A DNA stretch of 45,425 nucleotides, taken from the NCBI GenBank assembly GCA_903898185.1, contig CAIUEN010000121.1, positions 1-45,425 on the forward strand. The letters run 5' to 3'. Below, piece by piece: positions 1 through 45,425 of the stretch (position 1 is the stretch's first letter; every line of letters starts with the position of its first letter). Origin of the DNA: an uncultured Verrucomicrobiales bacterium (GTDB lineage Bacteria > Verrucomicrobiota > Verrucomicrobiia > Limisphaerales > Palsa-1400). The notes under the pieces were generated by a model, which saw only the letters and a program-made list of their open reading frames with translations, was not told the origin of the DNA and did no database searches. The translations under genes and the position numbers were made by a program.

Positions 1-465
1 ATCACTCCGACCGGCCCCGCCAGGTGCTTTTGTTCCGTTTCTTCCCTGACTGGTGGCAGGCTTCACCATCTCCGAGAGGTTGGCCGCCGGTGTTTCTTTT
101 TTGCGTAACGAAGCTGAACCGAGTTCACCCCTTGCGGGATTAGGGCTCGCGCATTTGTTGTCGGAGGCTTCTTCTTCCCCCTCGCCTGGGTTTCCCCAGA
201 CCGCAGCGTTTCGCGGGCTTCATCTCTTCGGCTCGCCGCCGCGCATCTATATGTTGAAGGGACTATTTTCATATTCGGCACTTCTCTGTTCAGCGACAAT
301 TAGAAACGGTCGAGGAAAAGTAATTGTCGTTGTACACTTCTCAGCCAAACAGACATGCCAGCTTCTCTGGCTTAACCGGAGGGCGCGGAGACGGAAATCT
401 TCCATTGAATATTGGGTATTCTTGATTGCTTGCCAAAATGAGAGTTGCCGCTCTTGTCGTGGGAA
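1..465. other. Gene-free stretch with hairpin module
   Basis: I see no credible gene here; the open frames on both strands are low-complexity and match no family I recognise. The one clear structure is an inverted repeat at 291-302 and 321-332 (12 bp counting one G-T pair, 18-nt loop), whose sequence recurs in opposite orientation at 38526-38568. The stretch 1-285, read on the minus strand away from that hairpin, could be the flank of a mobile element running off the window start, but nothing in it proves this. Confidence 0.5.
291..332. repeat. Hairpin module, copy 1
   Basis: Arms CAGCGACAATTA (291-302) and TAATTGTCGTTG (321-332) can pair over 12 positions with one G-T wobble. The 24 bases at 286-309 are identical to the reverse complement of 38550-38573, and the 3' arm also matches 38526-38537; only about 11 loop bases differ. 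No T-run follows, so this is not a typical Rho-independent terminator. Confidence 0.8.
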
Positions 466-495
466 TTGACACTTCTATTAGGCAACGCCTATACT
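466..495 (+). promoter_or_regulatory. Promoter of the Rrf2 regulator, with dyad
   Basis: A perfect -35 box TTGACA (466-471) and a -10 box TATACT (490-495) are separated by 18 bp, placing the transcript start near 502, about 18 nt before the ATG at 520. A dyad TAGGC-AAC-GCCTA (479-491) covers the end of the spacer and the start of the -10 box. Rrf2 proteins often repress their own gene from such a position, so autoregulation is a reasonable inference. Confidence 0.65.
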
Positions 496-519
496 GAAGA
501 CGAAATTTGTCCGATTGCC

Positions 520-996
520 ATGCAAATCACTCGCGCAGGCGAATATGGGATTATGGGGTTGATCCATCTGGCGCGTCGAGCGCCAGGGCAAGTGGCTATG
601 ATCGAAGAGGTTAGCCATTCCGAGCACATCCCGAAGAGTTTTCTTGCAAAGATTTTTCAGCACTTGGTCAAAGTCGGACTGGTCCGCTCCGTGCGGGGAG
701 CAGGAGGCGGATTTGTGCTCGCTCGCGACCCAACGCAGATCACGGTTTTGGAGATCATTGAGGCCATTGAGGGCAAAATTGTTTTCCAGCGGTGCCTGCA
801 GGACGAACCCGAGTGTGAGCACTTTGGCGGCTGCGCCTTGTGCGGTCTTTTCGAGCAGGCGCAAGACGGCATGCGCGAGGTTTTCATGCGCACGACGTTG
901 AAAGACCTCATAGAGCGGCAGGATCGGATGGAGGCCAAAGGCCCAACTTCGTCGCCGATCACCAATGTGGCAACTCTCCCAGAGGCCGCTAAATGA
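520..996 (+). CDS. Rrf2 family transcriptional regulator, probable Fe-S sensor
   Basis: This 158-residue protein has the Rrf2 winged-helix fold at residues 1-70 (MQITRAGEYG start, SFLAKIFQHL recognition region, RGAGGGF wing). Cysteines C92, C99 and C105, with an extra C108, sit where IscR and NsrR hold a [2Fe-2S] or [4Fe-4S] cluster, so it probably senses iron-sulfur status, oxidants or nitric oxide. The ATG at 520 is chosen because the family begins with this motif; an in-frame ATG at 445 would precede the promoter at 466-495. It is followed by an exporter operon in the same direction, which it may control; in E. coli the equivalent exporter is under the TetR-type regulator CecR. Family call sure, ligand inferred. 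Confidence 0.9.
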   Translation: MQITRAGEYGIMGLIHLARRAPGQVAMIEEVSHSEHIPKSFLAKIFQHLVKVGLVRSVRGAGGGFVLARDPTQITVLEIIEAIEGKIVFQRCLQDEPECEHFGGCALCGLFEQAQDGMREVFMRTTLKDLIERQDRMEAKGPTSSPITNVATLPEAAK

Positions 997-1029
997 TGTC
1001 CTCTGTCGGAAAAAAGATAAGCGTGTGAA

Positions 1030-1125
1030 GTAACTGTTCTGTTCAGAGGGAGAAATTGGCGTCTCGCTGACGCTCGCCGGAGGGAGGGGCACAGGCAAGG
1101 ATGCCTATGCTACGTGAATAGTTAC
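1030..1125. repeat. Family A palindromic element, copy 1
   Basis: A 96-bp element bounded by near-perfect inverted ends GTAACTGTTC / GAATAGTTAC. Inside are two hairpins: GCGTC-TCGCT-GACGC, and an AGGCA/TGCCT stem within CACAGGCAAGGATGCCTATG. It lies between the Rrf2 gene and the membrane fusion protein gene. Relatives lie at 12114, 18137, 22050, 24736 and 35331. Confidence 0.85.
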
Positions 1126-1144
1126 CGTCTGAATTTTAGTTGGT

Positions 1145-2125
1145 ATGAAGAAGAAGTTGATTATTCCATTACTCCTGATCGCGGGGTTGGGGGGGTGGTG
1201 GGGCTTTGAGGCCAAAGATCGGGACGATGGAAAGAACCTCTTGTTGCATGGCAACGTGGATATTCGCGAGGTGACCCTCGGATTTCGGGTGGCCGGACGC
1301 ATCGCGTCATTGTCATGCGACGAAGGCGATGCCGTCAAAGCCGGTGACGTCATAGCGCAACTCGACGACGAACCTTACCGGCGAGCCATCGCCGAAATTG
1401 CCGGCCAAGTCGCCACTGCCAGGGCGCGCGCGCAAATGGTGGAGTCGGGCTACCGACCGCAGGAAACCGCCCAAGCGCGCGCCGTTGTCCGCGAGCGGGA
1501 AGTCACTTTTAAGAATGCCAAGCGATTGTTTGACCGCCAGGAACAATTGCTCGATACCAAGGCCGTTTCCATCCAGGATCGCGACGATGCCGAGGCGAGG
1601 TATCGCGAGGCCGAGGCGCGCCTGAAATCAGCGCGTGAGCAGTTAACTCTGCTGGAATCCGGATTTCGCACCGAGGAAATAGCCCAGGCCAAAGGCGATC
1701 TCGCCCGAGCGGAAGGCGCCCTGAAAATCGCCGAACTCAACGCCGAGGACACCGTCCTCAAAGCGCCGACCAACGGCGTGATCCTCACTCGCGCCCAAGA
1801 AGCAGGTGCCATTGTTGCGGCTGGAACGCCCGTGCTGACCCTGTCTCTCAAGCAGCCAATCTGGGTACGCGCCTATATTCACGAACCAGACCTTGGACGA
1901 ATCCATCCCGGCTCAAAAGTCGAGGTTTTCACCGACTCCCGTCCAAACCAGTCATACGCAGGCACGGTTGGATTTATTTCTCCTCGCGCCGAGTTCACGC
2001 CTAAAAGCGTCGAAACAACCAAGCTGCGAACGCTGCTGGTCTATCGCCTGCGCATTACAGTCTCGAATCCGGACGACGAGTTGCGTCAGGGAATGCCGGT
2101 AACCGTCCGCATCGCTACCCAATGA
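1145..2125 (+). CDS. HlyD/YbhG-type membrane fusion protein of an ABC exporter
   Basis: The 326-residue periplasmic adaptor has a short N-terminal membrane anchor or signal (residues 4-20), a lipoyl-like half (GFRVAGRI, EGDAVKAGDVIAQLD, about residues 45-75), a long alpha-helical hairpin (about 80-205) and the returning lipoyl half (VLKAPTNGVI, about 208-217), followed by a beta-barrel domain. Family members link inner-membrane ABC transporters to an outer-membrane channel. It is 12 bp upstream of the double ATPase gene and starts a four-gene operon with the order of E. coli ybhGFSR. A family A repeat separates it from the Rrf2 gene. No outer-membrane channel gene is seen nearby. Substrate unknown; drugs or cations would fit the family. 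Confidence 0.9.
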   Translation: MKKKLIIPLLLIAGLGGWWGFEAKDRDDGKNLLLHGNVDIREVTLGFRVAGRIASLSCDEGDAVKAGDVIAQLDDEPYRRAIAEIAGQVATARARAQMVESGYRPQETAQARAVVREREVTFKNAKRLFDRQEQLLDTKAVSIQDRDDAEARYREAEARLKSAREQLTLLESGFRTEEIAQAKGDLARAEGALKIAELNAEDTVLKAPTNGVILTRAQEAGAIVAAGTPVLTLSLKQPIWVRAYIHEPDLGRIHPGSKVEVFTDSRPNQSYAGTVGFISPRAEFTPKSVETTKLRTLLVYRLRITVSNPDDELRQGMPVTVRIATQ

Positions 2126-2137
2126 CCGCATCCTGAC

Positions 2138-3865
2138 ATGTCAGAGGTCATCGCCATCCTGGAAAACGTGGGGAAGCTCTTTCCAAAGGCCAAAAAGTCG
2201 GCTGTGGAAGACGTTTCCGCTCAAATCCAAACCGGTTTGGTCACCGGATTGGTGGGGCCGGATGGCGCTGGCAAAACAACGTTGATTCGATTGATGGCCG
2301 GCTTGCTGGCACCCACTTCCGGTCGCCTGCGCATTGATGGCGGGGATCCCATTGCGGATGCCGCGCGTTTGCGCGAGAATATCGGTTACATGCCACAAAA
2401 GTTCGGGCTTTACGAGGATTTGTCGGTTGAGGAGAACTTGACGCTTTACGCCGATCTGCGCGGCGTCATCGGCGCTGAGCGCGAAACCGCGTTCAAGCGA
2501 TTGCTCGACTTCACCGATCTCGTCCGCTTCACAAACCGTCTTGCTGGCAAGCTTTCGGGCGGCATGAAACAGAAGCTGGGCCTGGCCTGCGCGCTTCTTG
2601 GCAAACCCCGCATTCTCTTGCTTGATGAACCAGGAGTCGGGGTGGACCCAATCTCTCGGCGCGAACTTTGGAAAATGGTCAAAGACCTCGTCGCTCAAGG
2701 GATGGCGGTTGTCTGGAGCACTGCTTATCTTGACGAAGCCGAACTGTGCGGACAGGTGATTCTGATGAACGAAGGCAAGCTGATCTTCGCTGGGGTGCCT
2801 TCCGTAATGACAGAGAGGATGAATGGCCGCTGTTTTTTGATTCAAAGTTGCCAGGGGAGCCGAAGGCAATTGTTAACCCGCGCTCTGCGACGCCCCGAGG
2901 TGATGGATGGGGTCATCCAAGGCCACAGCGTGCGGTTGGTCCTCCGCAAAGGGGCAGCCGCTCCGAAGTTGTCGGAGTTGCAGGCCGGGCCGGAATGCGT
3001 CACAACGCCCGTTGCGTCACGGTTCGAGGATGCTTTTATTGACGCGCTGGGCGGCGGCCCGGGCGGCGAGTCGCTTCTGGCCGAGCGGATGCGGAGCATT
3101 CCCGGCCCGAAGGAAACCGTGATCAAGGCCGGTAATTTGACAAAAAAATTCGGCGATTTTGCGGCGGCGGATCAGGTGACGTTTTCGGTTGCGCGCGGCG
3201 AGATTTTCGGATTGCTCGGACCCAACGGGGCGGGCAAATCGACCACTTTCCGCATGATGTGCGGTCTGCTGGCGCCGACATCGGGAACGGCTCGGGTGAT
3301 GGGCATCGATTTGGCGCACAGCGCGAGCAAAGCCCGGCAGCGGCTGGGCTACATGGCTCAGAAATTCTCTCTTTACAGCAGTCTGAGTGTCTTGCAAAAC
3401 CTCGAATTCTTCTCAGGCGTGTACGGCTTGAGGGGAGCGAAGCAGCAGACCCAGATCGACGAAATGGTTGAGGTGTTCAAGTTCGGTCCGTTTCTGGACG
3501 TCACGCCAGACACCCTCCCGCTTGGCTTCAAACAGCGAATGGCACTGGCATGCGCGGTCATGCATGAGCCGGACATTCTTTTTTTGGACGAACCGACCTC
3601 TGGCGTCGATCCGGTCACACGCCGTGAGTTCTGGACTCACATCAACGGGCTGGTCGAGAAAGGGGTTACGGTCATGGTCACCACGCATTTCATGGACGAA
3701 GCGGAATACTGCGACCGCGTGGCACTAGTTTACCGGGGAGGCATCATCGCCGCCGGCACACCGGATGATCTCAAGCAATCGGTCGCATCGACGAACAATC
3801 CCGATCCGTCGATGGAAGACGCGTTCATCGAATTGGTCGGACGGAACGAGCCTGTCAATGGATGA
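2138..3865 (+). CDS. YbhF-type double ABC ATPase subunit
   Basis: This 575-residue protein carries two nucleotide-binding domains. NBD1 has Walker A GPDGAGKTT (40-48), signature LSGGMKQKL and Walker B LLLDEPGVGVDP; NBD2 has Walker A GPNGAGKST (about 361), a degenerate signature LPLGFKQRM and Walker B LFLDEPTSGVDP. The H-loop is WSTAYLDEAE in NBD1, lacking His, and VTTHFMDEAE in NBD2. One composite ATP site (Walker A and H-loop of NBD1 plus signature of NBD2) is therefore degenerate and the other canonical. I recall this asymmetry as a YbhF family trait rather than decay. It powers the two permeases downstream; its end overlaps the next start by 8 bases (ATGGATGA), suggesting translational coupling. 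Confidence 0.92.
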   Translation: MSEVIAILENVGKLFPKAKKSAVEDVSAQIQTGLVTGLVGPDGAGKTTLIRLMAGLLAPTSGRLRIDGGDPIADAARLRENIGYMPQKFGLYEDLSVEENLTLYADLRGVIGAERETAFKRLLDFTDLVRFTNRLAGKLSGGMKQKLGLACALLGKPRILLLDEPGVGVDPISRRELWKMVKDLVAQGMAVVWSTAYLDEAELCGQVILMNEGKLIFAGVPSVMTERMNGRCFLIQSCQGSRRQLLTRALRRPEVMDGVIQGHSVRLVLRKGAAAPKLSELQAGPECVTTPVASRFEDAFIDALGGGPGGESLLAERMRSIPGPKETVIKAGNLTKKFGDFAAADQVTFSVARGEIFGLLGPNGAGKSTTFRMMCGLLAPTSGTARVMGIDLAHSASKARQRLGYMAQKFSLYSSLSVLQNLEFFSGVYGLRGAKQQTQIDEMVEVFKFGPFLDVTPDTLPLGFKQRMALACAVMHEPDILFLDEPTSGVDPVTRREFWTHINGLVEKGVTVMVTTHFMDEAEYCDRVALVYRGGIIAAGTPDDLKQSVASTNNPDPSMEDAFIELVGRNEPVNG

Positions 3866-5003
3866 TTCCAAGATGAACTTTTCTGGATTTTTTCGCCGTC
3901 TGGTTGCGCTGTGCCGCAAGGAGACACGTCAGATTCTGCGCGATCCCAGCAGCAACCTGATCGCGTTTGTCCTGCCGGTGGCATTGCTTTTTATTTACAG
4001 CTATGGAATCAACCTGGACTCGACCTCAGTCAGCATCGGCCTGGTTCTCGAAGATTCCAGCCGTGAGGCGCGACAGTTTGCGGACAGCTTCATCGGCTCG
4101 CCTTATATGAAGGTGGTGACCTCGCTCAATCGCGCCGAAATGGAGCAGGCGATCATGGAGACGACCGTGCGAGGGTTCGTCGTGATACCAGAGGATTTTG
4201 CCCGGCGGCTCCAGCGTCCCACCGACACCGCGCCTCTGCTGGTGGTGACCGACGGCACCGAGCCCAACCTGGCGAGTTTTGTGGAGAATTATACTCGCGG
4301 AGCGTGGCAGAACTGGCTGCAACATCGCGCGGATGAACATGGACGGAAATTCACCACCGCCATTTCACTGGAGCCCCGCTATTGGTTTAATCCCTCGGCC
4401 GAAAGCCGCAATTTCATCATTCCGGGAGCAATCACTGTGATTATGACTGTGATTGGGGCGCTGTTGACGTCGCTGGTCATCGCGAGAGAGTGGGAGCGCG
4501 GCACCATGGAGGCGCTTCTGGCCACACCGGTTACACGGGCGGAGTTGTTGCTCAGCAAGATCATCCCGTATTATGCGCTGGGGATTGTGTCGCTGTTGAT
4601 CTGCGTGGCGGTGGCAGTGTTTGCGCTGCATGTGCCGTTTCGCGGATCGCTCTGGGTATTGCTGATGGTGTCGAGCCTGTTCCTGTTCAGCGCTCTTGGC
4701 TTCGGACTGCTGCTCTCGACCATGACTCGCAACCAGTTCAATGCCGCGCAAGGAGCGCTCAACGGCGCGTTCCTGCCCGCGCTGATTCTTTCGGGCTTTA
4801 TTTACGAGATTCGCAGCATGCCGTTGATCATCCAGGCAGTGACCTACCTGATCCCGGCGCGATACTTTGTCAATGCAATGCATACCCTCTTCATGGCGGG
4901 CAACATCTGGTCGGTGCTGCTGCGTAACATGTTCTTCCTGGCAATTGCATCGGTCTTCTTCCTTGGATTGACCGCATTGAAAACACGACGGAGGCTGGAA
5001 TAG
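3858..5003 (+). CDS. ABC-2 type permease (YbhS-like)
   Basis: The inner-membrane protein has an N-terminal membrane helix (about residues 30-50) after a basic stretch (CRKETRQILRDP), a large extracytoplasmic domain (about 55-190) and five to six C-terminal helices from about residue 195, the ABC2_membrane_3 architecture. The start at 3858 overlaps the ATPase stop and has GGAACGAG upstream; ATG 3873 is an alternative. It should form a heterodimer with the next permease and receive ATP-driven conformational change from the double ATPase. Substrate not predictable from sequence. Confidence 0.9.
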   Translation: MDDSKMNFSGFFRRLVALCRKETRQILRDPSSNLIAFVLPVALLFIYSYGINLDSTSVSIGLVLEDSSREARQFADSFIGSPYMKVVTSLNRAEMEQAIMETTVRGFVVIPEDFARRLQRPTDTAPLLVVTDGTEPNLASFVENYTRGAWQNWLQHRADEHGRKFTTAISLEPRYWFNPSAESRNFIIPGAITVIMTVIGALLTSLVIAREWERGTMEALLATPVTRAELLLSKIIPYYALGIVSLLICVAVAVFALHVPFRGSLWVLLMVSSLFLFSALGFGLLLSTMTRNQFNAAQGALNGAFLPALILSGFIYEIRSMPLIIQAVTYLIPARYFVNAMHTLFMAGNIWSVLLRNMFFLAIASVFFLGLTALKTRRRLE

Positions 5004-5006
5004 ACG

Positions 5007-6113
5007 ATGTATTACCGAATCAAGACATTGGTTATCAAGGAATTGCAAACGCTGCTACGCGATCCACAAGGACGCCGCCTGCTGATCATCCCCGTGTTTT
5101 TGCAACTGGCGCTATTCCCGCTGGCTTCGACGCTGGAAGTCACAAACAACACGCTGGCTGTTCTGAACGAGGACGGCGGTTCAGCGTCGTTCGAACTCAT
5201 CCAAAGATTCTCGCATGCCAAAGCGTTCAAGGAGACGCTCACGTTGCAGAGCGAGGATGAATTGCGCCAGACGATTGATCAACAAAAAGCGCTGGTGGTG
5301 TTGCGGTTCCCGCCTGATTTCTCACGCAGCGTCGCTGCCGGGCGACCTGTGATGATTCAGGCAATCATGGACGGGCGGCGCTCGAACGGAGGTCAGATCG
5401 CATTTGGTTACCTGCAACAAATCCTTCAAACCTACCTGGACGAACGCGACGTGGCCACTTCGCGCATTCCCATTTCAAAAGTTGTCGTTCGGCACTGGTT
5501 CAATCCGAACTTGGAATATACATGGTTCGTCGTTCCAAGCCTGGTGGCGATCATCACAACCATCAGCACATTGATTGTCACCTCGCTGTCAGTCGCGCGC
5601 GAGCGTGAGCACGGAACGCTGGACCAACTGCTGGTCTCGCCGTTGACGCCGGGGATGATCATGATCGGCAAGGCGGTGCCGGCCCTGCTCGTGGCCATGT
5701 TCCAAGGGACGATCATTCTGCTGGGCGGCATCTTCATTTACCAGGTTCCATTCCAAGGCTCGTTCCTGCTGCTTTACGCCAGCATGATCTGCTACATCCT
5801 GGCGCTGGTCGGGTTTGGACTCCTGATCTCCTCCATCTGCGCAACCCAGCAACAGGCGTTCCTGGGCGTTTTCAGCTTCGTGATGCCGGCAATCTTGCTC
5901 TCGGGATATGTGTCGCCGATTGACAACATGCCAGTGTGGCTTCAGCACCTGACCTGGGCCAACCCGTTGCGGCATTTCATCCTGATTGTCAAAAGCATTT
6001 TCCTCAAGAACGCTCCTGCCGCAGTCGTCCTGCAAAGCGTCTGGCCGCTCCTGTTGATCGCAGTTGCAACCTCCACCACCGCCAACCTTTTCTTCCGCAA
6101 ACATGTGGTGTGA
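5007..6113 (+). CDS. ABC-2 type permease (YbhR-like)
   Basis: The 368-residue second permease has the same plan as its neighbour: KELQTLLRDPQGRR, then a membrane helix (about residues 26-45), an extracytoplasmic domain, and a C-terminal helical block that includes VAREREHGTLDQLLVSPL, a coupling-helix-like segment typical of ABC-2 permeases. It begins 3 bp after the previous stop, with GGAGG about 12 nt ahead of the ATG. It closes the exporter operon and converges on glnS with only 12 bp between stop codons, so there is little room for a conventional terminator. Confidence 0.9.
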   Translation: MYYRIKTLVIKELQTLLRDPQGRRLLIIPVFLQLALFPLASTLEVTNNTLAVLNEDGGSASFELIQRFSHAKAFKETLTLQSEDELRQTIDQQKALVVLRFPPDFSRSVAAGRPVMIQAIMDGRRSNGGQIAFGYLQQILQTYLDERDVATSRIPISKVVVRHWFNPNLEYTWFVVPSLVAIITTISTLIVTSLSVAREREHGTLDQLLVSPLTPGMIMIGKAVPALLVAMFQGTIILLGGIFIYQVPFQGSFLLLYASMICYILALVGFGLLISSICATQQQAFLGVFSFVMPAILLSGYVSPIDNMPVWLQHLTWANPLRHFILIVKSIFLKNAPAAVVLQSVWPLLLIAVATSTTANLFFRKHVV

Positions 6114-6125
6114 GAATTCTTAATT

Positions 6126-7838
6126 TTAGTGCCCCTGCTCCTTGGCCCACGCATCTCGCAATGTTACCGTGCGATTAAACACCAGGCTGTTGGCCTTGGA
6201 GTCTTTCGGGTCCGCGCGAAAATAGCCCAAGCGCTCGAATTGGTAACGGACTTCCGGATTCGCATTGGCCAAGCTCGGCTCCAATTTGCAGCCGGTCAAG
6301 ACTTCCAATGACTTGGAATTCATGAACTCCTTGAAATCTCTGCCCTCGGCATCGGGTTGTTCGACCGTAAAAAGTCGGTCATACAGCCGAACTTCAGAGT
6401 TCAACGCATGCGCGGCGGATACCCAGTGAATGGTCGCCTTCACCTTTCGTCCGGCGGTCGTTCCACCGCTCTTGGAGTTGGGATCAATTGTGCAACGCAG
6501 TTCGGCAACCTGGCCCAGCTCGTTCTTGACGACGCTGACGCACTTGAGAATGTACGCGTAGCGCAGCCGGACTTCGTTGCCCGGAGAAAGTCGGAAGAAC
6601 TTCTTGGGCGGCACTTCCATGAAATCATCCTGTTCGATATAGATCACCCGTGAGAACGGAATCTTCCGTGTGCCTGCCGTGGAATCTTCGGGATTATTGA
6701 CCGCTTCCAATTGTTCGACCTGGCTCTCGGGATAATTTTCGATCACCACTTTGATCGGACGCAATACGGCCATGACGCGGTTCGCGCGTTTGTTAAGGTC
6801 CTCGCGCAGACTGTGCTCAAGCAACGCCACATCTGTCAAACCGTTGAACTTTGTCACGCCGATGCGCCGACAGAAATGCCGAATCGCCTCGGGAGTAAAT
6901 CCACGCCGCCGAAGTCCCGCGACGGTCGGCATCCGGGGATCATCCCAGCCGACCACAAGGCCCTCCTGCACCAGTTGCAACAGCTTGCGCTTGCTCATCA
7001 CCGTATAACTCAGATTCAGCCGGGCGAACTCAATCTGGCGCGGGTTGGGTCGGGGAACGGAAAGTTGCTCCAGAATCCAATCATAGAGCGGACGGTGAAC
7101 TTCAAATTCCAGCGTGCAGATTGAATGCGTGATGCGTTCGATGGAATCGGACAGACAATGCGCGTAATCGTACATTGGGTAGATACACCAGGCATTGCCG
7201 GTGCGATGATGCTCAAACTTGCGAATCCGATAGAGCGCCGGGTCGCGCATGTGAATATTTGGCGAAGTCATGTCGATAAGCGCGCGCAACGTCTTGGCGC
7301 CGTCGGCAAACTCCCCAGCCCTCATCCGCGCGAATAAATCGAGATTCTCATCCACCGACCGGTTCCGGTAGGGGCTCTCCTTGCCCGGAATGCTCGGCGC
7401 GCCGCGATAGGCGATCATCTCCTCGCCTGACAGGTCGCACACATACGCCTTGCCCAGTTTGATCAACTCAACGGCGTAATAATAAAGTTTTTCGAAATAA
7501 TCCGAGGCGTAGAACATGTTGTTGCCCCAGTCAAATCCGAGCCATCGGACATCTTCCTGGATCGAGTCCACGTATTCGACATCCTCGCGTGTGGGGTTCG
7601 TATCGTCAAAACGCAGATGGCAGATGCCGCCCTGGTTTTCTTGGGCAATTCCGAAATTGAGGCAGATCGACTTGGCGTGGCCAATGTGCAGGTAGCCGTT
7701 GGGTTCGGGTGGAAATCGGGTGATGACTTTGCCCCCATGCTTGTTGGTCTTGATATCCTCAGTAACGATGTCCCGGATAAAGTCCGAGGCCGCTGCCGGT
7801 TCCAAGTTCTGATCAGATGACGAATTTAACGTTGCCAT
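6126..7838 (-). CDS. glnS: Glutamine--tRNA ligase
   Basis: The 570-residue class I synthetase has the HIGH motif at residues 51-54 (within [15 protein letters not shown]) and a KMSKS-type loop VMSKR at 280-284, the length and order of bacterial GlnRS. It charges tRNA-Gln with glutamine directly, so this organism need not rely on the GatCAB amidation route for Gln. The C-terminal half shows the two anticodon-binding beta-barrels (for example [19 protein letters not shown]). It is transcribed divergently from tilS across about 100 bp; I see no convincing -35/-10 pair in that gap. Confidence 0.97.
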
Positions 7839-7938
7839 TCAGCCCGCAAATCTATTGGGAAACAAAAATTCTGCAATGCTCAAAAACTGTGGCTATTCCC
7901 TCTTTTAGTGGCCCTGAGCTTTGGCTATTCTTTGCGTT

Positions 7939-9333
7939 GTGAGCCAATGGCTGGAACAAATTGAGATGGCGATGACACGACTGGTCCCGGATGCGCAGGC
8001 GGTCATGGTGGCTGTCTCGGGAGGCGTGGACTCGATGGTGCTTCTCCATATTCTTCATGAATTGGCGCCAAAACACGACTGGCGTCTGGTCGTTGCCCAT
8101 TTCAACCACCAATTGCGAGGCGAGGCCAGCGATGCGGACGAACGCCTGGTTCAAGAAACCGCCCGCGCTCTCGGTATTCCATCGGTGGAAGAGCGTGGAG
8201 ACGTTCGGGCCGAGGCAACACTCGGGAAGATTTCCATTGAAATGGCGGCCCGGCAATTACGCCACGACTTCCTGGCCCGCAGTGCCCGAGATCAAAAGAT
8301 CGAAACTGTGGCGCTCGCCCACCACGCTGGCGACCAGGTGGAACTCTTTTTTTTGCGGCTGTTTCGTGGAGCAGGTGGCACCGGGTTGGGCGGAATGAAG
8401 TCGGCAAGTCCATTGCCCTGCGATCCGCACATCCGGTTGATCCGTCCACTGCTGGATCAGACCAAGGAGTCTCTCCGAGCTTATGCTCAGGATCGAAAGA
8501 TTGCCTTTTCCGAGGATGCCACCAACGCCTCTCTCGACATCCAACGCAATCGGATTCGCAATGAATTGATCCCGCTGCTCGAACAGCACTACCAGCCCGG
8601 CTTGGCCCGGACAATCCCCCGGCTGATGGAGATTGCTGGAGCTGAAGGCGAATTCATCACCACCGCCGCCGAGAACTGGCTCCAACGCGGTTTTTATCCT
8701 CCGTTCTGGCAACTGCCGATCTCCATCCAACGGCGTTGCCTGCAGCTCCAACTACACGCACTGGAGGAGGAGTCCAATTTTGAACTGGTCGAGTGGCTGC
8801 GGCTCAATCCGGATCGAAAAATCACGCTTAGCTCGCGGATTTCGGCCATGCGTGAGACTTGGGGAACAATATGGCTTTTTCCACGCGAAGAAACCGCGCC
8901 GTCAGGCTTCACCCAGGACTCCCGCCCGGTAACGCTTAACCGGACGGGCTTCGCCGAGTTCGCCAGCCTAAAGTTTTCCTGGGTTATTTCCGATAAGCAA
9001 GGCAGTCAGTTTGGACCGATTCAAGATGTCGAATACTTTGACGCAGATCGGGTGGGCGAAAAGATTTTGCTGCGGTTTTGGCAGCCTGGCGACCGGTTTC
9101 AGCCGATAGGCGCCCGTTCGCAGTCAAAATTGCAGGATTTGTTCATCAATCTGAAGGTGCCGCGAGTCAAACGGCATCAACAAGTTGTGGCGGTTGCCAC
9201 CGACGGCGAGATTTTTTGGGTGGAAGGATTGCGCATCTCAGAGCGTTTCAAGCTCGACAAATCGACCGTTAGACGCTTGAAATGGGAGTGGCGCAAGGTT
9301 ACGAGTGTTGCGGGCAAGGCCGCGGCATGGTAA
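7939..9333 (+). CDS. tilS: tRNA(Ile)-lysidine synthase
   Basis: TilS converts the wobble cytidine of the minor tRNA-Ile (CAU anticodon) to lysidine, switching it to read AUA. The PP-loop ATP motif SGGVDS is at residues 27-32, followed by the HFNHQLRGEASDADE segment and a C-terminal TilS domain (DRFQPIGARSQSKLQDLFINLKVPR) near residue 385. The frame opens at TTG 7921; I chose GTG 7939, and ATG 7966 is also possible, since none has a strong ribosome binding site. The neighbour ftsH follows after 24 bp, a pairing common in bacteria. Confidence 0.95.
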   Translation: MSQWLEQIEMAMTRLVPDAQAVMVAVSGGVDSMVLLHILHELAPKHDWRLVVAHFNHQLRGEASDADERLVQETARALGIPSVEERGDVRAEATLGKISIEMAARQLRHDFLARSARDQKIETVALAHHAGDQVELFFLRLFRGAGGTGLGGMKSASPLPCDPHIRLIRPLLDQTKESLRAYAQDRKIAFSEDATNASLDIQRNRIRNELIPLLEQHYQPGLARTIPRLMEIAGAEGEFITTAAENWLQRGFYPPFWQLPISIQRRCLQLQLHALEEESNFELVEWLRLNPDRKITLSSRISAMRETWGTIWLFPREETAPSGFTQDSRPVTLNRTGFAEFASLKFSWVISDKQGSQFGPIQDVEYFDADRVGEKILLRFWQPGDRFQPIGARSQSKLQDLFINLKVPRVKRHQQVVAVATDGEIFWVEGLRISERFKLDKSTVRRLKWEWRKVTSVAGKAAAW

Positions 9334-9357
9334 TGTTACCCGAAGACTTATTTTAAA

Positions 9358-11406
9358 ATGCCTGATCCAAAAAAAGCAACTGAGCCGGATAAGAACGAGA
9401 AAAGGAACGGTGACTTTCGTATCCAATCAAAGACCGTGCTGGTCTGGATCGTTCTCATAGCGCTCTTTGTCGCGGTTGCGCAACTCGTTACAAAAAGTGA
9501 GTCGAAAGTCAAGGTTTTGACCGGCTACCCGGAGCTGGAAGTGATCATTGAAAAAAATCTGATGGTTCCCGACACTGGCATCATCACCTATCCGCCACAG
9601 TCGGAAATCAAACGGATCAGTGGTCGAATTTACGAGACCAATGAAAGGGGTGAACGCCTCAAAGGCAAGGATGGAAAGCTAAGCGAGATATCCTTCCAGT
9701 TGCAGACGGCTTTGACCGATGAGATCAAGACCAAGCTCATCAAGTCCGGCCAGTTCAAAGATTCCGAGCCCAATAACATGATGCTCAATCTTTTCCTGAA
9801 CCTGCTGCCATTCCTCCTGATTTTTGGGCTGATCTACTTTTTTCTGGTTCGCCAGATTAAGAATGCCGGCAAAGGCGCGCTGAGCTTCGGCAAGAGCAAG
9901 GCCCGCATGCTCAGCAAAGACAAGAACAAGATTACGTTCAAAGATGTGGCGGGCGTTGAGGAAGCCAAGGACGAGGTCTCCGAATTGGTCGAGTTCCTGC
10001 GCGATCCCAAGAAATTTCAACGTCTGGGCGGACGCATTCCCAAGGGCATACTCATGATCGGCGCTCCAGGCACAGGCAAGACATTGCTCGCCAAGGCAAT
10101 TGCCGGCGAAGCTGACGCCGCTTTCTTCAGCATCAGCGGTTCGGATTTCGTGGAAATGTTCGTTGGCGTTGGTGCCAGTCGGGTTCGTGACATGTTCGAA
10201 CAGGCTCGAAAAAGCACTCCTTGCCTTATTTTCATCGACGAAATTGACGCTGTCGGCCGCAGTCGCGGACATGGTTGGGGCGGTGGAAACGACGAACGCG
10301 AACAGACGCTCAATGCGTTGCTCGTTGAGATGGACGGTTTTGACACTCAGGATGGGATTATTATTATCGCCGCAACCAATCGGCCTGATGTGCTCGACCC
10401 CGCGCTGCTCCGACCGGGTCGTTTTGACCGACAAATCACGGTGAACCTGCCCGATGTGCGCGGTCGCGAAGCTATTCTTAAGGTGCATGCCCGCAACGTG
10501 AAACTCGATCCGGTGGTCGATCTGGCGATCACCGCTCGCGGCACGCCCGGTTTTTCTGGCGCGGATCTTGCCAATCTCCTCAATGAGGCTGCTTTGCAAG
10601 CGGCGCGCCTGAACAAAAAATCCATCGGCATGGCCGAACTGGAAGAGGCTCGAATCAAAGTCCGCATGGGCCGCGAACGGCGCAGCATGGCGATGTCCGA
10701 CGAAGATAAGCGTTTTACGGCATGGCACGAAGCCGGACACGCGCTGATCAACGTGCTGCTGGAACACACCCATCCGCTGCACAAGGTCACAATCATCCCG
10801 CGCGGCCAATCGCTTGGGTCAACAATGTCACTGCCTGAAAAAGACGTGCTCAGCCATCGCCGCAAGGAGATGCTCGACTTGATCTGCGTCATGATGGCCG
10901 GACGCATCGCCGAAGAGATCATTTCCGGCGATGTTACCAGCGGAGCTTCCGGCGACATCCAACAAGCCACCAACCTGGCCCGGTTGATGGTTTGCCAATG
11001 GGGCATGAGCGATCGCTTGGGCATGGTCCTTTATGGAAATGACAGCGATCAGGTGTTTTTAGGACGGGACATGGCTCAAAGGAAGGAATACAGCGAATTT
11101 ACCGCGCAGGAAATCGACACCGAGGTCAAGCGGATTATCAGTGACGCCTATGATCGGGCGAAAAACTTGATCATAACTCACCGCGACAAGTTGGAAATCA
11201 TCGCCAACGCCTTGCTGGAGTATGAAACATTGGATGGAAGCCATGTGCAGGATATTGTTCGGACCGGAACTTTCACACCGCCCGCGCATTTGCCCAAGGT
11301 GGATCCGCCCTCCGGCGCAACTGCAGTGACGCCGCTATCCGATGTGAAGAAGCCGCTGCCGCCCAAATTACCGGGTTTCGGTTCTCCCGCGCCAGCCACT
11401 GTGTAA
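9358..11406 (+). CDS. ftsH: ATP-dependent zinc metalloprotease FtsH
   Basis: This membrane-anchored AAA protease (682 residues) degrades misfolded and regulatory membrane and cytosolic proteins, including LpxC in some Gram-negatives. Visible parts are two N-terminal membrane helices (about residues 24-42 and 140-165) flanking a periplasmic domain, Walker A GAPGTGKT (about 235), the second region of homology [18 protein letters not shown] (about 340) and the zinc site HEAGH starting at residue 457, with [14 protein letters not shown] supplying the third ligand. The C-terminus has a proline-rich tail. Length and order are normal for the family. Confidence 0.98.
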
Positions 11407-11426
11407 GAGGTTAAGAGGTTTCGTTC

Positions 11427-12134
11427 ATGATAAAGGATTCCGGCGCGCGCGTCGTCATTGCTCCGTCTTTGCTGGCTGCCGACTTCACCCGCTTGGGGAG
11501 CGAAGTCAAGCGCGCCCAACGCGCTGGTGCCGATTGGCTGCACCTCGACATCATGGATGGACGGTTCGTTCCGAATATCTCGTTCGGCCCCGCCGTCGTC
11601 AAAGCCATTCGGCCCTTGACGCAACTGCCATTTGACGTCCACCTGATGTGCGAACGTCCGGAGATTCTGCTCGAACCGTTCGCGGAAGCCGGCGCTGACC
11701 GCATCACCGTGCATGTTGAATTGGGGCGTCAGCATGTGACCGACTTGATCTGGAAAATTCGTTCGTTGGGCAAGCGGGTGGGCCTGTGCGTCAATCCTCC
11801 GACAGCGATGGAAGGGATTGAACCTCATCTTCGTCATATCGATTCAATACTTGTCATGACGGTCAACCCCGGATTCGGCGGTCAGCCGTTCATTACCGAA
11901 ACGCTTCCCAAGATCCAGCGGGCTCGCGCCTGGCGCGCCGAACGCAACTATAAATTCGCCATCGCCGTCGATGGCGGGATTAATTTCCAGACCACTGCCG
12001 AATGCGCCGAATCCGGCGCCAACGTTTTCATCAGCGGCACCGGTCTTTTCGGCGAGCGCAACATGAAAGGCGCCATCAAAAAAATGCGCGCCATCGCGCA
12101 AGCACAGAACGCGAACTGTTCACGCGTAGCATAG
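11427..12134 (+). CDS. rpe: Ribulose-phosphate 3-epimerase
   Basis: Rpe interconverts D-ribulose 5-phosphate and D-xylulose 5-phosphate in the pentose phosphate pathway. The TIM-barrel markers are all present: APSLLAADF near the N-terminus, WLHLDIMDGRFVPNISFG with metal-binding His and Asp, FDVHLM, VMTVNPGFGGQ and VDGGIN. A TAAGAGG sequence lies 7 nt before the ATG. The last residues (NCSRVA) and the TAG stop are encoded by a family A repeat at 12114-12186, so the native C-terminus has been replaced or trimmed by the insertion. At 235 residues it is slightly longer than usual. Confidence 0.96.
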   Translation: MIKDSGARVVIAPSLLAADFTRLGSEVKRAQRAGADWLHLDIMDGRFVPNISFGPAVVKAIRPLTQLPFDVHLMCERPEILLEPFAEAGADRITVHVELGRQHVTDLIWKIRSLGKRVGLCVNPPTAMEGIEPHLRHIDSILVMTVNPGFGGQPFITETLPKIQRARAWRAERNYKFAIAVDGGINFQTTAECAESGANVFISGTGLFGERNMKGAIKKMRAIAQAQNANCSRVA

Positions 12135-12186
12135 GCATCCTTGCCTGTGCTCCTCTCTCCGTCGAGCGTCAGCGAGACGCTGATTT
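12114..12186. repeat. Family A element, copy 2, spanning two stop codons
   Basis: Inverted relative to copy 1, it contains the AGGCATCCTTGCCT hairpin and GCGTC-AGCGA-GACGC. It encodes the last residues and stop (12132-12134) of rpe on the plus strand and the last residues (KSASR) and stop (12169-12171) of ccsA on the minus strand. Confidence 0.85.
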
Positions 12187-14058
12187 GAAGCTTGCCCAAA
12201 AGCGCTCGGACATTAGCGCCAAAACAATGATGACAACCTGGCTTGCGACAAAGGCCACAAGCCACGGGAAGGCCGCGTCCATGAAACCGTACGAGTGCAG
12301 GCCGACCCCAAGCATGTTGACACCAAACCAGGAAAAACTGGTGACGATGTTGCCGCCCACCGCCATTGCCATCAGGCCGCGATCTTTGATCATGCCGCCC
12401 CAGCGCAGGTGCAGGATGATCGCATTCCAAAGCACGATCAGGAGAGCTCCGTTCTCTTTCGGGTCCCAGCCCCAGAAACGGCCCCAAGATTGATCAGCCC
12501 AGATGCCGCCCAAAACGGTTCCGACGAAACTGAAGATCGTCGAGAAACAGACAATCCCATAAACCATGCGAGTCAGGATATTGCCCAGATCCTGCGATTG
12601 AGCCGCGCCATCCAAAACCGGCTGGGACATGCGGGAAGTGAAAAAGCCGGCGACGACGTAAATGACCGCCAGCAACCCCGCAAGGAACATTGAGGAATAG
12701 CCGATGGTGATCGTCACAACATGCGTCGCAAGCCAGAGATTGGTGTCTAGCACAGCTCTCAGCATTTCCATGGTATCGCCGCTCAGTGAGAGATGGTGGG
12801 CGATGATCAGAGTGATGAACCCGATCAGAGACGACGCCACCAATCCGATGGCACCTTTGAACAGACGCTCAAGGATCAATCCCAGCAGCACTGCGCCCCA
12901 GCCGATGAAAATGGCGGATGAGTAAAGGTTGGTCACCGGAGGACGACCTTCCAGCCACATTCGGAAACCGAGGCCCAGCGTATGAATGACGAAACCCAGG
13001 ACCAGCAACATCACGCCCGTTTTGCGAACGCTCTCGGACATGTTGATCCAGAAAATGCAGCCCAAAATCAGCGCGGCCACATAAACCACCATGGCTTTGT
13101 AAAACGGCTCAAGCTGGTTGAAGAGAAATTCGTGCCGACTTTTCTGAACAGAGGCGTCAAGGTTGTTGGCTTGGAGCCACGATTCGTAGCCCGCCACCGC
13201 CGCTCTAAAGTCCTGAGGCCGGTTCTTGGCATAGCTCGATGCGATTGCGGCTAGAAAAGGGATGGCGGGATGAATTTCCTCCGTGCGGGCTGATTCGATG
13301 AGGCTTGCGCCGATATTGCGCCAGTTGCCCGGCGCATCGCCTGCTTTGGGCGGAACCGCCAGCGGATAGGCCACGCTGGCCATATCCTGAAATTCGTGAA
13401 ACAGCGGCGAGAGTCGATCCATCGCGCTCTTGTCAAATTCTTCTTTGACATCCTGCTTTCTAACCGCCGTCATGGCCGGTCCCAGCGCCGCCTTGTAAGC
13501 GGCGATGTCAGCCGGAAAATCGACGCAGCCCTCGGGTTGAAGGCTGTTCTTGATCTGCCGGTAAAGCATCAGGCTGCTGTAAAGATGCATCAAATCCTTT
13601 TGATATGCCGTGCGGTTCTTGGCGGCATCATCCCTGCTTTCCTCGGATTTTGCCAAGGTTTGAATCTGCGACTGAAGCTGCGGCAATTGATTGGTGAAAT
13701 CGTTGTAGGCATAGTAGTTGAGACCGGGCTTATCAGCGCCCAACAAGCCCTCCAGTTCGGGAGCTTGGACACGGAAGACTTTGCGTTGATCCGCCAGTTC
13801 GGGCTTGGTCATCGCTTCGAGCATCCACTCGGTGGCAGAGAGAGTGTTGCCGACAGCGCGAACGGTCGATTTGCCGCGCATGCTCAGCAGCGCATTGCGG
13901 GCGACGGTGTCCATCGGCTGGATGCGGCCATTGAGAAGAACGGGCAGTCGCCCGAAAAGGGTGAGGTCAAACTTGTTCTTTGGCTCGGGCGCGCGCGCGC
14001 CAGAGAGGAACCAGAGGGCGAACACGACAAGGCATGTCCAAGGCAGCCACTTTTTCAT
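12169..14058 (-). CDS. ccsA: CcsA-type cytochrome c biogenesis protein
   Basis: This 629-residue membrane protein has one N-terminal helix (about residues 5-22), a large soluble region (about 25-325) and a C-terminal CcsA-like polytopic domain with the haem-handling WWD-type motif WGRFWGWDPKENG near residue 525 and conserved membrane histidines (VIHTLGLG, ATHVVTI). With ResB it makes the System II haem export and cytochrome c ligation machine. I chose ATG 14058 because it overlaps the resB stop as ATGA and starts a membrane helix; the longer frame to 14208 lies inside resB. The long N-terminal soluble region is unlike the short classical CcsA. Its last residues come from a family A repeat. 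Confidence 0.9.
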   Translation of the reverse strand: MKKWLPWTCLVVFALWFLSGARAPEPKNKFDLTLFGRLPVLLNGRIQPMDTVARNALLSMRGKSTVRAVGNTLSATEWMLEAMTKPELADQRKVFRVQAPELEGLLGADKPGLNYYAYNDFTNQLPQLQSQIQTLAKSEESRDDAAKNRTAYQKDLMHLYSSLMLYRQIKNSLQPEGCVDFPADIAAYKAALGPAMTAVRKQDVKEEFDKSAMDRLSPLFHEFQDMASVAYPLAVPPKAGDAPGNWRNIGASLIESARTEEIHPAIPFLAAIASSYAKNRPQDFRAAVAGYESWLQANNLDASVQKSRHEFLFNQLEPFYKAMVVYVAALILGCIFWINMSESVRKTGVMLLVLGFVIHTLGLGFRMWLEGRPPVTNLYSSAIFIGWGAVLLGLILERLFKGAIGLVASSLIGFITLIIAHHLSLSGDTMEMLRAVLDTNLWLATHVVTITIGYSSMFLAGLLAVIYVVAGFFTSRMSQPVLDGAAQSQDLGNILTRMVYGIVCFSTIFSFVGTVLGGIWADQSWGRFWGWDPKENGALLIVLWNAIILHLRWGGMIKDRGLMAMAVGGNIVTSFSWFGVNMLGVGLHSYGFMDAAFPWLVAFVASQVVIIVLALMSERFWASFKSASR

Positions 14059-15332
14059 AAGCGTTTTTCCTTTTGATCGAAGTTGGAAGCGGGACGAGCC
14101 AGTCTGGCATCGGCAACCGGAACGGCGGCGACGGCGGAGTTTTTCCGGGCAAAGGTAAAAAGATGCATCATGAATTGGATCAGCAGTCCGGTCGTGATCA
14201 GAATGCAAGCCAGGTAGGGCGTAGCGGAGGCTGGGTTGCGCACAACCTGAAGTATCGAGACTCTGTCTCCGGGCTCGAAGCTGCTTTGGTAGTAGGTATC
14301 GCCGCGATAGCGCAGCGGGTTGTTCATGTAAATCAAAACGTCGCGGCTTTCCCCCATCGTGGGATCCTCCAGATGAACCCGGCTCGAGAAGTTTTTCGGA
14401 ATATCGGTGCCCGGGTAGAGATCGTGGCGGAACTCGATGAGCTTCAGCGTATAAGGTTTGTAGTAACGGGTCGGCCGCATCTCAATCCGGTAGTTGTGAC
14501 TGTTGCAAGCAAACGCTTGCGGAGTCGCCAGAATCGAGGCGTCACTGCCAAGCCACTCCGTCAATCGGCCCAGGGACGACATTTTAGTCAACCAGGGAGA
14601 AACGACCCAATCGCCGATTGAACCCTTGTCGCCGACGATTTCAATCAGCGCGGCGGGGCTGTTTTCGCTCTCCATTGCTGCCGTTACTGCAGTTGGGGCG
14701 AATTGGATCTGCTGGCCGATGCCCTGGCTGGACTTGAGAGCTCCGGGCTGGGCGCCGCCCCCACGGGTGGGCAGGGCGTTGGGCAGATAGCCTTTGACAC
14801 GTAGCGCAAACGGCAACTGCGGATGGCGGATTTCTTTGGAGTTGGCCAGATTGTCGGCAGGAATCGAGACTACATCGTCGCGGTCGGGATTGGTGGTGTC
14901 AATTACCACCAATTCCAGCTTGCGACTGTCTTCGGAATAGGTTTTGGTTTCGCCAACCTCGACACGCATCAGGCTCTCCACTTGGCATGCCTCGGTCAGG
15001 AACTGGCCCGAGAGCAGGATGATCAATCCAAGATGCGCCAGCCAGATACCGAGTTTCTTCCGAGAAAACTGAAACCGGGTGATGTGACTGGCAACGAGGT
15101 TGATCAGCAATACGCCGCCGATGAGCCAGCCGCCAGGGAAGATGGGAATTCCCATTTTGCTCCCTGGCAGGTCCCATAGGACAAGCCAGCTTCGGAAGTA
15201 GCGAGCCTGCACCTCGTAGAGTCCCAAGTGGACTTGGGCAATCGTGCCGCCAAAGACCAGCACCAAGGCCAGCGCCAGGCACACCACGGTTAAGCGCAAC
15301 GAGGCAAGCGATTTGAAAATCTTAGAGAGCAT
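14055..15332 (-). CDS. resB: ResB-like cytochrome c biogenesis protein
   Basis: ResB/Ccs1 partners CcsA to deliver haem and attach it to CXXCH apocytochromes outside the inner membrane. The 425-residue protein begins LASLRLTVVCLALALVLVFGG (first helix), has two further helices within about residues 65-115, a large periplasmic domain and a final helix near 380-400, the family plan. It overlaps ccsA by 4 bases and begins 1 base after the stop of the upstream duplicated-domain gene, so the three proteins are probably translated in a coupled way. No apocytochrome gene is present in the window. Confidence 0.9.
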   Translation of the reverse strand: MLSKIFKSLASLRLTVVCLALALVLVFGGTIAQVHLGLYEVQARYFRSWLVLWDLPGSKMGIPIFPGGWLIGGVLLINLVASHITRFQFSRKKLGIWLAHLGLIILLSGQFLTEACQVESLMRVEVGETKTYSEDSRKLELVVIDTTNPDRDDVVSIPADNLANSKEIRHPQLPFALRVKGYLPNALPTRGGGAQPGALKSSQGIGQQIQFAPTAVTAAMESENSPAALIEIVGDKGSIGDWVVSPWLTKMSSLGRLTEWLGSDASILATPQAFACNSHNYRIEMRPTRYYKPYTLKLIEFRHDLYPGTDIPKNFSSRVHLEDPTMGESRDVLIYMNNPLRYRGDTYYQSSFEPGDRVSILQVVRNPASATPYLACILITTGLLIQFMMHLFTFARKNSAVAAVPVADARLARPASNFDQKEKRL

Positions 15333-15333
15333 G

Positions 15334-16644
15334 TTATTGGAAACGGGCAGTCTGGGCGAGCTTCAGGAGGTTCGAAATTTCGCGTTCGACCTCGGAACTG
15401 TCGCCCAACAGTTTGTAGAACCAGGTTGCGTCGCTGCGCGGCGCCATGACAGCCACCAAGCGGGTTGGACGGCCTGAAGCGTCCTTGCCGATCATATCCA
15501 CCAAAGTGCCTTTTCCTCCTGCGACATCCACCGTTTTGGTCATGGAAGGTAATTCAGCTTCGGTGATTGCTTTGAGACCGATTTGCGCGCGCCATCGGTT
15601 GACGTTGGCCAACGCTCCACCCACTTGTCCTGGAAAACTGGTGATCGTGATGGTGGCTTTGCCGGCCTTTTCATCGCTCACCGTGAAGCTCTTGACGACC
15701 ATCTTGGAGGCAGACTGTTCTTTCCAATGAGGCGGTATTTGCCAAGTGGCTGCCGTTGAATCGTGAATCGTTGAATCGTGAATCGTTGAATCGTGAATCG
15801 TTGAATCGTTGAATCGTGAATCGTTGAATCGTGAATCGTTGAATCGTGAATCGTTGAAGCGTGAATCGTTGAAGCGTGAATCGTTCGGTTGTGCGCCATT
15901 GGGTGCGGCTGCCGCAGCAGTGGCTGGATGACTGGCTGGCATTCCTGACATTGCCTCGCCCATAGGTGGATGCCCTGCCGGTAAAACCGTTGCGTCCATG
16001 CCTGGCATTGCGCCATGCGGATTGGCCACTGCGGAATCGCCAATGCTTTCCGCCGCCGCCATCGACGGAGCGCCTTGGAATTTGACCGACTTTAAGAACT
16101 CGTTCATCGCGGGCTTGGCCGCCGCAACAACTGTCTTATCGCCGCGCAACTTGAAGAAATAGGAAGTTTCGTCCTTAAGCTCCCAGCCGACCAGTGTGGA
16201 CTGCTGCGCTCCCACAAATTCGTAGAGCTTGCCCTTTTCAGAACCGATGGCCACCAACTCCGACACGACATCCTTCTGCTCAATCGGCTCAAGCCCCACC
16301 TCGCCGCGCCAGCGATTGACGTTCATGAGTTCACCGCCGACATCACCGGGAAAGGCCATCACAGCCAACTCCGCCTTGGTGTCGTTCGTTCCGAGAACGA
16401 CAAACTGGCCCAAACGCATGCGCGAAGCCGGTTTTTCATCCCATCCCGTGGGCACCGTCCATGTCAACGGTCTTGATAAGGCGGCTTGCGGCTGAGCCGA
16501 GCCGAGTGACAGGAGGCTGGGAACAGGTTCTTTGGGAACGCTGTACGTCTGCACTCCGTCTTTGCCCCAGGCAACGACGGGCAGTGCGATTGCAATGAGG
16601 ATACGCGAATAAAATCCATTAGTTGCTGGCATAAGCTGCCGCAA
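15334..16644 (-). CDS. Exported protein with duplicated domain and Met/His-rich, repeat-encoded linker
   Basis: I do not recognise a named family. After a likely signal peptide (about residues 8-27; ATG at residue 5 is an alternative start) come two homologous domains of about 130 residues: 61-188 and 300-430. Both share W-x-(V/I)-P-x-x-W at the start, a SFPGQVGG / AFPGDVGG turn, NVNRWR and an F-(F/Y)-KL-x-GD strand near the end. The linker has a Met/His-rich part (205-240: GAMPGMDATVLPAGHPPMGE and MSGMPASHP) that could bind copper or haem, then a low-complexity tract (254-297) of NDSRF and HDSTI pentapeptides encoded by the GAATCGT(T) DNA repeat. It heads the resB-ccsA operon, so a periplasmic role in cytochrome or metal handling is inferred. 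Confidence 0.75.
   Translation of the reverse strand: MRQLMPATNGFYSRILIAIALPVVAWGKDGVQTYSVPKEPVPSLLSLGSAQPQAALSRPLTWTVPTGWDEKPASRMRLGQFVVLGTNDTKAELAVMAFPGDVGGELMNVNRWRGEVGLEPIEQKDVVSELVAIGSEKGKLYEFVGAQQSTLVGWELKDETSYFFKLRGDKTVVAAAKPAMNEFLKSVKFQGAPSMAAAESIGDSAVANPHGAMPGMDATVLPAGHPPMGEAMSGMPASHPATAAAAAPNGAQPNDSRFNDSRFNDSRFNDSRFNDSRFNDSTIHDSTIHDSTIHDSTAATWQIPPHWKEQSASKMVVKSFTVSDEKAGKATITITSFPGQVGGALANVNRWRAQIGLKAITEAELPSMTKTVDVAGGKGTLVDMIGKDASGRPTRLVAVMAPRSDATWFYKLLGDSSEVEREISNLLKLAQTARFQ
15754..15885. repeat. GAATCGT(T) tandem array, coding copy
   Basis: About 17 units of GTGAATC (7 bp) and GTTGAATC (8 bp), mostly alternating so that each pair makes 15 bp. On the minus strand this encodes in-frame pentapeptides NDSRF and HDSTI. 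One place has two 8-mers in a row, which shifts the phase and changes the peptide from one form to the other without a stop. Confidence 0.95.
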
Positions 16645-16787
16645 ATTTAGCGCAGGAGATCAAAAGAAATACAACATTATTTGGTAACCATTCAGGTGGC
16701 TATTATAATGTAACCAAGTAACATTTTCCCGTGAGGCAACACGAAAAACCCTTCCCAGTATCGAAAGTCGGGTTAAAAACTGGAAAG

Positions 16788-17192
16788 ACCTTGGAAGAGC
16801 TGTAAGCCGAGTTTTGTCTGCTCCGCCGAAGCAGAGGAGAGAGTCATTTGTCTAAGCAGCCGGTACCCGAAACCCGTTCCGCTTGCGCGAAACTCAGAGC
16901 GGGCCGCTCCAAGGTTTCCTATTTGGCCTTGCACCCAATGGGGTTTTCCGTGCCCTGCCGATTGCTCGGCAGGCGGTGGGCTCTTACCCCACCTTTTCAC
17001 CCTTGCCCCTCCTTTCCAAGAGAAAGGCTGGGCGGTTTGTTTTCTGTGGCACTGTCCGTCAAGACGCTTTGAAACGCCCCGCCCGCGTGTATCCCGCCTC
17101 TTGCGAAACTGGTTACGCGGCATTGCGCCCTACGGTGTTCGGACTTTCCTCCTTCGACTTTCGCCGAAAGCGACCCTCCGCTCTTCCAAGAT
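16788..17192 (-). ncRNA. rnpB: RNase P RNA (bacterial type A-like)
   Basis: Read on the minus strand, the 5' arm ending CTTGGAAGAGC (17180-17190) pairs with GCTCTTCCAAG (16790-16800) to form P1. Just inside is the conserved GAGGAAAGTCCGAACACC block (P4 and CR I) and, near the 3' end, AGACAAAACTCGGCTTA (CR V), with a P-loop region between. This is the catalytic RNA that removes 5' leaders from pre-tRNAs. The size of about 400 nt is normal. The protein partner rnpA is not in the window. Ends are placed from P1 and may be off by a few bases. Confidence 0.95.
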
Positions 17193-17199
17193 CGTGAAC

Positions 17200-17228
17200 A
17201 CACTATGTCGAAAGTTTGGTGTTTACAA
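17200..17228 (-). promoter_or_regulatory. Possible rnpB promoter
   Basis: On the minus strand TTGTAA (17223-17228) and TAGTGT (17200-17205) are spaced by 17 bp and end just before the predicted 5' end of RNase P RNA. The -10 box is weak. Spacing and position support it more than the sequence does. Confidence 0.4.
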
Positions 17229-17264
17229 GGACTGACTGAAATTGAAAATGAAGCGTCTATCACA

Positions 17265-17349
17265 GTAAGTCGCAAGTTCGTGAGCGATGAATTGGTAGAT
17301 TTTACTGGGTAAAAGAAGCGTCAATCCGACTCACGAACTTACGAATTAC
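17265..17349. repeat. Long inverted repeat upstream of the kinase-like gene
   Basis: Arms at 17265-17284 and 17330-17349 are complementary at about 18 of 20 positions around a 45-nt loop; GAAGCGTC also occurs twice as a direct repeat (about 17251 and 17315). It lies between the divergent rnpB and kinase-like genes. Function unknown; it could be a leader structure of the gene at 17405 or a decayed element. Confidence 0.55.
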
Positions 17350-17404
17350 GGTACTAGATCTTTGCAAACGGCGCAAAATAGGTGACAATAGCTTAAGAAA
17401 TACT

Positions 17405-18112
17405 ATGCCAATCCTTAAACTCATTGAGAAACAAAAGTCGTTGTGGAACATCAAACACCGGCTCGAAACAACCACACCGTCTCCCGGGCGGTATAACGAA
17501 GGCGGCGTGAGCTACGGGCCGTGCCTGTTGATCTCGCGCGAGTGCGGCAGCGGTGGCAACGATGTCGCGCGGTTGGTGGGCGAACGTCTCGGCTGGCAGG
17601 TTTATGACCGTGAAATTGTCGATCAAATTTCCGAAATGGTCCATGCGCGGCAGCAACTGATCGAAAGCGTGGACGAGCGGGTGCGGTCCAATTGGGAGGC
17701 AGCTTGGCGTGAGGTGTTATTTTCCGAAGATATCGGCTCGGAAAAATACCTGCGTTTTTTGCGTGAGATGGTCTTAACTCTTGGACATCACGGTGACGTC
17801 GTCATTCTGGGACGCGGCGCGCAATACGTGCTGCCCCGCCCGTGCTCGCTTTGCGTGAGGCTCGTTGCGCCTGTGGAGCAGCGGATCAAACGCGTGGCCG
17901 ACGGGAGAAAACTCAACGCCGCAGAAGCGCGGGCTTACGTCCGGAAGCGAGATTCCGAGCGTGTCGATTTTATTCGCAAGTTCTTTCGTTCCGATGCGAC
18001 ATCACCGCTCATGTATGACCTGATGGTTAACACCGGAGAGCTGAGCTCGCAAGGGGCGTCTGAGATCATTTTGTCGGCGTTGCATGCGAAGCTGGGGGTG
18101 AGCGTGGCTTGA
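17405..18112 (+). CDS. Cytidylate kinase-like family protein
   Basis: The 235-residue protein resembles the Cytidylate_kin2 family: a nucleotide-binding loop SRECGSGGNDVARLVGERLG (about residues 43-62), then YDREIVDQIS, VILGRGAQYVLP and a C-terminal RKRDSERVDFIRKFF that resembles the LID arginines of CMP kinase. Canonical Cmk recycles CMP to CDP; the substrate of this branch is less certain. The start has AAGAAA nearby and is the first Met in frame. It is a single-gene unit on the plus strand between rnpB and a family A repeat. Confidence 0.8.
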   Translation: MPILKLIEKQKSLWNIKHRLETTTPSPGRYNEGGVSYGPCLLISRECGSGGNDVARLVGERLGWQVYDREIVDQISEMVHARQQLIESVDERVRSNWEAAWREVLFSEDIGSEKYLRFLREMVLTLGHHGDVVILGRGAQYVLPRPCSLCVRLVAPVEQRIKRVADGRKLNAAEARAYVRKRDSERVDFIRKFFRSDATSPLMYDLMVNTGELSSQGASEIILSALHAKLGVSVA

Positions 18113-18136
18113 CTTCAAACGCTTGCTACGCGACTG

Positions 18137-18233
18137 GCAACAGTCCAGGTCAGAAGGAGAAATTAGTGGCTCGCTGACGCTCGCCAGAGAGAGGGGGCAC
18201 AGGCAGGGATGCCTATGATACCTGAATAGTTAC
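18137..18233. repeat. Family A element, copy 3
   Basis: Same order as copy 1: an AGAAGGAGAAATTAG segment, TCGCTGACGC, the AGGCAGGGATGCCT hairpin and the GAATAGTTAC end. The left end is more diverged. It separates the kinase-like gene from the convergent lipoate ligase gene. Confidence 0.8.
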
Positions 18234-18270
18234 CGAGACTGAACAGGCTCAGGGTTTCTGCATGCAACTC

Positions 18271-19047
18271 TCAACTGCTCTTCCAGCCCTGCCGCCGCTC
18301 GTTATAGGCGGGTTGCGAGTATTTCGTTCGTTTCAATTCTTCAGCCAGCGCGATGAGGCTCTCTGGGGGGTGGAGCGGCGACCAACAAACTCCCCACTGC
18401 TCACGCGCAATGCGCAGCATTGATTCCTGCCATGCAGGTCGCGCCAGATCCAGTGGCGGCGGTTGCACGGACCCTTGGATGAGCAAGCCTTGATGAGTGC
18501 GCCTTTGGGCCGCGCCCGCAATTTTGCGTCCCTTCCACATTACGTCGGATTTCTCAGCGCCAATGAAACATTGTCCGGGCGCTTCCTTAACCGCGCACTG
18601 AGCTAGAGACGTCGTCATGCCCAATCCGGCGAACGAATCGCGAATCCATTGGTGAATGCGCTCGTAGCTTTCGGCAGCCTTAAGGCTGTACCAAGCGTGA
18701 TTGGGTGGGAAAATGGCGCTGTAGGTCCAGTCTGCGTTGTGCGGAACCAGGCCACCGCCGGTCGGTCGGCGCACTAAAGGACGCAACGGGGTAATAAGCT
18801 CTATGTCCGCATGGCATTGCGAATAGCCGAAACTGGCCGCCGGTTGCGTCCAGCCATAGAAACGTAATATCGGGTGTCCGAATTGGGGCGCGAGATCCAT
18901 CAGCGCCTGGTCCAGCGCCATATTATAATCGCAGGCGCAGGCGCCAGTGTCGAGCCAGTGCCAAGTGTCGTGAATCGTTGAATCGTTGAATCGTTGAATC
19001 GTTGAATCGTTGAATCGTTGAATCGTTGAATCGTTGAATCGAATCAT
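18271..19047 (-). CDS. Lipoate--protein ligase A family protein
   Basis: From about residue 28 the protein has the BPL_LplA_LipB fold: HWLDTGACACDYNMALDQAL, RFYGWTQPAASFGYSQ, RRPTGGGLVPHNADWTYS and a lysine-bearing KIAGAAQRRTHQGLLIQGS. Members attach lipoate or octanoate to lipoyl domains of 2-oxoacid dehydrogenases or the glycine cleavage H protein; the exact reaction (LplA, LipM or LipL-like) cannot be told. Family homologues begin near the WHWLDTG segment, but the only usable ATG before it lies inside a GAATCGTT tandem array, giving about 27 extra residues of RFNDSTIQ repeats. Either the array is translated or a non-ATG start is used; no such start with a ribosome binding site is visible. 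Confidence 0.85.
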   Translation of the reverse strand: MIRFNDSTIQRFNDSTIQRFNDSTIHDTWHWLDTGACACDYNMALDQALMDLAPQFGHPILRFYGWTQPAASFGYSQCHADIELITPLRPLVRRPTGGGLVPHNADWTYSAIFPPNHAWYSLKAAESYERIHQWIRDSFAGLGMTTSLAQCAVKEAPGQCFIGAEKSDVMWKGRKIAGAAQRRTHQGLLIQGSVQPPPLDLARPAWQESMLRIAREQWGVCWSPLHPPESLIALAEELKRTKYSQPAYNERRQGWKSS

Positions 19048-19066
19048 CGAATCATCGAATCATCGA
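18970..19066. repeat. GAATCGTT tandem array at the lipoate ligase start
   Basis: About eight tandem 8-bp GTTGAATC units followed by three variant units GAATCATC. In the minus-strand frame three units (24 bp) give the octapeptide RFNDSTIQ, which forms the N-terminus of the ligase ORF. It also lies just ahead of the divergent rhomboid gene. Confidence 0.95.
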
Positions 19067-19141
19067 GTCAGGCGCAATGCAATCTTTGGCAATGTTTTTT
19101 GCTGTCTTTCCAAGCGCAATCGGCGATGTTCTCCGCTTGTT

Positions 19142-20020
19142 ATGCGGCTTATAGGCCATCTTATAGACGAATCAAGCGCCAAGGTTTTCGGCGATTACCT
19201 TTCCGGACTGGAAATCGGCAATCGCATTGAATCGGAAACCGACGGCACTTGGGCTGTCTGGGTTTATTCCGAGGAGCAGATTGATCTTAGCCGCCAGTGG
19301 CTGAACAGGTTTATGGCGAACCCCAATGACTCCTGTTTTGTTCAAGGCGCCGCCAAAGCGATGGATGTGCGAGAACGCCAGGCGCGCGAACAGCGCAAAT
19401 ACGAGGGGCGCATGCGCACTCCCTCAATGATCTGGCGGCAGACGACGTTTGGCGTCATGACACTTTCGCTGATTATTATCAGTGTTCTTGCCGGTTTGGC
19501 CTCAAGCTTTAACTTTTCCTCCGAACTGCTCAACCCATTGCGGATCAGCATGGGCGATCCATTCGGCATGGGCAAGCCGTTCTTGTGGGAAATCCGAGCG
19601 GGTCAGTTTTGGCGGCTGATCACACCGATTTTCATCCACGCGGGGCCGATTCATTTGATATTCAATATACTATGGATTAAGGACTTGGGAAGTTTGATCG
19701 AATCTCGGGAAGGATCGGTCAAATTGGGTCTGATGGTGGTGATCATCGCGGCTCTGTCCAATGTCGGCCAGTGTCTGGCAAGCGGGCCGTTTTTCGGCGG
19801 GATGTCTGGCGTCGTTTTTGGGTTGTTTGGCTACATTTGGATTCGAGGAAAATGCGATCCTCGATCAGGGTTTGCGATGGATCCGACGACCGTCAGTTTG
19901 ATGATTGCCTGGTTTTTTATCTGCTTTTTCGGATTGGTCGGCCCCAGGATAGCCAACACTGCCCACGGGGTTGGATTGGTCGCGGGAATGGCTTGGGGTT
20001 GGATATCTTCCAAATTTTGA
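19142..20020 (+). CDS. Rhomboid family intramembrane serine protease
   Basis: The 292-residue protein has a cytosolic N-terminal domain (about 1-95, resembling the GlpG cap domain) and six membrane helices. The catalytic dyad is visible as Ser222 in GGMSGVVFG and His275 in NTAHGVGLVAG, with the oxyanion-type HLIFN motif after WRLITPIFIHAG. It cleaves membrane proteins within or near transmembrane segments; its substrates are not known. I chose ATG 19142 because the upstream part of the frame runs into the tandem array. No strong ribosome binding site is seen. Confidence 0.92.
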   Translation: MRLIGHLIDESSAKVFGDYLSGLEIGNRIESETDGTWAVWVYSEEQIDLSRQWLNRFMANPNDSCFVQGAAKAMDVRERQAREQRKYEGRMRTPSMIWRQTTFGVMTLSLIIISVLAGLASSFNFSSELLNPLRISMGDPFGMGKPFLWEIRAGQFWRLITPIFIHAGPIHLIFNILWIKDLGSLIESREGSVKLGLMVVIIAALSNVGQCLASGPFFGGMSGVVFGLFGYIWIRGKCDPRSGFAMDPTTVSLMIAWFFICFFGLVGPRIANTAHGVGLVAGMAWGWISSKF

Positions 20021-20190
20021 CTTAGTGCTCGCAGGGTTTATTGTACCCTGATAAACCGGTTCGGGATGTTGCGGATGTGGGTAACATCCTCATCGGCGCG
20101 AAAGGCTTTCGCGATGCATCCAAATTGTTGCAGTGGTTTGATGTTCGCAATTATTTCTGAACCGAAATATGAATCTGTTGTCCGAACAAT

Positions 20191-22029
20191 ATGCTTAGAA
20201 AGAGAGTTTCTCCAGCAGCCGGCTCCAAGAGGGGCGCGAAGCCAGTCGAAAACCTGCCCGTGCGAGGAAAGACGGTTGCCAAGAAAGCCCGCGTGAGTTT
20301 CTCGTCGGGATGCAAGGCCACAACCACTTCCCACCATAGGAAGGAAGCGGTTGCGCCAGAACTAGTTCCAAATCCAACCACCTCCAACGCAGCGCCAGAA
20401 AACGCCAATTCTGCGGTTATTGCGGCGAAAATCAAGGAACTGCTGCACCAAGCCCAGGAACAAGGTTACCTCACCTACGACGATATTAACGACGCCCTGC
20501 CCGACGAAGTCGTCACGCCGGAAGTGCTGGACCAAGTTTACTCCAAGCTGCGCGGCTTTGATGTCGAAATCACCGATGCCCCCCCCAGCCAGGAACCGGC
20601 TCGCGAAACTGAACATGAGGAAGAGGACGGCGGACGATTGGACATCTTGGACGACCCTGTGCAGATGTATTTACGGCAGATGGGCAAAGTGCCCTTGTTG
20701 ACGCGCGAGCAGGAAGTCGAGATTTGTCAGCGCATTGAGACCAACGACACAACGGCGCGCGCTATTTTGTACAGCTTTGGGTTTACCGGAAAGGAGCACA
20801 TCGCCCTTGCGGAAAAACTGTTGGCCGATCCGCCCAAGGAGCGTTTTGACCGGGTGGTGATCGATAAGAAAGTCGAGACTCGGGACTCTTACCTGCAATC
20901 ACTCCGGCGCTTGGTCAAAAAAGCGTCTGACTTGGACGTCCGCTTGGATGCCGCCTACGAACAACTCCGCGCCGCCCACGGCAAAGCGCGGGAAAAACTG
21001 CAAGCCGAAGTTGATCGGCTCACCCGATTGCTGTGCGCAGTATATCCTCTCTTTTTCTTCAAGCCCAAGGCGATTGAGGAAATCATGGTTGTCTCGGACA
21101 ACATCCGCGACAACTTGCGGTCGGCTACCCATACGCTGGCGGAATTGGAGCGCAAACCCAAGGCTCCCGGCTTGGCTCAGTCCATGAAAAGCGAGCGCAC
21201 CCGGATCGCGAATCTCGAAAAACTCCTGCGAATGTCCTGCGAACCATTTCTGGTGGCCCACGCCGAAATGAAGAAAGCGGCCGGGCGCTCAGATCAGGCC
21301 AAGAGTGAAATGGCCGCCGCCAACTTGCGCTTGGTCATCTCGGTAGCCAAGAAGCACACCAACCGCGGCCTTTCATTCCTGGACCTCATTCAGGAGGGCA
21401 ACATGGGATTGATGAAAGGCGTGGAAAAATTTGAATACCGCCGAGGCTACAAGTTTTCAACCTACGCCATCTGGTGGATTCGCCAGGCGATCACCCGCGC
21501 TGTTGCGGATCAGGCCCGCACCGTCCGCATCCCTGTTCACATGATCGAGGTGATCAACAAGCTCGTTCGTGTCCAAAAACGACTGATGCAGGAACTAGGC
21601 CGCGAACCCGAGCCCGAAGAAATCGCCGATGAACTCAACCTGCCAGTCGAGCGGGTACAGGCAGTCCTGAAGATGGCCCAGCAATCCGTTTCCCTCCAGG
21701 CGCCGGTTGGCGACGGCGACGATGCCAGTGTCGGTGACTTTATCGAAGACAAGCGCGCCGAAAACCCATGGGAAGCAACCAGCTACAGTCTTTTGAAGGA
21801 GAGCCTCAACGAGGTGCTCGCCACCTTGACCGAGCGCGAACGTAAAATCGTCGAAATGCGTTTTGGCTTGGCCGACGGTTACGAGCGCACGCTTGAGGAA
21901 ATCGGCAAGCAATACAAAGTCACCCGCGAACGCATCCGCCAAATCGAAGCCAAAGCTCTGCGCAAAATGCGCCACCCCACCCGGCTGCGCCACCTTGAAG
22001 GATTCTTGGAAGGCGAACGGGCCGCGTGA
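20191..22029 (+). CDS. rpoD: RNA polymerase sigma factor RpoD (sigma-70)
   Basis: This is the housekeeping sigma factor, 612 residues. Region 1.1 lies near residues 70-130 ([20 protein letters not shown]), region 1.2 at about 152-185 ([20 protein letters not shown]), region 2 at about 375-445 ([36 protein letters not shown]), region 3 at about 450-530 and region 4.2 at about 560-605 ([20 protein letters not shown]). A spacer of about 190 residues between regions 1.2 and 2 matches the non-conserved region of primary sigmas. The N-terminal 60 residues are basic and poorly conserved. Strong TTGACA/TATAAT-like promoters elsewhere in the window fit this factor. Confidence 0.97.
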
Positions 22030-22049
22030 TGATGGATAAAATATGAATC

Positions 22050-22203
22050 GTAACTATTCAGCAAATCTGCCACCAATGGGTGGCGGGCGGAAGGAAGTAA
22101 CAAAGTAGTTACTTGGGAGGTAGCATAGGCATCCTTGCCTGTGCCCCCTTTTTCCGGCGAGCGTCAGCGAGACGCCATTTTCTCCTTCAGATCTGTTCAT
22201 TAC
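22050..22203. repeat. Family A element, copy 4, with internal insertion
   Basis: Inverted orientation, starting GTAACTATTCA and ending TCTGTTCATTAC, with the AGGCATCCTTGCCT hairpin and GCGTC-AGCGA-GACGC in the right half. About 60 bp not found in other copies lies between the left end and the hairpin. It fills almost the whole rpoD-ctp gap and stops one base before the ctp ATG. Confidence 0.85.
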
Positions 22204-22204
22204 T

Positions 22205-23518
22205 ATGAATCGGCGTTTTGTCTATAGTCTTTTGATTGTTCTACTTGGTATAAATCTCTTTTTTGGAGCCCAGATTTATTTCTATTCGGCATCCGCGTCG
22301 CCAAAGGATGATCCTTACGAGAACTACAAATTGCTTGCGGATGTGCTGGAAAAAGTGCGACAGGAATATGTCGATGGGAGCAAGCTCACCTACCAGGAAT
22401 TAATTCACGGCGCGCTCAAGGGCATGCTCAATACGCTCGACCCTCACAGCGAATTCATGGATCCGTCCAAATTTGAAGAACTTAAGAATGACACGCAGGG
22501 TGAGTTTGGAGGGCTGGGAATCGTCGTCCAGATGAACAAGGACAAATATCTGACGGTCGTTTCCCCCATGGAAGACACCCCAGGCTACAAAGCCGGCATC
22601 CTGCCGATGGACCGGATTCTCAAGATTGACGGGCGCGGCACAGAAAAGTATTCCCTTGAAGAAGCGGTCAAGCACCTGCGAGGCGAGCCAGGCACGGAAG
22701 TCACTATTACCATCCAACGGCCATCAACAGGCCAGATCAAGGATTACAAGCTGACGCGAGCCGCCATCAAGGTTGATACTGCCAAAGACATCAACAGCAA
22801 ACGCGAGTTTCCGCTTGGCGAGAGCGGAATCGGTTATGTTCGCCTGACGCAGTTTGGCGAAAAAACGGACTCCGAATTAAGCCAAGCGCTGAGAAAGCTA
22901 CAAGAACAGGGAATGAAAGCACTGATTCTGGACCTGCGCGGCAATCCGGGCGGCTTGCTCGAACAGGCGGGACTGGTCTGCGAGCATTTTGTGAATCGCG
23001 GACAGTTGATTGTTTCGACCGAAGGCCGGAACCCGAATCAAATGTCTCAATATCGATCCAGCGGCAAGATCAAGAAACTGGACATTCCGCTGGTGGTGCT
23101 GGTGAACACCGGCAGCGCCAGCGCTTCAGAAATTGTCGCGGGCTGTTTGCAGGATCTCCAATGGCAGACGCATGCCATCATTGTCGGAGAACAGACCTTT
23201 GGCAAAGGTTCGGTACAAAGCATCCTGCCACTGCCAGACGGCTCGGCGTTGCGTTTGACCACTGCCAAATACTACACTCCAAGCCACAAGGTGATTCATG
23301 AAAAAGGAATTATTCCAGATATCACCGTAACAATGAGCGAGTCTGAAGAATACGACCTATTCCGCAAGCGAACTCCCGGCGTGATCGATACCTTGGATCC
23401 CAAAGAACGCGAGAAGGTCGAGTCCGCGCATGACGTCCAGTTGGAACGTGGCACCGATGTCCTCAAGGGCATTCTTCTCTATTCGCAGCGTGAATCGTTA
23501 AAGTCGTTGAATCGTTAA
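22205..23518 (+). CDS. C-terminal processing peptidase (S41, CtpA/Prc-like)
   Basis: The 437-residue exported protease has an N-terminal signal or anchor (about residues 5-23), a PDZ domain (about 95-175, starting GEFGGLGIVVQM) and an S41 core. The nucleophile lies in NTGSASASEIVAG (about residues 301-312) and the general base is Lys334 in TFGKGSVQS. It trims or degrades periplasmic proteins from the C-terminus. Its start codon directly follows a family A repeat, and its last residues (ESLKSLNR) and stop lie within the left arm of a GAATCGTT array, so the native C-terminus may have been altered. No Shine-Dalgarno sequence remains. Confidence 0.93.
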   Translation: MNRRFVYSLLIVLLGINLFFGAQIYFYSASASPKDDPYENYKLLADVLEKVRQEYVDGSKLTYQELIHGALKGMLNTLDPHSEFMDPSKFEELKNDTQGEFGGLGIVVQMNKDKYLTVVSPMEDTPGYKAGILPMDRILKIDGRGTEKYSLEEAVKHLRGEPGTEVTITIQRPSTGQIKDYKLTRAAIKVDTAKDINSKREFPLGESGIGYVRLTQFGEKTDSELSQALRKLQEQGMKALILDLRGNPGGLLEQAGLVCEHFVNRGQLIVSTEGRNPNQMSQYRSSGKIKKLDIPLVVLVNTGSASASEIVAGCLQDLQWQTHAIIVGEQTFGKGSVQSILPLPDGSALRLTTAKYYTPSHKVIHEKGIIPDITVTMSESEEYDLFRKRTPGVIDTLDPKEREKVESAHDVQLERGTDVLKGILLYSQRESLKSLNR

Positions 23519-23705
23519 AACGTTGAATCGGAAGAAGCGTCGGCTTCGATTCAGCGATTCACGATTCAGCGATTCACGATTCACGATTCACGATTCACGA
23601 TTCACGATTCACGATTCACGATTCACGATTCACGATTCACGATTCACGATTCACGATTCACGATTCACGATTCAACGATTCAACGATTCACGATTCAACG
23701 ATTCC
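23489..23705. repeat. GATTCAC tandem array between ctp and tsaD
   Basis: The left arm carries GTGAATC/GTTGAATC units (23489-23530) and the right arm, after a GAAG-aagcgtcgg-CTTC hairpin, more than 15 units in the opposite orientation, mostly uniform 7-bp GATTCAC and then 8-bp GATTCAAC. The whole can fold as a large hairpin. It covers the ctp stop codon and ends 4 bases before the tsaD ATG. Confidence 0.97.
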
Positions 23706-23709
23706 CGCC

Positions 23710-24732
23710 ATGATCCTGCTCGCCCTAGAAAGTTCCTGCGATGAAACCAGCGCGGCGGTCATTCGTGACTCGCGCGTGCTGGCCAACACCATCTCATCTC
23801 AGATCGCGTTGCACGCTGAGTATGGCGGAGTCGTTCCAGAGTTGGCCACGCGCGAGCATCTGCGCAACTTGGGGCCGGCCACACGATCCGCTCTGGAGGC
23901 AGCCGGGATTACGATATCGCAGGTGGATGCCGTCGCAGCGACGCGCGGACCCGGTCTGCCCAGCGCGCTGCTTGTGGGATTGAAGGCCGGACAAGCACTG
24001 GCCTACAGTATTCGCAAGCCATTTCTGGGCATCAACCATCACGAGGCCCACTTGTATTCGCCATGGATTTCCGGCGACCCTCCCGTAGGCGATTTCTCGG
24101 AATTTCAGCCGTCGGTCTCGCTGATCGTCAGTGGCGGGCACACCCTGCTGGTTCATGTCAAAAACGAACTTGATCACGAGGTGCTCGGCTCGACGGTTGA
24201 CGATGCCGCAGGAGAATGCTTTGACAAGGTCGGAAAACTCATCGGACTGCCCTACCCGGCGGGGCCGGAAATCGACCGCCTGTCCGCGCGCGGCAATCCC
24301 AGCGCCTACGATTTCCCGCGGCCCATGCTCCATGAGCCAAACGATGACTTCAGCTTCGCGGGTCTCAAGACATCGGTTCGCTATTTTTTGCAGAAACATC
24401 CGGCGCTCTTCGAAAGCGAGCAATGCCTGCGAGACGTGTGCGCCAGCGCGCAGGCGGCCATTGTCGAGGTGCTGGTCAAGAAAACGATTCGCGCCGCCAA
24501 CCGCTTGGGCGTCACCTGCGTCACCGGTTCAGGCGGCGTGATCTGCAACAGCGCGTTACGCCGCGATCTCCAGATTGCGTGCAACAAGGCCGGCATCAAA
24601 CTGCAACTGGCCGTCCGCAAATTTTCGACTGACAATGCCGCCATGATTGGAATTGTCGCTGAACGCAAGCTCCTGGCTGGCGCAGCACCCACTCCTCTGG
24701 ACGAAGACATTGATCCAGGCTGGTCGCTTTAG
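23710..24732 (+). CDS. tsaD: tRNA N6-adenosine threonylcarbamoyltransferase
   Basis: TsaD transfers threonylcarbamoyl from threonylcarbamoyl-AMP to A37 of ANN-decoding tRNAs, acting with TsaB and TsaE. The 340-residue ASKHA-fold protein has LALESSCDETSAAV at the N-terminus, the metal-binding H110-x3-H114 (NHHEAH), VSGGHT, and GGVICNSALR and FSTDNAAMIG near the C-terminus. Its ATG follows a GATTCAC array after only 4 bases, so the usual upstream initiation region is made of repeat. TsaB and TsaE are not in the window. Confidence 0.97.
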   Translation: MILLALESSCDETSAAVIRDSRVLANTISSQIALHAEYGGVVPELATREHLRNLGPATRSALEAAGITISQVDAVAATRGPGLPSALLVGLKAGQALAYSIRKPFLGINHHEAHLYSPWISGDPPVGDFSEFQPSVSLIVSGGHTLLVHVKNELDHEVLGSTVDDAAGECFDKVGKLIGLPYPAGPEIDRLSARGNPSAYDFPRPMLHEPNDDFSFAGLKTSVRYFLQKHPALFESEQCLRDVCASAQAAIVEVLVKKTIRAANRLGVTCVTGSGGVICNSALRRDLQIACNKAGIKLQLAVRKFSTDNAAMIGIVAERKLLAGAAPTPLDEDIDPGWSL

Positions 24733-24735
24733 GCG

Positions 24736-24824
24736 CAACTGTTCATGTCAGAGGGAAAAATTAGCGTCTCGCTGACGCTCACCGGAGGGATGGGCACAGG
24801 CAAGGATGCCTATGCTACTTGTTA
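24736..24824. repeat. Family A element, copy 5
   Basis: Same orientation as copy 1, with AACTGTTC, AGAGGGAAAAATTAG, GCGTC-TCGCT-GACGC and the AGGCAAGGATGCCT hairpin; the right end (CTACTTGTTAAGC) lacks the GAATAGTTAC terminus. It lies between the convergent tsaD and dusB genes, starting three bases after the tsaD stop. Confidence 0.85.
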
Positions 24825-24842
24825 AGCTTTGCGTTTTTCAGT

Positions 24843-25946
24843 TTACCAAGCGTCAACCGCGCCTTTGGGCACCGGGATCTGGGCGCGTGTGGCGGCGCCA
24901 GGCTCCTGCATGAAAGACGATGTCAAAGGATTCGGTCGGTAATTGGGTTTTAGATTCCCGTGATTGTCCAGAAATTGCCGACGCCAGTCCAGGTAGTGAG
25001 CGACCGTTTCTTCGAATTCAGCGCGGGTTGAGAGCGTCACGATTCGTTTATTGAACGCGGCAGAGGGGCCGAAACGTTTGGCATACCATGGACCGACTTT
25101 GCGAAACATCCGGCAGCCGTGGTTTTCGCCAAAAACCTGAATCATCAAATCAAGATGACGCCGCATGACCCGGAATCGCTCCTGGATATCCGGTTCGGGT
25201 GGCAGTTGCCCAGTCCGCACATAGAGCGCGGTGTGCAGAAAAATCCAGGGATCATAGAACGCGCCCCGTCCGATGCTCACCCCGGCGCAGCCGGTCTGGT
25301 CGAACATCCTTTTCGCCGCTTCAGGTGTGGTGACATCGCCGTTGCCGATGACCGGAATTGATTTGACAGCCTCGACCACCGCCCGGATGCCGGCCAGGTT
25401 GACCGAGCCTCCAAACCCCTGCTCGCGCGTCCGTCCGTGGACAAAAATCGCCGCTATTCCGGCTCCTTCCAACACCCGCGCCAGCTCTGGAGCGGTCAGG
25501 TTTTCGTCGTCCCACCCCAACCGCATCTTTGCGGTCACCGGAATCTTCACGGCTTGCGCCATTCCCTTGACCAAGCGGGCTGTTTTTTCCATTTCAGTCA
25601 TCATGGCCGAACCGCCGCCGACGCGGCAGACCTTGCGCGCCGGGCAACCCATGTTGATATCCACCGACGAGATGCCCAACGATTCCAGATACACCGCCGC
25701 GTCGCGCATCTCTTCGGGCACAGAGCCGAAAAGCTGGACGGCCAGGTGCCGATCTGCCGGTGAGGTTTCGATCAACTTGAGCGCTTTGACCTTTTTTTCA
25801 ATCAGCGAGCGGGCGTTGACCAAATCCGTGGTTGCCAGGTCCAATTCGCCAATTTCACGCAACGTGAGTCTAAAAGGCAGGTTGGTGTAACCGGCCAGAG
25901 GCGACAGAAACAAGTTGGAACTTAAACTGAGTGAACCGATCTGCAT
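24843..25946 (-). CDS. dusB: tRNA-dihydrouridine synthase (DusB-like)
   Basis: This FMN enzyme reduces specific uridines in tRNA to dihydrouridine with NADPH. The TIM barrel shows LSPLAGYTNLPFR at the N-terminus, VDINMGCPARKVCRVGGGSA with the catalytic Cys of the GCP motif, VTAKMRLGW, FVHGRTREQGF, VIGNGDV and SIGRGAFYDPWIF. I chose ATG 25946 (MQIGSLSLSSNLFLSP), which matches family N-termini; a TTG at 25982 would add 12 residues. The C-terminal tail after about residue 325 is proline-rich. It is followed downstream by no cotranscribed gene and preceded by lpxK on the same strand. Confidence 0.95.
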   Translation of the reverse strand: MQIGSLSLSSNLFLSPLAGYTNLPFRLTLREIGELDLATTDLVNARSLIEKKVKALKLIETSPADRHLAVQLFGSVPEEMRDAAVYLESLGISSVDINMGCPARKVCRVGGGSAMMTEMEKTARLVKGMAQAVKIPVTAKMRLGWDDENLTAPELARVLEGAGIAAIFVHGRTREQGFGGSVNLAGIRAVVEAVKSIPVIGNGDVTTPEAAKRMFDQTGCAGVSIGRGAFYDPWIFLHTALYVRTGQLPPEPDIQERFRVMRRHLDLMIQVFGENHGCRMFRKVGPWYAKRFGPSAAFNKRIVTLSTRAEFEETVAHYLDWRRQFLDNHGNLKPNYRPNPLTSSFMQEPGAATRAQIPVPKGAVDAW

Positions 25947-26058
25947 GGACTTATTTTGAACTTGCGCAAAAGCGGCAGGCAATTCAATAGCAGGCGAGAT
26001 GCCAACTGTTTGCGATGCTCATTGCGTTTTGACGAGAATTAAAGATGGTGGTATAGAG

Positions 26059-27231
26059 TCAGTGCAGGCAGATTTTGCGCACGCAATCGTGGAACCCTTC
26101 GGCGCCGCTGAGGATTTTGATTTCGACGCGGATGAAGAAGATCGGCAGGTCGCGCCGGTCCAATTTGGGAAATCGGACGGCGTCTTTTTGTGTGGTGACG
26201 ATCAGGTTCGCCTGTCGTTTCTTGCTGCGATTGATGGCATTGAGAACTTCCTGCTGGGTGAACCGATGGTGATCCGCAAAGCGCTTGGAATAAACCAATT
26301 CGCAATTCAGCAGCGACAACCCGTGCTCGAAACTTTCGGGTTGGGCAATGCCGCTGATGGTGGCGATCTTCTTGCCTTTCATGAAGTCCAGCCCTTTTTG
26401 TTCGCCGGTGAAAACGTCCTCAAAGTAAAGCGGGTGGTGAATGCATTCAATAATGCCGGCGTGAGGATTGAGCCGGGCGATGCGCTGGCGGAGCGCGCCG
26501 GTGTTGCCATCGCTCTTGGTGATAAAAATGACGCTGGCGCGGGCCAGATGCGACGGTGGCTCGCGCAACGTGCCGCGCGGCAGAAGATGCTCATTCCCAA
26601 AAGGTTGCTGGCAATCGATCAATACAACATCCTGGCGTCGCCCAGCGAGCTTCCAGTATTGAAATCCGTCGTCCATCAGCAGGGTGTCACAGCCAAACTT
26701 CTCGATCGCGTAACGCCCGCTTTTGACGCGATCCTTATCCACGAGCACGATGACGTCTTTGAGATTGGAAGCGAGCATGTAGGGCTCGTCTCCGGCGGTT
26801 TCAGAGTCCAACAGCAGCGATTTGCCATCGGAGACCACACGGGGCGGAGTGCTGTCCTCGCGCAGGAGAATCTTGTTCCAAATACGGTGGGTAAGCGGCG
26901 GCGGTTTGGAGCGGTAGCCGCGTGAGAGGATAGCCACAGTGCGGCCCTGGTTCTGCAATTCACGGGCGAATTTTTCAACAACCGGCGTTTTGCCCGTGCC
27001 TCCAACGGTCAGGTTGCCAATGGCAATGACCTGAATTCCAAGCGTCGAGTCGCGCATGACCCGCACGTCGTAGAGAAACCTACGGATTTTGACGATGACT
27101 TGGAACATCTTGGACATGCCGAAAAGGATGGACCGCACAATGGCGGCCCGCTTGCCCCGGCGCTGGCCAAATATGACTTCCAGGACAAACGTTTCGGTGG
27201 CTTCAGTCCAAGCTTGAAGGGTTTCTCGCAT
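26059..27231 (-). CDS. lpxK: Tetraacyldisaccharide 4'-kinase
   Basis: LpxK phosphorylates the 4' position of the lipid A disaccharide precursor at the inner membrane. The 390-residue protein has an N-terminal membrane-associated region (about 30-60) and the Walker A motif [12 protein letters not shown] (about residues 72-83), followed by [19 protein letters not shown] and a C-terminal [13 protein letters not shown] segment. Its presence indicates an outer membrane with lipid A. Neighbours are dusB downstream and a family B palindrome then a pseudopilin operon upstream, so it is not in a lipid A cluster. Confidence 0.96.
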
Positions 27232-27270
27232 CTGCGCGGCAGTCTGCCAAGTCTTGCCAAGTTTTGCCAG

Positions 27271-27367
27271 CGTAGAACAGGCATCCTTGCCTGTTCAGGG
27301 CCAGAACTTGCCTGATGTGGGCGGAATAAGACATGCCCACGGGAACAGGCAAGATGCCTGTTCTACG
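27271..27367. repeat. Family B REPIN-like inverted element
   Basis: A 97-bp element whose ends (27271-27296 and about 27343-27367) are inverted copies differing by a single extra base. Each end is itself a hairpin, GAACAGGCA-tcct-TGCCTGTTC in the left arm. This two-hairpin inverted layout is that of REPINs. It lies upstream of lpxK and 1 base from the stop of the preceding gene. Confidence 0.9.
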
Positions 27368-27368
27368 T

Positions 27369-27974
27369 TTACTCTGAAGCTGGGCGAGGCTCGATTTTGA
27401 GCGAGTTCATGAGCCAAGTAAACACGAAGCGTTGAGCTCTAAATGAAGCTGCGTCCGTTGTAAAGACGATTTCCAAGCAGCCTCCTGAGAATGGGATGTA
27501 GGCATGACGAGTGATCATTACGTTGGCGTTCTTGAAGACGCGCCGAATATCGCATGAACGCCCGGTGCCTGCGGAGGATATGACGGTGGTAACGGGTTGA
27601 ATCTGAGCGTCCTTGTAAATCTCATGGAAGCGCGCCAAGATCGCGGCATCATCGGGCATCGAAAAATTCTTGACGACGCGTAACGTCAGGCCCATCTGTG
27701 TTTGTGTGGACGAAAATGAGATTTTCTGCTGGTCGGCCTGGATGGAAGAACTGCAATTACGGGGCGGCATGAAGGAAATCTTGAGTTCGTCGGCCAGGAC
27801 TACTGTTGTATAAACCAAGCCGTCTTCGGGGAGCGTAATAGATTCCACCCTGACCTTGAACTTAGCGCGAACAGGCTCGGAAGAGAATGGGAGAGTTGAT
27901 TGGGCAAAAGCTGAGGATAAAATCCACAGCAACCCGACAGACGCAACTGTGACGAGAGACTTGAAGGAAGTCAT
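27369..27974 (-). CDS. Exported hypothetical protein, last gene of the pseudopilin operon
   Basis: No family recognised. The 201-residue product has a clear signal peptide (about residues 1-25, ending AFAQ), then a mixed beta-rich domain with three cysteines (PPRNCSSS, GRSCDIRR, SGGCLEIVF) outside the signal. The tail FVFTWLMNSLKIEP resembles the closing helix of small periplasmic stress or lipoprotein domains. It begins 6 bp after the PilX-like gene and so probably belongs to the same transcript; a role in assembling or finishing the pilus-like structure is inferred from position only. Confidence 0.7.
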   Translation of the reverse strand: MTSFKSLVTVASVGLLWILSSAFAQSTLPFSSEPVRAKFKVRVESITLPEDGLVYTTVVLADELKISFMPPRNCSSSIQADQQKISFSSTQTQMGLTLRVVKNFSMPDDAAILARFHEIYKDAQIQPVTTVISSAGTGRSCDIRRVFKNANVMITRHAYIPFSGGCLEIVFTTDAASFRAQRFVFTWLMNSLKIEPRPASE

Positions 27975-27980
27975 AGATAC

Positions 27981-29849
27981 CTAGAAATTGGTAGCTCCGG
28001 GAGAAAGAATAGCCCAGCGCCCTCTTGAGGGTGCCACAGTATCGGGAGCTGAGGGCGGCAGGTGAGCGGTGTCACCCAGAAAATTCGTGTCGAACCCCCA
28101 AACGCGCGTGGGAGCGTTATAGACGGAACCGGTACCAGGCCAAGGTCCTGTGGCTATCAGGCTGGGAAACAGACAAACCATGGAACCGCTGTAGGTAAAC
28201 TTGCGTCCCGACCAATCCTCCAGAAACCTGGGAAAGTTTTCGAGCCCGCCGCTGTATGCGGAGGCATTGGATGGCACGTTTCCGGCAACGAAAGCGGCAT
28301 TGACAGTGGTATCTCCTGCAACTCGGCTGCTTAACGAGTTAGAGCTATTGGAATTGTTCCAGTTAATCGAAAGGATGTTGATAGCATCAGCAAAAATGGC
28401 ACCTGGACGCGTTTTATTTACATTCGTGGTGCCAGCCGAGGTATTGATGCCGTCCAAGGAAACATTGTAGTGGCCTTTGATGTAAAGCGGGTTGGGCGTG
28501 ACCACTGTTAAACCGTTTGTGGGCAATACCGAGCCGTTGGTCAAGGTGACAGCCGGAAAGCTGTTGAAAGCTGTGTGATAATAGTAGGCGGAATGGTAAG
28601 TGGTGTTGGATCCATATATCCAAGGATATTTGTACGTTCCAATAAGGCTCGCGGGAATGTTATTCGAAGCAAACGCGTTAAAGTTCGTTCTCTGATCGAC
28701 AACAAAGATGGTGTTGATGTATTCAAAGCCGTTGTTATAGCCGCGCAGTTCGGTGTTGGTTCCCGCGTAAATCCTCAATGCGCCGATATTAATCGCGGTT
28801 GTTTTAGCAAACTCGCCTTCGCGCTGGTCGTAAAAAATATCATTTGTGTTCACAATGGGGTTCACGCTGTTGGTGAATGCGAAAATATTGGTCAGCGCCC
28901 GACTGTTGCCGGTGTAGGTTCCGCTCTTAGCCTCCATGTTGGTGTCCGTGATTGTGAGAATCAGATCCGACTTATTGTAATAGCGATTGGTGCCAACGGT
29001 ATCCGTACGGTCCTCGCCTGCGACTGGAACATCTAAAATGGCGTGGACAGCGGACGGGGTGTTTCCTCCGATGCCCTGATTGGTGCCAAGCGGCAGGGTC
29101 ATCAGAGGAGAATTGGTAAAATAAGCGGTCAGAACGTTAGTCCCAATAGCAGGCCTGTTAGTCGAAGGGTCGTTTGGTGATTTAAATTTATTTATTGATC
29201 CGGAAGAGACAACATCGCCGCAAAAGGTCAGCTTGACGCCTGAATTGGGATCGATATACATGTTGCCACCGGAGTAAACACTGCCTCTGATAATCATGTC
29301 TGCGCCAGGATTTATCTCCAAATCCATCTTGGGTCCCCAAAATACTGCGTTGTGGAAGAGGCTCATTTTGGACATGACGAGTTCCATACCGACGGTAACA
29401 GGCAGCTTGAACAGACTGTGGTTGTTGCTGGCGGTCACGATGATTTGGTATTTTTGCGAGACATTGGTGAAACCAGTGAACGGCGGCCCCAAAGGAACAG
29501 GAGTTTGGTCGTTGTTTTTTACGACGCGGGCCGTGGCAAAGCCGTAGCCGTCAAAAATAGGGCTGTCCGATGATGAAATAGTGTTTGTAAAATAAGTGGC
29601 AATATGTCTGTCAATGTACTGCTGCCCCCATATGCTGTCAGATTGCATCTTGGCGCGGATTTTCTCGGCGGCGCTTTCCGCGACGTAGCTGGTCGCGAGG
29701 AACTCGTTATTCCGAGCGGCTTGATTGGCGCTGCTCATTGAGTAACTCATGATGCCTGCCAGTCCGGCGATGCTGATGCCAAGAAGCGACAGGTAAATCC
29801 ACAGAGCAAAGCCCTGGTTTGGGCGGCCGTTTAATCGATTGGTTTTCAT
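27981..29849 (-). CDS. Large PilX/GspK-like pseudopilin
   Basis: The 622-residue protein begins with a prepilin-like leader RLNGRPNQG followed by FALWIYLSLLGISIAGLAGI, a membrane helix without the usual Glu at mature position 5, as in GspK and many PilX proteins. The remainder is rich in Asn, Thr and Ser with repeated aromatic turns, as in extracellular beta-structured proteins, and is much longer than ordinary PilX (about 200 residues) or GspK (about 320). GspK-type proteins cap pseudopilus tips. Genes for two canonical pseudopilins lie directly upstream (3 bp gap), consistent with a minor-pilin complex. Function as tip protein or adhesin is an inference. Confidence 0.75.
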   Translation of the reverse strand: MKTNRLNGRPNQGFALWIYLSLLGISIAGLAGIMSYSMSSANQAARNNEFLATSYVAESAAEKIRAKMQSDSIWGQQYIDRHIATYFTNTISSSDSPIFDGYGFATARVVKNNDQTPVPLGPPFTGFTNVSQKYQIIVTASNNHSLFKLPVTVGMELVMSKMSLFHNAVFWGPKMDLEINPGADMIIRGSVYSGGNMYIDPNSGVKLTFCGDVVSSGSINKFKSPNDPSTNRPAIGTNVLTAYFTNSPLMTLPLGTNQGIGGNTPSAVHAILDVPVAGEDRTDTVGTNRYYNKSDLILTITDTNMEAKSGTYTGNSRALTNIFAFTNSVNPIVNTNDIFYDQREGEFAKTTAINIGALRIYAGTNTELRGYNNGFEYINTIFVVDQRTNFNAFASNNIPASLIGTYKYPWIYGSNTTYHSAYYYHTAFNSFPAVTLTNGSVLPTNGLTVVTPNPLYIKGHYNVSLDGINTSAGTTNVNKTRPGAIFADAINILSINWNNSNSSNSLSSRVAGDTTVNAAFVAGNVPSNASAYSGGLENFPRFLEDWSGRKFTYSGSMVCLFPSLIATGPWPGTGSVYNAPTRVWGFDTNFLGDTAHLPPSAPDTVAPSRGRWAILSPGATNF

Positions 29850-29852
29850 AGT

Positions 29853-30449
29853 TCAGAAGTTGCGGGGGTAGGCTTTGGTTTGAAAGCTCAAATAGTTCGT
29901 AGGGTTGCGAAAGTAATTGATGGTGGCTGCGTTGGTGGTAAAGAACTGCAAGCTAATCGAGGTAATGCTGGTGGCAACAGAGTTGGTTCTGACAACACCC
30001 GCAGCGGTTTCTTCATGGAAAATGTTATCGGAATTGGTAATCGAAGTGGCGACAATAGTTCTCGAACCGGGATCCTGAGCTCGATAAAGCCTGTTGCTGG
30101 CGTAATAATAACAAATTCGGGGCGAGGGAGCGTTGGTGGGAAGAATCTGAAGCGCGTCACCCACCTGATCGACATTATCCGCAACGACACTGAATGTCGC
30201 AGGATTACCTGCAGTGGTCAATGTGCCGACTCGATTGCTGTATGCGCCCCGCATTTCCATGAGAATCTGGCTTGACGCATGCATGGCTTGACTGACGGAC
30301 GTGAATCGCGTGGTCTCAAATCGGCATAATCTCAGGCAGGTGATGTGCAACGACAAAACGCCAATCAACAGCAGGGCAAAAATGCTGATGCCCACCGACA
30401 ATTCAATCAGGGTGAACCCGTTTCTTGGATGGCACGAAGGGATTTTCAT
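29853..30449 (-). CDS. Type IV prepilin-like protein (PilW/GspJ-like position)
   Basis: The 198-residue product has a textbook prepilin cleavage and methylation site: a short basic leader MKIPSCHPRNG, then FTLIELSVGISIFALLLIGV with Glu at mature position 5. The body is a small beta-rich domain. Prepilin peptidase PilD should cleave after the Gly. By size and operon position (second of three pseudopilins, before a PilX/GspK-like gene) it resembles PilW or GspJ. It starts 24 bp after the upstream prepilin gene. No assembly ATPase, platform or secretin gene is in the window, so it must use a system encoded elsewhere. Confidence 0.88.
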   Translation of the reverse strand: MKIPSCHPRNGFTLIELSVGISIFALLLIGVLSLHITCLRLCRFETTRFTSVSQAMHASSQILMEMRGAYSNRVGTLTTAGNPATFSVVADNVDQVGDALQILPTNAPSPRICYYYASNRLYRAQDPGSRTIVATSITNSDNIFHEETAAGVVRTNSVATSITSISLQFFTTNAATINYFRNPTNYLSFQTKAYPRNF

Positions 30450-30473
30450 ATTAAATGACTTTCGGCTAAAAGA

Positions 30474-30929
30474 TTAGTAGTTCTGGCCTCTCAACGCCGC
30501 CACGGTGTTGGTGAAATTTTTGCCTTGGAAACTCCAAGCGCAATTGACGGTAACCATTCTTAGCTTGGGATCGTTTGTCGATACGTTGAAAATGATTATG
30601 GCATTGGTGGCCAAGCCGTTGAGCGCGAACGTATTGGTCTGTGTTCTCACAAACATGTTGGCCAGTGGGTTCGTGCATGCGTTCGTCATCTCGTCAAGAC
30701 TCCTGTTCCATTTTGCGCCGAAAACCTGCTCAAGCGACCCCACAGCCATTGCTTGGGCAGAGGCGGCGTTGCTGGCCCATGCCAGCCTGCGGGTGGTTGT
30801 TACATAGCCCGTCAGCACCGTTCCTACAATCATCGCAAAAACGCCAATCCCGACCACTGCTTCAGCAAGCACAATCCCGCCTGACTTGCCAAATCTCCGA
30901 TTCACTGAATATGTTTGTTGTGTTTGCAT
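30474..30929 (-). CDS. Type IV prepilin-like protein (PilV/GspI-like position)
   Basis: The 151-residue protein has the leader MQTQQTYSVNRRFGKSGG and a mature N-terminus IVLAEAVVGIGVFAMIVGTV with Glu at position 5, a less common version of the prepilin motif. The ATG at 30929 is chosen because AGAGGA lies 7 nt upstream and because it gives a normal leader; the open frame to 31166 runs through the promoter. It is the first gene of the pseudopilin operon, and by position resembles PilV or GspI minor pilins. Two cysteines (NACTNP, VNCAWS) in the globular part may form a disulfide. Confidence 0.85.
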   Translation of the reverse strand: MQTQQTYSVNRRFGKSGGIVLAEAVVGIGVFAMIVGTVLTGYVTTTRRLAWASNAASAQAMAVGSLEQVFGAKWNRSLDEMTNACTNPLANMFVRTQTNTFALNGLATNAIIIFNVSTNDPKLRMVTVNCAWSFQGKNFTNTVAALRGQNY

Positions 30930-30970
30930 CTCGGTATCCTCTGTTTCGTTATTGGACAGTTTACATGCGC

Positions 30971-30999
30971 ATTGTACTATTCTTTGCCGCTTTTTACAA
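30971..30999 (-). promoter_or_regulatory. Promoter of the pseudopilin operon
   Basis: On the minus strand TTGTAA (30994-30999), a 17-bp spacer and TACAAT (30971-30976) give a good sigma-70 site. Transcription would begin near 30964, about 35 nt before the ATG, with the AGAGGA ribosome binding site in the leader. Confidence 0.65.
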
Positions 31000-31364
31000 T
31001 CAAATTGAGAGCTTTCCCGACCACTATTTGCAGAAAGCCCCAATCTCAGACTGATTGAAATTGCTCCATTATTGGGTTGAAACTGCAATTCCACCCATTT
31101 TGTAAACGCATTATATTCAACAGCGTTGAATTTTAAACCCGCCAGCGTTTTATCGGGCGACCTCAATCTATTTTAATGCCAGTCGCCTTCATGCAATATG
31201 GATACAGCACCAGTCATGCCACAATAAACTCGGGCGTTATGCTTGGAATGCGAACCTTCAGCCATTTTAGTGGCTCAAGCGCCATGCGTCTTTCTTGGAT
31301 TTTTTCATAAGAATCTGTCCAATTTGCGTTCATATCTACATATCAAGATATATTGATTTTAAAG

Positions 31365-31392
31365 TTGCCACATTCCGATCCCTCTTTATAAT
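31365..31392 (+). promoter_or_regulatory. Strong metH promoter
   Basis: TTGCCA (31365-31370), a 16-bp spacer and a perfect TATAAT (31387-31392). The predicted transcript start near 31399 falls on or just before the metH start codons (GTG 31399, ATG 31408). A 16-bp dyad at 31342-31357 lies directly upstream and could be an operator. Confidence 0.7.
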
Positions 31393-31407
31393 CACTTCGT
31401 GAATCGT

Positions 31408-34400
31408 ATGAGTGATCAATCTGTTTGCCGGGTGAATGAATTGGAACGGCTTCTCAGGCAGCGCATCGTTATTCTTGACGGCGCGATGGGCACCATGATC
31501 CAGCAATACCCGCTCACCGAAGCCGGTTACCGGGGCGAGCGATTTCGCGATTGGCATCGTGACCTCAAGGGAAACAACGATCTTCTAAACCTGACTCAGC
31601 CGACGTTGATTCAAACGATTCACCGGCAATACCTCGAAGCCGGTGCGGATGTTATTGAAACCAACACCTTCAATTGCACCCGCATCTCGATGGCGGATTA
31701 CGGAATGGAATCACTGGTGCGCGAACTGAACCTCGCTGGCGCAAAAAACGCGCGCATGGCAGCGGACGAGGTGATGGCGCACACCCCAGGGCGCATCTGC
31801 TTTGTGGCGGGCGCAATGGGCCCCACCAACAAAACGGCCTCGATTTCCTCAGACGTTAACAATCCGGCGGCTCGCGGAGTTACGTTTGATGAATTAGTCG
31901 AGGCGTATTACGAACAGGCAGAGGCGTTGCTGGACGGCGGGGTGGATGTGCTGCTGGTTGAAACCGTGTTTGACTCGCTCAATTCCAAAGCAGCTCTATT
32001 TGCGATCAGCACACTGTTCGAACGTAGAACAGGCATCCCTGCCTGTTCGGGCAAGGGGGCCGCAGAAAGAGCAGGCGAGACGCCTGCTCTACGTTGTCCC
32101 GTAATGCTTTCGTTTACGATCACCGATTTGAGTGGACGCACGCTCTCGGGCCAGACCGTCGAGGCTTACTGGACTTCCGTTTCCCATTTTCCGCTCCTGA
32201 GCATCGGGATCAATTGCGCGCTTGGCCCCAAGGAAATGCGTCCGTTCATTGAGGAACTGTCGAGGATCGCCCCGGTGCGCGTCAGCGCCTATCCCAATGC
32301 CGGCCTGCCGAACCCAATGCTGCCGACCGGCTTTCCCGAAACGCCCGAAACTCTGGCGCCGCAATTGGCGGAGTGGGCCAAGAACGGCTGGCTGAACATG
32401 GTCGGCGGTTGCTGTGGCACAACACCGGCTCATATCAAGGCAATCGCTGACGCAGTGAGAGAACTAAAGCCCCGCGTTGTGCCCGAGGTGGAGCCAGTTC
32501 TGCGCCTGAGTGGTCTCACCGCGCTGGCTATTCGCGGCAACACGGCGGGCCTGCGGGCCGAGGATGTCGCAGGTTCCGCAACGGACGCTATAAATTCAAA
32601 TCCTTGTGGGGCAGACCTCCGGTCTGCCGGTTCCCGGAGCCTCTGGCTCCGTGGCCAATCGTCTTTTGAGAACCCCAGTGGCTCCGCAACAGCCGCAGCC
32701 ATTGATTTCATTAATATCGGGGAACGCACGAATGTCACCGGGTCGCCCAAGTTTGCCAAGCTCATCCTGGCGGGCCAGTATGAGGATGCGCTGACTGTCG
32801 CCCGGCAGCAGGTGGATAATGGCGCCCAAATCATCGACATCAACATGGACGAAGGGATGCTTGACGGCGTCAAAGCCATGACGCACTTCCTCAATCTGGC
32901 GGCCTCCGAGCCGGACATCTCGCGGGTGCCAATCATGGTTGACAGCTCAAAATGGAGCGTCATTGAGGCCGCGCTCAAGTGCATCCAGGGAAAGGCGGTC
33001 GTTAACTCGATCAGCTTGAAGGAAGGCGAGGAGAAATTCATCCATCAGGCTCGGATGATTCGCCGCTACGGCGCTGCCGCAGTGGTGATGGCATTTGATG
33101 AGCGAGGCCAGGCGGACAGCCTGGAGCGCCGCAAAGAGATTTGCGCGCGGTCTTATGAAATTCTGACCAGGAAAGTTGGATTCCCGCCCGAGGACATCAT
33201 CTTCGATCCCAACGTCCTCACCGTGGCCACGGGGATGGATGAGCACAACAATTATGCGGTCGATTTCATCAACGCCACCCGCTGGATCAAACAGAACCTG
33301 CCGCTGGCGAAGGTCAGCGGTGGCCTGAGCAATGTTTCGTTTTCGTTTCGCGGCAACAACGCCGTGCGCGAGGCGATGCATTCGGCATTCTTATATCACG
33401 CCATCCAAGCGGGGCTGGACATGGCAATTGTCAACGCAGGCATGCTCGCCGTCTATGAAGAAATCCCCAAAGACCTGCTCGAATTGGTCGAGGACGTGCT
33501 TCTCAACCGGCGTTCCGACGCAACCGAGCGCCTGGTGAAATTCGCTGAAACTGTCAAACAATCTGGCAAGGCCGAAACCTTGGAACTGGAATGGCGCAAG
33601 GGTGGTGTCGAACAGCGGTTGGAACATTCTCTTGTCAAAGGCATCTTGGATTTCTTGGAACAGGATATCGAAGAGGCGCGTCAGAAATACGGCAGGCCGC
33701 TGACGGTGATCGAAGGCCCGCTGATGAGCGGCATGAACGTGGTCGGAGACTTGTTTGGGGCGGGGAAAATGTTCCTGCCGCAAGTGGTCAAAAGCGCGCG
33801 AGTGATGAAAAAAGCGGTGGCAGCGCTGATGCCCTTCATGGAATCCGAAAAGCAAGCGTCGGCCAGCAAACGCGGAAAAATCATCATGGCGACGGTACGA
33901 GGCGACGTGCATGACATCGGCAAGAACATTGCCGGAGTGGTGTTGGCGTGCAACAATTACGAGATTGTCGATCTGGGGGTGATGGTTCCGTGCGAAAAGA
34001 TTTTGCAGGCCGCGCGGGAACAAAAGGCCGACATGATCGGCTTAAGCGGACTGATCACGCCTTCGCTGGACGAGATGGCGCACGTCGCCCGCGAGATGCA
34101 GCGCGAAGGATTCACGATCCCCCTGATCCTCGGCGGAGCGACCACGAGCAAGGCGCATACGGCTGTCAAAATCGCTCCCGGCTACCAGGAGCCGGTTGTC
34201 CATGTGATTGACGCCTCGAGGGCCGCTTCGATTGTGGGATCATTGCTCAACCCGGCTCTCAAGCCGCCCTTTGCGAGCAAACTGCGCAAAGAACAGGAAC
34301 AACTGCGCCAGCAACACTCGCGCCCGAGCGCCAAACTTGTGCCCATTGACGAAGCGCGTCGGCGTCGGCTCAAAATCGAGTGGAACTGCGAGCAAATCGC

Positions 34401-35322
34401 GACGTCGACATTCTCCGGCATCCGCGTTCTCAATTCTTCCGATCCGGCGTCCATCACGCTGACCGAACTGGTTCATTTTATTGACTGGTCTCCATTTTTC
34501 CACGCATGGGGGTTGCGCGGGCGTTACCCTGCGATTCTTAGCAATCCAGGATATGGCGAGCAGGCGACCAAGCTCTTTGAGGATGCGCAACGCATGCTTG
34601 GTGAGCTTATTCCAAGAAACTTGCTGACCGCGCGGGGCGTTTACGGGTTGTTTCCGGCCAATTCGGCGGGTGACGACGTGGAGGTCTATACGGATAATTC
34701 CCGTTCCCAAGTCCTCACGCGATTTCATTTCCTACGGCAGCAAATTGAAAAACCGGATGGTCAACCCAACCTCTGCCTTGCCGATTTCATTGCGCCCAAG
34801 GACGGCTTCAATGGACCGTCGCTGCCGGATACCATTGGAGCGTTTGCTGTTACCAGCGGATTCGGGTTGGACAAGGTGGTTGCTCAATTCCGAAACGACA
34901 ACGACGACTACAGCGCGATTATGGCAGAAGCATTGGCGGATCGCCTGGCCGAAGCCTTTGCCGAATTCTTGCACAAGCGGGTACGCTCTGAGTGGGGTTT
35001 TGATGAAAGTCTTTCCATCGACCAATTGCTCGACGAGCAATACCGGGGCATTCGTCCCGCCGCCGGTTATCCCGCCTGCCCCGATCACACAGAGAAATGG
35101 ACTCTCTGGAAACTGTTGGATGTCGAGAACAGCACAGGAATCAAACTGACCGAGAGCGCGGCGATGTGGCCGGGCAGCAGCGTCAGCGGCCTCTATTTCG
35201 CGCATCCGCAGTCCAAGTATTTCGCCGTCGGCAAGTTGGACCGCGATCAATTACTTGATTACCAGAAGCGAAAAGGGATGGACTTGGGCGAGCTTGAGAA
35301 GTGGCTGGGGCCGAATTTGTAG
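31408..35322 (+). CDS. metH: Cobalamin-dependent methionine synthase
   Basis: MetH moves a methyl group from methyltetrahydrofolate via cobalamin to homocysteine, making methionine. All four modules are present: homocysteine domain (about 10-335, [10 protein letters not shown], zinc Cys in GINCALGP and GGCCGTT), pterin domain (about 430-700, [12 protein letters not shown]), cobalamin domain with His835 in DVHDIGKN (about 705-950) and the S-adenosylmethionine activation domain ([15 protein letters not shown] near 1215). Two in-frame DNA repeats add unusual residues: a family B element at about 206-229 ([20 protein letters not shown]) inside the homocysteine domain and a family C element at about 399-416 ([17 protein letters not shown]) in the linker. 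ATG 31408 is chosen; GTG 31399 is possible and would give a leaderless message. Confidence 0.97.
32023..32094. repeat. Family B element inside metH
   Basis: CGTAGAACAGGCAT at the left and TGCCTGTTC as its hairpin partner, then a right arm AGCAGGCGAGACGCCTGCTCTACG, written here by its ends only: AGCAGGC (about 32070) and GCCTGCTCTACG (about 32083-32094). At 72 bp it is a multiple of three and keeps the metH frame open. Confidence 0.9.
32604..32654. repeat. Family C element inside metH
   Basis: 51 bp (17 codons) with two hairpins: GGCAGACC-tcc-GGTCTGCC and CGGAGCC-tct-GGCTCCG. It lies in frame in the linker between the homocysteine and pterin domains. The other copy is at 38412-38461. Confidence 0.9.
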
Positions 35323-35330
35323 ATTAATTG

Positions 35331-35415
35331 CATAGCATAGGCATCCTTTCCTGTGCCACTCTTCCCGGCGAGCATCAGCGAGACGCTAATCTATTCCAGT
35401 GACCTGAATAGTTAC
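35331..35415. repeat. Family A element, copy 6
   Basis: TAGCATAGGCATCCTTTCCTGTGCC, described here by its core AGGCATCC, then GCATCAGCGAGACGC and the GAATAGTTAC end. The hairpin has lost one stem pair (TTTCCT for TTGCCT). It sits between metH and the convergent small membrane protein gene and stops 2 bp before the latter's stop codon. Confidence 0.8.
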
Positions 35416-35417
35416 GA

Positions 35418-35633
35418 TCAATCTTCTGGCATCCTCTTCAAAACCCCAACTATGCCAGCCATCGCCCCCAGTGCCACAAGCGCAATGCACAACAACTGGG
35501 CTTTCCAGCCCAAAGCGGCTGGGTTTGGCCAAGCCACGCCCACGGTCACGGCGAGCAACACCAAATCCACCCCAAAGTAATACCAAACAGGAATAATTAC
35601 CCGGTTTGCAGAGGTTTCAGGTTTATCCGCCAT
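35418..35633 (-). CDS. Small two-helix membrane protein, hypothetical
   Basis: A 71-residue protein starting MADKPETSANRVIIPVWYYF with two predicted membrane helices (about residues 12-35 and 42-62) joined by a short PNPAALGWK turn and a basic C-terminus LKRMPED. I do not recognise the family. The hydrophobic pattern is too regular for a chance frame; the longer frame to 35780 adds a non-hydrophobic stretch and is less likely. It is divergent from proC and convergent with metH. Confidence 0.65.
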   Translation of the reverse strand: MADKPETSANRVIIPVWYYFGVDLVLLAVTVGVAWPNPAALGWKAQLLCIALVALGAMAGIVGVLKRMPED

Positions 35634-35846
35634 TGACGCACGATTCCCTTGCATCAAGGAACGAACTCCCAGTCCCGGTGCCGGATCCTTTTGGAGATCC
35701 GACGCGGGCTTCGTCTCACGTCCCATCAGGGTTCCCAGATTGCGACCCAGAGCTGATTTCACGCCCAGAGCGTCAACCAAGATTGGAGCCGATACAACCC
35801 AAAATTAGTGATGGCTATTTCGCGAACAGTGGCTTACATAACGGGC

Positions 35847-36662
35847 ATGGCAGAAAAACTCACAATAGGTTTTCTAGGCGCGGGGAAAATGGCATCGGCA
35901 CTGGCCAAAGGATTTCTTAAAGCCGGGCTGATTGTGCCGGCGGACTTGATTGCCAGCGATCCGATCGAAGCCGCCCGCATTAGTTTCACGGCCGAGACCA
36001 CCGCCAGGACTGTCACCGCGAATACCGAGATCGTCCAAGTCTCCAACGTCCTGATCATCGCCGTCAAACCGGCGACCGTATCCGAGGTGCTGGCGGAGAT
36101 TCGAGACCAGGTTACCGGTGCGCAGGTCATCATTTCCATTGCCGGTGGAATCACCCTGTCGAAGCTCGAAGGCGGACTCAACGCCGGCATGCGTGTGATC
36201 CGCGTCATGCCCAACACGCCGGCGATGGTGGGATGCTCGGCCTCCGCCTATGCGCTGGGGCGAGATGCAACCCAGGCAGATGGAGAACTGGCACAAAGGC
36301 TATTAACTGCGGTCGGAATGGCGTTCCAAGTGAAGGAGCCGTTGCTTGATGCGGTCACAGGCCTGAGCGGCAGCGGACCGGCCTATGTTTGCATGATCAT
36401 CGAAGCTCTAAGCGATGGCGGGGTGGCGGCGGGCCTGCCACGCGACATCGCGACCAAACTGGCCGCACAAACCGTGTTGGGCAGCGCCAAAATGGTGCTG
36501 GATACCGGCGCGCATCCCGGTGCGCTCAAAGACATGGTCACCAGCCCTGGCGGCACAACCATAGAAGGGGTGCATGAACTGGAGAAAGGCGGATTGCGCG
36601 CCGCGTTGATCAGCGCCGTGCGCGCTGCCAGCGATAAATCCAGAAAACTCGGGCAAGGCTGA
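35847..36662 (+). CDS. proC: Pyrroline-5-carboxylate reductase
   Basis: ProC catalyses the last step of proline synthesis, NAD(P)H reduction of pyrroline-5-carboxylate. The 271-residue product has the Rossmann motif IGFLGAGKMASALAKGF at residue 6 onward, VIRVMPNTPAMVG, the catalytic-region GLSGSGPAYV and the C-terminal signature VTSPGGTTIEGVHELE. I chose ATG 35847 since the family begins just before the Rossmann glycines; upstream GTG 35808 and ATG 35811 would add an unlikely extension. It is followed after 8 bp by the AI-2E family gene, probably cotranscribed. Confidence 0.96.
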   Translation: MAEKLTIGFLGAGKMASALAKGFLKAGLIVPADLIASDPIEAARISFTAETTARTVTANTEIVQVSNVLIIAVKPATVSEVLAEIRDQVTGAQVIISIAGGITLSKLEGGLNAGMRVIRVMPNTPAMVGCSASAYALGRDATQADGELAQRLLTAVGMAFQVKEPLLDAVTGLSGSGPAYVCMIIEALSDGGVAAGLPRDIATKLAAQTVLGSAKMVLDTGAHPGALKDMVTSPGGTTIEGVHELEKGGLRAALISAVRAASDKSRKLGQG

Positions 36663-36670
36663 CCAGACTC

Positions 36671-37834
36671 ATGAGCGTTCACTCTCCAAGCGAGCAACAA
36701 GCAAGGTTGTTATGGTTCAGCCTGGCCGCTGTTGCCGTGGCTGTGCTGGTCGGCTTACTCGGAGTTCTGTTTTGGGGAATCGGACGAGTAATCCAAACCC
36801 TGACGCCCGTTTTGCTCCCGCTGGCAGTAGCGGGCATCATCGCCTACTTGCTCGACCCCGTTGTCAGCCTCTTTGTGCGGCTTAGGCAGCCCAGGATGCG
36901 GTCGATCTTCTATGTTTTCGGGCTTGCGTTGCTACTACTGGCAGGACTTGGCGCAACAGTTGTGCCGAGACTGCTTGTCGAAGCTCGCGAAGTGGTGGAC
37001 AAAGCGCCTGAATTTTCCAAAGCGCTCAACCAGAGAGCTGCCACCTTGATGGCCAATTCACCTTGGGCTCGGGGTGTGGCGCGGCAACCCAATCCCGTGG
37101 ACATTTCCGAAAAACCAGCGACCTCGGAGATCATGTCGTGGATTGGCGATCTGTTTCCATCAATTAGTGACTGGTTCATCGCGCAGATCAAGCGCCTGGC
37201 CTCGTGGGTGGGACTGTTGTTGGGATTGTTTCTGGTGCCGGTTTATGTGTTTTACTTTTTGCTCGAACGCGACTCCATTGAACGTAGTTGGCGGGATTAC
37301 CTGCCGATCACCAACGCAAGAATAAAAGAAGAGTCGGTGTTCATCATTTCATCGATCAACGACAGTCTGATCGTCTTTTTTCGCGGGCAAGTGCTGGTAT
37401 CGTGTTGCTCGGGCACACTGCTGACGATCGCGTTCATGAGCATGGGCCTCAATTATGCGCTTTTCCTTGGAGTGGTGGCGGGGATGCTGGGCATCATTCC
37501 CTACCTTGGGGCGGCGATCAGCTTGATTCCGGCTCTGACAGTGGCGGCTGTGCAATTCCAGGACTGGCTGCGTCCGCTGCTGGTGCTCGCCAGTTTTGGC
37601 TTGGTCAACTTGTTCGAGGGCTTGGTTATCTCACCCAAGATCATCGGGGACCGAGTGGGCCTGCATCCACTGACAATCATGATCGCGATGATGCTGGGAA
37701 CAACGCTTCTGGGAGGCCTGTTGGGAGGTCTGCTGGCCATTCCCCTGACGGCGGCACTTCGCACGATGATGCATCGCTACGTATGGGATCAAGCTTGTGG
37801 CCAACCACAGAGGCACAGAGAAAACACTGAATAA
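36671..37834 (+). CDS. AI-2E family transporter (TqsA/YdbJ-type permease)
   Basis: The 387-residue polytopic protein has two N-terminal helix pairs (about 15-60 and 75-100), a central soluble part (about 105-175) and a C-terminal block of helices containing YALFLGVVAGMLGIIPYLGA and GLVISPKIIGDRVGLHPL, the hallmark of PF01594. Members include the AI-2 exporter TqsA, Na+/H+ antiporters and uncharacterised permeases, so the substrate is open. The last residues (CGQPQRHRENTE) are unlike family C-termini and are encoded by a CCACAGAGGCACAGAG sequence that looks like read-through into intergenic DNA. Confidence 0.9.
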   Translation: MSVHSPSEQQARLLWFSLAAVAVAVLVGLLGVLFWGIGRVIQTLTPVLLPLAVAGIIAYLLDPVVSLFVRLRQPRMRSIFYVFGLALLLLAGLGATVVPRLLVEAREVVDKAPEFSKALNQRAATLMANSPWARGVARQPNPVDISEKPATSEIMSWIGDLFPSISDWFIAQIKRLASWVGLLLGLFLVPVYVFYFLLERDSIERSWRDYLPITNARIKEESVFIISSINDSLIVFFRGQVLVSCCSGTLLTIAFMSMGLNYALFLGVVAGMLGIIPYLGAAISLIPALTVAAVQFQDWLRPLLVLASFGLVNLFEGLVISPKIIGDRVGLHPLTIMIAMMLGTTLLGGLLGGLLAIPLTAALRTMMHRYVWDQACGQPQRHRENTE

Positions 37835-37865
37835 TCGAGGGGATATTGTCGTCCTTTTCCAAACT

Positions 37866-38345
37866 TTAGCCTTTTGGCGGCGTATTGAGCATTGCGTTAA
37901 TAATCATCTCCAGTTCCTGGGGATCATACGGCTTTTTCAGGAAGATCGAGCCTTTTGCAAGCGTATAGTCTTGCTCGACCACATCCCGATCAAAGCCACT
38001 GCTATAGATGACCTTAAGATTGGGATCCAAGGCTAGAAGTTTTTCAGCCAGGTCGCAGCCGGTTGTGCCATCGTCGATCACCATATCGGTGACGAGTAAC
38101 TTGATTTCTCCAGGGTGTTCTTTCCAGAAATTCCACGCCTCTGAGCTGGTCGATGCCAGCAAGGCGACGTATCCACGCCTCTTCAGGTGGTGCGCCATCA
38201 ATTCTCGCAACGAAGGTTCATCCTCCAGAATCAGGATTATTGTGCGCTCGTGCTTCAAGATACCCCCTTGGGGCAAGGAAACATCCTTTCGATTTCCATT
38301 AAATTCCATACTGGCCATCAATTGGGATGCCGGATCGCTGTTCAT
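37866..38345 (-). CDS. Single-domain response regulator
   Basis: The 159-residue protein is a receiver domain alone (about 34-155) after a 33-residue unstructured N-terminus. Acidic pocket residues are E41 and D42, the phosphoacceptor is D87 in LLVTDMVIDDG, and the conserved Lys is K138 in FLKKPYD. No output domain or DNA-binding part is present, so it probably acts in a phosphorelay or by protein contact with a partner encoded elsewhere. No histidine kinase is near. The ATG at 38345 is the first in frame; ATGs at residues 10 and 13 are possible. Confidence 0.9.
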   Translation of the reverse strand: MNSDPASQLMASMEFNGNRKDVSLPQGGILKHERTIILILEDEPSLRELMAHHLKRRGYVALLASTSSEAWNFWKEHPGEIKLLVTDMVIDDGTTGCDLAEKLLALDPNLKVIYSSGFDRDVVEQDYTLAKGSIFLKKPYDPQELEMIINAMLNTPPKG

Positions 38346-38411
38346 ATTAAATCAACCATAGCTCAGCAACTGCATCCCCGCAAATAGAGGCTTCCGTGTG
38401 AACTTGAGGAT

Positions 38412-38461
38412 TTGTGGGGCAGACCTCCGCCTGCCGGTTCCCGGAGTCTCTGACTCCGTGG
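38412..38461. repeat. Family C element, intergenic copy
   Basis: 50 bp, matching 32604-32654 apart from a one-base deletion and a few substitutions. The second hairpin is CGGAGTC-tct-GACTCCG against CGGAGCC-tct-GGCTCCG in metH: both sides of the stem changed together. Confidence 0.9.
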
Positions 38462-38525
38462 ACTTGCTCTGAAAGAGGATGACGTCGGAGGGGCGGACGA
38501 CCCGACCCGCGAAAGCTCGGTTGGT

Positions 38526-38568
38526 CAACGACAATTATTCTTCACTATCCCGTTTCTAATTGTCGCTG
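38526..38568. repeat. Hairpin module, copy 2
   Basis: Arms CAACGACAATTA (38526-38537) and TAATTGTCGCTG (38557-38568). The 24 bases at 38550-38573 are the exact reverse complement of 286-309. Directly after it, in the same reading direction, lies the intron reverse transcriptase remnant. Confidence 0.85.
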
Positions 38569-38588
38569 AACAGTTCTATACCCTATAG

Positions 38589-38741
38589 CGGTCGCCGGGC
38601 ATACCGACCATGAAAGATCGGGTATGCCAGATGGCTGCATTGATCATGTTGGAACCGATATTTGATAGTATTCCACACGACAAGCTGATGTCTTGCGTGA
38701 AAATGAGGATCGCAGATCGAAGCGTGCAGCGGCTCATTAAG
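38589..38741 (+). pseudogene. Group II intron reverse transcriptase fragment with internal deletion
   Basis: One open frame reads RSPGIPTMKDRVCQMAALIM, then LEPIF, then DSIPHDKLMSCVKMRIADRS and VQRLIK. Group II intron-encoded (LtrA-type) reverse transcriptases carry these blocks as R-x-x-GIPT-x-(K/R)DR-x-x-Q...LEPIFE and ...YFD-x-IPH-D-(K/R)L...RI-x-D-x-x-x-L-x-L-I. The roughly 50 residues normally lying between them, including the YGFRP block, are missing, so the fragment has an in-frame internal deletion joined at a Phe codon. It starts after a TAG at 38586 and has neither the YADD region nor maturase domain. It cannot be active. Confidence 0.85.
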
Positions 38742-38744
38742 GCA

Positions 38745-39458
38745 TCAAGATCCAGCCAATTGAAGGTATGGAATGACGCGCTTTTCCAGATCGACATTGG
38801 AGAGATTCAACGCCTCCTCGAATGTGATGGCGTTGGCAACGTCGAATTTTCCGGAGACAAGCCGGCGCAGAGTGGCCAAGTGGGCGCCGCAACCGAGTTT
38901 TTGGCCCAGTTCATGGGCCATGGTGCGGACGTAGGTACCCTTGGTGCAGGCGACGCGAAAGCTGCCGTAAGGCTCTTCGTATTGAGTGAATCGGAAAGTG
39001 TAAATGCGGATCAGGCGGGCCTTGCGCTCGACTTCGAGTCCTTTGCGCGCAAGCTTGTAAAGCGGAACCCCTTTTACTTTGACAGCCGAGACCATCGGCG
39101 GCATTTGCATCTGATCACCATGGAACGTCGCTGCAGACTCATTGATTTCATCGAGCGTCATCGGCAGCAAGGGCAGTGAGGAGACCAATTCACCGTCGGC
39201 ATCGTAGGAATCGGTGGTTTCGCCGAACTTGACGGTTCCTTCGTAAACCTTGTCGTCGGACATGAGTTTTTCCGAGAGCTTGGTGCCTCTGCCCAAGACA
39301 ATGATCAAGAGACCTGTGGCATTGGGATCAAGAGTGCCGCAGTGTCCGACTTTTTCGAGTCTGAACGTGCGGCGCAAGGCATCGACAACGTCGTGCGAAG
39401 TAGGGCCGGCTGGTTTGTCGATAAGCAGGGCGCCATCGAGAGGATCGAATTCACGCAT
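38745..39458 (-). CDS. truB: tRNA pseudouridine(55) synthase
   Basis: TruB makes pseudouridine 55 in the T-loop of tRNAs and also acts as a tRNA chaperone. The 237-residue protein has LLIDKPAGPTSHDVV, the catalytic Asp in GHCGTLDPNATGLL and the RVACTKGTYVRTMAHELG motif. It stops at EEALNLSNVDLEKRVIPYLQ and lacks the C-terminal PUA-like domain of the 300-residue enzymes; short forms exist in other bacteria, so this may be normal. The group II intron relic ends 3 bases beyond its stop codon, so truncation by insertion is also possible. Last gene of the nusA operon. Confidence 0.95.
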   Translation of the reverse strand: MREFDPLDGALLIDKPAGPTSHDVVDALRRTFRLEKVGHCGTLDPNATGLLIIVLGRGTKLSEKLMSDDKVYEGTVKFGETTDSYDADGELVSSLPLLPMTLDEINESAATFHGDQMQMPPMVSAVKVKGVPLYKLARKGLEVERKARLIRIYTFRFTQYEEPYGSFRVACTKGTYVRTMAHELGQKLGCGAHLATLRRLVSGKFDVANAITFEEALNLSNVDLEKRVIPYLQLAGS

Positions 39459-39466
39459 GGTGATTG

Positions 39467-40441
39467 CTAAATGGATTTAAGAGCTTTTTTGATGGCGCCG
39501 ACAACGCGACGCTGGACTGAAAGTGGGTGCCCGGCAATGCGCGCCCCGGCGGCAGCACTGTGACCGCCTCCGCCAAACTGGGCGGCGATTTTATTAACAT
39601 CTACTTTATCGGACTTGGAGCGCAGGCTCACCCGGGTCAGATCGGGATCGACCTCCTCGAACACCGCCGCCACGACCACTGGTTCAATGGCACGAATATG
39701 ATCGATCAACCCTTCGGTATCGCTGCGGTTGGCACCAGTGCGGGCAAAATCATTCTTCTTGAGCCAGAAGTAGGCGATCTTGTCATCACAGGTGAGGCGG
39801 AAATGGTTGTAAAGGTGCTTGAGCAACCGGACGCGGGGCAGAGGATAGGACTGGTAAACCTCGTGGCAAACCATTCCAAGGTTGGCGCCCAGTTTGACCA
39901 GTTCGCCAGCCGTATGATAGGTCAACGGTTTGGTGGTCGGATATTGAAACGAACCGGTATCGGTCGAGACGGCGGTAAAAAGACAATCGGCAATCGGAGG
40001 CGTGATCCGCCAGCCGGCAATTTTCAACAGCCTGAAAATCAGCTCCCCAGTGGAAGCTTCGCGACCGGAAATCCAGTTGAGATCCCCGTACCGTGTATTG
40101 CTCTGGTGATGGTCGATGTTGATAAGCGTCTTGCGTTTGGAAGGAAGCGCGGAGCCAAGGCGCTCAAGGGTGGCGCAATCGGTGGCAATGACGCAATCAA
40201 ACTCATGGCCGCGGCGCGGCTTCATCATGATCTTTTCAGGGTCCATGAAAGCGTATTTCTGGGGCATGAGGTCCTCGTTCCAGCAGACGACATTCTTGCC
40301 GTCGTTTTGCAGCGCCATGGCCAGCGCAAGCTGTGAGCCGATGCAATCACCGTCGGGACGAACGTGGCCAACCACACAAATCGACTTGCTCTCGCCGATG
40401 GCGCTGACAATGCGATCAATAATCTTCGGATGCGGTTTCAT
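39467..40441 (-). CDS. nrnA: DHH-family phosphoesterase, NrnA-like oligoribonuclease/pAp phosphatase
   Basis: The 324-residue protein has the DHH metal motifs in order: VVGHVRPDGDCIGS, ATDC, NIDHHQSNTRYG, VSTDTGSF, and the DHHA1 substrate motif GGGGHSAAAG near the C-terminus. NrnA degrades short RNAs and dephosphorylates pAp, and in many bacteria sits between rbfA and truB exactly as here. ATG 40441 is chosen from family N-termini; ATG 40459 would add six residues. Either start lies inside the end of rbfA (26 or 44 bases overlap), implying translational coupling. The stop is 8 bp before the truB start. Confidence 0.93.
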   Translation of the reverse strand: MKPHPKIIDRIVSAIGESKSICVVGHVRPDGDCIGSQLALAMALQNDGKNVVCWNEDLMPQKYAFMDPEKIMMKPRRGHEFDCVIATDCATLERLGSALPSKRKTLINIDHHQSNTRYGDLNWISGREASTGELIFRLLKIAGWRITPPIADCLFTAVSTDTGSFQYPTTKPLTYHTAGELVKLGANLGMVCHEVYQSYPLPRVRLLKHLYNHFRLTCDDKIAYFWLKKNDFARTGANRSDTEGLIDHIRAIEPVVVAAVFEEVDPDLTRVSLRSKSDKVDVNKIAAQFGGGGHSAAAGARIAGHPLSVQRRVVGAIKKALKSI

Positions 40442-40790
40442 TAAGAGGCGATGAAGCATCCAGCTCGTTCAGGAGTTTCAGAACGCGGTTTCCCCGTTCC
40501 ACCGATTTGTCAACAACAAATCGAAGATGCGGCGTATATTTGAGCACGATTCCCTGGCCCACCAACCCTTGAATCCGCTTGCGGTTTTCGGACAGCAATT
40601 CCTGGCCGCGCTTGCGCTGTTCGGCGGTTCCAAGAATGCCGACAAACACGGTGGAATTGTGCAGGTCGCTTGAAATGGTGACATCGGTCACCGTAATCAG
40701 GCCCGCCTGGTCCAACGGAATTTCGCGGCGAATAACCTCGCCAATTTCGCGTTTGAGCAACTCACGAACGCGTTCGAGTCTCAAAGACAT
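40416..40790 (-). CDS. rbfA: Ribosome-binding factor A
   Basis: RbfA is a 30S maturation factor needed for 16S rRNA 5' end processing and cold growth. The 124-residue protein has the KH-like fold with RLERVRELLKREIGEVIRRE, ITVTDVTISSDLHNSTVFVG and LKYTPHLRFVVDKSVERG. I chose ATG 40790 (MSLRLERV); the frame upstream belongs to infB's 3' end. It starts 8 bp after the infB stop and overlaps nrnA, so these genes are cotranscribed. Confidence 0.95.
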   Translation of the reverse strand: MSLRLERVRELLKREIGEVIRREIPLDQAGLITVTDVTISSDLHNSTVFVGILGTAEQRKRGQELLSENRKRIQGLVGQGIVLKYTPHLRFVVDKSVERGNRVLKLLNELDASSPLNETASEDY

Positions 40791-40798
40791 AATATAAT

Positions 40799-43642
40799 CT
40801 ACAGCTTGGAGGCGACCTTTTCTGTGCTGTACGACTCGATCACGTCGCCAATTTGGAACTCGCTGAACCCATCGATGCGAATGCCGCATTCCATGCCAGT
40901 GCGGACTTCGTTGACCTCGTCCTGGAATCGGCGGATGGACTGCACCGCTCCTTCGTAAATCAGACCTTTGCGGCGCAGGATGCGCACCTTGCCCCGGATG
41001 ATGCGTCCGGCGGTGATCATGCAGCCCGCGACGTTTCCGCCCTTGGACAATTCGAATAGTTTGCGCACTTCGGCTGAGCCGAGCACGACTTCCCTGAGGA
41101 TTGGGTCCAAGAGACCCGCCATGGCCTCTTTGACCTGATCAATCAATTCGTAGATGATCGAGTAAAGCTTGACCTGAACCCCTTCCTGCTTGGCAAGATC
41201 CGCCACGCCAACATCGATCCGCGTGTGGAAACCGAGAATGATCGCGCTGGAAGCGGAGGCCAGAAGCACGTCAGACTCGGTGATTGTTCCGACGGCGCTG
41301 TGAATGATTTCGAGCGACACCTTGGTTGAATCGATCTTCTTGAGCGCCTCGACAATCGCTTCGACCGATCCCTGCATATCGCCTTTGACAACGACTTTGA
41401 GCGTCTTGCCCTGAGTGGCATCGAGCGTGGCAAAAAGGGTCTCGAGCGTGACTTTTGCGCGGGATTCCGTCGAATCGGTGCGCGCCTTTTGCTCACGCTG
41501 CTCGCCGAGGGCGCGGGCTGCTTTTTCGTCTTCCAAAACGCTGAATTCCAAGCCAGCTTCGGGCACGCCATTGAGGCCAAGCACCTTGACAGCGACCGAA
41601 GGGCCTGCTTCCTTGAGGCGGTTGCCTTCCTCGCTGATAAGAGCGCGCACCTTGCCCCAATACTGGCCGCAAATGACGACTTCGCCCACGCGCAGGGTGC
41701 CTTTGCGCACCAGCACGGTGGCGGTCGGGCCACCCGGCTGAAGGCCGGATTCGATGACGTTGCCCTTGGCGCGTCGATCGGGGTTGGCTTTCAATTCCAG
41801 CAGATCGGCCTGCAAAAGAATCAGTTCAAGAAGCTTGTCAACGCCTTGCTTGGTCAGTGCCGAAACGTCCGCAAAAATGGTATCACCACCCCAGTCGTCC
41901 GGAACCAGACCCCTTTCCTGAAGCTGCTGGCGAACCTTCATCGGGTTGGCGTTCGGGTGATCAATCTTATTGACGGCAACGATGATTGGCACCTTGGCCG
42001 CCTGGGCGTGGCTTAGAGCCTCAAGGGTCTGGGGCATTACACCGTCATTGGCTGCCACGACGAGAACAACAATATCAGTGACATTCGCGCCTCGTGCGCG
42101 CATGGCGCTGAAAGCGGCATGTCCGGGAGTGTCCAAAAACGTGATCTGCTGAACTTCGCCCTTGCGCTCGGGGTGAGGGAAGGAAATGGTGTAAGCGCCG
42201 ATGTGCTGCGTGATTCCTCCGGCTTCGCCGGCCGCGACATTGGCTTTGCGAATTCCGTCCAGCAGAGTCGTCTTGCCGTGGTCAACGTGGCCCATGATGG
42301 TGACCACGGGAGCGCGGGGCTTCATCTGCTCGATTTTGTCCTCGACATCCAATTCGACTTTTTTGATTGGCGCGTGAACAATTCCGCCACCACGCTCCCG
42401 TTTTTCAACTTCGAAGCGGAAACCGTATTTGGCGCAAATCTTCTTGGCAACCTCCTCCTCAATGGATTGGTTGACATTGGCGAAAACGCCCACTTCCATC
42501 AAATCTGCAATAATCTGGAAAGGCTTGCGCTTGAGCTGTTCAGCCAGATCGCGCACGATGATCGGCGGTTTGACCGAAATGAGCACGCCGGTTGTCGGCG
42601 CCACAAACCGATCCACAGGCTTTGCGGGTTGGGAACCGCCGGATCTGGGCTGTTGTTGCTGTTGGCCGAATCGTTGGCCGGACGTCTGCGTACCAGATCG
42701 CTGGCCAGGCGCTTGCTGTCCCTGCGGTTGGTGACCAAATCGCTGGCCGGACGGCTGTGCGCCAAGTCGCTGGCCAGGTGTCTGCTGTCCCTGAGACTGC
42801 GGAGCGGCTCCACGTTGTGGGCGATTATCTCCGGGACGCTGACCTCGGGTGTCTGTCTGGGGACGACGCTGGTCCTGTTGAAAGTTTCCGCGAACGGGCC
42901 CGCGATTGCCAGGCCCCTGCTGACGAACCGGTTTTGGCGGCAGAACCACAAACCCAACTTTTTCGCCAAGCTTCGCAACGGGAGGGGGCGGCGGTGGCAA
43001 TGGTGCTGTGGGTGACGGCACTGGCATTATTAATTCTGCGGGCGTGGTTTCGACTGGAGTGGGCATGGGAGGCTCAACCAGCGAAGGCACAGGCGCAACA
43101 GGCGCGGAAGCGTCAGTTGAAGGCGCAACTTCAGAAACCTCAGGGGTGACGACCACGGGCACTGTTATCGGAGCGGATGGAAGCGGTATCGCAGGAGGAG
43201 GCTCGGAATGCGCCAACGCTTCAAGCTTAGGTTTGACCGGTGCTGGCGGCGCTGGCGCTTCAATCTCAACAGAAGGCGCAGCAGGCGGTGTATGGATCAC
43301 AGCAGGCGGCGTATGAACAACAGGAGTGGGCTCTGCTACGGGCGTCGGCGCAACATGGGCGACAGGTGGCGGCTCAACATGCGCAACATCCTTGGTGGGC
43401 GTCGGCTCGCCTGCGGTGTCCTGTATTGCGGCGGAAAATGAAGCCGATTCGGGCACAGCGGGTGCGGCGGGCGCATGTTGCGAAACCATTGGGGCAAGGT
43501 GCTGCTCAAGGTACTCCGCAGTGATCTTGTCCAGCGAACTTGAAGGAACTTTGGCGGCAATTCCCAGTTCTGTTGCCTTGGCAAGAACGTCTTTGCTTGG
43601 AATTCCAAATTTCTTTGCTATATCGTATATCCGAACGGGCAT
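40799..43642 (-). CDS. infB: Translation initiation factor IF-2
   Basis: IF2 is the GTPase that brings fMet-tRNA to the 30S subunit and promotes subunit joining. The 947-residue protein has an N-terminal IF2-N helix domain ([20 protein letters not shown]), a long Pro/Ala/Val-rich linker (about 55-235) and a Gln/Arg/Gly-rich linker with repeated (S/P)GQR(F/L/S)G units (about 270-345), a second IF2-N, then the G domain with GHVDHGKTT (about 452), DTPGHAAF and NKID, and C-terminal domains II-IV. The linker is longer than usual and unlike other lineages. It starts 59 bp after nusA. Confidence 0.97.
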
Positions 43643-43701
43643 AATTTTTTTGCGCCAAAATGGGTCGGCCTGACCTGAAAAGTCGTGGCCAGCCCTCTTC
43701 C

Positions 43702-44961
43702 CTACTGAACCGTGGCGCGGCGGTCCGCTTCGGCCTTCACAGCCGCCACTATTGCCGGGGCCTGAGCTTTCAAAGGCTCAATCTGCTCTAAATCATCCAG
43801 TTGCGCAGTGAACAGGTCGTCCACGCTCAAAAAGCCGGCATGAACCAAAAGATCAGCCTGCTCGTTTGTCAATCCCGGAATGGCGGCCAGGTTGTGAACG
43901 GCAAGGGCCACCTTCTCCTCAAAGCCAAACGTAACCACTGTTTCGGGCTCAATATCGATCTGCCAGCCTGTCAGTTTGCAGGTCAGTCGCGCATTCTGGC
44001 CGCGCTTGCCAATGGCCAGAGACAACTGGTCTGCAGCAACCTTGAGATGGGCGCGACGGCGGACTTCGTCTGCTTCAAAAAATTTAATCTGCGCCGGTGC
44101 CAGCGCATTGGAAATGTAGGTCTGAGGGTTGGCATCCCACTTGATGATATCAACCTTCTCGTTGTTGAGCTCACGCACGATATTCTTGACCCGTTGGCCG
44201 CGCAAACCGACGCAAGCACCCACCGGATCCACTTTCGAATCGCGCGTGAACACTGCCAATTTTGTGCGGAATCCGGGCTCTCGGGCAACTCCCTTGATTT
44301 CAATGGTGCCGTCGCTGATTTCAGAGACCTCCAAACGGAACAACTTTACTACAAATTGCGGATCGGCGCGAGAGAGGATGATTTCCGGCCCATGTGTGCC
44401 GTTTTCCACCGCTTTGACGTAGCATCGAATCCGTTCGCCGATCTGGTATTCCTCGGTGGGAACGCGTTCACGGTTTGGCAGAATCGCTTCGTATTTTCCA
44501 AGATCCACGGTCACATCGGACCGTTCGAATCGACGCACAACGCCGCTGATAATATCACCCACTCGATCTTTGAATTCGGCAAAAATCAACTGCTTTTCCG
44601 CCCTGCGAATATGCTGCATGAGCGATTGTTTGGCGTATTGGGATGCAATGCGCCCGAAACCGGCCGGAGTGACTTCGACCTCCAATTCATCACCCAAGTT
44701 GGCGTCGGGTTTGATGCGATGGGCGTCGAAAACTGAAATCTGATCATGCTTGGAGAGCACCTTGTCCGAAACGACGAGCTTGGCAAATGCTTTGATATCA
44801 CCATTGCGAATATCAATCGCGCAGCGTAATTCGCGCGCCGGGCCCACAGCCTTCTTGGCAGCCGACACCATGGCTTCTTCAACCGCCCTGACCAAGACAT
44901 CACGGCTGATGCCTTTCTCACGTTCCCAGAATTCCAATACTGCTAAAAAGTCCGCGTTCAT
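43702..44961 (-). CDS. nusA: Transcription termination/antitermination protein NusA
   Basis: NusA binds RNA polymerase and nascent RNA, modulating pausing, termination and antitermination. The 419-residue protein has the N-terminal RNAP-binding domain (1-125), an S1 domain (about 135-200), KH1 and KH2 (about 230-370, with GACVGLRGQRVKNIVREL and AIGKRGQNARL) and a C-terminal helix-hairpin-helix region (IPGLTNEQADLLVHAGFLS, EPLKAQAPAIVAAVK). It begins the operon nusA-infB-rbfA-nrnA-truB. The usual rimP gene ahead of nusA is missing from the 464 bp upstream in the window. A promoter and terminator-like hairpin precede it. Confidence 0.97.
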   Translation of the reverse strand: MNADFLAVLEFWEREKGISRDVLVRAVEEAMVSAAKKAVGPARELRCAIDIRNGDIKAFAKLVVSDKVLSKHDQISVFDAHRIKPDANLGDELEVEVTPAGFGRIASQYAKQSLMQHIRRAEKQLIFAEFKDRVGDIISGVVRRFERSDVTVDLGKYEAILPNRERVPTEEYQIGERIRCYVKAVENGTHGPEIILSRADPQFVVKLFRLEVSEISDGTIEIKGVAREPGFRTKLAVFTRDSKVDPVGACVGLRGQRVKNIVRELNNEKVDIIKWDANPQTYISNALAPAQIKFFEADEVRRRAHLKVAADQLSLAIGKRGQNARLTCKLTGWQIDIEPETVVTFGFEEKVALAVHNLAAIPGLTNEQADLLVHAGFLSVDDLFTAQLDDLEQIEPLKAQAPAIVAAVKAEADRRATVQ

Positions 44962-44998
44962 AGCTGGTCTCTGATCTTAATCCCCTATCGTGGGGAAC

Positions 44999-45030
44999 AA
45001 AAAAGCCGGCAGAATTCATTCTCTCCGACT
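44999..45030 (-). terminator. Terminator-like hairpin in the nusA leader
   Basis: On the minus strand AGTCGGAGA (45022-45030) pairs with TCT-g-CCGGCT (45004-45013) with one G-T pair and one bulge around an 8-nt loop, and is followed by six T residues (44999-45004). A second small stem CCCC-acgata-GGGG (44982-44995) follows. It lies between the predicted promoter and nusA, where it could attenuate transcription. Confidence 0.55.
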
Positions 45031-45075
45031 TTGCGCGCTGGTCATCCAGCAAAACAAGTTGTACGTTTCGGGCAC

Positions 45076-45103
45076 ACAATACCCTTTTTGCCGACAGCGT
45101 CAA
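45076..45103 (-). promoter_or_regulatory. Probable nusA operon promoter
   Basis: On the minus strand TTGACG (45098-45103), a 16-bp spacer and TATTGT (45076-45081). Transcription would start near 45069, giving a leader of about 107 nt that includes the terminator-like hairpin. Confidence 0.55.
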
Positions 45104-45425
45104 GATTCAAAAATCACAATCTCAACTGGCGGGTGCGTGACAGGAAAGTAGAGGGTAAGGGGGGTGGCATGAAAGCCACCACCCTCCCCGTTGTCGCAAT
45201 GGTTAATAAGACCGTTTTCTAACCATGAAAACCTTAACTTAATTGTAGTGGCATTGCGCCCCTTGGGCGCGGTCGGTTCCATCGTTGAGCGCCTGGTGCA
45301 ATTGATGGCTGACACTACTTAGTGTCTGGCAGAAAACGAGATAAATAATTGAAATAGAGCATATTGTATTGAACATGATCGTCGAATCTGCGCATAATTG
45401 TTAGCGATGGCTTTGGATTTTGGCC
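45104..45425. other. Gene-free end region rich in inverted repeats
   Basis: No supported gene. Four dyads are visible: GAGGGT...GGTGGC-atgaaa-GCCACC-ACCCTC (45151-45186), ATGGTTA / TAACCAT (45199-45226), GCGCCC-ctt-GGGCGC (45256-45270) and GACACT-actt-AGTGTC (45311-45326). None has a T-run. It may encode a structured RNA or be clustered repeats. Confidence 0.5.

Follow-up and report, generated by a model that had tools for sequence, protein, structure and literature searches.

A GAATCGT tandem array in a verrucomicrobial gene, probably derived from an arm at the end of a small IVS-like S23 mobile element

Introduction

The intervening sequences (IVSs) of 23S rRNA in Coxiella, Leptospira and other bacteria carry an open reading frame (ORF) for a protein of the S23 family (PF05635), whose fold is a four-helix bundle, between inverted repeats whose pairing gives a long stem, and these stems are trimmed by RNase III. 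The Coxiella IVS is 428 nt long, and heptameric GACAGAT repeats precede its S23p ORF (PMC4990558). S23 genes in cas loci have been noted as having a possible CRISPR-associated function (PMC3936711), and Avd, an accessory protein of diversity-generating retroelements, is a reported structural relative of PF05635 (PMC10053308).

Heptameric repeats are themselves already known. Their over-representation in bacterial genomes has been on record since 2007, polymerase slippage being the stated cause and no carrier being identified. The Xanthomonas GGGAATC repeats, with about 70 convergent pairs, and the Nostoc GGGGA(C/T)T repeats have 7-bp units and are mostly intergenic; the study describing them found the heptamers not to be generally associated with mobile elements and is silent on S23 (PMC4692102). 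TAACTGA, a single 7-bp unit present at many loci per genome and scattered over phyla (Beggiatoaceae, cyanobacteria, Bacteroidetes), occurs as direct repeats with one inverted case; a mobile element was suspected as the source of these repeats, and no link to S23 was made (PMC4679880). Both studies considered a carrier for the heptamers and found none (PMC4692102, PMC4679880), and a search of mainly open-access literature returned no paper that connects heptamer arrays with S23 genes.

In this work, we analyzed a GAATCGT/GAATCGTT tandem array lying inside a gene of an uncultured Verrucomicrobiales bacterium (assembly GCA_903898185.1, contig CAIUEN010000121.1, positions 1 to 45,425); the whole stretch of 45,425 nucleotides is hereafter called the window. 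The Xanthomonas repeat (GGGAATC)n is a rotated (GAATCGG)n and is therefore one base off GAATCGT; unlike the Xanthomonas and Nostoc heptamers, the units of the array studied here are mixed, of 7 and 8 bp.

Results

The array at 15754-15885 and its host gene

TRF called a 15-bp-period array at 15754-15885 on the forward strand with a score of 201, and the window contained 25 two-unit matches as compared with 0.5 expected from shuffled sequence, which confirms that the array is real. Counted from 15758, it has 17 units spanning 128 bp in the order 7,8,7,8,7,8,8,7,8,7,8,7,8,7,8,7,8, and two of the 17 are of the variant GAAGCGT. The original prediction had described units that mostly alternate, each pair making 15 bp and one pentapeptide; the alternation holds at 15 of the 16 steps, the lone exception being an 8-8 step at which the pentapeptide switches mid-array from NDSRF to HDSTI, so that the encoded peptide is not constant. 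No inverted partner was found within 500 bp on either side (scores of 10 and 12, to be read against a background maximum of 14 and a positive control of 28), nor was any S23 gene found near the array.

The host gene (15334-16644, reverse strand, 436 aa) encodes two copies of a domain of roughly 140 aa, and the linker between them contains the array in frame and is open throughout, its translation reading ...(NDSRF)x5 NDSTI (HDSTI)x2 HDST.... Homologues were present in 28 of the 30 genomes searched (own genome counted), and their interdomain linkers are short and unlike the NDSRF/HDSTI tract, which indicates that the array is a late addition at a permissive place in the gene. An ancient protein feature is thereby ruled out, and the counter-case that had been offered to the original prediction, namely homologues showing such a feature with unrelated codons, does not apply to linkers that are short and unrelated. 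We also rejected an assignment to the pentapeptide repeat proteins, as the Pfam models stayed below their cut-offs (23.5 bits vs 38, and 20.9 vs 27), the sub-threshold match falling on the translated array itself; no mention of the array peptides was found in the open-access literature. The host gene has two neighbours with matches to PF05140 and PF01578, one ResB-like (14055-15332) and the other of CcsA/CcmF type (12169-14208). At another locus (L194) one host-gene domain is fused to a ResB-like protein. This fusion and the adjacency to the ResB-like gene (14055-16644) suggest that the two-domain protein may play a role in cytochrome c biogenesis.

The other two arrays in the window

The second array (18971-19070, forward strand) consists of nine 8-bp TGAATCGT units and, after these, degenerate ATCGAATC units, and within its TRF span (18971-19041) the units are of 8 bp throughout. 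It lies at the 5' end of a lipoate-ligase ORF (18271-19047, reverse strand; Pfam PF21948), whose first residues, MIRFNDSTIQRFNDSTIQ, it encodes. The ORF apparently begins within the array (18971-19047), so that either the N-terminus is array-encoded or the true start lies elsewhere.

The third array, identified by TRF, direct inspection and translation, is an inverted pair (23491-23704, inverted score 28) composed of a short GAATCGT arm (23491-23530) and an expanded ACGATTC arm (23547-23704) of mostly 7-bp units. On one side lies a ctpA-like gene for a peptidase S41 (22205-23518), whose last residues and stop codon come from the first arm, and on the other tsaD (23710-24732), which starts 6 bp past the end of the second arm.

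Unit order and reading frame

On the ACGATTC[A] strand, which is the one read by the host gene, none of the 4096 possible orders of twelve units gives a stop in any frame. An open frame over the array therefore carries no information: the ORF does stay open, as had been predicted, but this would be so for any order of units. The opposite strand, in contrast, is open solely under strict 7/8 alternation. Arrays read on that strand, and strictly alternating, occur inside L145 and in the first arm of an array pair within mnmG. The notion of translational selection on unit order would apply to arrays such as these two and not to the host gene, although alternation in them is better understood as survival than as tuning.

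When unit order was compared inside and outside genes, as had been proposed, the strict 15-bp order also appeared outside them, between grpE-like and zinc-ribbon genes (L151, 5304-5355) and just downstream of ychF (L198, 5083-5149), both noncoding. The statement that arrays other than the one in the host gene are more uniform is thus correct within the window and does not extend to the genome. Arrays L149 and L157 have a 22-bp order (7-7-8), and block duplication explains the 15-bp and 22-bp orders alike. For the host-gene array, a total length that keeps the frame is sufficient on its own.

A dispersed GAATCGT family

Genome-wide there were 164 three-unit matches, and in the 26 stretches examined 39 arrays of at least three units were found, a lower bound for the genome, in which the GAATCGT unit occupies over two dozen loci. 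Convergent inverted partners within 700 bp accompanied 21 of these 39 arrays, 4 were cut by contig ends and 14 were single. The exact three-unit pattern gave no match in five other genomes of the family; of 388 genomes sampled across the phylum, 5 contained it, this genome being one of the 5, and among the matches listed it occurred in many other phyla. Taken together with the inverted pair inside mnmG, described below, these counts bear out the proposal that the array spreads as a genomic element. Five contigs of this genome (C23, C55, C145, C221 and C241) end within GAATCGT arrays, which points to an assembly broken by the arrays and to a true number and length that are probably underestimated.

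Inverted pairs enclosing no gene were found at L147, L151, L152, L153, L156, L158, L160 and L197; inverted termini, the lack of a gene and occurrence at many loci are features that these copies share with MITEs (non-autonomous inverted-repeat elements). No shared core was found in the spacers of the inverted pairs, and no S23 remnant was seen in the 440-bp spacer of L162. Like heptameric long simple sequence repeats (LSSRs), the arrays are tandem units of about 7 bp in excess of chance, here with 7- and 8-bp units mixed; the same unit recurring across this genome with no exact match in five others of the family, and 21 of 39 arrays being convergent, they do not fit local slippage at independent loci. 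At the outer borders of L143, L197, L199, L162 and L164, which are unrelated loci, the arrays start after GGGGCGTT or a near match. This sequence, noticed post hoc, is possibly an outer terminal motif.

The copy in mnmG/gidA, a conserved tRNA-modification gene, is an inverted GAATCGT array pair lying in frame (L153 1022-1165, contig C117). The conserved blocks of mnmG are 69 residues apart here vs 10 in Aquifex MnmG, which amounts to about 59 added in-frame residues. Both arms have a common irregular unit order and fold as one long irregular hairpin.

S23 genes and inverted arms

At locus L143 of the same genome, inverted GAATCGTT arms (4500-4561 and 5141-5171) surround an ORF (4682-5182) that matches PF05635 (E 1e-30), the S23 / 23S-rRNA-intervening-sequence protein family, for which the nearest solved structure is Xanthomonas protein XCC0516 (2gsc). 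Among the S23 loci examined in this genome only L143 has GAATCGT arms, three others having different units. In 112 loci fetched from other genomes by their arrays (793 kb) there were 10 S23 ORFs, 8 of them within 123 bp of an array.

S23 genes were then gathered regardless of arrays (29 loci of relatives, 30 loci of other phyla and 12 plasmid loci). In the relatives, the inverted score of the near flanks was 23.6, exceeding the values for flanks at 700 bp (12.4), for comparisons between loci (11.4) and for control genes (12.2), and 18 of the 29 loci exceeded the 99th percentile of between-locus scores. The 30 loci of other phyla scored 29.9 vs 12.4, with 12 above the 99th percentile; they come from about 20 genomes that were picked for carrying at least one GAATCGT array and are thus not a random draw of bacteria. 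Inverted arrays were clear at 8 of the 12 plasmid loci (Cyanobacteriota, Azospirillum, Gemmatirosa, Riemerella), weak at 3 and absent at 1. Self-similarity of S23 flanks at lag 7 was 0.59 vs 0.39 in the relatives and 0.67 vs 0.42 in the other phyla; this periodicity excess was clear at lags 7 and 14, weaker at 8 and at background otherwise, and was confined to the immediate surroundings of the S23 genes.

The array units at S23 genes usually differ between loci. Related S23 genes at unrelated sites tend toward like arms, a correlation that is weak overall (Spearman 0.117; 5 of 2000 permutations as high). At L062, in a second verrucomicrobial genome, the S23 protein is 66% identical to the one from this genome, and GAATCGTT arms are present at both loci. 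S23 copies inside one genome share merely 27-46% identity, so that recent in-genome transposition of complete elements was not seen; such divergence points to a slow or horizontal spread of complete elements. Two loci (L257 and L228) contain a second S23-like group of 214-248 aa with a weak PF05635 score, 88% identity between two family genomes and little or no heptamer structure; by these features it may be a different, resident gene.

Filled and empty sites

Three plasmid pairs of filled and empty sites, all between protein genes, show the extra DNA to be the S23 gene together with both arms, 0.42-0.51 kb in all. Calothrix brevissima has 507 bp that Nostoc carneum, Tolypothrix and Aulosira do not have; Picosynechococcus PCC 7003 has about 416 bp between cas10 and cmr3 relative to PCC 7002; and Nostoc edaphicum has about 480 bp between two ribonucleotide reductase genes relative to Calothrix NIES-4105, a length taken from matched spans because the aligner split the gap. 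The empty sites have no arrays and keep the gene order, and the three insertion sites showed no clear target-site duplication. Folded as RNA, the Calothrix element pairs its arms (z -5.8).

S23 genes also appear as bounded insertions in CRISPR operons at L236, L243 and L245 (cas10/cmr3 or cas6/cas4). Since PCC 7002 has cas10-cmr3 without S23, the gene is probably a passenger there.

Discussion

The explanation that we favor, with a probability of about 0.72, is that the window array belongs to a 7/8-bp repeat dispersed over the genome, whose origin is an arm at the end of a small S23 mobile element of IVS-like build. A complete element would measure about 0.42-0.51 kb and consist of a PF05635 gene with inverted arrays of 7-8-bp units on both sides, L143 representing the element with GAATCGTT arms and the other GAATCGT copies being those found without the gene. 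Such gene-less copies would be either inverted arms round a short spacer (hairpins, one of them in mnmG) or single arms, the latter enlarged by slippage and by block duplication of 7, 8, 15 or 22 bp, and the window array would be one of these single arms. Once transcribed, the two arms of an element are expected to form a long stem with each other, like those of 23S rRNA IVSs. We infer that the array-only copies, which look recent, derive from S23 elements and, the window array having neither a partner nor an S23 gene nearby, it is from the genome-wide family that we infer it to have once been part of such a copy. Its survival in the host gene would be owed to a permissive interdomain linker, a stop-free strand and a length that keeps the frame.

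Other readings deserve to be weighed against this one. In most bacterial genomes, heptamers are reported to outnumber the other long simple repeats, which was put down to slippage (Mrazek et al. 2007, as cited in PMC4679880), and the array could be an ordinary simple-sequence repeat of this kind, expanded by slippage from chance units, beside or into which S23 genes insert. The clearly variable unit number, the duplicated 15- and 22-bp blocks and the partnerless state of the window array would all suit this account; yet an insertion into a directional array would have units pointing the same way left and right of it, which the inverted arms of S23 genes do not, and arrays are absent at the three empty sites. 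Nor does it readily accommodate a unit found at more than two dozen loci here and unmatched in five genomes of the family, or mnmG arms that form a hairpin and have an identical irregular unit order, and we regard it as unlikely. More improbable still is that the inverted arrays act as terminators or as stems for RNA processing and are kept by selection at gene borders, their link to S23 being incidental. Many arrays are indeed intergenic with strong folds (L153 z -5.1, L239 z -5.8), and a regulatory role has been proposed for the TAACTGA repeats of Beggiatoaceae (PMC4679880); however, mnmG and the host-gene linker both contain copies, gene order is unchanged at the three related sites that have no insertion, and the association with a single protein family, seen across phyla, greatly exceeds background.

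The least probable of the readings, and one to which we give very little weight, is that selection for a 15-bp period encoding one pentapeptide sets the unit order of the host gene, as the original prediction had suggested. The near-perfect alternation of its array, and the fact that on the opposite strand alternation is the sole open order, could be taken that way. The strand that the host gene reads is nevertheless open in all frames for every order, noncoding arrays at L151 and L198 are just as strictly 15-bp, the NDSRF to HDSTI change breaks the peptide mid-array and the tract is missing from homologues; selection on array structure through translation was thus not upheld.

Beyond the descent of the window array from an S23 element, it is tempting to speculate, at odds that we would place somewhat short of even, that very small mobile elements of a single, widespread class occur throughout bacteria, with S23/IVP genes as their coding part and with 7-8-bp arrays, newly made or continually renewed, at their ends. 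Most known bacterial heptanucleotide repeats (STRRs, GGGAATC, TAACTGA, GAATCGT) might in that case represent the intact ends of such elements or their gene-less remains, and the S23 genes in CRISPR operons might be passengers instead of cas genes. Joining the repeats to S23 would provide a source for the former and an element for the latter, both testable in culturable cyanobacteria, and would explain where these so far unaccounted-for bacterial repeats come from. It would also serve as a warning that translated arrays (NDSRF/NDSTIQRF tracts) are element debris and not protein features.

Among the known heptamers, the TAACTGA repeats differ from the GAATCGT family in their unit. The cyanobacterial STRRs have units of like size and different composition; the original prediction had limited the resemblance to cyanobacterial heptanucleotide repeats to unit size, which is probably wrong, given that plasmid S23 genes of Nostoc, Calothrix, Anabaena, Pseudanabaena and Picosynechococcus are flanked by inverted 7-bp arrays and thus share the architecture described here. 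With the 23S rRNA IVSs, the elements share the protein family, the ORF between inverted repeats and a similar size. A PF05635 ORF is present at L143 and absent from the window array, and terminal inverted repeats or a stem are found at S23 loci and in the mnmG copy and not in the window-gene array. In contrast to the IVSs, the arrays and S23 loci examined adjoin or interrupt protein genes and do not lie in 23S rRNA genes, their arms are arrays of 7-8-bp units, and gene-less copies exist. Altogether, the S23 element with array arms is a new variant on the IVS.
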